A stretch of DNA of 64,000 nucleotides from Ischnura elegans (Eukaryota > Arthropoda > Insecta > Odonata > Coenagrionidae), in NCBI RefSeq assembly GCF_921293095.1, contig NC_060246.1, positions 132,122,198 through 132,186,197 on the forward strand, written 5' to 3'. The first letter of the stretch is position 1; the number at the start of each line of letters is the position of its first letter. Position numbers and translations under genes: made by a program. Below are positions 1 through 64,000 of the stretch, one piece after another. Under the pieces are notes generated by a model. The model saw only the letters and a list, made by a program, of their open reading frames with translations, was not told the origin of the DNA and did no database searches.

Positions 1-2395
1 GGAAATTGAGAATCTGACTTTGCTTAGAGAACGAGTTGAGTAATTCCTCATGATCATATTCCATCCTTAACAACAAGTGAATGCGGGACTATTTGAGTCT
101 AGTTATATAGCCAGAGTAAAATTTTCAATCATTTGATATTTAAGTATCAACAGTAACAGGAGTGGATGAGACAAAGGAAATCTGATGGAGGGTTGAAATT
201 AACCAGAAAGCGAAGAGCTCTGATTCAGCGTTATATGAGTGAGTATCAAAACTTGGAATGATTTTTGAAATTTGAGGGATAGTATACCCGAAGTGCAATA
301 TTTTACGTATTTACCATTTATTTACGTACATATGGCTTATTTTTGATTTGCGTATTCACGAGAAGGACGGAAAATTTTTATTTACTTTTAAATGCATTAA
401 TAACCCTTTGGTTAATTTTCGATAATTTATCACACGGATTTACCTTTGGAGTGGTTTTCTCCGTGAAATATTGGATTTTTTCATCTGCATGTCTCGCATA
501 TTCTTCGCAATAAATTATCAAAAATAAAAATTTAGCTGTGCTCAGCTTCAGTAACACCTAGGCCCATCGGCTGTGCCTCCCGGATGGATCTTTGTAGTGA
601 TACCGTTCTTTTTCTAAACCTTCATCTATAGGTCCACCAGCCCCACGCCTTCTCGCTCTCCTCCTCCACATATTTGTCCTCCATTCTCCCCCAAACTTCA
701 TTTGCGTACCTTACCCTCTCTCTTCGTCTCCCTTTCCCTTCAGCCTCTTCCCCTTCTTGCCATCGGGCGTGTCAACGACATCTTTTACGATGGAGTCACC
801 TGATTATGATACAAAATACCTTGAAACCGGTTTTGCGATAACTTTTTTTTGAAAATTGCCGGCTATGTTTGGAAAAGTGTTGAGACTGCTATCGGATACA
901 ACTTGATAACATTTTCTATATACTTTTTTCTTATTTTTCCTTTACGTTTTGCAAAATCGTGAGAGCGGATGTAACCCAAAATATTTTACGAATCCTTTCT
1001 GAATGGCGTTCTTTTCTGATTTACAAAATTAATAGAGCTTCGGCGTTTTTCTTTGTTTATATATTGTGTTTATTACACTTTCTTTAGCTGCATAGCTCTG
1101 TTTTGTTTGTATCTCTGCTCTACGGTTGTCTATGTTCCGTCAGCAAGTATCAAACGTTAAGTAGCATTCTTGTTTTAATTTTCACTTGTTTATGCACTTT
1201 ATTCATTCTCTCTGCGAATCATATCAGCTCTAATTCGTGCGGTCAAAAGAGAGTGCTTATTCCTTTTATTTTGGCCATATGATTGAATTCCTATGATGTT
1301 TAGAGTTTGATAATTCTTAGAATGTTTCTACGACACACATTTAAACCCAATAAAAATGCTGTGATTATGTTTATCCCAAAGATTAAATACAATAATGCGA
1401 AGTTTGATTCATTCGACTTTATTTAATCCCAGCATGTATAAACTAAAGCATTTGAACAACTGAGAATATTCCCTAGTGTAATATCAAAGCTCGGTTCTGA
1501 CCCTCAGCCGCCATCGATGTAAAAACTTTACCATACATTGCCAGCTCTCTATGCTGACTTGTAAAGAGAACTAACAGAGTTGTACCGTATTCTCTGTAGG
1601 GACACGAGCGCTCGGACACCATTATCCAAAGGGTATGCTGGTTGCATTCCAATTTCAGCGCCCGGGGGTTGTGGAGGGGCTCGATCAACATCGTGCCGAC
1701 ATCCTTAAGATGTCCATGGAAGTATATATATCAGTGGAGATTCATGCCAGTGTACCCAGTAGAGTGCACATTCCGAAGTTTGTAAAGGAACGCTCTCTTT
1801 CTGGTCCCGGAGATGGTCTGTGGTGCATATCGAATCCTTTTCCCTAAAGCAACTTGATCTTCAGTCAGTGCGTATATACCCAGTAAAAACTTGATGCTCT
1901 TCGAAGCCAGTTTGAAGTAACTTACGATTAGATTTAGGATCAGTTGTCAGAACTCCCCTGAGTCTCAAGATTTTGCCTTTGATCCCATCACTCGTTTCCT
2001 CGTACCCACATGAAATGCATCACCATGAATGCTTAACGCGCTCCATGATTTCTTGTGTCACAGGGAATTAGCTCTAATGGGGGAGATAGATCCTTTACTC
2101 TTGTCATGAGAAAACAATTGATAAAATTAACGGAAAGGAGGAACTACACAGTAATTAGGGAATATTTGCGCAATCATAGCAGTGTTTTGGATATTTTATG
2201 ATTAACTCTGTGCCACTAGGAGTAACATGAACGTTAAATGTTGGTGTGTTCATGTATTAAATATTACGAGCCTACTTTAGCGCCAAGGAATACGGATCCA
2301 GAAATAGATGATATTCCAGGAGAGCTAAATAAAAAAGGCATGAGATAAGACCTTAACTCAGCTGTACAAAACCATCTGCGAAATGTATTCACTTA
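1..2395. other. Non-coding stretch, no gene recognised
   Basis: No frame here shows a recognisable domain, and the longest open frames (about 70 codons near 1473-1847) lie on both strands and look like chance. A pyrimidine-rich tract (mostly C and T on the plus strand) covers about 640-760. The rest is AT-rich and unremarkable. Confidence 0.6.
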
Positions 2396-2698
2396 ACAGG
2401 AGATATCCCATTCTATTTGGAGAGGAAAACCATCCTTCCTATTACCAATAAGGTGAGAGCAGAGATGTGTGAAGAATTTAGAGCCTTAAGCCTGACGACA
2501 GATGTGTCGAAGATACGGACATGAATCTTCTACAGGAGAATAGAACGAAGAGGAGTAGAAATCATTGATGAGGACCGATTCCGATCTAGGAAAAACAAGG
2601 GCCCAAATCGAGCTATTTTGGTCCTAGGTCTGCTCATAGAGACGAGAATGAACAAGAACATATAGGAGAGCAGACTGGAAAACTACGTCAAACCAATC
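2396..2698 (+). pseudogene. Decayed LINE reverse-transcriptase fragment
   Basis: Reading from 2396, the frame gives a stretch that resembles the N-terminal half of an insect non-LTR retrotransposon reverse transcriptase. It contains a segment like 'ILPITNK' (the usual IPIPKK block), then 'EEFRALSLTTDVSKI' (the usual YRPISLLS...KI block), 'YRRIERR', and 'DRFRSRKNKGPNRAILVL' (the usual QFGFRKGRGTRDAI block). These blocks occur in the order and spacing of the fingers region of the family. An in-frame stop interrupts it after the KIRT segment and another follows near the end, and the catalytic FxDD block is not reached. The fragment is dead and isolated, with no endonuclease domain next to it. 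The clade was not resolved. Identification rests on motif resemblance read by eye. Confidence 0.6.
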
Positions 2699-5600
2699 TT
2701 AGGATTGTTGAAGTATGATGATGATCATCATTATAAGTATACAATAAGTAAACAATGATGATACTGATGGCTGAATTTCGCTAAAAATGTGTATTTATTT
2801 TCGCAGAAGTACTAGCGAAACATCACATATCTTTGGCGTGCCCCTAATTCAGATACCTATTCGTCGGGTAGTGCAAATTAACTGACAGTCTTGAATTTGA
2901 ATAGTTAAAATAAATTTTGATCCAACTTTCACCTAACCTCGACCAAAAAAATCTCATAGCTGGGAAAATTTACTTATGTCTACTCATGTATGGCGATATT
3001 GTGGTTGAGGTGAAGTTATTGTCACTCTATTTTGTAAAACCTATTTAAATTTAATTTTGTCATTGAGAAGGATAAAATTTATCATCAAAAGCTGATTTTG
3101 TAACCGACAACCTAAGTGTCTACTCTAGAAATTTGAGATAGAGTTTGGTCGCCACCTATAGTGTAGGGAATAATCGAAAAATACAGACGAACTTTTAAAA
3201 CTCTTGACGGAGCTAGTCCCAGGACTAAATGTTGTGCAATCAAGCTGATTTTTTTGTTCTACCAGCCTCATCCTACTGTTACGCCATCATGTGCAGCTAT
3301 CGAGTCTAACTATAGGAAATAAATTATTGGTCTTAATAGTACCTTACTTTGTTTATGTTGCGACGGAATGGCGAGATAGTTGCAGTTGAGGTAACAGTTC
3401 ACTCAGGCCAATCACTTTTCAATGTCTGTTAGTTCGGTCGTCTCTGAACCCTTCCCCCCACACGCCGCCGATGCTGCGTGGCGTTGGGAGGCAGACCGGT
3501 GAAGAAGATTCTCGCTCATCCTTCCATTGTTGCCGCTCCGCCGCGCCGGTATCCAGGGGCTCAACTCGGACAAAAGGGCACACGGCCGTATTAGGCTCAC
3601 GTGCATCTATTCCATGCAGATTATGTCGTCCGGCGCGGAATGGAAGCGAACCGGAGAAGCCCAAAAACGAGGCATTACTGACGCTCACCTTGGGCCGCAG
3701 TCATCCAAAAAGACATAGCTCTAATATTAGCTTTAGGTCTCTAAATAACGTAGTAACCCGTTAATCACTAAATAGTTTCAACATTACGTTTCATGAAGTT
3801 TACTTTCGTGCCATTTCTGAATGGTGTGTGACTCTTTTTCCTAAAAGCAATGATGACCACATTTTACTCCACTAATCTTTGAATTCAGCAATCAAATATT
3901 ACTTCTAGTCCAGAATATAGATTTCCCTATCGTATCGAAGGATTGCATGCCTATTCAATGCTAAGGTAATGAAATTATAACATAAAACAACAGAAATTTA
4001 AGTAATTTAATTAAAAATTTAATAACGCCTGTTATTAACATAATTTAAGAATATTTTAAGAATTATCTTATCCCAAGTTCTAAGTTATCTGGTTATATAT
4101 AAAGCTTTTTTTTTTATTTAAGCACTAGTTTTCTCCGCTGAAATCGCCAATGCCAACAGGTTATGGGCAGTGACGTCATGGCAAAATTAGCAGTGTCGTA
4201 AAACAACTTCCTTAAATTTTTTTATAAGTGAAATATTATTGCAGGTTTTTTTGTTACAATTTATTATTTTCATTTTATTACAGAATTGTTTGTTTTGGTT
4301 ACGCATGCATGTATTAGAAATTTTGAGGCAACAAAATTGATAATGGTGTTATTTTATTATTTTGACAACTCTGGTTATGGGCCAGTAATAAAGTCTTTAA
4401 AAGTTGTGATTTTTTTCAGAAAAAGGTAAAGCAAGAAAAAACACGATTTTGCTCCACTGAATCTGCCTACACAAGCATTGATGAATGTGATTCATGCACT
4501 ATATGGTGGCATTCCACACGGCATTTCTTTTTGGAAGTTCCCAGCGGTATTATTCCCAGAAACAGATATTTTGGTCATCGTGCTTATGTTCCAATTTCCT
4601 TACTGATCCCCAATTTATAGCAATGGAATGTGATTGCTCGCCATGATTCACTGACCTTAATTACTGACACCTTTTTAAGGGAAGATTGCTGGCTAGTTAC
4701 CAAGTATGTATGGTAAATTTAATTCAATGCTCCTTTTAATTTGGTTTCTTTGCTTAAGTATTTAACACACATCTGCAGGCTTTTATGGTATAATGTCTTT
4801 TCAATACGTTATGACTGATGTTCAATCATTATATTTCCATGCTATCTGTGGAGAATTATTCCATGGATTTGTTTCAATGCGTGGTTAAAAATTCTCCTTA
4901 CTTGTGTGCTCTTTTTGTGAATACGCTAAGTCATGAGTATTAGGTTATGGTAATCCAACGATTTCATCGATGGATTTTTCTCTTTAACAGGAAATCCACC
5001 ATAATCGTTGGCACATTAATTGCTGACACCAGGTTTCGCTATTTAGTGGGCCCTTTCCGCTTCTATAGCGGTGAGGTGTTTACCTTGTACCTCCCTTCCA
5101 GCCCTATCCCTATCCAAGAGGCGTTGTCGGGCTCCTATCGCGGCGGCACCCCTTTCCTTTTTCCTTCCCATTTCCACTCCCCTCCCCGGGTGATCGGGCG
5201 TATCAGTTGAATTACTGGGTCCCGGCCCCGGTGTGTTGTATCCTCGATGGGCTCCCCTGAGCCCTCACTTCTTATCGATTATGATATTATCAATCCGATC
5301 TAACGTATGTTTTAGCGGCTTTTTTCTCTGTGCAATCAAATTACAGCACGTGCATCGACTCAGAGGTTAGAATTCTAGCAAATAAAGCACTTAATGTGAT
5401 TTCTTTGTGTGGAAACAAAAATTCAGAAATATTACATTTTACTCTTCTTGAATTCCGCCGTATAAATTATGTACCCACTACATGTTGTCCCTAAGTCTCA
5501 GAATATGTATAATGCATGCCTTTCTCTTGGATAAACAAATATATGAAATGCAACCCTTTAAAGAAATGCCCTGCACATCATGCAAAATGATTGTATCTAA

Positions 5601-8550
5601 TAATTCACAAATAAAAACTTGGGACCTTTAGAAATATTTTTATGATCTTATAAAACAAAAGTAACTGGTATGGATACAAATCTTGATAATTTTTTATTTA
5701 TGTGCGTGCATTTTTGGGTATGACTGGGTTGAATGCGAGGACAAAAATTTAATTAAATTCTTATTTTTTTCTTTTTCGCGATTATCTGTAAACGATGTAC
5801 CTAGTAAAAAACTGGATTAAGCTCGGATATTTCCACCTCCCAACCCTCTGTCCCTCCATCGCTCGTCTCCAGCTGCTCCTCGCACACGCGGTCCCTCCCC
5901 ACTCGCCTTCCTCTTATCAGCACAGAAAGCGCCGCAAAAACTCTTCAATACCCCAGAACGGCGTGTTCCATCACCCGCCCCGCTATGCTATCACATCTCC
6001 CTCACTTTTAACCCTTGTCCTTTCCTCCTATCACTGTCTTTTTTCCATTCTCCAGTTAGGTATGTTCTATGAACACATAAAAATATTTCTGAAGGTTCCA
6101 AGTTTCTATTTGCTAATTATAAGGTGCAATCATTGTGCATGATATGTAGGGTATTTCTTTAAAGGCTTACACTTCATATATTTGTTAATCTAAGATCAGG
6201 CATAAATTATTATATCACTCACTCCAAAACACTTGACTCTCGGGAACAACGTATGGTACGACAAATGAAAATGTTTCTCTTATTCTGTCGAATCAAGAAA
6301 AAGAGCATAATGTTCTTGATATTATTCAGCGGAGGAAGTTTTCAATTTATTATAATTATTATTTTCAATATATATTAAATCTTTTACCCAGAATCTGGTA
6401 TAAAAATATTGACCTTTACCATATCTACAATATTTCTTCGTACTAATTAAGTCTTACTTTGAAAATACAGGAAGGGTTGTAGAGGGCAGCGGAAAGTCAC
6501 GAAAAACCTTTCATTGGTATGAGGGATATTCTGTTGGCTCACATGCCATTTTTCCATCCATATGAAAATGTATCTTTCAATTTATATAATTTAAAAAAAT
6601 CGAAAATAATGCTAATGAATAAAATTTTGTTAACTAAACATTTAACTTTACATTTCATTTTTTAACTGTACTGAGGACATAAACCTATGCTTTAAACAGT
6701 TCTTTGAAGTTGTTTCCTGACAGTGAACTTAAGATCCCCCCATGTTCGAAGCGAGCGGGTGGTCATGAAATATGAAGTCCCCGGACACCTTTTAGAGGCT
6801 AAAGCCGTAAGAGTACCCCCTATCCAAAAGAATACCCCTGAAAACTTTAATTGGCTACGATCTGCCACATTCCAGTGAAGGAGGGTATTTCAACTGTCAT
6901 TTGTCCCGAGGGGAAGCGGTCATGCAACCGCCACATATTGCACGATTGATGTTCTTGAAAGTGCGATCTGCGCTGAATTTTTGTCTGCAACATGAAATTT
7001 GTTCGATTAATTTCGGCCATTTGATTCAGAGAATAGTTCTTTTTCAATTTTTATCTTTAACAGCAATTTTATTGATATTGTGCTTAATCTGAGAGCCTGT
7101 CATCCGAATTAAATTTTAAGAATTGACAATATATTTTTCTGTCGCACTATTACCATGTATAATTTTGCGGCAGTCGTAACCGTATAGATGAATGGTATTC
7201 ATTGGAGTGTAGAATGTGTAGCTAAAACATAACGTGCATTTTCATGCGCAATTAAGCTTTTAACAAGCATCCAAAATTCGGGCTGTTATTGTTGTTATAG
7301 ATCCTTACTGAAAGAAAGTTCAAAAAAGGTCCACAGCTTATCTTTTTATTAAGAGTTATTTTATAATATTGAGTAATACGTCTCCAATGATGTAAACTTC
7401 ATAACGTTGAGGCAATCTTCTCTGGTAACAAGCCATCCTTACGGTGGAGGAAGCACGTCTTCATTGTAATTAGTCTCACGTGGCGTGGGAAAAATATTCT
7501 TTTTATCTTTTACTGTTCACCATGCGATGCGACCCATAGATGTGTATAAAAATGAGCTTTGTGAGCGTCAACTCTTAATTTTTCGCCTCATTATAGCCTT
7601 GCACGTGCGATTATTTATGCCTGGAAGTATACTCTTTTCGACTTACATAATTTCACATCTCCATGGCCTCGTTTTATATAGCCGTCAAAAATAATTCCTT
7701 TTTCCACGCAGCCCATCTCTGTCAACCTTTAGCTAATCCACCCTGTCATAGAACTAGAATGACCCGATAATATGCCAGGGAGGAGAGCAGGAGGGAAAAG
7801 TTGGAATCACGGGGATAAAAGAAGGCTCTTGAACGTTAACGCTATTTTTCTTTTCATTTCAGCAATAATTTCTGGGCTTTTTCCTTGAATATACCACTCC
7901 GCTGGACTTATTTCCAATTTATTATTTTATTTTTAGGAAATAATTATAAAATTCAGAAAAAAGTGTTTGAGGCATTAATAATCATGATGATACCCTTTAA
8001 GTAAAATAGTAAAAGGAACCCAGGCAGTGTAGTTCCGGTGTAGTGGTCCGGATATCTAAATTCCTTTTGGGAATGTCCAAATGGATCGATTTCGGGTCGA
8101 GGAGAGGTTTTTTTTTCTTTGAAACCCACTATTTCACCGGCGCGCCGTATTTATTGCAGATTCGATTTATGCCACTTACATAAGGCAAAAGAAGAATTTG
8201 TACGGAGAGAGGACCGTATGGAAGTGAGGCTGAAAGTAAAATGTGCAGCTTAAGGGAGAAACGAGGAATAAGTAAATAAAGGGCACATTTGAGCATATTA
8301 CATTTAAGAAGAACATGATGCGTTAGTCATGAGATACAGCATTACATGGAAAGCGCGATGAAGGCAGGGAAAAATTGAAGGAAAAGCCAGAAATAAGCAA
8401 TGAGGAAAATCGAGATGGATATGGGGAAGAATAACCACAGTAAACTGATGGGATTAGCATGGGATAGGGATAAATGAAGAACATATGCGATTGCTGGCAT
8501 GTCTTTAGGTACTACCTATATATTCACATTTTTTGCCATGGGCAAAAATT
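2699..8550. other. Non-coding stretch with GC-rich patches
   Basis: No convincing exon is visible. Three patches stand out from the AT-rich background: 3440-3720 and 5040-5270 are GC-rich with many CpG, and 5830-6030 is C/T-rich. Open frames in these patches (for example 3419-3688 minus and 4947-5210 plus) show no domain, and neighbouring frames on both strands are equally open, which is expected from composition. They could be unrecognised exons, regulatory islands or old repeats. Confidence 0.5.
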
Positions 8551-8630
8551 TCCCTGGACCGGGAATCGAGCCACAGACCTTTAAATTTCCTGGCCAATAG
8601 GCAGACCACTTCGCAATCCAGCTTCCTTAT
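8551..8630 (-). repeat. tRNA-like SINE head, minus strand
   Basis: Read on the minus strand, this segment carries an A-box-like stretch (GCGAAGTGGTCTGC) followed about 35 bases later by a B-box-like stretch (GGCTCGATTCC). This is the internal RNA polymerase III promoter layout of tRNA-derived SINEs. The arms do not fold into a clean cloverleaf, so it is not a tRNA gene. A second tRNA-like head lies about 60 bases away on the opposite strand and shares the CCTGGATT and GCG-AGTGG blocks. Confidence 0.45.
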
Positions 8631-8689
8631 TCCCGTTGCATTTTTTAACATCTAGCTGAAATATCCTGAACCTAAGTAAATATTGCAGT

Positions 8690-8800
8690 GGTAATTATGG
8701 AACCTGGATTATCTAGTGCTTTGCGCAGTGGCCTACAAAGCAAAACGTCCGCGTTCGATTCCTGTTCCAGAGGAAATAATTCCGATAGCAATTGACGTGA
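8690..8800 (+). repeat. tRNA-like SINE head, plus strand
   Basis: This segment has an A-box-like stretch (TTTGCGCAGTGGCC) and a B box (GTTCGATTCC) at SINE spacing. It faces the minus-strand head at 8551-8630, so the two form a tail-to-tail pair separated by a short AT-rich segment. No complete tRNA fold is visible. The 3' limit is not clear. Confidence 0.45.
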
Positions 8801-10842
8801 ACTTATCCACCGTTGCCGCGGCACGATTGAAAGTAATGTATCTCGACTGGTAATATAATAGAGAAATAAAATCATATTCTAGCAACTGCACGCAGTGTTA
8901 ATGTTCTAGAAAAAGTTGCATCGTGTAGCCGCTATGCAGGAAAAAATATTTTAACAAATTACTTATCGCAGATTAAATTCGTCTTTGATTATGTGAGATT
9001 GGAGATTAGGTTGAACACTTTTCCAAATTCCACAACTATCTATAAATGAACATTCGAGACAAAACAACTTTTTCTTCATTCCAGTTTATCGCCTTTGTAA
9101 TTCGGAATTTCTCCTTTGTCGATTATTCTTTGCGGGTTATGCCGCCTTCATATCCGTTCTCCTCTCAGCAAATCGTGCCACTTCTTCTCGGCGTCGCGCC
9201 GCTGTCCCTTTAACGGTCCGGCGCGGCGGCCGGTCGCTCGTCCTCCGCCAATTGTTCATTCTGCTCCTCGCGTCCATCCCATCCAGCCCAATGGACTTGA
9301 GTTATGATGTTTTCCCCCTGACGCACACCCTTTGAACCCTCTGGTCCATGCCTCTCATGCCACGCTATCCCTCGCCACTTTCACAAGTTAATTAACTTCA
9401 GAAAACACATTTCTGTCGCGGGCCTGCTGCTGAGTTGGATGGTGTTCATTGCCCACGCAGTGCGTGTTGATAAATTGGGCTGGGTTGGAGAGTCTTATGT
9501 AGGCGATTTAGATGCACGTGTTTTCAAAAGCCCTATAATCCCTGATTATTCCATTTTATAATTTTTTAATCTATTTTCACATATCATAGAGCTAAATGTG
9601 GAAGTTTCGCAAGAGTTTATCCGCGTCACAGACTCTCCTAATGCTTCGTTAAAAATGTTGAGTTATTATGGGTAGTGGTGATCTCTGTATTCTACGCATG
9701 TTAGCAAAGGGTTCATTTATAAAAGAAGGTTTAGTTGGTCACAGTAAATCTTTCCGTTTCTTTTTATCATCAGAAAAAAATTCCTTTATTTACATACAAA
9801 TTTCGAGCGAGATTTTTTTTCTCAGAAGTCTGTCGAGTATTTTTTAAAAGTATTGTCGTATCTCACCTAATCATAGATGAATCCAACCTGCGATTAAATG
9901 TAAAGTTGTTTTTTCCTGCGTGTAGTTTGAAATGTGCAACTTCCTCTTGGATAGAGATAGTGCGTGCAATTGCTAGCATAGATTTTTAGTTCTTTATTAT
10001 ATTTAATTTATAGTTTTACTACCATCACACTTTAATATTGGCTCTTGCATTAATTTCTTTTATAATAAAGAGCTAAGGAAAGTAATTCCTTGCGATGATA
10101 TCACGCTAAACTCTTGCTGAACTAAAGAAGTTGAAATTATTGTCCTATTTTTTTGGATTTTCACTATACTATTTTGTGTACCCTCTACGACAGACCCTTG
10201 ATCTTCCCTTTTATCCTATGAGTGCAGACAATCCTCTCCTCCTCGAAAAAGAAATCTCTCATTGTCTGTAAATTCTACATAGTAAATATTAATAAAAATA
10301 ATATAAATACCAACGTCGAAAAATAAAAACTATTGCTTCATGATTGTTATCTTAGTCACAGGTAAAGACGAGCAGAGATATGCGATTCTTAGGGTCCCAG
10401 GTCGCACTTATCGTCGAGGCACATTTTTATTTCGGATAATTAGCGGTTAAGATAAGACTTATTGTTTTCACCTCTCCTTTATGCCAATTTACCGGTTTTT
10501 TCCCCCCTCAGCCAAAATATTGACTACATTTTCATTTTTCGTAAAATTGTTTTTTTTTCACTGCTGAAAAATCGACCAAAAGATGAATTAAGTAATCTAC
10601 TAAAGGACTTTAATTTCCACTGAATATTTCCCTATTGCTTGACTTTTCCTACGATCGGTCGCATTGCTTGGGGAGCCGCACATTGTGACAGCCATCTCTT
10701 GAGGACCAACGATGTCCCTCAGAATGTTTCGTCTCGAGCCTGAACATAGCCGTGGCTGTCTGTACCTGGCCCCCCTATAATAATATTGCCTGTAGTAAAA
10801 AAAATGAAGGGCCTAGGGCTAGTTCATTCAATCATAGAAGAT
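8801..10842. other. Non-coding stretch, no gene recognised
   Basis: AT-rich, with one GC-rich, CpG-containing patch at about 9170-9300. No open frame here has a recognisable domain, and no strong splice-site pair brackets one. Confidence 0.55.
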
Positions 10843-11080
10843 TGAGCTGGTGTGATGACTAGAGTGTTGGCTTCCGACCCTGACCCTGTAGGCGCGGTTT
10901 CGAATCCCTGCGGTGGCGGTGAATTTTCTCTGCTTAAGTGTTCTGTGGCACTTCAGGCTTGAGAGGAATTTAGACACAGCACTCCGTCCGTCAGATGCGA
11001 CGTTAAACCGCGATCCCCCTACGGTCCTTCGCCAAGGGCAGACCAACATCAACGCCGGGTTTCACTCCACCCTTTTTTCC
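10843..11080 (+). repeat. tRNA-derived SINE
   Basis: A tRNA-like head starts near 10843 (A-box-like segment around 10851-10870) and has a clear B box, GGTTTCGAATCCC, at 10896-10908. The body then continues with a segment containing GTCAGATGCGACGTTAAACCG and ends in a C/T-rich part near 11050-11080. This head-plus-body layout matches arthropod tRNA-derived SINEs, which are copied by LINE machinery. No flanking target-site duplication was identified, so the ends are approximate. Confidence 0.6.
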
Positions 11081-11723
11081 CTACCCTTTTCTGATGGCGC
11101 AAACGACCTCAGTTGTCGGTCACCTACTCCTAACACCATGCTTATTTCACCCATGAATGCTTCCAATATGCTAATGGAAGTATTGGTGGCTTTCTGATGT
11201 CAGAATTGCTTTAGACGTAGGTAGAGAATTTAAGTGTCGATCTCTAAATCAGAATAACTAAATCAGATACGAGAAGAAAAGACGAGAGGTTGGTAACTTT
11301 TCAAATGAATGGTAGTCTTTCGATTTTTCTTAACCTCGCTTTCCCCTTTTATTTATTTCATTTATTTATTTAAAAAGCCCACTAACAGCAATATTGTCAA
11401 TTGACAGTGGCACAATAACAAGAACTTCTTAGAGTTTAGGTGGTTTGTTTCTCTAATACACATTTCCGCAATCCATTTTCCAAATCTATATACTTATTAA
11501 ATTGTTAATTAGATTCCCGATCCAGGTAAATATGCATGTGACTTCTCTCACGAGGCTGGTTGGAAGCCTTGCGCTTAAAATATTGTTAAAATGCCTGATG
11601 AAACCTCCTCACCGTACTTATTGCTACCTACAGCTATAATGAGGGATATTGTAATAATACCTAATTAGAATGGAGAATAAAAGGTCTTCTGATTATCTCG
11701 TGAAAAAAACGCAGTAGTTTAAC

Positions 11724-11983
11724 TTATCAGGTAATGTATTCAACGGTGTTCGGCGAGATGTTGTGGAACATAATGATACAATGGTAAATGAAGAGCAAAC
11801 TTAGTGCATGTCCACAGTAATTTTATTTGGTACGACGCGTTTCAGCGACCTTACTTCGCTATCATCAGGTACAAAATGCCCAGGCATACCTGATGTAGCG
11901 AAGTAAGGTCGCTGAAACGCGTCGTACCAAATAAAATTACTGTGGACATGCACTAAGTTTGCTCTTCATTTATCAGGTAATGT
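11724..11983. repeat. Near-perfect hairpin insertion with PLE-type ends
   Basis: Left arm 11785-11871 and right arm 11887-11972 are reverse complements over 86 of 87 positions; the only difference is a one-base indel near the loop. The loop is about 15 bases. The arms contain GCTGAAACGCGTCGTACC, very like the segment that follows the Penelope-like coding remnant at 21931-21970 (GGTTGAAACGCGTGGTACC). The whole is flanked by a 14-bp direct repeat TTATCAGGTAATGT (11724-11737 and 11970-11983), which I read as a target-site duplication, so the insertion would cover about 11738-11969. Inverted terminal copies are known in Penelope-like elements. The near identity suggests a recent event or an assembly fold-back artefact. 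Confidence 0.7.
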
Positions 11984-13151
11984 TCAATTATTGGGTCGAG
12001 TGAGATTCATTTAGGTAATTTTTAAAGGAAAAGTGACGGAAAGGGAGACAATAAATGGAGTAAAGAGGAGTGGTAGATGCAATAGAAGAGAAATGATTAA
12101 TCATGAATCGGTTAGCTGATTGGAAGATAGAGTGAGGAACTGCGTCTAAACTGTCAGGACTCGCTTTCGCTCGCTAAGGGTGTCTCTGTCTCTAGATAAA
12201 TGCCTTTTCTGGTCACTCTGCCAACTCTTACAGCTTTTGTGTGCCGTTTTTTCCTCGGCCGTTTTTTTCAGCCTCATTATTTTAGCCTACTTAAATTGAA
12301 TCCTAGGAAAACCAAACAGTTCTTGGCTTCCAGGCTTCCTGACCGTTTCAAGGTGTGGACTTATAGTTGACACAATGACATTGGTGCCATTTTAACTAGC
12401 TTCTCTGCGAAGCTCAAATTCTCATTGCTACATTGCAATTTTTTGACCCTCAAACAGTAAATGCATACCATAACAAGTTGGTGAAACTAGAATAGGTAGA
12501 AAATGTAGTACATCGACAATTTTTCCGAGGGTTTCAGACAATTTTAGAGGGGTTATATTCTATCACTTTTTGTCGTATCTCGTCTCGTTCACCCCAAACA
12601 TTTTTATGAATCCGTCACAAATGAATTGCTCTGCAACGTGTTGAACAACCTGTCCAGTTTTGGAGTCCTACGCATTTAATGAAGCAGAATGATTTTCCAC
12701 CCATTGTTTATTTTGGCAGGGTAGAATGACGAGACAAAATTTAACGGGAAGGCGTTCGTGCATTTGCATAATGGCGACCGTGCATTATTTGAGGGTGCTC
12801 GGTAAGGTTGAAGGGCTCCGCGACGTAGCCATACAGAATGGAAATATGAAGCCGCGGGACTCGAATGGGATTTCGCGTCTCGAATTTCTCGTCCGTTGCC
12901 TCTCTCATCTCATCCGCAGCTACTCGATTCACCCACGCGGCATCCTCTTCTCATCCTTTTTTTTCCCCACCCACACCTTTCTACCTCCACTTCGATCCTC
13001 CCGCACCGCCGAGACTGTGGAGACCCAGCCTCTGCGGAGGTCCAGACGACTTCTTGCATTCAGAATTTTGAAAATTAATAAGCCAATCTCTAAGCCGATA
13101 GCTCGGTTCGTTAGCATTATTATCAATAGTTTTTATTATTAAACGTTATTT
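11984..13151. other. Non-coding stretch with a GC-rich patch
   Basis: AT-rich up to about 12720, then a GC-rich patch at 12730-13070 in which several overlapping frames stay open on both strands (the longest is 138 codons from 12726). None shows a domain, and the end of the patch is C/T-rich (12930-13000). I do not call a gene here. Confidence 0.5.
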
Positions 13152-13320
13152 TTCATTGACGAGATGATGATGAGACGCCCAGAGGCGTGGCGTGAGTAAT
13201 AGATTATCTCTGTGGACGCAGGTATAATGCCTTCCTTAGTGTCTTTACTTCATTTGTCTGTATTATATTGGAAATTTACCTCCATTAAACAAAATAACTG
13301 GACATTCAATGAGTATGAAT
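13152..13320 (+). repeat. Dispersed repeat, copy 1
   Basis: This segment, from TTCATTGACGAGATGATGATG to about 13320, is a diverged direct copy of 14167-14338. Shared blocks include GGCGT(G/A)GCGTGAG, TGTGGACGC(A/G)GG, ATAATGCCTTCCT and ATATTGGAAAT. There is no coding frame shared by the two copies. The repeat family is not recognised. Confidence 0.65.
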
Positions 13321-14166
13321 GGAAATAAAATCCGGCTCAGTAGTTATAATTAGGAGTTCTGTGAATTTGAAAATTTTAATTTCATGTATTTTATCTGCTT
13401 CCAAGGTCAGCATTCAAATGTCAAAAAAATATATGTTATAGCTTCCTTTCATAACAACTCGATATAGCACTAGAAATATCATCTCTTTGCAAACTGCTTC
13501 CCAAATTTGCTTTCACATTCTCGTGTCTTCATTAATTATTTAATCCTTCGCAAAAACTTCGCGGGCCAAAACTATTTTGCCTACGTGAAGGCAAATGATT
13601 TTTTACGAGTGAAATTTACGCTTTGAATACTGCCACTTCAAAAACGCCCTCATTAATCTATTGCTTGTCCCTCTTTTTCCTATACCACTCCATTGGTTTT
13701 AAATATTTTCATCCTAGATTTATTTTCTCTTGATTTACAAAGTTAGTCCCGAAATAGGGTAAGAGGATCACGTGTTTCTTCCAGATTTTTAGGGGAACCC
13801 GGATCGCATATCATTAATTGAATGCGTTTTCAAGGAATCTCACATCCTCCCAATCATGTAGATGTAAGTTATAGCATATATATATGAAGTCGCAAGTTTT
13901 AAAAATTAACAGTTGTAGAAATATTTGAAATTTATTTCAGTTACCGACAGTCTGTAGAAAACTGAGATGATAGATTTAGATATATTTTCAGCCTATTTGG
14001 TATCACTCGTAACAGCGTATCACTTACTACAATTGTATTCTATGTTTTGCGTATGTCAGGGGATACCCTGGAAATTTTGTTCCCATGAGTGTTTTGTTTA
14101 CCCACTTCATAGGTTTAACCACCATGACGACGATAGCAGACCAACTGCTCGGACGCAAATGGTATC
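13321..14166. other. Non-coding spacer between repeat copies
   Basis: AT-rich DNA with no recognisable gene or element between the two copies of the 170-bp repeat. Confidence 0.5.
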
Positions 14167-14338
14167 TTCATTGACGTGATGATGATATACGGCCCGGAGG
14201 CGTAGCGTGAGCAATAAATTATCCCTGTGGACGCGGGCATAATGCCTTCCTGAGGTCCGTCTTTACTTTATTTGCCCATATGATATTGGAAATGTAACTC
14301 CGATAGTAAAAATAATTGGATATTCCTCGAGTATCAAC
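14167..14338 (+). repeat. Dispersed repeat, copy 2
   Basis: Diverged direct copy of 13152-13320, offset by 1,015 bases. The same blocks occur in the same order with scattered substitutions and small indels. Both copies begin in TTCATTGACG and end near a GAGTAT segment, so the ends are roughly conserved. This could be two copies of an unnamed element or an old local duplication. Confidence 0.65.
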
Positions 14339-15174
14339 CGTTCTCAGTCCAGTGATCCCATTTGGGTGGGAACGGATTTATAAAAATTTATGAAAATAAT
14401 ATTTCGATTCTGTGATTACTTTTATAGCTTTTGTAATGTAAATAAAGTTCGGTAGTATTTTTTAAAGCGATTTGCACAACTTGTGCGTGCATTGGTCGTT
14501 AATGAAACATTTTCAAATATAGTTATTTTCATCACATCTGTAGTGAGTATGCAGTTTATTCCATGTTTTTCTTTACACTAGCTCTCCAGTAACAAATGCT
14601 CATTTATTCAAAAGATCAATACATAATACATTGTTAAGATTTGTTTTTTGGCCAATTTATATTTATTTTTCAACGAATAACAACATTTCTTGGCGTGTTC
14701 CCATTTGGGAAAATCCTTGAAAACGCATTTAAAACTTTTTTCTCGGGTTTTCTTTCATAATATCTCTTAATTAGTTGTTAAACAAATAGGATAGGCAAAA
14801 AATAATACAAATCAGTTAGTAATTTAGTTTGGTCTTTAAAGGGTTAATGGAGAATTGAGAGAAAATATTACCAACAGAGAGTTTATCCGTACAACAATGA
14901 TTTTCCAAATAATTAATTTAGCTCAAGTATGGACGTCAATGATTTCAAATAAAAAATTTAATCTCTAAATGTAAATCAATTAAATTTGCATAGAGTTAAA
15001 TTATTAAAATTGATAAAAAAAGTCAAATCCAATTTACCTTAAATAATTTGATGCAAATTAAAAGAGAGAAATTATTGAAATCCCGCATGTCATAATAAAT
15101 TTTACTATCATGTTGCTATTGATCAATTTTTATGGCTTCGGAGAAGTTATGGAATTTTGATCGTAGATAATACA

Positions 15175-15260
15175 TTAAAAAAAGCCACCAACTTATGGCA
15201 ACGTTTCGTTTTTGAATACGAACATCACCAGGGCTTCGGTTTCAAAAAGCTGTTAACTAT
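15175..15260 (-). repeat. Possible PLE-type terminal fragment
   Basis: On the minus strand this reads as a segment with GTGATGTTCGTATTCAAAAA followed by CGAAACGTTGCC and an A/T run. A GATG block followed by a CGAAACG block and an A-rich end resembles the 3' ends of Penelope-like elements in arthropods. No coding remnant lies beside it. The identification is tentative. Confidence 0.35.
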
Positions 15261-18200
15261 TTACACATTTTAGAATAAGTTGTCATCAATACGCTCTCCA
15301 ATAGAAAATAAATATAAAAATTATTTCTAACGAAAAATGTTCCAAGTCATTTAAATGATCCCGACTGGAATTTATATTTTTATTGCCTATTGTTTTATTG
15401 GATAATAATTGGTATTTTAGATGTATGTAGTGGCAAGGTCGTCGAAAATACCGCTGAGTAGTAATTTTAATTATTGAATAATTTTTCGCACTCCAATATT
15501 TTAATGATGCAATCATTCCCAAACAATTACATAAAGTTAGAAACTACAAAACCATAACTTAATCTTTTTCACTTGAAACTTTGTATTCAGCGAAGTATTT
15601 TATTAATTTTTAATCCAAGTGTATACGCTTTGTCTGCAAACGGGATTATAATGGATCAGGTGAACATAATTCTGAGAAAATTTTATTAAATCGTTAATGA
15701 AATTATATTGAGGTATTGAATTATTAAATGAGAGTATTTTATCGTTGGCATTTCTTTCAGAGTGTCTCTAACTACCTGTGGTGTTCATTGTCAATCAAGT
15801 TATACGTTTGAACCGTGTTGCATGTTATTCACTATTGGCCTCACGCACGGCAGGGTTTTATTGACCCCTTCCTATTTCCACCTAATTTTTTTCACAATCA
15901 TTTGTCAAATCTACTGGTTGGCCTCTTTCTAATATTTATGGAAAGAGCGTCTACTCAGCCGAATTTTTATGTTCGTTTGACCGCCGCGCCGTATCGGTTT
16001 CTATGCGATGATGTTTCATAATCAGCGGAAGGCGTAATTTTGACCACTCATGAATATTTACTTTGCCAAAGCTGAATTTGTTAACAAATATAACCCCGTT
16101 TAGCGTGCAAAGAGGGAGCATGCGTAGTTGACATTGGGAAGGAGTCATTTCATGTGAATTCAACCGAATTTCAGGGTTTTTTTAAAGTTAACTATTTTGA
16201 TTTGACTAAATTTACTTTAATTGGTGCGCCAACTCATGTAGAAACTAAATAAAAATTTTAAGTAAAAAAATAAAAGGGCATTTTTGGCACTTTCGGATCA
16301 CGCACTATCTTGTGTACCAACCCATATTTGGACGGTTGTCTTCAAGAAGAAAAACGTTTCCTGGCTGAAACGCTCTATCATAGGTTATATACTAAGAATT
16401 TTAGTACCTGTCATCATTTATAGGCTATAATTTTAAGTTTATCATTTTTTTCCTTCTAAACTGTGGACCTTTTTACTGGCGAAAAGAAAATAATATCTTA
16501 GAAGGTCACCGTCAACACAGTCTTATCACGAATGAGTTATTGGGCCAAGGTTCCTTATTTATGAAACCAGGGCCATTAACATTGGGATGTTTATTGCACC
16601 TTCGCGATCTTCATGAAGATATTAATTTGCTCCAAAGAGAACTCATTCGAAAAAAAATACTTTTTTAATCAATAAACTGATGGCAGATTCACTATGCAGT
16701 TAAATAATCTCAGCATTGAAGCGTTTAGGCACTGCACAATTTTACTTATCTTAAAATTATTTAGTTCAAAGTTTAGTTTGTCTCTCCAATTCTTCGCATA
16801 GTAATATTTTACTTGAATATCTAAGTTTTTGGAACTTCTACATGTGACAAATTGGGCCGCGGTAAAGGAACGTCTTTTTAAAAAAAGCAATCTCTTTTCT
16901 AATCTTGTTATTTTTTTACCATGACTACTGAATTTGAACTTGCGCATGTATCGTATTTAAGAATATATTATATGAAATTGACTCGCTAAAAAAATCGCTG
17001 CAACTGACAAAAGGTTATTAAGATGGAAAAGGGAAAAATCCAATAAAGCCTTTTCTTTGTCAAACTAAGAAATTTTCAGATGACATCTTATCAACGAGAA
17101 AATGGTGACGTTGTTTCTCGTCTCAATGTTTATAGCGTATCGCCACTCGCGCTAGTTAAGTATAAAGTAAGTTCTTCAAGTCTATGGAAGCTACAAGACA
17201 AAGAATAATATTTTTTCCAGAGCGCGCATACTGCCCGTTTGTACAAGCATGACGTAAAAAAATAAACAGAGAGAAAAATGCAGCATGAAATTCTCATCCT
17301 TAGCTTTGTTGCAACTCGATGGAATACCCAATTTCGCTTCGACCCTATTAAGCACGGTGTCCTCCCTAGATACCTAACAACACTGCCTCCTGGGAGGCCA
17401 AGAGTAATTACACGGGCGTGACCAGTTTGCGCGCGTTAATGAATCGGTAACGAGAAGTGAGCGGGAGATTAGATGGGTAAACGGGTGAGAAGCAGATGGC
17501 GATTTGAGCAAAGTTTTCAAGGGTGAAAATATTCGCGGAAGACAATGAGAAAGTATTGTGACGGTTCTCGATTGTCGCCAGGGAGGCCCAGTCAGAGACT
17601 CGATACGAAATGGCTGATTAATGCTAATTATATATTCGTGGATGTATCCCATTAAAGATTATATATTTTTGGCACGCTCAAAAATCTCTGCAACCGATAA
17701 AATATTGCTAAGCTGAAAATGGGAATTAATTCTTTAAAATCTTATGTTTTCTTCGCCAACTGTATCGCATAGTTTATTCACTCCATCTATTACCACGGTA
17801 ATTGATATGAGAGTTATCGTGTTACAGTGCAGTTATCGTGATCACTCCAGCAGTACAATAACAAAATTAGGACGAATCAAAGAAAATTTCATGTTTTGGA
17901 CTTATAGCATTTGCGGGTAAAACGAGACTTTTTTCATTCTAGTATTTATTCTCATGATTATATTAATATTTTCTATCAATTGCATCAAATTGGTTATCAC
18001 ACTTTCCGCATAGTCATCAGATGAACTACGTCACTACGTCACAAGGTCATAATTTTAAACCGAAAAATAATATTTTTTCTGATGAAATAATGGGACTCAG
18101 CAATCTTGAAAGCCGTAACCAGCGATGATGCGAGGATTACCCGACGCCCCCACGGTGAGTACTATCTGAAAAGTACTCCCTCTCAATGAACAATCCAAAA

Positions 18201-18828
18201 TGCTACCCACCTCAGCACAAAAAAAACCTACGGAAAAATGTTTTCAGCTACAGCATTGTTTGGCAAAATTTCCTTTAAAAACACTAAATGGGCCACCAAT
18301 GTGTTTCCAGTGAATTTTATGGCACTATCCTGTTCCTGTAGATCACGCATTACACTTGACACCAAAGCAAGCGCAAATATTTGTAGTTGCGATGCAATGC
18401 GCGGATTTACCGCCCAGGCTCTGCTAGCTGTGGCTTAAAGGTACAGATTATGTGCGCTAGATGGAGCTGGCAGCGTGACGTGGGACATGAATGGTACCGT
18501 AAGTAGGTACTTACACACGTAGCGATGCACGCCGCCGTTTGGCCGCGTCACGTCTATGAATAACCGTGCTTAAGGAATTCACGCTAATGGGAGGAAAACT
18601 AGTCCTCCAAATTCCGCTCTCTTATAATGTGCCAGTAAACTCCTGACGAATTCTCGCAAACTTGATAAAGCCCGGTCTCCTGTGGTTTGACAATACAAGA
18701 GTTTAATTATGCCCGTATTCATGATATAGAGGATTACATTATCGATTGCATCTATATTATTACCCAGAACGATTTGTATTTCTTTGTCGTCCATTAGTCT
18801 CCTGTGTTCAAGTGAGTATTTCAAGCAT
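15261..18828. other. Non-coding stretch, no gene recognised
   Basis: Long AT-rich DNA. The frames at 16669-16947 minus and 17374-17652 minus (92 codons each) have no domain and no supporting splice or start context. A slightly GC-richer part lies at 17390-17600. Confidence 0.55.
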
Positions 18829-19152
18829 GGGCGTACGGCGTACACAGGGAGGGGCAGGAGGGGCAACTGCAGCAACTTCCTTAGAAGCAACATCCTAAAA
18901 TTCTTTCAGGAAAATCAGGACTGGATTGAAACGAAAGTTTTCAAAAAAATTTCTTTAAACCCACGAAAATGATATTAATATAAGACATGTAGCTAAAATA
19001 ATTTTTTTAATCAAACAATTTTAATAAATAATAAAGTGCTGTTATAGTTTTCTTAAAATGCTGCCTTCATTCTGCTTCTCAAAGCTAAAATGTTACGACT
19101 TGAACAACCATGGCTTTGACCACCCCCCCAGGTTTTGATCCTGGGTACGCCC
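18829..19152. mobile_element. Short non-autonomous element with GGGCGTAC ends
   Basis: The left end begins GGGCGTACGGCGTACACAGG and the right end finishes CCTGGGTACGCCC, so the outer blocks GGGCGTAC / GTACGCCC are inverted repeats. G-rich (left) and C-rich (right) runs follow inward. The interior is AT-rich with no coding capacity. A related copy with the same right end lies at 46498-46764. No convincing target-site duplication was found, so the class is open: a MITE is the simplest reading. Confidence 0.5.
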
Positions 19153-20013
19153 TTGATATCATGCATTCTAGTCGAACGTGCCTCACAGTAAGATGGGTGA
19201 AAAACGTCTCATCTACTTCCGAGAATCACTTTCCGAGTTAGAATTAATTGAAAAAATTATGAAAATAATGGGAAATAAATTGCATCAGAACCTCATGTAC
19301 GATTTCTGAGGACTGCTGAAAATTATTTTTAAAAACAGCAGAATTTCTGCTAACATAATGAATGACTACAATGTAAAATCAACGAAATTTGTGACAGATA
19401 TTTGATTTAACTTACTGTATCTTTTTTTGGCTAATGTAATTCAGATTTATTCATCCAGTTATTTCTTGTTCGCTTTTATGAGGAAATATTTTATTTTTTT
19501 GTTGGCTTATGTTTACTAGCGAATTTGAGCGAAGTATTCATGTATTAGCTAATTCAATATAAGGAAGGTGGGTAAATGGTATCTAAGTGATTTAATGCAT
19601 ACATTTTCACCTACTGTCAGTTTCAAACGCATGATTCGAAAATATTTCTGCTCAGCAATTGATAGGAACCCAAACGCATCTTCATAGCTAGTCAATAATG
19701 TATACTGTAAAAATATTTTTAATAGAGGAAATGATTTTGTGATTCACACTGCAGTCATTCTTCTCTATTACAGGAATTCGCCTGAAATGATTTTTAATTC
19801 ATTTTGGTCAATCCCGTGGTTCTCTCTCTCTTTTAAGCCCCTCTGAATGATCAATCCCTCTCGACTAAAAATATTTCTTGGTCAAATGATTTTAACGCGT
19901 TGAATAAAGTTATAATCGAATAATTCATGATTAAGTGCTAGCTCAAATTGTCTGTTTCTGAAATATCTTGAGCCCTATATTTATTCAAATCATGAAAGCA
20001 ATGCCATCTCCAT
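19153..20013. other. Non-coding spacer, no gene recognised
   Basis: AT-rich DNA between two short elements. I see nothing else in it. Confidence 0.5.
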
Positions 20014-20284
20014 AGGCGAATTTAGGGCGTGGGGACACGTGCCCCCCCACCCTAGACCCTTAAGAACTTAGACAAGATTTTCAATATGGTTAACATTACG
20101 ATCGCTTTATTTCTATAATGCCAGGCCTCATTAATTTTATTTCATATTTATAACTTTTATATTAAAAATGAAGAGAATATTTCGTACGGTAATTGTTGCG
20201 TATTGTTTTCAATCTCAAACACGTGCGGACCGTTTGGCTGTCAGACTCTTGTGCCCCCCAGAAAAAAATCCTTGATCCGCCCTT
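20014..20284. mobile_element. Short non-autonomous element with G-rich/C-rich ends
   Basis: The left end reads AGGCGAATTTAGGGCGTGGGG followed by a run of seven C. The right end reads GTGCCCCCCAG followed by AAAAAAATCCTTGATCCGCCC. Reverse-complementing the right end gives GGGCGGATCAAGGATT, an imperfect match to the left end (GGCGAATTTAGG). The interior is AT-rich and non-coding. It resembles 18829-19152 in plan but not closely in sequence. Confidence 0.45.
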
Positions 20285-21205
20285 GGCCATTGCGAGTTTT
20301 GGGATGGTTTGGAACGCGAGGTAAGTTTAGATTAGGTTCGCCCACACCATAGTGACCTCCTGCAAAGACTATCAAATGTAACGGAGCCAAGCTACTTCTC
20401 CACAGAATTCTGAATCAACTATGGGAAGACGTGTGAAATTTTTGTGCCACAACTAAAGTATTGCTCTGACGGTTGGAACCTTAATTTGTATGTATTTTTT
20501 ACATTTGAGGATTGGGAATCAACAAATATTTCCAAATAAATTGTTTAGATATTAAGTTATTGGACTTTAATTTAACTTTATACATGCTCTTAGACACATT
20601 TAACTTTTTTATCAGTAATATATATTTGGTGGCATATGAGTTAAAACTCTGTCAGAAATATAAATTATATTACGACCTGAAGATTAAGGTCTTGGAATCT
20701 CTAAAACCTGAAAATGCAATTTCCAAATTAAATTATTTGCCTAGTTATTGCACAAAATCCGTGATGTGAAATACAAGTGAGACTATCTTTTGTATTTACA
20801 TTTTTTTGTTCTGTATCCACTAGCTCATATTTGAAATGTATATCCTGTAACATGGAAGTTTTTTTTATTTGTCGCTGCTTTTTTTTGAAGTTTTCAAATA
20901 GACAAATGCGTTTCCACGTTTTTCTACAGTTATGACTCTTGTAGATCAAACTCATGCGCACTGCAAGACGGTAAAGGATTTTTCTCTGCAGCTGGCAGCC
21001 TAGCTGGCCGCAAACTTTTCGAGAATTAGGAATTCAATGAATCATTGCGAGTGAAAGAAAGGCACTCACTCTCGCTAGCTCTCATCTGGCGCATAATCTG
21101 GTATCTTGAAACATTAAACCGCTTGTAGATCGTGGAACGGTCTAAATATTAGCACTGAGGATTGGTTGAAGCATTATGATAGTTGAACCGTATGACGCTG
21201 TTATC
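20285..21205. other. Non-coding stretch, no gene recognised
   Basis: AT-rich. The open frame at 20512-20769 (85 codons) has no domain and is of chance composition. Confidence 0.5.
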
Positions 21206-21975
21206 TTCAGTGACTCAGTTTATCCAATTGCACATAAACTGGCGGATTGCAATTCGTTGATCCATAGACTAGTGTCCTTACCTCTTCAACCCCCAGAATT
21301 CCACTAGAATCTCAGAATAATAAAACACGTTGCTTCATCCAACAGTTGCAAAGGCAGTGTTATCGAAAGGATTTTGAATAAGAAACAAAAGAACTTAGCT
21401 TTAAGAAATTTGAGTACATTGTCAGTGTTCCCAACTAAACCAAAAAAGTGGTGTACATTACAGTTCATTGGTGACCTTTCGTATAAAATTGATAAATTGA
21501 TCCCGAAAGACAAACTAAGAACTTCCTTTTACAGCGCAATCACTTTGGAAAGGTTATTGTGCCGAACAAAGGACAAACTACTTCTCTCCCTCCTATCAGG
21601 AGAGTACAAAATTAAGTGCTGTCATTGCGATAAAATATATATTGAGCAGACGGACCGTAGCTTCGCTAACTGCATGAAGGAGCACAAGAAGATTTGGGAG
21701 ATATGAGACCACACCTCTCTCGTGGAAAAACACCTCCTCGAAGAACGCCATACCTCTGCATTTTTATCACTCTCATATACTCGCTATTCCATTTCCCAAG
21801 CGTCCGTCCTTTCAACAATTACTTCGTCCCTCCCCCATCCTAGTTATTCCTTCCTTCCTCCACTTCTCTCTGATTGTGAGTTATATAAATACGGCTCACG
21901 GACCTTTCATAGATGAACCTCATGATGACCTAGCGGTTGAAACGCGTGGTACCAAAGTAAAACTTGTGGAAAAAC
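21206..21975 (+). pseudogene. 5'-truncated Penelope-like element with GIY-YIG remnant
   Basis: Penelope-like elements encode a reverse transcriptase followed by a GIY-YIG endonuclease. Here only the end survives. From about 21212 the frame gives 'YPIAHKLADCNSLIHRL', which matches the post-RT block HP..HK.A....L.HRL of the family. An in-frame TAG lies at 21305, then an open frame from 21374 to 21706 (110 residues) follows. It holds 'FIGDLSYKIDKL' and then the endonuclease core: GEY at residues 76-78 where GIY is expected, C82 and C85 of the zinc pair, YIE at 89-91 where YIG is expected, and R95. A later segment near 21722 resembles the HLLEE..H block after a frame change. The non-coding tail at 21925-21970 has GATGACCTAGCGGTTGAAAC, typical of PLE ends. 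The copy is dead: stop, frameshifts and altered motif residues. Confidence 0.75.
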
Positions 21976-22236
21976 CTGCTGTCTTGTTTTCTTCAACCAG
22001 CATGTTTTCTTCCCACCACATCTCGCCTGCCTCAGTCAAGTTTGAACTGAGAATGTTAAAAATAGGAAACGCGTGGACCAAGGTGCCTACGACGCAGGTC
22101 GAAGGGAAGGCAGGTTTGGTAGAATAGTGATTTTCTCTTCTGGTGGTATAGACTAGGCTGGAGGGACACAAAAATTCGAAAGATGTGGAGATAGGGGCGC
22201 ACGATCGTAACTGCGAAGGATTGCCGTAGGGTCAGA

Positions 22237-22325
22237 GATTGCGAAGAGGGTTTGAAGTGGATGGTGGACTTGGGTGGAAGGAAATCCTATTCTTCCATCC
22301 CGGTCTACCGTCCACTTCACACCCT
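22237..22325. repeat. Imperfect hairpin
   Basis: A left arm containing TTTGAAGTGGATGGTGGACT is followed after a short loop by a right arm containing ACCGTCCACTTCACACC, its imperfect reverse complement. The arms are about 35-40 bases. No coding role is apparent; it may be part of an unrecognised short element. Confidence 0.5.
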
Positions 22326-25300
22326 ATGGAATCGTACTTGGGTAGCTGACATATTTTTATTTATATATGCATTGTATTTATTTATTGGATAAGTATATAT
22401 TGGATTTCTGGGGCGCATTGCCCATATGAAACTATTCATGGTGGCGAGAAAATCAGCGCTCTCATTTTAATGATGATTAAATTATTTACTGTCGCTAGTA
22501 CATCATTACAACTGTGATCATAAAGTAGGCATAAGGTATCAACTGATAAATAGTTACAAAAGAAATACATTAGTGAATCAGTGCATTTTCTAACGCACCA
22601 AATTACTGAGATGGCTTATTAAAGATACAAGAAAATTGAAACCTCATGCAAACATTTTTTTGTTTATTGATAGTACTTAGAACCATTATATTTATCCAAA
22701 GTGAGCTATTTTACTCAAAATAATGCAATTCCAAGACTTTTTTTCAAATATTTACTTATAATTATGTTTGGTGTATGCTATTTCATCATATTTTCAGCTG
22801 ATTCAAAAGCAATTTTATATTTTTAGTGGACCTCATGCCCTTCGGTAAAGAATTTCATATCTTATAAGACCACCACCGATCTAGCATACGGAATATTGAG
22901 CTGAATTCGGGGAGAAGAATCTGTGTTCCATGTAAGCCTTGTGGGGAACTTAAGGGATGTACCCTTATATGGTGTGAGTTGGGAAGAATGAGGGGTAGGA
23001 TGTCTTCGGACCGTGATAGGAGGTCCGAAGCGATAGAGGGAGCTGGCGAAGACACCGCGTGCAACTTCCAGGGTCCAGATTGAATGTGGGCGTGCCCAGA
23101 GTCCCTTATTGGCTGGACCACCTCGTGAAGCACGCTCGCCCGCCGGGAAAACTCTTCGGACTTGTTATTCCGATCGGCCTCTTTATGTTGCTCCCAGAGA
23201 TACCGCTCTCTTCTCCCTCGTCATGCCTTCTGCGACCTGAATGGGAGTCCCAGAAAACATTCGCCTCTTGGAAAGGAAGGGATGGCGAGATGAATCCGTG
23301 AAAACTACGAGAGGCGCTTCCTCTTTTTCCCCTGGGGATCTGCAAGGGGATTTGCGGTTTGTTGTTTTCCACCCGGAGTGACCCGGCGATGGTCTAATCA
23401 CATTTCTTGAATATCCACGCGGGTTCCGCAATTAGGTCGAAAGAAGTGGGGTGGGTATTCTCTCATTCATCTGCCATTCATTCGGGATTACAGCGTCGGT
23501 GCGGTCCGAAAGGTGCCTCTTCCCCCATTCCTTCACCCCTCCCCGGTCCAACACCACCCCTTCACGCCCCCGCCTCTTTCTCTTTCCCCCCGTCTCCGCT
23601 TGCTCCCTTTCAGCCATTCGATGACGTCCGCGCGTATCTCGTCTTTTGAAGTTTGAATCCCTACCCTGCCTTGCACGCATGCCTTTCTGTCGAGGAAAGA
23701 GGAATACTTTCCAAGGAACAGAAATCGTTTTCATCCGCTTCTAAAAAAATAGGCTCCTGTATCTTACATATCAACTACAGTCCGTTATTTTCCGTACATA
23801 TTTATTATTTATCTTAAACTTTTCATAAATATACTGTTTTCTGATAAATTTCCGATAAATATTATGAAGGCCTTCGTTAGTAGTCACTTAATATCGCATA
23901 GTCACTGTGCATTTCTAATTGTTTCTAACCACCATGAAATCGTGAATGAATGCTTAAATTTATTAAAACAATAAAATATTCTAAGGAAATATGTTTTTGT
24001 TATTTTCAGTTGAACCTTATTTTTTCCTCGTATACCACCTCAGTTTTAATACTTCGATTGTAAACCTATTTTATCCTTATGAGATTAACACCAAAAACTT
24101 ACCGATTTTTTGAGACACTGGTTTTCATCCCCTTACTTTTGCATTGACGGGTAAAATAAGCCGTGTGGTCTCTTCTGCAAAATGCTGATTGCGCTTCAAC
24201 TACAAATGTATTTTGTGTATTAAGAGGTTTTAGAAATCTTTGCCTAAGATTTCAAATAACGTGACACGGATGGAATTTTCTTAATCTTGAAAAATTAAGC
24301 TATGGAATTTCGACCCGCGAGAAGTGTTTTAAAGACTCGGTTGAACCTAATTTATCACTTAAAAATTTCCTCAGCGGATGTAAGCCAAAGTAATACGGTA
24401 GCAGAAATACAGAACTTGTGAATTTTCTCCACCATCAGCCATTAATTGCACGTTGTTTTCTCTAACTCAAGGCCATTTCGTTCGTGGCTAATTTATGAGC
24501 AATCAGATTCATTGTATTCAGGGTTGATTTTCAGAATTAGTTTTTTCTCCTTTTTTTAAACTCAGCAGCTTAAATGCATGAATACAGGAAAGTAAAAAAT
24601 ACGATCGAATTCATTGAATTAATATGGATTAACCCCGTAAAACAAGCTTTCGTGCTATTTTATACCCTTGGGTTACATCGTATAGGTCTACGGGCATCAT
24701 TTAATAGGTTCCTAAGGATTTATGTACACATAAAATTATCTGGAGAAAATGGCAACATATTTCTTCGCGCTGGAATATAAATTCGTATGCCATTGGAAAA
24801 TTGGAGATTTTTTTATGCATGTACATACTAGATTTTTATTCATAAATTTTACATGTTTTCCAAGAGCTGAAAAAGAAATGTTTCCTGCGCTATTGTTCCA
24901 GAAATTCTCACATTATTAGGAAGTTCTTGCTTTCTTCATCGTAATCGTTGAATTTATTATTCCCAGTATTGATTTAAATTACATTTTGAAGAATTTTGTT
25001 TGGGAAAACGTCATTGATTTTTGGCTCTGTTAATTTTTTTTGTCAATCAGATCTACGTCACAAGGTAAAAATATGACGTAACTGGAAAAGTTTGGAGCTT
25101 TATTCATGAACATCAAAGAGCTCTTTGATACCTTTTGAGTAAAAAAATATTTTTTGCCTTTGATTGCCAGCCAATTATACGGGAACGTTTACGTTGTTTT
25201 ATACTGTTCTCTCCTGCTTTATGAATGGTTCCTATATCAGAAGCATGGAACTAGCATTGCTTCTCTCATAGACGCTTTGCTTATATCAATATTATTTTTA

Positions 25301-28004
25301 TATTTTCACCACATAGTATTTCAAAGGTATAGCTTTTTATTACTTTATTTTTATTTCACGCTGTTGTTTCCAATTCTGCCTTTTTCTAAGGGGTCAGAGT
25401 AGCTACCAAACATGTCAATATTCCTTCATTGTGAAATTCGACTATTACTCTTTAAATATTATTATGAAGGATTTGATGAATACCTGTATTTTTTTATCAG
25501 GTCTATCGTAATATATTTCTGTTATTTACAAGTTTTGATAAAGCTTTGCGTACTTTACAATACTTTCCTTTGATATTACTAAGTTAATTTTTTTATTTTA
25601 AATTAAAAAATAATTTCATTTCATCGTCTACCGGTCGACCTTCCAAAAAAAACTCGCTGAGTGTCGGTAAATACTCAATAGTAAATAATTGTCTTTTATT
25701 AGCTTTTCAAGGCTGGTGGATTACTGCTCTATAGACATTACTTTTTAAACAGTTTTTTACCATATCAAAACCTTTTAAGACTTTTTTTTCAATACATTCG
25801 GGCCTTCACCTATTAAAGTGGAAAACTAAGCGTGACGTATTTATTTTTTGTGAGCTGTGTCTTTCATGCTCTCGGATTTCCTTGTATTTGGAAGTTCATC
25901 CCTATGCTCAAGAATGTATTTCATTCCATCTTATAATAAACTATCATTCCGTCTTGGTCAATAGTTACATGAAAAAGTTACCATTTAGGCTTCTATAACG
26001 TTTGCTTTAAGGGTTATGTTGTAGGAAGATTTAACTTATTTAATTCAGATTATCTTACAATTCTTTTATTGCATTTCGATGAAGCATCTACTGATTTGAT
26101 TTTGGAACTAGAGTTGAGATATGCCTACTTCTTCAAATGGAATTTAACTTACGTAACACTATTTGTCCATGCGCAGAGTTATGCGATCACTCTGCTGGAA
26201 AATTTCGTTAATTTATTTAGAGCGTCTGCCGCCATTTTCATGCATCCACTCTTTTAAAATATATATAAATATGACAAAATCGCAGAAATATTAAATACTT
26301 ATAAAAATCGGGATATGGGTCCAATTTAACAAAGACTTATGGGAAATAGAATCATGAAGTAGAAATAAACGTCTGTTTTCTCCGATCGCTTCTCTGATTC
26401 AGCGTAGTTATGGCCAAATTTCGTTAGATATTATCAATCATTATGAAATGCTTTTTAGAAATTTTATTCATTGAGAACTGTTGGGAAAAACTGCGCAAAA
26501 GGTACAGGTGGAAACAAATCAAGTGGTTTCAAACTATATTCATTAGATCGTATGCACTCCGTCGTCGACTATGAACCCTGGGAGTATTCTTCCCCGCACA
26601 ATGCTATTGAATTGCCTGGAAAACCTCATATGACATCAAGAATTTTTTCTGCGGCTCCAAGCAGTTCAAGGAGTGCACTTTCATGCAGCGAAATGGCTTC
26701 GGAGACGATGTGGCCTAAGGATCCGCCGATGCATCTCCGTTTTCCGTTCCTCAACTTCCTTCGGGAGAAATGAAAAAAATACTTTTTTCATCCAAAAAGT
26801 CGGAACTTTCTAACTTAATGCGAGGGACGTAATACTCCGAATTTTTATATCGGTTATTTGGATATGATTGCGATGCTTATCATTTAGAAAACACGTGGAA
26901 CACAACCAAATATTAAGTAAGAAACTGGTTTCAGATGCGTCGAAGTATAACAGTACTGATAAAATGGAAACGCAAGTACCTCACCGTACAGTTACGGACT
27001 TATTATCAACACAACGTCGTAAAAAGTGTAAAATTCTTAAATTCAATATAAAATTTAGTCGAATGAAATGTGCGCGACACACTGACAAAAATGGTGAAAA
27101 AAGTGTTACATAATCGAAAGTCAAACATGGGATTTAATAAATTACCGATTACCATTGAATTTAAGGTACATTTATTACGAAGGTTGTATTTCGAAAATAG
27201 TAACTGTTTCTTGTAATATTCTCATTGTTTTCAGATAGGAATCTTCACTATATGTATGAACTATTGAACCAACATGCTTTGTCCTAAAATTCATGAGAAC
27301 GCGTAAATTCATTCACGATCATTATAACGGTTCTCCGAGAAACAGCGGGTAAAACACATTCATTACATTTCTTCCTATCCATAAATTTTGGAGTAACGCA
27401 GCTATAACTTAAGCATCGCCGCACTATTCATTCTCATGCTTTTTTTTCTTATTCTTCTTGTTTCGGGCCTCTTCGTATTTTTAAGAAAATACGAAATGCA
27501 GCTGCATCAGTTCAAGTAAATGAAGCAATTCCCTATTTTAAACGAATTAGTTTCTTGTAAATATGCATGAGGTGTAACTGATAACGCATTTTACAAGGTG
27601 ACTATAATAAACCCGAATAATGTTTGTCTTGCTACTTTGCCCTTCCATTAAAAATAAATTCTTAAAAATAATTAAATTTCATATAACCCGATTGTTTTTC
27701 TTAGTAATTGGCTCACGTCTATTAAAAATTCATTTCTGAAAAGAATTTAATTTCATCAATCTTTTTCATTTCATTAACGTTTCATTGATCTTGCTTTATG
27801 ATAAATATCTCGATTTAAAGCATTCAGGGATGTCATTCGGTAGTGCAGTACTTTCAGTTTTATATTTTTTTACGTAGCACAAACACGAAAACATGGAGAA
27901 TAAATTATTTGTTTTGAATCTCACAGCCACCACCTTAGCCCCATTCTTTCGCTCCGCCGTCTTTTCATTCACATCCAGCTTCTCCAACCACCACCTTCCT
28001 ATTC
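22326..28004. other. Non-coding stretch with one large GC-rich patch
   Basis: Mostly AT-rich. A 600-bp GC-rich patch at 23030-23650 holds several frames open on both strands (80-100 codons); none has a domain, and its 3' part (23510-23620) is C/T-rich. The segment 26540-26775 is less AT-rich than its surroundings and keeps a 100-codon frame open, but I see no domain or splice support. Confidence 0.5.
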
Positions 28005-28450
28005 CCCCTTAAGGGAGTGGCGGGGGATGAAGGATCCCTGCCCTCTGACCCCTCCCATCACTCCATCTCGCAATCACGTCATCCCACTCTCCTCTCCCAC
28101 CCGCGCACCCCAACTCCCTCCCCGTGGCACGTGACCCCTCCCTCCCCTCCGTACAGCGAAGTACACTCGCCTTCCCGCCGAGCGACGAGACCCCGAGAAG
28201 GGAGCGAGTTGAGTAATGCGATACCACGCACATCGCGGAAGATTGGCGGCCCGGACCCTCCTCCCCCTTCTTCGGTATCCATGGATCCTGGCCACTCGGC
28301 CCCCTCTCCTTTAAATATGCGTCTCCCTCATTCCGCTTTCCCGGAGAGTGATCGGAAAATGAGAAACGTGATCCCTTTCCTCGGGAAGGATTCGTTCGAA
28401 TGGTCATCGATGCCCGTTTCCGGCCGAGAGGCAGAAGAAAAACACAATCC
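28005..28450. promoter_or_regulatory. GC-rich, CpG-containing island
   Basis: The sharpest composition change in the window outside the annotated gene. The island is rich in CpG, contains CACGTG at 28128-28133 and a CRE-like TCACGTCAT near 28074, and has long open frames on both strands (150 codons plus, 187 codons minus). Opposite open frames of low-complexity Pro/Ser or Gly/Arg composition are expected from GC-rich DNA. I prefer a regulatory or promoter-like island, or an unrecognised 5' exon of a neighbouring gene, over a protein gene. There is no direct evidence of transcription. Confidence 0.35.
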
Positions 28451-30691
28451 GAGGAGAGGCGAAGCATAGATATGAGTATTTTTTTTTTCAATACGTTATC
28501 TGTACTGAACCTGAATTCCTTATCTGTTCGACTTGTTTCACCATTCTGGGGAATATTAAGTGGGATTTCCATGCGAAAAATTTTTCAGAAATTGTTTAAT
28601 AAATACACAGAATGGCTACCGAAGAGTAATGTCACTGCTTTTAGTATTGGCAGTAATGTAGGGTTTGTGATGAATTATAATCATTCAAGAAGCTTTTAAT
28701 TGCTCCAGCTAGCGAAAATCGTCATCGTTGTCCGTAGCTTGATATCATGTATGCTTATTAAGGCTCTAGATGGTCATTCCCTGGCAGCTACCGCTAAAAA
28801 GATGATGGAAATAACAAAAATTGTTTCTCAGCATACGTCGCTCTGTTTTCATTAGTCCAATTCCTTCATGTTTTAGGCTCCAGTATCCGCAGCAGCTTTA
28901 GAAATTAAAAAATAATTGGTTCAGTTGATTAAGTTTGTTTAGCACACAATGTTGAGACATCGAGGAGGTGAGGAATTAATGTATTAAATGTATCGCACCG
29001 AGAAATATTTTTCCATCTCGCTCAGGAGTGGGCAAAGTCGCTCTTAAAGAGCCACCCTTAATAAAATGAAGTGGGGAAGCACACTCAAAATCAGTCACCT
29101 CATATTCATATAATCTCGAGAGGCTAAGTGTAGTCCGAAACGCTTATAAATAATCATTACATAGGTAGTCAGTTGTTAGGAGTTATAGCGAATGATTTAA
29201 TGCACATCCCCTCTGATTCTTTCAATATTAATGATTGTATCAGTGTGACATATTTTTCCACTCCAGAACAAGATGCTAAATTCTTATTGTGACGTACACT
29301 TACTTCGTCAAAGGTTACTTATATATTCGTTTTTAAATCTATAACTGATCCAACCTCTCCTAGTAATACCATACTTTGCTACAACATATGCCGTTTATAT
29401 GTACATGCAATCAAAATATACTTGTGGACCATAATAAAGTATAATTAATAACACTTGCAAAGTGACTGATTTAGTTCTGCATGCATAGTGGTGTAAATTT
29501 ATTAAATATAAAACTTTGATAAAATTTATGCTCACTTGGTATTACTTTTTGAAAATAAAGCGATTACAGGTAAGAATTACCACAAATGTATTCGTATTCG
29601 TTACTTTGATAATAATCTGAAATTACAGTGGAGGGATTCCATTGTATTATTTCACAATCATTATAATATTTCGACGCACAATACGCCAATTCCTTTTCAT
29701 GGGTGACGTTTTACTTTTACTTTTGATCTATCGTTATGTTTAGGGTTATCCCATCTCAATTCAACAAAATTTTGTTGCTTATGGTTAAAAAGTCTTATTA
29801 TGGTTATTATAACAGCAATATAAGAACTAAATAGTGTGATATAAACTATTCATAATATTTTATGGGTTTCTTCATAAAAATGATGGAATAAGATCGAATT
29901 TAAAGAAATAATTAGATCTGGATCACTTTTTTATTTTTCGAATATAATTTTGACTCTTGATGTGCCAAAGTATAATTTGTTATAAATTGTTTCGAAAAAT
30001 TAAGTCCTGAAACCGTTTCATTCTTAACCCGTACGAAAGATCCGAAAACAGACATTTCAACTTTCCCATCATAGGGAAAACGTACTTGAAGAATTGTTCA
30101 GACTTCAAGGGATGAATCTGGTGCATTGATTTGCATTTATTTACTTTTAAGGATGAAAAAAACGGGGGAGTCGTCAAAAATAAAGTCATAAACCTTGATT
30201 CATTTATGTATTAGTTCTCTAATATTGAAATTCCATGAAGAAAATTCTGTTAAGCCTCATAAGCTCGGCTTTGCTTCTCGTAAATCTAGTGAGCTCTTAA
30301 AATCTGTCCTCTGAGAACACGGGGCTTCTTGTCCGTAATTCCGAGCTTATATTCCTGACTGAGTTGAATCAGCGTACCTGTTCTTTGTTTGGGATTTAAA
30401 TCTTGGATTCCTGCACTTTTTTGATTCAGAACACCTCTTTACTTGCTGGAATCATACGTGGAACGATGTAGATCTAAGACCTTAATCATATTATGAACGA
30501 TGTCAAGAGGGGATTAAATTTTTTAGTCAAGGTGACTTTGAACGTTGACATCGATATTTCAACGATTTTAATGTTGCAATATAACGTCATGGTATTGGCA
30601 TATAGTAAGACTCTTACTTTATGGTATTGCGGACAACCATATCTTCTGACGCAATACATTTTCATAGATCTCCGCAGACAGTCGTACAAGT
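28451..30691. other. Non-coding stretch, no gene recognised
   Basis: AT-rich with no domain-bearing frame and no recognisable element. Confidence 0.55.
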
Positions 30692-30902
30692 TTAATACAC
30701 CAAGGAATGAAGCTCGTCATAAAAAATATTTAACTTAGCCTGGAATCGAATCCGGATCTCCCGATTGTCGGTCAGGCGTTACACCACCAAGGTGTGTGTT
30801 AGGCAGTTACGCCACCAAGACCGGCAATTGGGAGATCCGGGTTCGAATCCCGGCTAAGTCAAATGTTTTTTCATGGCGAACTTCATCCTTTGGTGTATTT
30901 AA
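30692..30902. repeat. Head-to-head tRNA-SINE pair forming an inverted repeat
   Basis: The left arm (30692 to about 30787) and right arm (about 30804 to 30902) are imperfect reverse complements. Each contains a tRNA-like part: on the plus strand GGGTTCGAATCC (B box) at 30839-30850, and on the minus strand the matching B box at 30742-30753. Beyond the tRNA-like part both arms share a segment that reads CATCCTTTGGTGTATT on the right arm. The pair could be two SINEs inserted head to head or a snap-back copy. Neither half is a functional tRNA gene, because the acceptor stem does not close. Confidence 0.65.
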
Positions 30903-33900
30903 CATTACACCCATGCGCGTGACTGCGTACAAAGTCACTTGTTTCTGCAGTCCTGTAAGTGCAAGTTTAATTATACGATGCCTCGACGTAAAATGAAATT
31001 TTGCATCTGCCATATGAGTGTCGGCGGTAATGGATTAAGTTAGGTAAACGAAATAAAAACATGCCATTTTTGTAAGATCTTACACTTTATCATAAATATC
31101 CGTGACTCCTTTGCCCTACACATATTTACTTTTATGTTTGCGATAAAATATCCATGCTCCGTTTCATTCCATAGTTTCTTGAGTGTCTGGCTAGTTTATC
31201 AAATTAGGTTAGTGATTAAATTATTGATTAGCATGCTTGTAACTGTTGTCTCCCTAGAATACTCGTGTAAGGTTTTTAATTGACAATTATTTAAATGCTG
31301 AATTTTTAAATTAATTTTAGCATGATACTTACGAAAATACCAAATACCTTTAAATTAAAGAAATATTTCGCAAGATTGTGGATTCCGGACTAGAGAAATT
31401 TTGGGAAAAAATTCGAGTGGGAACAAAATAATAAAATGAACTTATCGATAAAAACGTAAAAGGGAAAGTGAGCTTTATGCTGAGCTTTTAGTTGCTCAGT
31501 TGCTATTGATTGCAGCTTATTTGGGAAATATTGACTTGGCGCAAAATATTGGCATGAGGGGAGCTTCAATTACAGCAATTCGGCCGGATTTTTTTAGAGA
31601 TAAACTATGTGGTCCTTATATCCTTTTAAATTTACATTGAAGACCTATCCTCCATCTGAGTTAGGAACGTGGGCGTGAATGAAAACTTCAGCAGTCACAA
31701 CCCGCGGTTAGCCGCTACTGGAGGAAGACAAATGAGGATCGAGAGGCGAATAGACGTGTCCTTAATCGGATATTCTCGATGAAGGAGGGGTGGGAGCGGA
31801 CGAGAGTAGATTTGATGAGCTGTGGTAGGGGAGAGGGCATAATGGTTGAGCTGCGGGGGATGAGTCTGTGGGTGTTTGGAGGGGTTGATGTACCCCCCCA
31901 CCCTCCCATACTGCCTGAGGAACTATCTCGGCGTCGAAATAAGAGACACGTCCAAAGTGACAAATCCTGAGCATATAGGAAGGAAAATTAATCCGAAGTT
32001 CTTTGAATTGAGGGGCGTGATGATTTATTTCCCAGGCGTATAGAGTCATGGTTTCGCTTTTTCCGATAGTAAGAGCTATGATAATTCACAATGGATATTA
32101 TTAATTACTTTCTCTGTCATCAAATCATTCAGTGGTGATAATAAACATTAAATAGTGTTCTGTCAATAATGGCTTTACTCCTTAGCGGCTTGGGTTATTA
32201 TCAACAAGTATGGAAAGTTGTTGATGTGTACGTTTGCCGTGCTTCCCAAAATGTAAAGCTCATAAATGCAAAAATTAATCAATAACAGTATGAGTGAAAC
32301 TTTATAAAGCCAAAATCAATTTATCGTATCTAAATATCGGTGATATATATTTAGATTACCTCCCTTTGAAGTTCATAAAAAATCTGTTTAAGATTGCATT
32401 AATCTTTGGTTTGATTCCGCGGATTCAAGGGAATATATTCCTTTCGCATTTGCAGTCTTAATTTTAAGTGCCTGTATTCTTCAAGAAATTCTCGGAAATA
32501 TTACTGCATAAATCATGAATTTTAATAAACATTTTTTATGTAGCTTCATTGTCATTTCTTCTGTGTAAACAATTTTTTCTTAATGTCAATACTTTAATAT
32601 TCTTATCTTGACTGAACAGATATACGTTGAAATTATGGAGCACAAGAGTGGATGGAATGGGAATGGCCTTTTTTACTGAAAATAATTACCAACTGATACT
32701 GAGAACCGGATTCAAAACTCTTCACCATGTTCGGAGAAAAAGGCCGTTAGCTAGGGAGAACAATTCCTAGCATATTAATTTAAAATTTGAAAACTAAGGA
32801 AAATGGTTCGATCAAACAAAAGCGTAGTAGTTATTACTTTTTTCAAGATACAAGGCAGCTCGAAAGGCAATAATGATGGCTTCATGTAATATATCGGAGA
32901 AGAAAGGTTCTAATAGGGTGGTTGGTGTACACCCAAAACATTTTCGGTGAAATTAGTTCGCAGGAAATTCAGAATCATCGTTTTAGTCAAGCCGACACAT
33001 TTTATAACATTACCAACCAGATATTAGTTACGTTCCTACACAATACTCATCTTTCATCATTTTTGATGGAATTGCTCAATATTCTATCGAGATGATTATC
33101 ATATTAAACTTCACCAAAGATAGGATATTAAAAATTCTTGAATTAATTCAGAGTTCCAGTAAGCGTACTATTCTTACTTCAACGAAGTCATGGATATCAG
33201 GGAGATTATGTAATGACTGAAGGAGGAAGGAGCTGAAGAAGGAGCAGGGAGTAAAAATTTTACTCTTCTGCAGGCAGGCCTAGCTGAATTACTCGGTAAT
33301 ACGGTGCTTGACATTGGAACTTGTATGTAGCAGTGGTTAGGAAAAAATACTCTTTTTGTAGACGCAAGAGGCCACTATCGTGCTTAGAAATCATTGAAGC
33401 CGCAAATTCCATATTAGCTCAATTTCTTTCTGCGAAGTTATGAGGTAAATCAATTTTTCTATTCATCTTCTAACCTACCAAAGCTATCACCTCGAATTTA
33501 AAACGTGAATGGAAATGTTATTATATGTAATTTCACTGCATAGATTAAAATTTGTGCAATAGTTACATTAGCCCAAGTAATGGAGGTACCAAATAAAAAC
33601 AGTTCATCTCGAATTTATGCCTAGTGGACTTGGCCGGAGTGTTGCTTGTAGTAAGACTAATTCCTCTATATAGACGAGTTTAATTGGTTTCTATATAGTG
33701 TTCTAAGATATTTCCAAGCACTTAAATTTCGGATTCAAAGGTCTTCCATTTAAAAAAAGTCAATTAATTTATGAATATAACATCATTTGGGTCACTATCC
33801 GATAAGTTAATCACCGTTAATTGAAATTATATGGATCTAAAATGTGCTGCACTCATATTATCTATGAATTTCTTCGATATAATGCAGTTATTGCGGCTTC

Positions 33901-35354
33901 ATGAAAGTTTCTTAATGATGTAATGTAGTGAAAGCCATTTTTCCTATGGAGGAGGCAAATATTTTAGAAAATCCCTTATTAATATCCTTTGCTCTCCCTC
34001 AAGAATCTTTTTTCTCCTTTTTTAACTGCCTCTAATGATACTTACTACCTGGTGCTCTTCATGGCCGAAGAGCCTCCTTTCGGCATTTCAACTTCCCCGT
34101 CGAAGGCCTCAAGTGCGATGACGTCTTTCCTACTTCGAGTGCCTCCCCTCCAAACCCCCCCCCCCTCTTTACCCCTCCCACTCTCTTTCTCCCCCACCCC
34201 CCTTCCCATCCTTCATCGCCCTTTTGCGCGTCCTTCATTCAATATTGCATGCAGCTCAAACATTCCTTTCCCCTCCCCCTCCATTCCAACTTCTGCAATG
34301 TACATTCTCTCGTGAGTCAATCTCTCCAGCTTTCTTCATATACCCACGCTTTCTTGCCCCACATGTAAATAACAGTTCCATCTCTTCGTTAGGCTCTATC
34401 TCCCGTCTCCTTCCACATCGCTACTTGAGCTGAATCCTCTCCTCTTGACCCTTTCACTACCCATAAATATTCTCATACTTTTTCGTTTCCAAATCCTCTT
34501 GGTGAAATATTTCCGTCGATTCTATGGAATTTCATTGAATAGGAAAAATGTGGCTTTGCTCTCTTGCTAATCTTCGGTTTCTGTTTGTTCGCAACCACTG
34601 GAGAGGGTCAAATTCCTCTTCCAGTCTGGTTTTAGAGTTCATTTCCATGATGATCTATTGCACTAGAGAAGATTGAGGAATCCAACCGAAAATTATTCAA
34701 ATTAGAATAACCATTTACTTCTTCTTCTCCCATTCATTCAATCATCCCTCAATGGCTTCTAAAATCATTGGCGTTTTAAGAAGCTTTGTTTCAAAAGCGC
34801 AACTTTGGTCTCCATTTCCGACTACAGATTGCCCATTTTAAAATAAATTTTGAATCGATTGAAAAATTTGCAAAGTGACCTATAAAAAGGGCTGCAAGTC
34901 CAACAATAAGCATTTTATGTGTAGACGTCTCTATCATACGTCTATACTTGAAGTAATTGAGAGGATTGCCCATTATTATAGTGATTATAACCCATGTGTA
35001 CTTACTATATCACCCTGGAAGAGAACTCCATCTCCGTAGTTAGTACTACATCTCCAACATCAGCATAGCAATGCGCTGACACATTCCAATATGCATAATT
35101 CACTACCTTTGTTCCTTATCAATGAGTTTGAATTATGCCGTAACTTTCCTGGCATTTTGAGAAATGTACACCGGATTAGATCTCTTTCTAATTTTTCGTG
35201 CTCTTTCAGTAGTTTTCCAATGCTGGTTTCATAGCATATTGGTGAAGACTCAATTTCTGGAAAATAATTCGGAAATAACAGTGAAGGTTTTTCCTTTGTA
35301 GCTTCAGTGGACGATTATCACTAATTATATACGCTGGGAAAGGGAGAACGATCC
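30903..35354. other. Non-coding stretch, no gene recognised
   Basis: AT-rich. A G-rich segment at 31690-31930 keeps frames open on both strands without a domain. A C-rich tract at 34140-34300 gives a Pro/Ser-rich chance frame (33989-34315). No supported gene. Confidence 0.5.
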
Positions 35355-36025
35355 TAATAGGGTAGTTTCCTTCATCAAAGAAAACGAAAGTCATTGATTG
35401 CGATTCGTTACCCACCACTAGTGTATTCATAATATACAAATTATTTCGTTCTAGAAATACCGGTTTAGACGAAAGGCAATGGTCCATTTTTATCCTTATT
35501 TGAAAAGGGCCAGATTGGCGCCCATGCGATGCCACTCCACGTGACGTCACAGGGACCTAGTTTCTATACGAGAAGATAGGAGTTATACATCGTCTGAGAT
35601 TACCAATGCATGCATGAGGCACAGAGCTCAGGGAAACATGTCTTAATAATCACTTATTAAAACTGGCTAAGGTCGGAAAGTTTTCTTCATTTGATAAGGT
35701 ATTAATAATCCTTATTTAAGCCAAGCGGTACCAGCCAGCAGGGTACTCAGCTACCCGCTAGCAGCCTGCGTCGTATCAGCGCTATGCCTCGACTCAAGGT
35801 CACCTCACAGGGCGGCAGCGGGAACCAGAAATACGTCACACGGAGAGATATCCCGGCATTCATACTTACGCGTCGCGTTTTCGCGCGCTTGAAAATTTTC
35901 ACTTTTCATTTAATCGCGAAAAATAGATATCGTCATTTAAAAATCTAAAAGCGTGAAATACGTACTCCAGGAGTAAAAATCTTTCGATCTAGGCAATAAA
36001 AAAATAATAGGAAACCACCCTATTA
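35355..36025. mobile_element. 671-bp MITE with TA target duplication
   Basis: The left end reads TAATAGGGTAGTTTCC (35355-35370). The right end reads GGAAACCACCCTATTA (36010-36025), its reverse complement with one mismatch. If the outer TA on each side is the target duplication, the terminal repeats are ATAGGGT(A/G)GTTTCC, as expected for a Tc1/mariner-like or other TA-targeting transposase. The interior includes a GC-richer part (35720-35880, with CGCGTCGCGTTTTCGCGCGC) and has no transposase frame; the minus-strand open frames inside it show no domain. Confidence 0.65.
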
Positions 36026-37874
36026 TACCGTGGGGGTTGTTATAAAGGTCACTACCTAGGCGTCGATGGATATTTTCACTATAGTCGGCTATTTTAATGC
36101 AATTAATGCCTAACATGCTTGTCAAAATTTGATATATCATCCAAATGGAATCAGAAATTAAACATGCTTTATCACCTTTATTTCCATTTTTTCGCCAGTT
36201 GGAATTAAATTTCCAGTTTTCCATTTCATCTTACTGTTTGGACTGCGCCCACTGCACCTCAAACAGTCACCAGGACTTATTGATAAAAAAATACCTTTAA
36301 CTCCACATAAGGTATTGATTGTGGTAAATCCTAAAAATTATCAAGTCGCTCAGCAATTACCTAGAATTTAAAAATGAATAACAGTTACTATATTATAAAT
36401 ATTTTTTTAAGTTGCACACATTTGTATATTTTGAGATTGTGGAAAGAATCGGCGATTAAGGATAATGAAATGGTTCCGGTTGTGCATTTTACATTTGGAT
36501 ATTTACTGAGAAATATCATCTTAAAAAGGAGAAATAGAAAAGGAGAAAATAATTTTTTTATTTTCGGCCTGGTCGAGCAAACACTACCCACGCACGATTT
36601 CCACTTGAGTTTATTAAAAGCGATGAGGACGTGGAAGATTTGGCCATTATTATAGCATAAAAACTGAAAAATCTTAATGAGGTTCTTAAGGCCCCAGGCC
36701 GCCCCTAAATACTTCGTTTATTGGGATGGTATGGGATATTCTCAGTCTCGGTCGTCCAAATTCATGATGCTTGCCCCTTTATCTTTTTAGTGGATTACTA
36801 TCCCTGCTGAATCTCGCAGATAACCCTGGCCATTCTCGCAACCCTCGTTTCTATCAACCCCGCAAGTGTATGACTTGATTAATGTTCTTCCATGATCCAA
36901 TGTGAGCATGTGCTGGTTCAATGACAGCACTAGTCACCTATCATCTCTAAGTAATGAATCACATTCATTCGAACTAATTTCGAAATACTTGTCTGTTAGC
37001 ATCGATGTACGTATTATTTTGCAGCAAAAAAGTGATAAGAAATATGACCTTTCTTTTAAAGTTTTAAGCTTTAGTACGAATGGTTACTCTTACATCCTCA
37101 GTGGTCCAGTTGTTGGTCAGGCTATATTTGAGATAATGGCGGGAAAGAACAATTTGGAGCAAAAGGTTTCCCATTCCCGGTAGAATTTAGCTTCAATCTA
37201 TTTTTCCAAATAGCAGGAAGAAGTAGTTAAAAGTACCTACTGCCGTCAAGAATTCAGTAAATAATTTTTTTCGTATGAATTCCATTTAAGTAAGATACAT
37301 TATCGAAAAAAATATACGTAAAGAAAACATAGCGGATTCTAATCTCCAGACTCAAAAGCCTCGAGTTCGAATCCTCCTTGTGTTCGAATCGCAGACAGTT
37401 CCTGCCCTGTGCGTATCCGTTTAGGATAATAAACTTCCAAATTTCTGAAGGCCTTAAAAGTAGCTTTTTTCGGTTTCAAGTAATATTCAGTGAGTAATCT
37501 ACCAGATCTGTCACTCACACGTTATCGAAGTCCCATAGTTTGTTGTGCAGGCATTCTCTTTGCCGGATTAATGCTGTCTCGCCTCCTTAAATAATGAGCA
37601 ACTGGATCGTTTCCGCTACGGTTATTTCCTTACGGTTCTCGTGAGCTCAGGATAGTGACGACGTCTCAACAAATTATGCCGCACATAGTGCAAATAAATA
37701 TACCAGTACTGCGGTTTCACCGCAATAATCTATTCCGCGTATACCATTTCATGGGCACCTTCCTCCATCATCTAAATCCTGATTGATGGCTCCTCTCGTC
37801 ATGGATTAATCCAAATATTGACTGATGTTTAACCGGGGCATATATTGATGATTGATCATTACTTCAAACTAGTG
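36026..37874. other. Non-coding stretch, no gene recognised
   Basis: AT-rich. A GTTCGAATCC string near 37367 resembles a B box, but no matching A box or SINE body was found. No gene supported. Confidence 0.5.
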
Positions 37875-37879
37875 AAAAG

Positions 37880-38069
37880 TGTCAAAAACGAAAAAAAATC
37901 TTCTTTACGTCTTCGTTACAAAAACTATTTTATTCGTCTTCTATATCCCAAGGCCGCACAACAATCACTTTTATATTGGCAACGTAAATAAATAACAAAA
38001 CAAACATTCATCATCACCTTGAACGTAAAAATGCAAAACCCTACAAATATTAATTTTCACATTACAACA
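37880..38069 (-). repeat. 3' LTR of the copia element
   Basis: 190 bp, TG...CA ends on the coding strand. It carries TATAAAA at 37969-37975 and AATAAAA at 37928-37934 (both minus strand). Directly upstream on the coding strand lies the polypurine tract. Confidence 0.95.
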
Positions 38070-38078
38070 CCTCCCCTC
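38070..38078 (-). promoter_or_regulatory. Polypurine tract of the copia element
   Basis: The coding strand reads GAGGGGAGG immediately before the TG of the 3' LTR, the position and composition of the plus-strand primer of LTR elements. The 14-mer AACACCTCCCCTCG (plus strand) that spans this tract and the LTR edge occurs again at 38189-38202, at the end of the RNase H remnant. Confidence 0.8.
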
Positions 38079-38186
38079 GTTCGAGGATGATGGAAAGGAA
38101 CACAAAAAACATCATGCATAAACAATACGTTGGCAACGCCTATTCGAATTCCACCCAGGCGCTGCTTATTTTGTTAATAACGTATT

Positions 38187-38450
38187 CTAACACCTCCCCT
38201 CGGGATTGACAAAATAATAATTTGAAATATAAATCTCTAAGCACTCCTTAAGATTTAACATCTTACAAAATTCTTTTGTCTTAGTTCCTGACAGTGGCTT
38301 TGTCAACATGTCAGCGACATTATCTTTTGATCTGACTAACTGGAATGAAACCTCCCCTGTTTTTACCATCTCCCTGATACAATGATACTTCTTGATGTAT
38401 GACATATAATCATATTTAATAATACTTCTTGATATATGATATAATGACAC
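38187..38450 (-). pseudogene. C-terminal RNase H remnant of copia Pol
   Basis: The end of copia Pol is recognisable: 'YHCIREMVKTGEV' followed by 'DNVADMLTKPL' and 'FCKMLNL', the conserved tail of copia RNase H. Everything between the RT start (about 38452) and this tail is gone. At the join, a segment with ATCAAGAAGTAT occurs twice about 33 bases apart (imperfect tandem copies at about 38384-38445), which may mark how the deletion formed. The frame has no proper ATG (it opens with GTG) and is not expected to be translated alone. Confidence 0.85.
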
Positions 38451-38501
38451 TTCTCCGCATCTGGTCCACTCAGTGCCTCCTCTGCATCCTCCGGAATATT
38501 G

Positions 38502-39026
38502 CTATCTGGACCTTCTGCAGCAGGGACAGGTCTTGGGATTCCTCTGTCTCTGAGACCTATGTGGTAGACCACCTTCCGCTACTCCTTCATAGGCAGGCTC
38601 ATTTTCACAGGCGATGATTACCTCCCCTGGCCCCTGGATGGGTGTCACCTCCTCTGGCTCTCCACCTCTCGCCTCGAGCTCCTCCCAAGTCATCGTCTTC
38701 TCCTGCTTTCGTTTTTCCATCTCCAGTTGTTTCAAGGCGTAGTCTTTCTGTGATTGCTCTTCCTTCAGGCGTTTATTCAATACAGCCATCAATTCCATTA
38801 ATCTGAGTTTTTCAGCCTCAGCAGCCTGCATCATGGCTCTTAAAGCATACTCCGAGGACTTGAAATTTCCGGATCTCATTGCGGCAATTACCAGTGAGTT
38901 ATCATTTGAGCCTTGAGAAACATTCATGCTATGGAGGGCTTCTTGTAACTTTTCTACCATTATATTTTTCTTCTCCAGTGTATCTTCCAAATTATTGACT
39001 TTTGCCTGTTCTTTCATCAGCTGCAT
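38502..39026 (-). pseudogene. Continuation of the captured coiled coil and integrase-RT linker
   Basis: 174 codons that carry on the coiled coil without a change of character. They are separated from the previous frame by a single-base frame difference at a run of nine A (coding strand, near 39033-39041). Residues 1-35 and 62-112 are heptad-rich with many Glu, Lys, Leu and Met. The segment 45-60 is non-helical ('SLVIAAMRSGNFKSSEY'). From about residue 118 the composition turns Glu/Pro-rich and ends in 'LPHRSQRQR', like the Arg-rich linker before copia reverse transcriptase. A further frame change then leads to 'EEALSGPDAEK', a hallmark of the start of the copia RT domain, before sequence breaks off near 38452. 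The donor of the coiled coil is not recognised. Confidence 0.75.
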
Positions 39027-39028
39027 CG

Positions 39029-40741
39029 TTAAATTTTTTTTTCTTTCCTATGTTCTTCTGCCATTGCCTTCATTTCTAATTCTTTCTCCTTAATAGTACT
39101 ATCTTTGCTCTTCAAACACTCATTTAGGAATAGTATTAGCTGGTCACCATGCTCTTCCTTGGCCATTACTGTGGACAAACGACTTTTGAAGGCATCCATT
39201 TCTGCCTGGTCAGCCGCTGATATTGCCTTACTAACTTCTGCTTTCCTTTTCCAATCGCTGGCCTCTTTCTCTGCCTCCTGAAGCGATGTCTCCAGCTTTT
39301 CTACTTCAGCCAACCTCTTCTCCCGGTCCATTGGTTCAAGGTGTGTGTGCCTCTTTGCAAAAGAAACTCTGGAAGCCTTCTTCTGCTCGACTACGATTCT
39401 TTCCCCTTCATGGTGCAGGTGTCCCAAACGGTTGTGCCATGTTGTTGCTGCAATTTTACATGCTTTCATACCTTCATGCTCTTCAGCTTTTTTTCTTATT
39501 TGTGAAATAGAAGCACTCCCTTCAGTAGTGAGGTAATACAGGAAACCAACGCGATACCCCTGGAACAGAGTAGCTTCTTCGTCGCTAACAGTAGTCTTTC
39601 CGTCTCTCCTCACAATGGTCAAGCCCTTGTCTTCTAATTTCCCTTCCGAAATCAAATTGTCTTGGAGGCAAGGAATATATAACACATTAGTTAACTTTAT
39701 TTTCCATCCACCACATTCATTCGACATCTGGATGGTCACTGATCCTTGACCTTCTATTTTTAGTGATGTACCATCACCCACAGTTACTTCCCCAGAGAGG
39801 GGTTTGAAATCAACAAACAAATCTTTCCTAGGGCTCATGTGATCCGATGCTGCTGAATCCAGTATCCATATGCCGTTGTTTGCATGGTTTGGATTTCTTT
39901 GCATGCAGAGTACTTTATAGCCTCTTGATACTACTGATGCTGATGACTTCTTCTCTTCTTCATCTTGCTTCTGTATGGCAGGACAAAATCTTGCAGTATG
40001 CCCCTCCTTTCCACATGTGAAACAAATGTATCTCCTCCCAATAGGTTTCTTTGGAGCATTTTGTGATTTATTTTCACTGCTTACTTTAGGTATGTTTGGC
40101 TTCTTCTTTACCTTGAGAGCCTTGTTATCTTCTGTCTTCGCGTAATCCTCATTTTTCATTCTCTTCTCTTCTAGCAGGAGTTGGGACTTAACATATTTGG
40201 ATGTTATGTCTCCTTCATTTGTTCTGTAAATACTTCGTATAAACCCAGCATATTTTTCTCGAGGCAGACCCATGAGGTAGAACGCAGCCAGTGCTCTATC
40301 CGGGAGATTAATGCCACACTTAGTAATTTTACGGTTGTAATTCTGGATCTTGCTCATGTACTCCATCATGGAAAGGTCTTCCGTTTTTTCGGTATTTACC
40401 ATTTCCTTTAGGAACATTATCTCCTGGAACACGTCGTAAGTGGTGCACATGTCTCTTAATGCTTCCCACATATCCTTCGCTAGGTCCAGTCCCACGATAT
40501 CATCCAAAAATGAATCATCTACGTATTGTATGATAATGGCTCTGGCCTGTTGATTTTGTCGCTGACGGCGCCTAACCTCTTGTGGTGGGAGTTGGCTTTC
40601 GTCTTCCATTTCTATCTCGTTTCCATCACTGCCGAATGTTATGTATGGATGGAAACCTTTTACCGCTTCCCAACAATCTTTCTTCATTAAAAAAGCTTCA
40701 ATTCTTACAGCCCATACATCGTAATTATCGCTGTCGAGCAT
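39029..40741 (-). CDS. Copia Gag-protease fused to a coiled coil
   Basis: This frame of 570 residues starts like a copia Gag ('DNYDVWAVRIEAFL' near residue 5; UBN2/gag-2 type). The Gag helical region runs to about 200. A CCHC zinc knuckle has C240, C243, H248 and C253. The aspartic protease motif is D295-S-A-A-S in 'WILDSAASDHM'; DSA in place of DSG is common in this family. The Gag-pre-integrase block has 'TTWHNRLGH' with H436 and H441, but the cysteine pair that should follow is absent. From about residue 470 the protein becomes a charged, heptad-rich coiled coil to the stop, unlike any copia integrase. An ATG at 40772 lies upstream in another frame by one base and may be the original start. 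The frame closes at an A-run; the coiled coil continues one base out of frame in the next entry. Confidence 0.9.
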   Translation of the reverse strand: MLDSDNYDVWAVRIEAFLMKKDCWEAVKGFHPYITFGSDGNEIEMEDESQLPPQEVRRRQRQNQQARAIIIQYVDDSFLDDIVGLDLAKDMWEALRDMCTTYDVFQEIMFLKEMVNTEKTEDLSMMEYMSKIQNYNRKITKCGINLPDRALAAFYLMGLPREKYAGFIRSIYRTNEGDITSKYVKSQLLLEEKRMKNEDYAKTEDNKALKVKKKPNIPKVSSENKSQNAPKKPIGRRYICFTCGKEGHTARFCPAIQKQDEEEKKSSASVVSRGYKVLCMQRNPNHANNGIWILDSAASDHMSPRKDLFVDFKPLSGEVTVGDGTSLKIEGQGSVTIQMSNECGGWKIKLTNVLYIPCLQDNLISEGKLEDKGLTIVRRDGKTTVSDEEATLFQGYRVGFLYYLTTEGSASISQIRKKAEEHEGMKACKIAATTWHNRLGHLHHEGERIVVEQKKASRVSFAKRHTHLEPMDREKRLAEVEKLETSLQEAEKEASDWKRKAEVSKAISAADQAEMDAFKSRLSTVMAKEEHGDQLILFLNECLKSKDSTIKEKELEMKAMAEEHRKEKKI

Positions 40742-40906
40742 TGGGATACACGTCTTCTTTTTCTTCCGCCATTTTTGATGATTCCGAACTTACAAAGAAC
40801 AATTATGGGGTTCACTTCTTCTAACCTCAAACGTATTCGCCGTTCACACCATCAAAAGAAAAACTTCGCTTCGCATCAACACTTAGTGCAACTAAGTCTC
40901 ATAATC

Positions 40907-41096
40907 TGTCAAAAACGAAAAAAAATCTTCTTTACGTCTTCGTTACAAAAACTATTTTATTCGTCTTCTATATCCCAAGGCCGCACAACAATCACTTCTA
41001 TATTGGCAACGTAAATAAATAACAAAACAAACATTCATCATCACCTTGAACGTAAAAATGCAAAACCCTACAAATATTAATTTTCACATTACAACA
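40907..41096 (-). repeat. 5' LTR of the copia element
   Basis: On the coding strand the LTR starts TGTTGTAATG and ends TTTTTGACA, so it has the TG...CA ends of the family. It is identical to the 3' LTR except at 40998. That base turns the TATA-like box TATAAAAG (as in the 3' LTR) into TATAGAAG here, so the promoter copy that would drive the element is the altered one. An AATAAAA polyadenylation signal also lies in the LTR. The sequence just inside the LTR (40891-40906), where a primer-binding site is expected, could not be matched confidently to a tRNA. Confidence 0.95.
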
Positions 41097-41101
41097 AAAA
41101 G

Positions 41102-42520
41102 TTCCATCAAAGAGTTTTTTGTGCTGTGTATTCCCTCTCTTATTAGTCTGTTTAAAAGTACAGAGGAATATAGCAACACATCAAAATAACTTTGCTGAAA
41201 ATTTTTTTTGTAATATTTCATTTCCATCAATGGCAGAATGTCTAGAAAGAAGGTGGGAAGTTTTCGTTAAAACATGGGTAAAGATTAAGGCCTTCAACTT
41301 TTATTTATTCGTAATTGTAGACCATTTATTATAAGACAGAAGAGTTAGAAGTTTAAAATATCTTCATTTTAATCGTAGAAAAAGAACACGAATTTCTAAA
41401 GATATAATTCCACTCCGTCAATGTGAAGGATGTTTGGACAGCCTTTAGACCCATCATTCCTATGAAAAAGTGAATAGTGAAGCTTGATGAATTTTCCTAA
41501 GTAATGATGAACTTACCAGTTCGTAAATTTGTAAGTAATCGATCTGTATTAAATTTAAAAAGATAAGATGGTCTCAGTCTCAAGCAATTTTAAAGAAAAT
41601 CAACTTGTTTTTGTTTCACACCACCACCATTAAATGATGTGAAGATAATAAAATGATATCCTTGACTCAAAGGTTAAATAAAGGCCTTTTAATAACAATT
41701 ATACTCCATTAATTGTTACTAAAATTTTCATTAAAAGAGTGGGATACATTTGCACCAAGAAATGCTTTTAAAAACTTTGAGGTATACTCATTTAAGACGC
41801 AATATCTTTATAATTGAACCTGTAAAAGATAATTTTTTTTCAGCAAGTATTAACCGGTTTTGCATACTAAATTAACGAAGTCTTTTAAAGCCACCCCATT
41901 CTCATCTTGCTCTTGCGAGGGTGAAAAAAATGCTGTTTTTAAGTCTGTTTCCCCCTTCCTCTTTCTTCGGGAGATTTTAACTCTGAGCTGTGTTTTTATG
42001 CGTCATTTTGAGAATTTTGTCGGAGGTAAAAAACCGTGCTTGAGGCTTCAGATGTGTTTTTTTTAGCAACAGGTATTAATAGTTAAATAAATATAATGTT
42101 AACTTGGCCTATTTTTAATACTCTTTGCAACTTTCTTCTCCAAATTCCCCCACCCCTAAAAAATAGGTAAATTAACGACTCTACACGAGAGAAAAAGTTG
42201 TATTTTCTCTTGAAAATGACACGGCAGCGTTGAAAACGGTCAAGGTTGTACTAAACAAAGCTGCGTGGATTATGCAACGTTACCATTATATTTATGTATC
42301 GTTGATGGTGTTCCTCAAAGTTAACTCGAAAAAAATTAAAACGCATATATTCTACGTTAGCAATGTCATCTTGATGGAGAATCCATGCCTTGACTCTCAA
42401 TATATTTGGCGTTCCGAAAAGTACATAAGTATTCAAAAGCGAGGAATAATAATTTCAACGTATTAACATTTATTGATGCATGCGTAATATTTTAACAACT
42501 TATATTTATAAAATTTGACT
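41102..42520. other. Non-coding stretch, no gene recognised
   Basis: AT-rich sequence downstream of the copia insertion. No domain-bearing frame or element recognised. Confidence 0.5.
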
Positions 42521-43490
42521 CTACCACATCATCCTGCTCTCCTCCTTTCTAATCCAAGCTCAGTTGCTTCCAGGAAAACAGCACCATAGCAACCCCGTTT
42601 CAGTTTAATTCTTGCTTCCATCAGCTATTTTTGTGTTCTATTTTCATGCTATTGGCGCGATATTTATCAGTCAAGTGAGATTAATTCATTCAAGGGGCGC
42701 TGAATATTAAGTTTTCTTTTATCGTTGGGAAATAGTGGATCTTCATGAGAAGCACTCGAATCCCACGGCGGCTAAAGGGTATCCTAAGCCTTATAAAGTC
42801 TCCTCCATTCATCGAATCTCTCATTGCAGAGTATACTTCCTTTATATCCATCCATTCATGCTTCTCCGTACTTCTTTAGTTTAGTGTTTTAGGCGTCTTC
42901 TCGTGAGTCGTAAATAGTAAATCGGCAATTAAAAGCATTATATATCGAATTAGCCTTTTTTCACCATTTCAACATAAATATTAAATGCGTTTAACATTCC
43001 TATTCGTTTCACGTTCGTTGATTTTCCGAGGGAGATCCCGTAGAATCATTTCTCGTTGGGAAGCGTCGAATATCCCCAGGCGCTGAGATAACCCAACGTA
43101 AACTGTCTAGAACTAAATGAGTGTAAAGTTTCGGTCTCCTTTCTAGCCACAAAAAAATTATTGCGTAACTATTTTACCAACTCGTCTTCCTCTCCACTTT
43201 CTTATCCATGTTCTTATGCTCCTCGAAATACAGCAACCAGAGCAACCCCGTTTCAGTTTAATTCTTGCTTCCATCAGGTATTTTTGTGTTCTATTGTCAT
43301 GCCTATTGGTGCGATATATATCAGTCATGTGAGATTAATTCATTCAAGGGGTGCTTAATATTAAGTTTCCTTTTGACGTTGAAAAAGAGCGGATCTTCAT
43401 GAGAAGCACTCGAATCCCACGGCGGCTAAACGGTATCCTAAGCCGTACAAAGTCTCCTCCATTCTTCGAATCTCACATTGTGATTTGGAT
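42521..43490 (+). repeat. Local tandem repeat, modules A-B-A'
   Basis: Module A (42521 to about 42830) is repeated at about 43170-43483, offset 653 bases. Shared blocks include GCAACCCCGTTTCAGTTTAA, GAGATTAATTCATTCAAGGG and CTCGAATCCCACGGCGGCTA. Module B (about 42890-43165) lies between the copies and recurs downstream at 45440-45760. The sequence just before module A resembles the end of module B, so the unit is probably an A-B tandem of about 650 bp. No conserved coding frame was seen in either module, and the family is not recognised. Confidence 0.75.
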
Positions 43491-44835
43491 GTAGGGGAGA
43501 GATCCTTTTTCACTCAAGGTTTTGGCTCAAAAGAGACATTATCTTTTGGAAACTTTTGCATTCCGTCTTTGTCGTTGTAACACGGCCGCATCCACGCTCT
43601 CACGGTCCTGCCATTTCTTCTCCCCCTTCCCTTCCTCGCCGTCGCTGTCTTTCATTTCACAGCTTCTCAGTTATTTTTCTCCCCTTCTCACCGGCTTCCT
43701 CCCGTTTCATTTTCCACCTTAATCAGCTTCTCCTCTGCGTATGGCCTCTTTTCATTTACGAGGTCTTAAAACCTTCCAAGAGACGCATTGGCGCAAAGAA
43801 ATCACACCTATGAGAAAATGGATGAATTTTATGTTGCTTCACAGGCACTCCGCAAATCCGCTAACTCCCCCTTTTCCAATTTTCAGAATCAGCTGCTATT
43901 CAGCGAGGTAGATTGGGTGGGTTTTCCTCGCTCCCTTTGTGGACTGTTCCATTGCTCTGCATTTTAGTGCTTCATTTTTCCAAGCATGCTGATTTATCCC
44001 GTGTAGATGTAAGGATTTGTGGGGATAACTTTATGTTCTCCGGCTCGTAAATTATTTTGCTCTTGAGAGAAGCTATATTATGCCCATGATTTATTTATCT
44101 AGGCGCTAATGTGTGGAATACAAAACGTTTCACAGTTACAATTGAGGAAGATGCCGTTTTAACGCAGTGTTGCATAATATACGAGTACTTCCTTTGTATC
44201 CATCCGAATTTCAAAACTACGATCAGAAAAATCTTTATTTGTTATTTATGGTAAAATTTAAATAACCATTAGTTATGAATAGTTTGCTGCATATCGTAAG
44301 TGAATTTTTATTATTATCATTTTTAAGTATGTGAAAAAACAATTAAAGAGCTTTAGTTTTGTTATCATTCTGAATTTTTTATTATATCATCAGTAGTCTT
44401 ATTGCCAATGAAAGTGCGTATTAAGTGACTGTTCAGTTCAATAATCTGCCCATGTTGTAGATTCGATGCATGGACATTTATAGATAAAAATAAGCTGTCT
44501 AGTTTTAAACTAGTAGCTACTGGAACTGATATGAGGCGTACTTGGTCGCCATGATATCCTGAGGCTTAGAAATTTTGGCCACTAATTAATTAATTATTCC
44601 CGGGTTCAAATTGGGATAGAACCTCCGAGTATCGAACGTGATAAATTTTCGTTGTGCAATTTTCTAATGTGGAGAAATCGTAGACGGTCGCGAGGAAGCT
44701 GGCTTCCCTGATGATGTACAATTCCAACACTATTCAGATAGTGGGAAATGGGTCGGGAGGGGAGAGAAAGAGGGAGGGAGGTGAATATTGAACGACTATA
44801 TTTTGAAAATCATATTTTAGGCCTTAATTTTTTTG
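43491..44835. other. Non-coding stretch, no gene recognised
   Basis: Includes a C/T-rich tract (43600-43730) that keeps Ser/Pro-rich chance frames open. A GGGTTCAAAT string near 44602 is B-box-like but has no SINE body. No gene supported. Confidence 0.5.
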
Positions 44836-44848
44836 GTGCCGTTTCCAT

Positions 44849-45073
44849 GTAAAATGACGCCCGTTATTCGAAGTGATAAGGTTTAAATATGACTTTGATC
44901 ACCGTAGATTCCCAACGAAAATGACGCCATATTTCAAGGTGCTGGCCATTTTGGTAAACAACTGTTATAATGCTTATGCTTGGGATAGTATTTATTTTAT
45001 TACTTTATATAGTTTTAATACCGGAAGTAGCGAAAATGGCGCCATGTTTGAAGATGGTGGCCATTTTGGTAAC
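44849..45073 (+). repeat. Three spaced copies of an AAAATGRCGCC motif block
   Basis: A block beginning AAAATGACGCC or AAAATGGCGCC occurs at about 44851, 44918 and 45034. The last two copies extend over about 43 bases and end in TGGCCATTTTGGTAA. The block contains strings like AAGATGGTGGCCATTTTGG, which resemble YY1/Pho-type binding motifs. Whether it binds such a factor is not shown. It may also be a degenerate repeat unit. Confidence 0.5.
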
Positions 45074-45439
45074 CATCTGCTTTAATACACATCTAGAGAT
45101 ACTTTTGTAATATATTACCTCGGTGCATGAAAATCATGTATTCATAGTTATGCTATGAGTTATTTTGTGCCTTTCAACTTCATTGCTGGATTGCATAAGA
45201 AAATAATCCTTCACTCACTCACAGTAAGTGAATGAAACCAAAGGTTGGTAAGGGTAAGTGAAGGCAGAGCTCATCCCAGACTCAATCACGCGCGTATATA
45301 TTTATACATATTTCACTCATCAGCAGGGACGGGGGCAGATCTCTTCCTTCCTTAAGCCACCCCCTACTTTGATGAATTTTTAAAAATGTCTTTTTAAAAG
45401 CATAATGAAGATGAAATTCAACGCGATGCTTTTCCGCCC

Positions 45440-45760
45440 TTCTCGAGTATCGTGGTATGGGCGTCTTCTCTTGAGTCGCAAATTGGAAAACCGGAAATTA
45501 AAAGTGTCAATATTCGAATTACTATTTTTTCACCACTGCAATATAATTTTGAAATGCGTTTAACATTCCTATTTGTTTCATGTTCATTGATTTTCCAATG
45601 GAGATCCCGTGGGATCATTTCTCGTTGGGAAGCGTTGAATATCCCCAGGCGCTGAGATAACCCAATGTAAACTGTCTAGAACTAAATGAGTGGAAAGTTT
45701 CGGTCTCCTTACTAGCCATAAGAAAATTATCGCATAGCTGTTTTAGAAAAAAAATAAGGT
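45440..45760 (+). repeat. Module B copy 2 of the local repeat
   Basis: Diverged copy of about 42890-43165. Shared blocks include GAAATGCGTTTAACATTCCT (AAATGCGTTTAACATTCCT in copy 1), ATCATTTCTCGTTGGGAAGCG, ATATCCCCAGGCGCTGAGAT and TGTCTAGAACTAAATGAGTG. It stands alone, without module A beside it, about 2.57 kb after copy 1. Confidence 0.75.
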
Positions 45761-46497
45761 GTATTGTTACCTTGCAAATTATTGAATGAGAGAAATTAGA
45801 AAAATAGCAATAGAAATATGTTGAGGGGAAAAATTCTTTCTGAAATATAGAGGTATGATATTGCAAGTGAAAGGAATGGACCTATAAAGATCCAGAACTG
45901 TTCTTGTGTTATTAAATGTGCCGCCGGCAATAGATGTGGTGATAAAGGCTAATGTGGAATTCCTTTGTAGTTCACTTCCAAGAATAGCGAGAAATTCCAT
46001 ATCCGTAGGATCTCTTCCCTAACTCACAATTCATTGTTTCTTTTCCTTTTTAGGAAATATTGAAGGGTTCCGGCTGTTTTTCAGCAGCATTCCGGTAGAA
46101 TGGCGCTTCAGAAAGCATAATTAGCGCCTATTGTCATGTTTTTTATCTGCCCCTATTTAAAAAGGAGCGAAAATTTGGCCCGTGGTTCAAGTTAAAAACT
46201 CCAAAAGTAAAAAGAAAATCGCCGAGCCATTGCTTGCAGCAAAGACAGCGCTTCTGTTTTTGAAATTTCATTCTTATATTTTTCAGTAAATAAAAAGGAA
46301 AACACTAAAAATGCTATTGATTAATAAGATTAGTTACTTGAAAATGATACAGTGTATTGAAACTAGTCGTTTATTAAATCATAAACTGTAGAAAGCAAAT
46401 TTATTATTTTCCTAACTTAAAATGGAATTCTACAAGGTTAAGGCCTCAACAATTCAGTGAATTTGCTTCGATTTTTCTCCTGCTTTCACCATGCAAT
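45761..46497. other. Non-coding stretch, no gene recognised
   Basis: AT-rich DNA with no recognisable gene or repeat. Confidence 0.5.
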
Positions 46498-46764
46498 GAG
46501 TCGTACCCAGGATCAAAACTATATGGGGGCAATTCGTGATCGTTTCAGTTGTAGCACAGAAAAGGTTAAGGAAACCAAAATTTCCAGAAAATTATAACAG
46601 CGCCATATTATATTTTAAAATTATTTGCTAGAAAAAATATTTTTATTTCAATTACATATTTTATGGTAATATCTTTTTCCTTTGATTTTAAGAAAATTTG
46701 TTCAAAACTTTTGCTTTGAACTAAGTATGCTTTCGCTTTTAGCTGCCCCCCGGTGGGTACGCCC
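46498..46764. mobile_element. Short non-autonomous element, second GGGCGTAC-type copy
   Basis: The left end reads CGTACCCAGGATCAAAACTA and the right end reads CGGTGGGTACGCCC. The left end is close to the reverse complement of the right end of the element at 18829-19152 (GTTTTGATCCTGGGTACGCCC), so the two are related copies. G-rich and C-rich runs lie just inside each end, and the interior is AT-rich and non-coding. Confidence 0.55.
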
Positions 46765-48839
46765 ATGCTAACGATTCAATTCTTAAGGACAGCTCTGTAC
46801 GTGTCCTCTTTCAAGTAGTGCTTTGTCTAAAAAAATTCAGAAATAAAAGATTCTGGTTATCGTTATTGGTTATCATCAAATCGTTTTGAGAGGGGCTTAT
46901 CGCTGATAGTGCGTGCTTACGGAGTTTAATTTTAAGTGGCTCTTCCTCCTCGATCATTAATATTTCTTAGCACTTGTTCCACTGAGTATCGTCTCTCGAT
47001 TCTCTAACGACCTCTTGATCGCGCATACCCTCAGCTTATAATGCGATCTTTCCTTTCCAACTCTTTCCGAGAATCTCTCGCCATTCCCACACCAATAAGT
47101 TTTTCCCATTCCCTCCACTTCTTTTAGCATATCAGGAAGCAGTCATCCAGAAATCGAGTTTACCCTGCTATTTTTTGCAGTCTCTCCACACATAGGCCCA
47201 CGCCATCGGTCTTCGTCCATTTTTGTTTTTTTCTTCCCTTCGCTTTCTATACGCATCACCTATCTCATTCGGCCCAGAATTTTTTTAGTCTCGTTTTCCG
47301 TCCAAAAATCAAGAGATGGTGCGTATATATTAATTTGAAGCACAATGAAGTGGAAGTAGAGGGAAATACATTGTCAGTTAACTAAGAATGCCTACTTTTT
47401 AAATGATGCTCAAAATTAAATTGTCTAACGTTCATATCACCGGTGACATCAGATAAGAAATGGGTTGCCCGCTCCGCTTCAAATACTGATATCCTTAGTC
47501 TTATATTCATAACTATTTCATTTATAATCTCAATCAATAACTTCAACTGTTCTATCTCAAGCAAACGTGAAAAAATAGTTAATTTTCTCAGATCAAAATC
47601 ATCTGGAGATGCATGAAATTACACCAGAAAGTGGTGACCATAAACACGGATCTCTTCTTGATTTAGCCACTATTCACGGTAAAAAAATATAACGTATTTA
47701 TGTTCTCCAATATCTCTGCACTCTTGCCAAGACCCTTCCCATTCAACATATTGTCAATTGCGTTTCAAAGTACTCTCGCTCTTTTTTCCTCTTGAAAGGC
47801 GGACTAACGTAACGCACTATGAAGGAACATGCTAAGTAGCTTGGCTAGTTTTGTCCCCTACTATATGATAGCCAATATTTAGTCCTTTGATATGTAAATG
47901 CAGTTGATAAATATCTTCCTTAAGCGGCAACACAGGAGATAGCCTAAGACCTTAATTTCAAAATACATAGTGCATGGCATGAAACCCAAATCTGTAGTCA
48001 CGAGGTGGTTTGTACTGGTAATGTCCTGCCGTGCGCCTTTTTCTCGTGTTTGTTAAGATTGTTATTGAACATAACAGAGCATGATATAATATTACATTCA
48101 CAGACTGAGCAGTCACTTACTTACATCTGTTCTACAGAATATTCTTACTGTCACGTGTTTACCCGTTGCTTTCGAGTCGTTGAAGCGTGTAAAATTGCTG
48201 TTACGGCTCTAGTTGCGGCACGGTAGCTAAATTTATATGGCGTCAATAATTCTCCTCGCGCAGTCGTTGGAATTTTGCTAGGCTACGTTAATTTGGAATG
48301 CTGAGCGTTGGGTTGGGCTGGGGAGGGCTAGGCGGCAGGAGTGGGAGGGATGAGAGAGCGTGGCGGAGCCGGGCGTGCTGTTGAGGTAACATGAGATGAT
48401 AGGCATGAAGTAGTGTTTCTTTCGAGCCGCGTGCTAGTAATCGTAATGGAAAAAGTGCGTAAGGAAATTTTTTAACGAAGCAAAGTGTTAATCCGTGCTT
48501 CTCAGCTTAAAAAATTATAATAATTATAATAATGTTTATATAAATATCTTTATGAAAAAAACTCAGTGAAAACTGAAGAAAATTTACCGAAAAAGACAAT
48601 AGTAGTTAAAATAATGATAACAATAATAATGGCAGTAACATTAATGACAATAATATTAATAATTCTGTCAATCTAGAAAATTGCTTATCCTGGAATCCGA
48701 CCATATTCTGAGACTGTTCTTCTATGGCAGTATAATGACAAAAGAAAACGAGTGATCTTGACTTGCTCCGTTTGCTTTGGAAAAACCTTGTGAAGCACGT
48801 ATAAAAATGAATGATAGCTAAAGCAGCGATTATAAAAAT
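46765..48839. other. Non-coding stretch upstream of the repeat-protein gene
   Basis: No exon could be supported. A TTTATATGG string at about 48232 lies roughly 27 bases before GCGCAGTCG, which is TATA/initiator-like, and is followed by a G-rich patch (48290-48390). This could be a promoter for the gene downstream, but no first exon with a signal peptide was found. Confidence 0.4.
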
Positions 48840-49100
48840 AATTTCGTCCCTATTAACAAGCGAATTAAGGACAATCAAGTCCGCTCTTACCAATAATTTT
48901 TTGGGCGCAAACCGCAAGGCAAAGGCGCAAACCGGTGCCCTGTATGGTGGGATTCCCACCCAGACGGGATCCAAATCCATGTCCTTCAGGAAGGCATGCG
49001 AGAGCAATTCTAATCCGCCGCTGAGTAAGGCAGAAATCGAACCCGGGGCAAATGAACCCCATGGTTTTCTGCGGGGGAGTCGATAGTGACCATTTTCAAG
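48840..49100 (-). repeat. Probable tRNA-derived SINE
   Basis: On the minus strand a B-box-like CCGGGTTCGATTTCTG lies near 49026-49041. A body of moderate GC content follows, with the segment GGTGGGAATCCCACC and an AT-rich tail near 48840. The layout fits a SINE. The 133-codon minus-strand frame over it is not a gene. No target duplication was found. Confidence 0.45.
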
Positions 49101-49145
49101 GTCGTGACCAGAAAATAAGTTTTCCAGGGGGCTTACACTCGCTGG

Positions 49146-49425
49146 TTAAGCGAAAACTGCCAGGGGCCGATTTATCGGCCCGAATTATTTCACTTTTTTT
49201 GTGATTGTGGCCTTTTCAACGGCTGTAATGTATGTAAACCCCCATAATCTATCTATAGTTATACGATATAAATATATCTTAAGAATTGGGAAAAAATCTA
49301 GACGTATTAAATAAAATTAAGTAGCTGAAAAAATTTTAAATCTGAAATGTTGCTAATTCTGGAAAATAGCCTTGGCAGTCTTCGTACATCCCACCTTTGA
49401 AATGGGCTGGCAGTAAAAGGGTTAA
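49146..49425. mobile_element. piggyBac-like MITE with TTAA target duplication
   Basis: TTAA stands at both ends (49146-49149 and 49422-49425). The left end continues GCGAAAACTGCCAGGGG; the right end, reverse-complemented, continues CCCTTTTACTGCCAGCCC. The shared ACTGCCAG block at the same distance from TTAA and the CCCTTTT start fit piggyBac-superfamily ends. Next to the left end is the perfect palindrome GGGCCGATTTATCGGCCC. The interior is AT-rich and has no transposase. Confidence 0.65.
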
Positions 49426-50710
49426 AAGAGAGGTTATATTTTGAGTGGTTTGATTTTGAGTGGGTACACTCATGACTGTGTTCCTCAAATATTTAGGGGG
49501 GATTTGAACACAACGATCCTATCCGGTGGCTAAGGCCTTGAAGTTGGAAATTAGCGCAGACATAAAGGACATTTTGCTGTGGGGTAAATTTCTAACGATT
49601 TGTATTGAATTCAGAGAGGAATAAATATGTAATAATTCTCAGGTTAGATAACTGAATGACTTAATCAGTTTTCTCACGGTTCCATTCGGTGGCACAATTA
49701 GTGGTGAAATTTAAGTGATGAAACTTCGTTACCGTCACTCGAGGAATCATTTCAGTGACACAGATGTGCATAATATTCCGCTCTATATTGACACTGAAGA
49801 AGGGTACAGGCGCTACTGTCTAATGAATCTTGGCCAATAGGGCCTTAGGTCATTTCATTATGCAACTTTCAATTGCCAGCGGCAGCAAAGAGCATTTTTT
49901 GCAAGGCACAGAACCAATGTGGATTCCTTGAATTCTTGCTTATGAATTCATTCTCATTAAATAGTGCAGCTCATCACATTTGCCGATCAAACGGGCGGCT
50001 ACCGTCGAAGAAGCAAACTAGTCGTGGCTTACGCTCTCTGAAAGATGGGGCAGTCAATTCTTTTTCCTTTTTTCATTTTAGTTATCATCAACAGCATTCA
50101 CATTACTCATGGAGGTACAATTTAATTAATTTTATCATTATGTGTGTGCATTTATCTATTCCCAAGTTGTTTTATATCTATTTATTTGCTATTCCATCAG
50201 GTCAATGAACTTTGCGTGTATTTAACATAAGTCACACGTTTAAAGACATCGGGAGTGCGTGTAAGAATGATGTTTGTTGAGTTCATAAGTCGGTTGCTTT
50301 GAAATAATTTAGCTGGATATGTTTTTATCTTCACGAGAGATGCTTTTCTTTGTTTGTGCTCTGGATATTTGGATATTTCGGGCAGCAAAGTGCTTCCCGT
50401 ATCAATATTAATTTATCGAAAACATTTCTGCCTCCATGACCAGTTCATGTGCCATTTGCGCGTTGCAACTAAATAATTCTGAAAACGAAGTTCTTAATCA
50501 TTACTTTACTTGTAAAATCAATGATGAAATAATTCATTATTAATAGATGTTTCACAGCTGAAGATGGTATAATGGCAATGCGAAAATGCTATATAGTTAA
50601 AAATGTTTTCCACTTAGTCGCTTTATACTGATGATGTGCCATTTAAAAATTTAATGTTTGGGAATCTGATTAATAGTTTCATTCCTTTTGATCTTTTTTT
50701 GCCATTGCAG
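49426..50710. other. Probable intron or 5' region of the repeat-protein gene
   Basis: No exon could be supported. The stretch ends in a T-rich tract and a strong acceptor (TTGCCATTGCAG, ending at 50710). Since the exon that follows opens with two bases of a split codon and has no signal peptide, at least one 5' exon must lie here or further upstream. Confidence 0.5.
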
Positions 50711-51451
50711 CACCGGCAGCCGCCCTTTACCATCAGGAATACCAGGCCGGTGCTTCTGAAAGACAGAGCGGCTCGTACTACTTTCCCCAAGCGAACACGT
50801 ACCAGCCTCCATCAGGCACCTACTACCACGGAGCCCAGTCGCGCCCTTATGGACAGACCCTGCAGCACACCACTTCATCGACGGGACACTCCAGCTATCA
50901 GGGCCGCCCGTACCCTTCAGCTAACCCGCTAGCACACAGTTCGGCGCACTCCCCGTATTACTCTTCTTCCAAGCCCGAGTCCCACGATTCGGCTCACTCG
51001 CAGTCATTCCCTCATGCTAACTCACAGTATCACGGGTCGGAAAATTCGCGCCCCTACTCTCCTTCAGCCAACTCGGAGTCCCACACCTCAGCCAACTCGC
51101 GACCGTACTCGCCTTCCACCGCCAACTCCAAATCTCACACTTCCACCAACTCGCAGTCATATTCGCCCTCCTCTAGTAGCTCCCAATCCCATGCATCCAC
51201 CGACTCGCAGTCGTACTCGTCGTCTTCTGGTAACTCCCAGACTCACGCTTCTGCTAGCTCTCCGTCGTACTCTTCCGGTTACCCGCACGGCGATTCCGGC
51301 CACCAGCAGTCGCACTCGGAGTCTCCGGGATTCTCGCAAGCCTCCACTCAAGACAAGGACTGCGTCGTCGCGTGCAGCGACATTTGCGGCGGTGAGGCCC
51401 TCTGGAGCAGCGAAAAAGGAACTTGCGAATGCGCGATTCCACCGGAAAAAG
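50711..51451 (+). CDS. Exon of a Ser/Tyr/His-rich repeat protein with a cysteine cluster
   Basis: A 741-base open stretch between a strong acceptor (TTGCCATTGCAG) and a consensus donor (AAAAG|GTGAGC). It enters with a two-base partial codon (phase 1) and leaves in phase 1, encoding about 247 residues. The N-terminal part is Tyr/Gln/His/Gly-rich ('SGTYYHGAQSRPYGQ'). The middle has at least four degenerate repeats of 17-18 residues built on 'ANSESHTSANSRPYSPS'-like units. The C-terminal 35 residues switch to a cysteine cluster with spacing C-x3-C-x3-C-x12-C-x-C. Low-complexity, Ser/Tyr-rich repeats with a terminal cysteine module suggest a secreted structural or adhesive protein, but there is no known family I can name. 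The codon pattern is GC-rich at third positions compared with the AT-rich surroundings, supporting real coding. The ATG-opened 226-codon frame from 51014 is a shadow in another frame. Confidence 0.75.
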
Positions 51452-53075
51452 GTGAGCTTTTCTTATCCTCGCTGTGCCCTGCGGCCAAGCACTCAATTGA
51501 TATCCAATTGGTCATCTAACTCCGGCTTGGTAGTTTTGTCAAAAAAATTTTATTCGCGCCATTTTCGTTTGTTAGTATGCATCCATGCTGTTTCATATAC
51601 CGCGAGAAGAAAGATAAAACATATGGCTGCAAACATAGGCGTTTTGTCTTACGGCACAACAGTATCCATCAGTGATTTTATTTCTTGTGAGTAAAATAAG
51701 GTAATGTAGTCACCGTATGGGATGCAGGAACATATGTTTCGCGTGTCATCTTGAGTGTTTCGTCAGTATTGGTTAAGATACCCGATATAGGGGTTCGTAT
51801 AATATTTTCTATATCTATATATTGTAAATGCTGTGTATCATAGTGGCTTCATACAATGATAGTGCCAAACGCTGCTACTTTTTTAGTATCATGCTTTCTT
51901 TCGAGGCTGTTTGCCCGCATTACACGACGTTATTGAAAAAGATTAGCGATAGGTCACATTAACGGGAAGTGAATGTAATGATTGTGAATAGAGGGTTTGC
52001 ATAACGTAAATTTTTTTCCCCGTCTAAGTAAGTGTATGATGAAAGGCTCCATTATGCAGCGAAATACGGCTTTAGTGTCACCAACTACGACTAGAAATAC
52101 AGTAAATTTAAGGTATCCCCATTTTACATATCATTGGAGTTCATTGCGGAATGCACTCGTAGAAGTATCTCCGTCACAGATAGACTTCCTAAACTGAGGC
52201 TAATCTTTTCATGATTCAAATTCTCATTTAAAAGAATGTATTTTTTAAGATTCTTTTCAATAGCATTATATTCTGCTTGGTTCAGTTACCTTCAAAATTT
52301 TCCAACATTTTTTCGACTCGAAGTTTTTAGCGAAATCCGATTAAGTTCCGGTCCTCATGAGTATACCCTACTTGAGCAGCCCTACTCAACCTCCTAAATT
52401 CCTCGAGCCTGATTTAATTGCTCTTTTTGAATCTCATTCGGTTGACCTATCCTCATTTTATGATTTTATCGATAATTTTATGCTTCAATATGTTAACATT
52501 AATTTCCTCAGAAATGGGACAGAAACGCTTATTCATTAATTTTATTTTGAATTTGCTGTATTCATTTCCATCGAAAAAATATATCTGTTTATGATACTAA
52601 ATGTTTTTGGCTAACCATTTAATTTTACACGAGAAACTGCCTGAAGCATACATTCGTATTTAATATTATTCAATATTTAAAAAATTCTATTTTTTTAGTA
52701 TACCTAAGTAATATTTAGTGTTTGTTTAATTTCATGCAGGCAATATTTTCCCTATAGCTCTTTTGACAAAATAGCTCGGCACTGAATCCATATTGATACG
52801 AATATTATGAACATTCAAAAGTGTAACAGTGGAAATCCAAGGTGTAAATTTGGACAAAGTTGATCGACGCGTGACTTTCTCTGAGCCAAATCTTTTGCAG
52901 TAGGCATTATCAAGAGAGGACTTCCAAGTATTTCCAAAGGGCACCCACTCACTTCAATTTAAGCCGTGTTTACAAGCCACAATGTATATTTTTAAAAGCT
53001 TTAGGCTCAAAGAAACTGTTCTCCCTCTCATTATCTTACAACTACGTCACTAATTGATTCTTTTCCTCTCAATAG

Positions 53076-53294
53076 TGATACTATGCGCTTCCAAGATCGC
53101 CAAGGTCAGTCATGATTCCGGATGGCCAGTGAAACTCGAGATATCTCCGTCGGTGTGGCTCAATCAAGCAAGCTCTTCGGCCGTGAGTCACGCGAGTGGG
53201 GATTTTCGTCAGGCCCTCGAGTACAGTAGCCAAGAGCGACAATCCCGCTGCCTGGGAGAATGGCCGCGTGATCGTCCCCTTCCTCCAGCCCTGA
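53076..53294 (+). CDS. Second exon of the repeat-protein gene, two possible ends
   Basis: Acceptor TTTTCCTCTCAATAG ends at 53075. Joining to the previous exon keeps the frame (phase 1) and adds a sixth cysteine ('VILCASKIAK'), nine residues after the fifth, making an even count. Two donors are possible. The near one, AAG|GTCAGT with exon end at 53104, gives a 29-base exon ending in phase 0. The far one, CTGA|GTGAGT with exon end at 53294, gives a 219-base exon ending in phase 1 with a Ser/Trp-containing stretch ('LEISPSVWLNQASS'). The near end fits the exon at 55778; the far end fits the exon at 57321 or 58530. Which is used cannot be told from sequence. Confidence 0.55.
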
Positions 53295-54702
53295 GTGAGT
53301 AATCTTGATTGGTCGAGGTGCTGTTGCTTTCATCCTCCTCTTTGCACAAAAATTGATTGTTATCTAGTTCTCAGAGTAAATATAAACAAGAGCGTTTAAG
53401 GTGGCTACGCAGTATTGAAAAGCCAAGACCAATATTGAAGCCCCCGAATGCAATGTTATGAAAGGAAATGGAAAAAAATAGCGCAAGATAATTTTTATCA
53501 CTATCCTGCAACTCTCCATCTTCGTAAGTATTATATTTAATCAAGTTAAAATTTACGGACATTGTATACGGTATGAAAATAAGCGTTTTCACCAAGAAGA
53601 CCCACCTGACTCATTCTGTTTTCTCAAGTTCGGCAATTTCAATGTTTGCCCCGTACACAAAAGCAAAATGACCCCTTGATTATGATCAGTTTGAGGTTTG
53701 ACCAACATTGATTTCAATAGAATGCCATCATTATTATACCGTCGTTTTCGAAAGCAAGTAGGGAATTAACCTTCCTCTCTGCGTATGCTTTACAACAAAA
53801 TCGCGTCATTAATTTCAACTCCGTTGATTAGACTGCCGATTAAAAGTTGATTTTGATGTTACGTACTTTTATTTTTCATTGTGAAGATAGCAAAGTTGGC
53901 ATTCCTGGAAACGGCCTTTATCTATTTTGATTACTTTTTTAATTTTCACTGCTTATAGATGCACAATTATTATATATGAAGTGCATTGTACACGAGAACA
54001 CGCGAAGTAAATTGTACACGTGAAAAAATACTGAAACTGGGGAAAATTCGTTAACATTTTCAAATATAAGATACATTCAAATGCTTAAAAGGGTCTATTT
54101 AACATTTGCTGACAATATATTATAAAGCTGATGACTTCAGCATTTAATGTCGCGAAAGTCACGAAAAATAACCGGCCGAGAAGGTGAGTTGCGTATTTTC
54201 AATAGGCTCCATTGCTTCACGTGAACTATCGAATATCAATCTTGAATACTTACTGTCTTACTCACTTTATGATGTGTGGGCTCTGCGTGCAGGCATTATA
54301 GTTAATAAAAGCTATTTGGTGCTAATCTTATGTGATGGTATTCTTTAGCGCCAAATGACCCATACATCTATTCCGAGGCATTTTTTCATACTTAACTTGG
54401 CCCATCGAGGGAAATACTTTATCGGCGCGGAAGTTTAGCCTTATTTTTGTGCCGATGAATGACCAGAAAAAATTCCTGGCCTCATTTCTTCCCGTAAAAC
54501 GCCTCATCGTTTCCAAATTATACCTTTGAATAATGTAGGTATGCTGGATGAGTAAGTCAAGGGCTATCCGTCACTAGCGCGAGTTCTACGGGATTCCCAA
54601 GGATATATTATCAATAAACGAAGTGTTTGAAAGTTAATTAAATTTTGCCTAATAATCAGTATAACTTTCGAATTAATTAATTGAGTGCCTACCCAGAAGC
54701 CA
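53295..54702. other. Probable intron, nothing recognised
   Basis: AT-rich non-coding DNA inside the repeat-protein gene. Confidence 0.5.
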
Positions 54703-54925
54703 TGGGGTACAAGAGCAGTTTTTATAATTTTGAAGAAATGTGCAGATAATGGTTGGTGAAGTAAAAAATATTGTTGTGGCAAAGGGATAGAAGTGAATCA
54801 ATGATAACTATGTAAATGCTTGCCAATGATTCACTTGCATGCCTTTTTTTACAACAATCATATGTACTCCACCAACCATTATCTGCCCCTTTTTTTTCAA
54901 AATTTCAATTGTATCCCTTGGTTAC
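54703..54925. repeat. Imperfect inverted repeat (MITE-like hairpin)
   Basis: Arms 54703-54805 and 54823-54925 are imperfect reverse complements. Clear matching pairs are CAGATAATGGTTGGTG with CACCAACCATTATCTG, and GTGAATCA with TGATTCAC. The interior loop is about 17 bases. It lies in a probable intron. No terminal transposon motif or target duplication was recognised. Confidence 0.6.
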
Positions 54926-55777
54926 AAGGATCCTCAATCGCAGCTTTGTTTGAGAGTAATTGTGAAAATAAAATGCGCACACTTTGCCTAACTAATTATG
55001 GAAAAGTGAGCCTTATAATCTAAAAAAGGGAATTAACCAAAATGAAGTTTGCAGATAAGCATGAGGTTTGAAATATCGAGACTGGTTTCTTAAAAATTAT
55101 CTAGTTTTAAAATTTTCTTTTTTAAGAAAAATTAGGTTTGAATAATTGATTTATTCTGTTGGGTAACGAGTAATGGCAAAAGGTAATGGTAAAATCAAAA
55201 ATACAAAAATATCCCGAATGCGTTATTTCTACTTAACATTTACTTTTATGAATGAATGAATTATTAGTCATTTATATTACTTTATGTTCATGTCTTCATT
55301 TATAACTGTGTTCTCGAAATTGAGGTTGAATCGTGTACATGGTAATAGGAATTTGATGTCCCAAAGTTTATGGGGAGGTTCATACGTCGCTAACCAAATA
55401 TTTTTTTTAATCTGCGGTGACAGATCCCTCTGCTGGGTTGGCATTTAATTTTAATTTACCCAAAAGAAATCACACCAGTCAACGTAATTATACATTTCAA
55501 CTGTCGAATCAAATACTACAGGTTATTTCATTCAGTTTACATTATCAATGCACATATTTTCACTCTCCTTCTGTATAATTATCATACCAATAGCCACTTA
55601 ATAGCGGATTTTAACCATTTTTATTTTTATTATCCTGATTCTCATTTTCAATCTAGTGCTCAGTAATGCATGGTTTGGATAAATATTTCAATTCAAAGTT
55701 TAATAGCATTAACTCTCGAAGAAAAAAGTTCAATTTTCAAACAAGAAATTTTATTGAGTTTCATAATTTTTCTCCAG

Positions 55778-55862
55778 CCAAATAGTCTTATAAATGTTAC
55801 TTTTCAAAACCGAACCACGGACCACTGCAATAATTTGGTAACACCCGAAACTAGAAGAGAAG
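55778..55862 (+). CDS. Candidate alternative exon of the repeat-protein gene
   Basis: 85 bases between a strong acceptor (ATTTTTCTCCAG) and the donor GAAG|GTTAGT. Only the phase-0 entry frame is open ('NSLINVTFQNRTTDHCNNL'), and it leaves in phase 1. It therefore fits after the short form of the 53076 exon (end at 53104) but not after the long form. It then fits before 57321 or 58530. It contains two N-glycosylation-type sequons (NVT and NRT). Support is splice sites and phase only. Confidence 0.45.
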
Positions 55863-57320
55863 GTTAGTATTTATAAGAGTTTCTGTCCCCTTGCTATTGG
55901 TGATATTTTCCTCTTATCTCTGTGACTTGTGGGACATATTAATCAATTTTTGTGCAAATTGAATGCGTGGGCTTGTTCCAAGAAATTACGTCCCGGGAAA
56001 TGACCGCGTGGGATTCAGGAGAGTGACTTCATGAATACAAAACAATGTTGAACGAATTTTCTTCGATGACTCTTCGGCTGGAATCGGAAACGACAATGCC
56101 CCAGGCAATGTGTTTTGGATTCAATTATTTAAGATATTATTCACTAATGGGAGTTAGAATGGTCTCGGAAAGTCTTTCAAAGCTTGAGAAATGCTTATGA
56201 AATGGAAATTATAATTTTCATCGCATTCATTGAATCATTGTGGACTGAATGGAATAGGCAAATATCGTTTCGCGATTGACCCTCCCGCGACTCCACTGCG
56301 TGGGTTCCCTTAAAGTTGGGTCTTCAGCCTTTTTCATTGCAAGGGCCAAAAATCCATTACACATCGTCCGGAGGGCCAAAATGCTCCACGTCACTTAACC
56401 ACCGCAATAATTTAAAAAAACATATGCTTTCATAGCGCAGTAAACTTTATTGGTTAAAATGTTTAATCAATCAATGCGATCGATTTCTATGCTTATGAGC
56501 ACTACGCGGACAATAGTCGATCTTACTTAATCGAATTTTTGCTTCAAAATTTTTACGCTAATTTTTCGAAAACCCAACTCGTGGAAAATATTTTAATTTT
56601 TCGTATAATTTAGAATCTCTTCACTATATATGAATCTTCGAATTTATTTTAATACCACACTCTTTGAATAAACAAAAAACATACTTTTAATACGGTAAGA
56701 TACTTTTTATGCATTTAGTCTCCTTACTTCGATAGAAATGAAAGTAATCACTGATGTTAGAGGAGTATTGTCTCAGAACGCAAGGTCGGCTTTTTCTTAC
56801 GGATGACACTTGATGATATCAGATTTCATAATTAAAGTTTGCTTGTCTTGACATGCTTGTATTTCATACCTAACTATAATTTACTCGAATGTCAGCGATT
56901 AGGAAGATCAAAATTTAATTTTGTGAATATGTTTTTATCCTATCTAAGATAAATTATTAAATACCGGTCATAGTTAAGATAATTAATGGCTTTCTACAGA
57001 ATATATAGAAAATATATGATTATAGATGATATGAAAATTATATGGTGGTTCTGATTATTCGCCATCATTGTGGGTAATCGTTGCTACTTTAGGTAGTACA
57101 TGCATTTAACATCCAAAGGCATTTTTTTACAAATTATTTTCAATTTTTTTTCAGCATATGGATAGTAGCACGGGAAAATAAATGTGTCGCCTGAGGAGTA
57201 ATAAGGACTCATGAACTGGTTGAATAACGGCTGTGAATTTTATTTCCGGATGAAAACGCATTTACAATAAAAAGTTACCATTTCATTTTCATTTTAATTG
57301 TGTCTCCTTAAATTTCACAG
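55863..57320. other. Probable intron
   Basis: AT-rich non-coding DNA. A segment at about 56300-56400 (GGGTCTTCAGCCTTTTTC and a downstream GGGCCAAA pair) looks like part of a dispersed repeat but could not be classified. Confidence 0.45.
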
Positions 57321-57344
57321 GGAACAACACCCAATCTTTGGTGC
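57321..57344 (+). CDS. Candidate 24-base microexon
   Basis: Acceptor CTTAAATTTCACAG is followed by 24 bases and a donor GC|GTAAAG. Entered in phase 1 it is open ('NNTQSLV') and leaves in phase 1, so it can be included or skipped without changing the frame into the 58530 exon. A closer GT at 57341 would break the frame. Support is weak: splice strings and phase only. Confidence 0.35.
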
Positions 57345-58529
57345 GTAAAGTTATCATTAACTTTCCATCAATTTTTGGCGTGAATCCTGGAAATTTTCAT
57401 TTGAAAGTGATATGTGGCAATTTATCCCGCCTAGTATTCAATTTTGCTTTGACCTACCTCTTTCTTAATAATTTGTATTTTTTTATTCTGAGAGCTAATT
57501 ATAAATCAGATAAAGTTGTTAACTCAGCCATTCTTAGCTTGGTGGGTCTAGTAATGAGCTCTCACGGTGATTTTCCATTTTTAGAATAGACTTAGATTAC
57601 CCAGCAGTTCACATGCACGAAGTAACACGAAAACAAAACGATAAATTTTACCAGGGAACATTACCTGAGTCCCTGAGGTAATAGTTTTAGTCGCAGAGAC
57701 AAGGGATTCTGATTCTTGATCAGACCAGGGGGATGATTCATTGACATGAGATTTTTGTACTTATCAAAATTACACTTAATGTACTTAATTACATTTTTAT
57801 AACTTCTTTTTCGCAATGTTTTCTGACACTATCCCTCTTAGCCATTTCCGATGACCATTTTTGAGGATTTTTCTACATTCTATGTGTATCTACTAAGTTA
57901 TAAACGCGTCTATAGGCGCCTCACCTGAAGAAATGGTAGATAGAAAATCATATGAAGGAAGGTAAATTTATCTGCTCGAAGGGCATATGTGTATCTAGCG
58001 ATTGTTGATTTTTTTTCTCTGCTGATGAACGAACGGCCTGCTCGAACGACATTGTCAAATTTAGAGTGATGGGTATACCGGTAGTGTGTTCATTGATCTG
58101 TGAGCACTCCCACATCAGGTGCATGATGCACTTATAGATTTGGCTTCTAGACACGGCTTATCGAGATGCTTTTCCCTTAGTATGCTTGCCAAAACTGTGC
58201 TAAATGGAACACATTTTGTAGCCCTTCAATTATTGATAGAACATTCTAACTATTTTCCAAATTGATTATGTTCGTACAGTTCTATAGTTTGGGTACTTAT
58301 CATAGTATTTACACGCTACATTGATACCATAGCTCTAATGAAGAAATAAGAATGTACGCTTTGCATTGCTTGAAAACTTTGACGGCGATTTTCAAGAAGT
58401 ATATTTTTTCTCTCGTGTTTTAATCGTGAACCATTTCTCTTCAAGTCCTAAGCGGGTCATTCGTCATGGTAACTCTACCAGCTTTGCCCAGATTCCATTA
58501 AGAGAGAGGTATGAATTCTATTTCGACAG
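57345..58529. other. Probable intron
   Basis: AT-rich non-coding DNA. A small inverted repeat, ATTACCTGAGTCCCTGAGGTAAT, lies at about 57661-57683. The stretch ends at the acceptor TTCTATTTCGACAG. Confidence 0.45.
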
Positions 58530-59092
58530 TTGAACTCTTGAATCGGCGACCGGCACTGCGTTGGCCAGCCATCAGTCGAACTTCCACATCGATGAACGGC
58601 AAACAACCATCGCTTCTAATACCTCCACCCGGACAAGGATCACCAATGCTGCGGCAAGAAAACATTAACAATGGAACCAGCCCAGGAGGAGGCTCCCAAG
58701 ATGACGATTCCGACGACTCTGATTCCGACGATTCGGATTCCGATGACTCTGATTCCGATTCTGATTCCGACGACTCTGATTCTGATTCCGACGACTCTGA
58801 TTCTGATTCCGACGAGTCTGATTCCGATGATTCTGATTCCGACGAGTCTGATTCGGACGATTCCGATTCCGAAGATTCAGATTCCGACGATTCTGATGAA
58901 GACAGTGATGATGATTCAGACGATAATGAAACGCAGAGCAACACCAGTGAATCCGAAGATGACAGCGATGATTCTGAGGACGACAGTGATTCCCAGGACA
59001 ACTCTGATGATTCCGACGAAGATGATGATGATTCTGATAACGACAATGATGATGATACTGACGGCGAGGAGGATAACAACAATGATGATTAA
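58530..59092 (+). CDS. Final exon encoding an acidic Asp-Ser repeat tail
   Basis: The acceptor TATTTCGACAG ends at 58529; entered in phase 1 (as left by the 55778, 57321 and long 53076 exons) the frame is open to the TAA at the end. A second possible acceptor at 58502 keeps the same frame. An in-frame TAA at 58499-58501 shows the exon cannot start earlier. The first 55 residues are mixed, Arg/Pro-rich; the following 125 residues are almost only Asp and Ser with some Glu and Asn (DSD, DSDSDD). Such tails are known in dentin- and mollusc-matrix-type phosphoproteins and bind calcium when phosphorylated on serines; SDD and SDE are CK2/Fam20-type contexts. It could alternatively be a nuclear acidic domain if no signal peptide exists upstream. 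It may also be a separate single-exon gene starting at the ATG at 58511 (193 codons). The opposite strand is also open but is a Ser/Glu shadow of the same repeat. Confidence 0.7.
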
Positions 59093-59116
59093 AATGATGA
59101 CGACGTTAATGACATA

Positions 59117-59122
59117 AATAAA
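59117..59122 (+). terminator. Polyadenylation signal
   Basis: AATAAA, 25 bases after the stop codon of the Asp-Ser exon. The 3' untranslated region would be very short. Confidence 0.6.
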
Positions 59123-61393
59123 GTCAATGATGGAAATTTTAGTGGCGGAAATGCATCTGCCAACCCTACTGCAATACTTAGGAAATGAAAAATCAATATT
59201 ATGTTGCGAACGATCAAGTTTTGAAGCCTAGTAATAGTGGCATTCATCTTCGAGAATAATGATTTGATCCTATGGATTATGAATGGGAAAATAATTTCGC
59301 TGAAATCACGCTTACACATTTGCACTTTGTATTTCATCTAAATTTGCAAAGCTATTAGTGATTTTCGTTGTCTATAATTTCCATTACAATTGTTTTTTTA
59401 AACTATACATCACTTATTTGTGGTATCAACTTCGCCACAAAAGCCTTTAGGTTGCTGAAAGAGTTTCCGTTGTATTCTTTGTCCTAATTGGTAACATTAA
59501 ATGATTCGCAGGGAAGTGTGATAATTTGGTGAGAAGTGTAGATTGGTTTTGCTTATTTTATTGAAGCAATAGAAGGCTCTGTGGAGCGAAAAATTGATGA
59601 TGAAATTCCAATCTTTTCATAACTGAGTGCATTCCGTTGATAAAAGGACAGAAAATGTGCATCGGTGACCCTCTTACGGCACTAGCGGAATAAAATAATT
59701 CATTGTTCTAATAATCTTTCATTACGCTCCCAAGTTTACCCTGAGTTTAAGTTGGATAAGACTGCAAAAAGCAAGAAACTCTTTCCTCGCTCATTGCCTA
59801 CCCTTTGTGCAGGAAAAATGTTCTTTGGTACGTGTTAAAATATATGATCATTCATAATAATGTCCATGCATATTTCTTAATTCCGAAAATTTTTGAATAA
59901 TTCCTTCATTAACGTATTATTATTCTCCATCGATTCAGATACACCTTCTGCCTTCTTCATTTTTAATACAGGTAGCTCACAGGTTCAAAATGTGAACAAT
60001 TGTCCTGTTACCATTACCTACTTTACAGTTTTATAATGTGGGAAGTGTGCATAGGATTTACACGCTACATTTATAAAGCCCTAATAAAGCTAAGAATTAT
60101 GAGTTTTCCATTGAGATGAGAGATCCATTTTGTATAAAAGGTGTACGGTAGCAAATTATTGCTATGAAAAAAACTGCGAAAGAACACAGCTGCTTTCGGG
60201 AAGTTAACAGTGTTCCCCCGTGTTATGATAAGACATGACACGAGTCATACCCGTCATAAGTGCTTTAATGCTAAGATGTGCATGTGCTGGATTCGTTTAC
60301 TCTGAGTCATGCTGGATATCGAATTAAACCGTTGTATGATAACCTTGAAGTATTTTCCATTTTACGCTTGAATCGACGAGATCATCCACCGATGGAATTT
60401 GAAATTTTTTTCTTCACGCCAAGACAAGTTGTGCATTGGCATAGCACAGTGAGAAAGCGAAACAATACTAAACCTTTAGAACTTCGCGTAACTCCTGATA
60501 CTTTTGTCATTCAGTACTGAAAAATAAGTACCTGATAAGTAGTAAAATAAGTACTTAACTGATTCTTCGCATATTACCTGGACTTCTGCATCCTCACCGC
60601 TCAGTACCTTCTCTCTACCTCTCTCTTCCCTACCTTCTCAGTGCCTTGTCATTTATCATTAAGTTGAGGGCGGTTTTCACGAATTATCTTGAGTTCTCTC
60701 GTGTTTTAATCGAGAACCATTACTCGTCAAGTCCCAAGCGCATGATTGGGCATGATAATTCTACCGACTTTGACCTTTGCTTACACTCCAGGATTGCCTC
60801 TTACGTTTTCCTCTCTCTCTCTCTCTTTCTATTTCACCTTCTCTCCTCATTCCTCCAAATTCCATCGGAGTAAGTATAACGAGAGAGCTCAACCTGAATG
60901 CGCAGTAAGCGAAAGCTGAGCTCATCAATGATATTACAGAGTGAAAATGCTCTCTTGTTACCTTGCGGTAATTCACCTTTAGAATGGGATTTATTAAATT
61001 CACTCTTACAGCACCATAATTTAAATTTCGGTGTTGTAAAATTTAATTTTATATGTTATGTTTAGGAAACAGCAATATTTTTCTCTATTAAACCATGACT
61101 GATGAAGAATATCACTGGTAGTTGGCCAATATTATGCATAAATTTGACTTGCAGATCGGTCATCCCACGCAAACATGTACCCAGAATGACCCTTGACATC
61201 TCCGACTTTATTAAAAATCACCCTGCGTATTGGCTTGTGTAAAAAGGTATATCGTAATGCTTTATGTTTGGAATTATAAAAATCAGTAAGCTAAAGGTTT
61301 TTTGCATAACGTCAGCTATTAACAAGCAGTAAATCAGCGGAATCGTATATATTTCGCTAGAACGAGCGTAAAGAGAGATGGATCAAAGGTTTG
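59123..61393. other. Non-coding stretch downstream of the gene
   Basis: AT-rich. A (CT)n microsatellite lies at about 60811-60828, within a C/T-rich tract. The segment TTTAATCGTGAACCATT near 58420 recurs as TTTAATCGAGAACCATT near 60706 with similar flanks, suggesting a diverged duplicate of gene-edge sequence. The open frame at 60278-60520 (80 codons) has no domain. Confidence 0.45.
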
Positions 61394-61434
61394 TGCATGC
61401 ATGCATCAAATTGTTAATTTGATGCATGCATGCA
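61394..61434. repeat. Perfect palindrome with 19-bp arms
   Basis: Arms TGCATGCATGCATCAAATT (61394-61412) and its exact reverse complement (61416-61434) are separated by GTT. The outer part is a TGCA tandem, a Z-DNA- or cruciform-prone sequence. No protein-binding role is shown. Confidence 0.8.
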
Positions 61435-61639
61435 AATATTTCCCCCTTGGATGTTAATTATGAGATTAAATTTAAAAATTTATATTTATTAACCAATCTT
61501 TTAAAAATCGGGATAAAAGGCTTGGTTTTGTGACATATTTACACGTTTCCCGTGAACTAATAAAAGTCATAGTTAACATACTTTTTATAGAATTTGAGAG
61601 GCAATTCAGAATTTTGTTGTGGTCTATCAGATTATCTGT

Positions 61640-61760
61640 CATAGGGTGTCAGTTTGTCATAGGGTGACAACAGTTTCGCCGGGATTCCACCTGGCGTCTT
61701 CCGGTCGAATATGTTTGTCTTGTTGTGTTGTTGACAAACTCTTGTCACCCTAGGACAAGC
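61640..61760. repeat. Short inverted repeat around a GTTTCGCC block
   Basis: TTGTCATAGGGTGACAA at about 61655 and CTTGTCACCCTAGGACAAG at about 61742 are imperfect reverse complements about 70 bases apart. Between them lies GTTTCGCCGGGATTCCACC. The layout resembles PLE-type end sequences seen elsewhere in the window, but the link is tentative. Confidence 0.4.
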
Positions 61761-61769
61761 AACGCGGCA

Positions 61770-64000
61770 AGAACCTGAAAGATGGAGAAATCCTAACAAC
61801 AACGCCAATGGAGACTACGAGATAACTGTTGTGGTCAAAGTCTTACAGTAGAGTTGAATTGTTTCTTTCATGTACAGTATGAATCATTAAATGCTTTTCC
61901 TGGAAGTTAGGAATTATATTGGTTGATTGAAACATCAACTATGTTCTAATCACTCTTTCTCAAGGACGCCCTGCTGTACTCAATCATTCACATGTTGTCC
62001 TCTTTCGGGTTCGGGGATGACTCTCCAAGATGCTTTGCGGCTCCCCCATAATTTCCATCTTTCCGACGAAATTGCTCATGCATATTTTATCATCGCAATA
62101 GCACTCTCTTGGGCACTCATGAATTATTTTATTATTACCCAATGTTTTCCATTTCCCTAAATCAATTATTCCAGTCTAAATGCTTTCTTCCTACTGTGGA
62201 GGGAGGCTACATCAACGGCGCTTTTAGCATTTATTTATGAGGAGATCCATCTCTCTTTAGCATTTTTATTTCCTAAAGTGTCTGGCATGAAGGGTAGTCA
62301 CTCTCAAAGTTGTTACTCAGCCATTTTTAGTTGACCACCATTCATCGTTACGGCTATCCCATAGAACTCTAGTATCCATCTCATTTTGACTCATGAATCA
62401 GTTATTATGTTTAAGTAGTCTCCCTAATGACGCGGTACTGGGTGTATTATTTTGTCTTGAAGGTATTCAGTATTTTCTTTTGATCTTGCTCGGTTAAGGG
62501 GCTCATGAGGAGGAAATAAATGAAAATATGCCACCAATGGTGTTTTTGTTGTATTTTTAGCAATGCAACTTGCAGTTTGCCTTTTAAAGTTAAGGGATCA
62601 CTTAAGCGAACCTTGACTTAATATCATTAACCTTAGCTCAGTATATAAGCTTATCCCAAACAAATGGCTTGAATTATATTTGAATTATATTTCGCAATTT
62701 AAATGATTTGAGAATAAAAAATATATGTTATGCGACCTTGAATACCTTACAAATCAAATAATTATCCAAAAATGAAAGATTTTTGTCATTTTATTCTTTC
62801 ATCCGGCGGATTTGAATGCTTTTTAACACAAGAACCTAATTCTTCTTGCGGTCTTTGCATATTTTAAATATTGTATTGTGGATTTTATCTTCATATTTTT
62901 GGAGTGATAGGTGCAAATATGATGCCTCGATTACGGATTTGGTAAGCAGTATTAGACTAAACATGAATTGGATTTAAATCTAACTTGAAATGGTCGGACT
63001 TATAAGGCATTTTATAACAATATGAATGTACTTAAGATTGTGTATACGATTTTAGAAGCAATTTTAGACCAATAATTCAGATTCTTCACATGGAGCTTCA
63101 TTTCTTTATAGCAGCAAGGCATGGGCAGTAGAAGTTAATTCAAGAGTCGAAGTGTTCTTAATATTGTGTTACAGAAGAATTATGAATATCAACCAAGTGA
63201 GCAGCAAGGAATGCAGAGAACAGAGAAGTCTTCCGATTACTCTGCGGAGATGGAACAACATTTCGGTTAGATCATGGGGCATAATGAAATGATCAAAATA
63301 AAGGTCAAAGGACATGCGGACTGGAATATGGGCAAATGTTGACCTAAAATTAGTCCATTTGAACAAATTATCAAGGATGATAGAGACATAATTTGACACG
63401 AAAAGACTACCTGAAAGTGAATTTGAATGCAGAGTTGATACAAATAAAAACAGGAATCGTTGACTTACGCTGATGCTATGTTTTAAACGACGTCTTTCTT
63501 CTTCACACGCTTTCAATGAATAATGGCCTTTATCTGATAAAAATATCCATGGGTAGGACTTATTTTCTTCGATTATTGTAAATACGGATGAATAATTTTA
63601 ATGATTTAGGTACACATAGGTTTACAGATCCATTATAAAGACACCAAAATTTCACTAGCATTCACACAGCCAAAACAATAACAAAAATATGGAAGAAAAT
63701 CCAAATTAAGAAAGATATATTCGATTCCACATTCTCTCACACAATACTTGTTACGCCACGTAGCAAGATGAAACGTTCCTGCGTAGGTGACATTGCTTTT
63801 ATTTAAGATATCCATTGCACACAGCTGGGCTTCAATCCACGTCGTAGTTGGACGGATCACTGTTCGATTCCTTCACTGATTCTCTCGGTGCTCTTTTTCT
63901 TTGCCCATTTCATGAAATAACAGCGTTTTTGTTGTTCGGTAGGAAGAGGCAAAGTATCCCGCATCCTGAAAGTCCAAAAGACATTTATTAGATGTACATA
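61770..64000. other. Non-coding stretch, no gene recognised
   Basis: AT-rich to the end of the window. The 115-codon minus-strand frame at 63169-63516 and the 75-codon one at 63633-63860 show no domain or splice support. Confidence 0.5.

Follow-up and report, generated by a model that had tools for sequence, protein, structure and literature searches.

A 64,000-nucleotide stretch of the Ischnura elegans genome (C1:132122198-132186197, hereafter the window) contains a copia element in which five exons of a host coiled-coil gene, joined in the order of the spliced mRNA, occupy the place of the integrase. The sequences next to the host segment belong to one copia family (family B), and the LTRs, leader, Gag, and protease belong to another (family A). 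The element is best explained, with a probability of about 0.9, as a member of a non-autonomous copia family that is young, has amplified, and bears a fragment transduced from a host gene. The I. elegans assembly that was searched comprises 1,722,721,009 bases in 110 contigs, and the genomic counts given below are lower bounds, since only the best candidates were scored.

The chimeric element in the window

The element spans positions 37880-41096 on the minus strand. It is bounded by two 190-bp LTRs (37880-38069 and 40907-41096) with 1 mismatch in 190, and is flanked by a 5-bp target duplication, AAAAG (CTTTT on the element strand), confirming the intact LTR pair described in an earlier interpretation of these letters (the sequence-only reading). 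The sequence following the 5′ LTR resembles a half-tRNA copia primer site. One minus-strand frame (39029-40789) encodes Gag, a CCHC knuckle, and Pol_BBD (Pfam: Retrotran_gag_2, E = 4.1e-21; zf-CCHC, 3.1e-4; Pol_BBD, 8.8e-25), the last of which presumably represents the copia protease region; it also matches part of gag_pre-integrase, His pair included (E = 0.011, under the Pfam cut-off). The single-frame order of Gag, knuckle, protease, and His pair was thus as originally read, with a sub-threshold match for the His-pair domain.

The sequence-only reading further proposed that these domains run directly into about 270 codons of coiled coil. The frame does continue into the coiled-coil segment, but the host part is confined to 38712-39329, about 206 codons; the proposed interval, 38452-39360, therefore also includes copia sequence at both ends. 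In the window copy, the coiled coil is broken by a 1-nt deletion near 39040, which divides it between frames 39029-40789 and 38502-39047. Comparison with the host gene showed 1 gap column at this frame break, and none in 8/8 family A sister copies examined. The linker and RT-start hallmark that had been noted downstream are present (38448-38707), but the RT start lies in another frame, and a deletion has removed the RT as far as the RNase H end (38117-38390). In the Pfam search, the window frames matched neither an integrase core nor an RT. Of the Ty1/copia characters, the element retains Gag, CCHC, and protease, together with the LTR pair and short target duplication, and lacks an integrase upstream of RT/RNase H. 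Because both the integrase core and the RT are missing, and both are present in the autonomous relative L037, the window element is a non-autonomous copia derivative, as had been suggested. Its parts are listed below in window coordinates.

37875-37879, no strand: target site duplication AAAAG, left
37880-38069, minus: 3′ LTR of the family A type (1 mismatch with the 5′ LTR over 190 bp)
38070-38121, minus: family A 3′ end, with a purine-rich tract directly before the LTR (putative PPT)
38117-38390, minus: family B 3′ tail and RNase H end, RT deleted upstream (89% to L016)
38448-38707, minus: family B linker and RT start (EALSGPDAEK), RT start out of the main frame (89% to L016, 90% to L009)
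38712-39329, minus: captured host segment, five spliced exons of the gene at C12:23863610-23867754 (90.0-95.2% per exon, GT/AG at four introns)
39029-39047, minus: overlap of the two frames, i.e., the frame break, a 1-nt deletion within the captured segment (gap column against the host)
39330-39353, minus: junction patch AKRHTHLEPM, resembling family B protease and adjoining the host segment (read by eye)
39354-39412, minus: family B patches, gag HEGERIVVEQKKAS at 39372-39412 and pre-integrase KKASRVSF at 39354-39382
39404-41096, minus: family A block with 5′ LTR, leader, Gag, CCHC, protease, and start of the pre-integrase domain (97.6% to L037)
40907-41096, minus: 5′ LTR (paired with the 3′ LTR)
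41097-41101, no strand: target site duplication AAAAG, right

Rfam gave no hit in the window, and phage records searched by megablast gave none. Outside the element, a 275-aa plus-strand open frame at 50692-51519, rich in Ser, Tyr, His, and Pro and with a Cys-containing end, looks like a structural or secreted repetitive protein. At 58502-59092, a low-complexity plus-strand frame of 196 aa is dominated by Asp-Ser repeats, and a Ser-Glu-rich frame lies on the opposite strand. Regions 42520-42760 and 43180-43430 share similar phrases, e.g., TTTCAGTTTAATTCTTGCTTCCATCAG (by eye), as if from a diverged duplication of a few hundred bases.

Source gene and spread of the captured segment

The DNA of the segment matches the C12 locus in five pieces, in the same order and on one strand, with 90.0-95.2% identity. 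A GT donor and an AG acceptor are found at all four gaps, and once joined, the exons form an uninterrupted frame of 206 codons. Since the five exons are joined without these introns, the segment passed through a spliced RNA, and host-derived sequence from a spliced RNA therefore lies within the LTRs, as in a gene-transducing element. The proposal that host coding sequence had been captured is thereby supported. The right edge of the segment falls inside the open stretch of the last exon, and the left edge lies at an exon start or a few bases inside it. Further candidate coiled-coil exons are located upstream and downstream; with these included, the source gene looks CCDC13-like. The name is a lead, since the coiled coil, in the window as in the C12 source, gave no Pfam match over the cut-off (best sub-threshold row LRRFIP, E = 0.036) and no PDB match. 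In Drosophila, the central pair of the sperm flagellum is described as depending on Ccdc13 (PMC12147715).

The heptad-rich character attributed to the segment found partial backing. The heptad scores of its two halves were equalled by 9/300 and 44/300 shuffles (70/300 for a Gag control), and the 3.5-residue periodicity was not significant in either half (408/2000 and 332/2000 shuffles reached the value). Composition, heptad score, and source gene together make the coiled-coil assignment moderately supported.

A protein search of the genome returned at least 73 matches, with at least 44 places matching 157 or more of 181 residues (hand count); at least 28 of the 44 are 97% or more identical across a minimum of 180 residues. 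Of these 28 close copies, 18 lie in an open frame that is at least 757 aa long; the window copy is among the 28 and outside the 18. All of the 26 further copies examined matched the joined host exons as one segment covering bases 1-619 (1-617 in one copy), with 90.6-94.3% identity. The LTR pairs were identical in five of eight copies examined, including L008; of the remaining three, one pair had 5 mismatches and two had 1 each, accompanied in one of them by four gap columns. Seven of the eight were flanked by 5-bp target duplications; the 5′ LTR of L008 is preceded by element sequence in a tandem-like arrangement. The chimera thus transposes as a unit, with the same host segment in every further copy, and the family spread by LTR-type integration, recently in part, as the identical LTRs indicate. 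The suggestion that the element moved recently in its present form, or just before, agrees with the LTRs; this form is an amplified family rather than a single event.

Family mosaic and further captures

Compared with other loci of the genome, the window element is a mosaic in the order A - B - host - B - A. Positions 41096-39404 are 97.6% identical to L037, an autonomous family A element with a 1250-aa frame containing gag, rve (over the cut-off), and RVT_2 domains, an integrase core in the position of the coiled coil, and LTRs with 2 mismatches in 184. The family B loci L009 and L016 likewise have integrase sequence in this position (in L016, SH3_retrovirus is clear and rve is under the cut-off). 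Among the best 55 of 3832 candidates scored, at least 16 family A places span protease, integrase, and RT start, eight of the 16 without a stop in the match, and are candidate autonomous partners for movement in trans; among the matches listed, family B was represented by three places that have integrase and closely match L009.

At the junctions, as displayed for the window copy and 15 others (L020 and L049 gave no line, and L002-L008 were not included), a family B pre-integrase piece precedes the join between family B protease-like and host sequence. The simplest junction is that of L017, in which family B protease sequence lies directly on host sequence; the junction similarities are short ones, identified by eye. 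The C12 gene was considered as the origin of the patch at 39330-39353, and no source was found within that gene region; family B protease sequence explains the patch better. In a tree of 28 rows, in which the bootstrap was not settled, nine family A copies formed one group (100/98), five copies formed another (100/97), and L017 adjoined the host. Three kinds of gag accompany the segment: that of family A, that of a subfamily about 84% identical, and that of family B. The 84% gag was found at at least five places, four of which carry the segment; the fifth (C6:52802360), with five stops, is absent from the coiled-coil list. Family B gag accompanies the segment at at least three places, at 38% in the gag search; the L042 place is 90% identical to L009, and L042, with family B gag, groups with the four 84% copies in the tree.

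The shared host extent in 26/26 copies fits a single capture for all. Since the flanks of the host segment come from family B, the host gene was most likely captured in family B and passed to A-type elements by recombination. The sequence-only reading had the element replace its own integrase; the core is indeed gone, but the segment was most likely received from family B. The joins might have arisen when reverse transcriptase switched among RNAs that shared a particle; the male germ line, in which such mRNAs are expressed, is a possible setting. Capture in family B would have been followed by restoration of the upstream part through recombination within that family, and then by the transfer to A-type elements. 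The copies appear to keep the cis signals of family A, and many could make Gag and protease. Judged from the shared ends alone, they would move in trans, with integrase, RT, and RNase H supplied by intact family A elements.

Three more captures were found: DRC4/GAS8 in family B, DRC4 in family C, and another spliced coiled-coil gene in family C. The second case surfaced through family B linker that the coiled-coil query included; a DRC4 search led to the third, and a gag search of the family first found through DRC4 led to the fourth. The family B loci with DRC4/GAS8 are L010, L011, L012, L013, and L015. The L010 piece matched solved DRC4 chains (phmmer, 1.4e-35 to 8j07_0, residues 19-118), and the captured sequence corresponds to two host exons on C3 (98.2 and 95.9% identity) joined across a GT/AG intron. 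The 10-bp GGGGAAGAAG at its left join is found in the host as well as in the majority of the displayed B-type copies, and nearly so in L016. L010, L012, L013, and L015 have 5-bp duplications (by eye), and the LTRs of L015 are identical over 175 bp. At 4408-4648, L010 has two tandem copies of its linker segment (EELKARGGESEEVTPIQGPGEV followed by EELEARGGESEEVTPIQGPGEV). For Drosophila Gas8, the published listing gives expression in testis and chordotonal neurons, and 5/5 infertile upon knock-down (PMC6367277).

The family C loci with a longer DRC4 piece, L059 and L060, are old and broken; in L059, copia gag, CCHC, and RVT_2 matches surround the piece. Its different extent and lower identity (84-91%) point to a separate capture. 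The other family C case, L065, has a 620-aa frame composed of gag, CCHC, and coiled coil, in which no protease or integrase match was found. Its coil was detected at at least seven near-full places, 4/7 in frames of 620-649 aa, and derives from four separate exons spread over 30 kb on C12, in a gene at 21508545-21538250 (95.1, 87.4, 97.8, and 90.8% identity; GT/AG ends at three introns). For this source gene no PDB match was obtained, and Pfam was clear only for the gag part. In family C, too, element sequence was probably lost. At the left edge, L059 and L065 align to within about 35 nt of the coil start, and the slots of the two family B captures likewise almost coincide. C14 holds a pair of DRC4-like matches separated by 7 kb (18742548-18742730 and 18749984-18750214), with one stop each, which are either a decayed second gene copy or another capture. 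The four captures involve three source genes, all coiled-coil-like, and lie in or near the integrase place; a preference cannot be proved from three genes.

Origin and role of the segment

Is the captured coiled coil of use to the element? Coiled coils might be useful, e.g., in multimerisation of Gag particles or in binding to germ-line microtubules, and a module recruited for such a role would explain the repeated uptake of different coiled coils at the same place. The four captures span two copia families, and the third source gene was met by a gag search rather than a coil search. The DRC4 source protein is axonemal, and CCDC13, the putative product of the C12 source, presumably is as well. 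Frames are open in 18/28 young copies and 4/7 near-full family C copies, but recent copies would keep open frames anyway, and testis expression of many such genes could explain the bias in source genes without selection. The small number of source genes also does not suffice to prove a preference.

Variants within the segment among 27 copies were polarised by the host sequence and compared with the expectation for no selection. Singletons (1/27 copies) comprised 87 nonsynonymous, 32 synonymous, and 4 stop changes, against 86.9, 30.5, and 5.6 expected, and shared variants comprised 33, 14, and 1, against 33.9, 11.9, and 2.2. Variants present in at least 25 copies, a class that mixes the host branch with the element stem, numbered 16 nonsynonymous and 11 synonymous (18.3 and 7.8 expected). 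The nine family A copies gave a pooled pN/pS of 0.12, on only some one change per pair; the values were 0.70 for 13 other copies, 0.55 for a group of five, L051 (probably with family B gag) included, and 0.61 for all 27. Overall, no selection on the captured segment was found in the 27 copies, and it looks to evolve nearly neutrally on the whole. The low value in family A favors a recruited module, but rests on very few changes, and the near-neutral values oppose it; we consider recruitment rather unlikely. Near-neutral evolution instead favors a passenger mobilised in trans by family A, and the coiled coil itself would be mostly such a passenger.

Much less probable is that a processed pseudogene made by a LINE landed in a copia element and that the fused element later spread. 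An intronless, mRNA-derived segment is what such an event would leave, but the segment comes from within the mRNA and is truncated on either side, neither poly-A nor a repeated flank was seen at the displayed edges (by eye), the integrase is missing rather than interrupted, and similar joins recur in three more cases. The reverse direction, in which the coiled coil would be native to some lineage of copia and an element would have supplied the exons of the C12 gene, is very nearly excluded: sequence identity in itself has no direction, but the C12 locus has GT/AG introns and more coiled-coil exon candidates on both sides, and the autonomous elements of families A (L037) and B (L009/L016) have integrase sequence at this place, which also shows that the coiled coil is no normal part of these autonomous copia families. 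An assembly chimera, the other outcome that the sequence-only reading had named as refuting, or a single aberrant copy is refuted by copy number within this assembly (at least 44 places on many contigs, clean 5-bp duplications in 7/8, the same host segment in 26/26 further copies) and by the host gene itself; the assembly is described as built from long reads (PMC9975421).

The preferred reading, a transduced host fragment in an amplified non-autonomous family, has partial precedents in the published accounts. LTR elements are already known to capture spliced host mRNA (PMC5408686, PMC13317346). Maize Bs1 is an LTR element with pieces of three host genes and a transcribed and translated chimeric gene (PMC5408686, PMC13317346); it is a plant case with enzyme genes, whereas coiled-coil genes were taken up here by several animal copia families, one module being amplified and shared between families. 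In metazoans, LTR-mediated retroposition (Tan et al. 2016) similarly involves mRNA-LTR joins and template switching at short similarities, insects included, but its products are presented as retrocopies rather than a multi-copy family that keeps Gag/protease frames and still moves the host piece (PMC5408686). Bdelloid rotifer LTR retrotransposons have acquired ORFs across different element types, one type of ORF being regarded as exchanged between retroelements and not as taken from the host (PMC5408684); here, three pieces align exon for exon with genes in the same genome. The BARE-2/Wis-2 and Veju TRIM recombinants are new LTR families formed via template switching, for which that account does not describe host coding sequence (PMC13317346). 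The literature matches listed included no damselfly case of a copia-borne captured host gene. Unusual in the present case are the recurrence, the occurrence of a single module across several families, and an amplification in which the Gag and protease frames are retained. Host-gene capture by LTR elements is, to our knowledge, known mostly from plants, and in animals as retrocopies.

The source genes, the autonomous partners, an apparent early junction, and later recombinants are all found in one genome, which makes the steps of capture and hand-over readable. Many copies are 91-94% identical to the host gene over 619 bp, which could, as a conjecture, matter for small-RNA silencing of that gene. 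The recurrence of coiled coils also makes it testable whether they reflect mutation and supply, or use by the element. It is doubtful, though conceivable, that copia elements in this genome repeatedly trade their integrase region for host coiled coils, partly of the sperm axoneme, that aid non-autonomous elements. If so, a coiled coil behind Gag would aid multimerisation or the tethering of particles to microtubules during sperm formation, and the captures would represent convergent recruitment of one protein architecture as a cassette exchangeable between element families.
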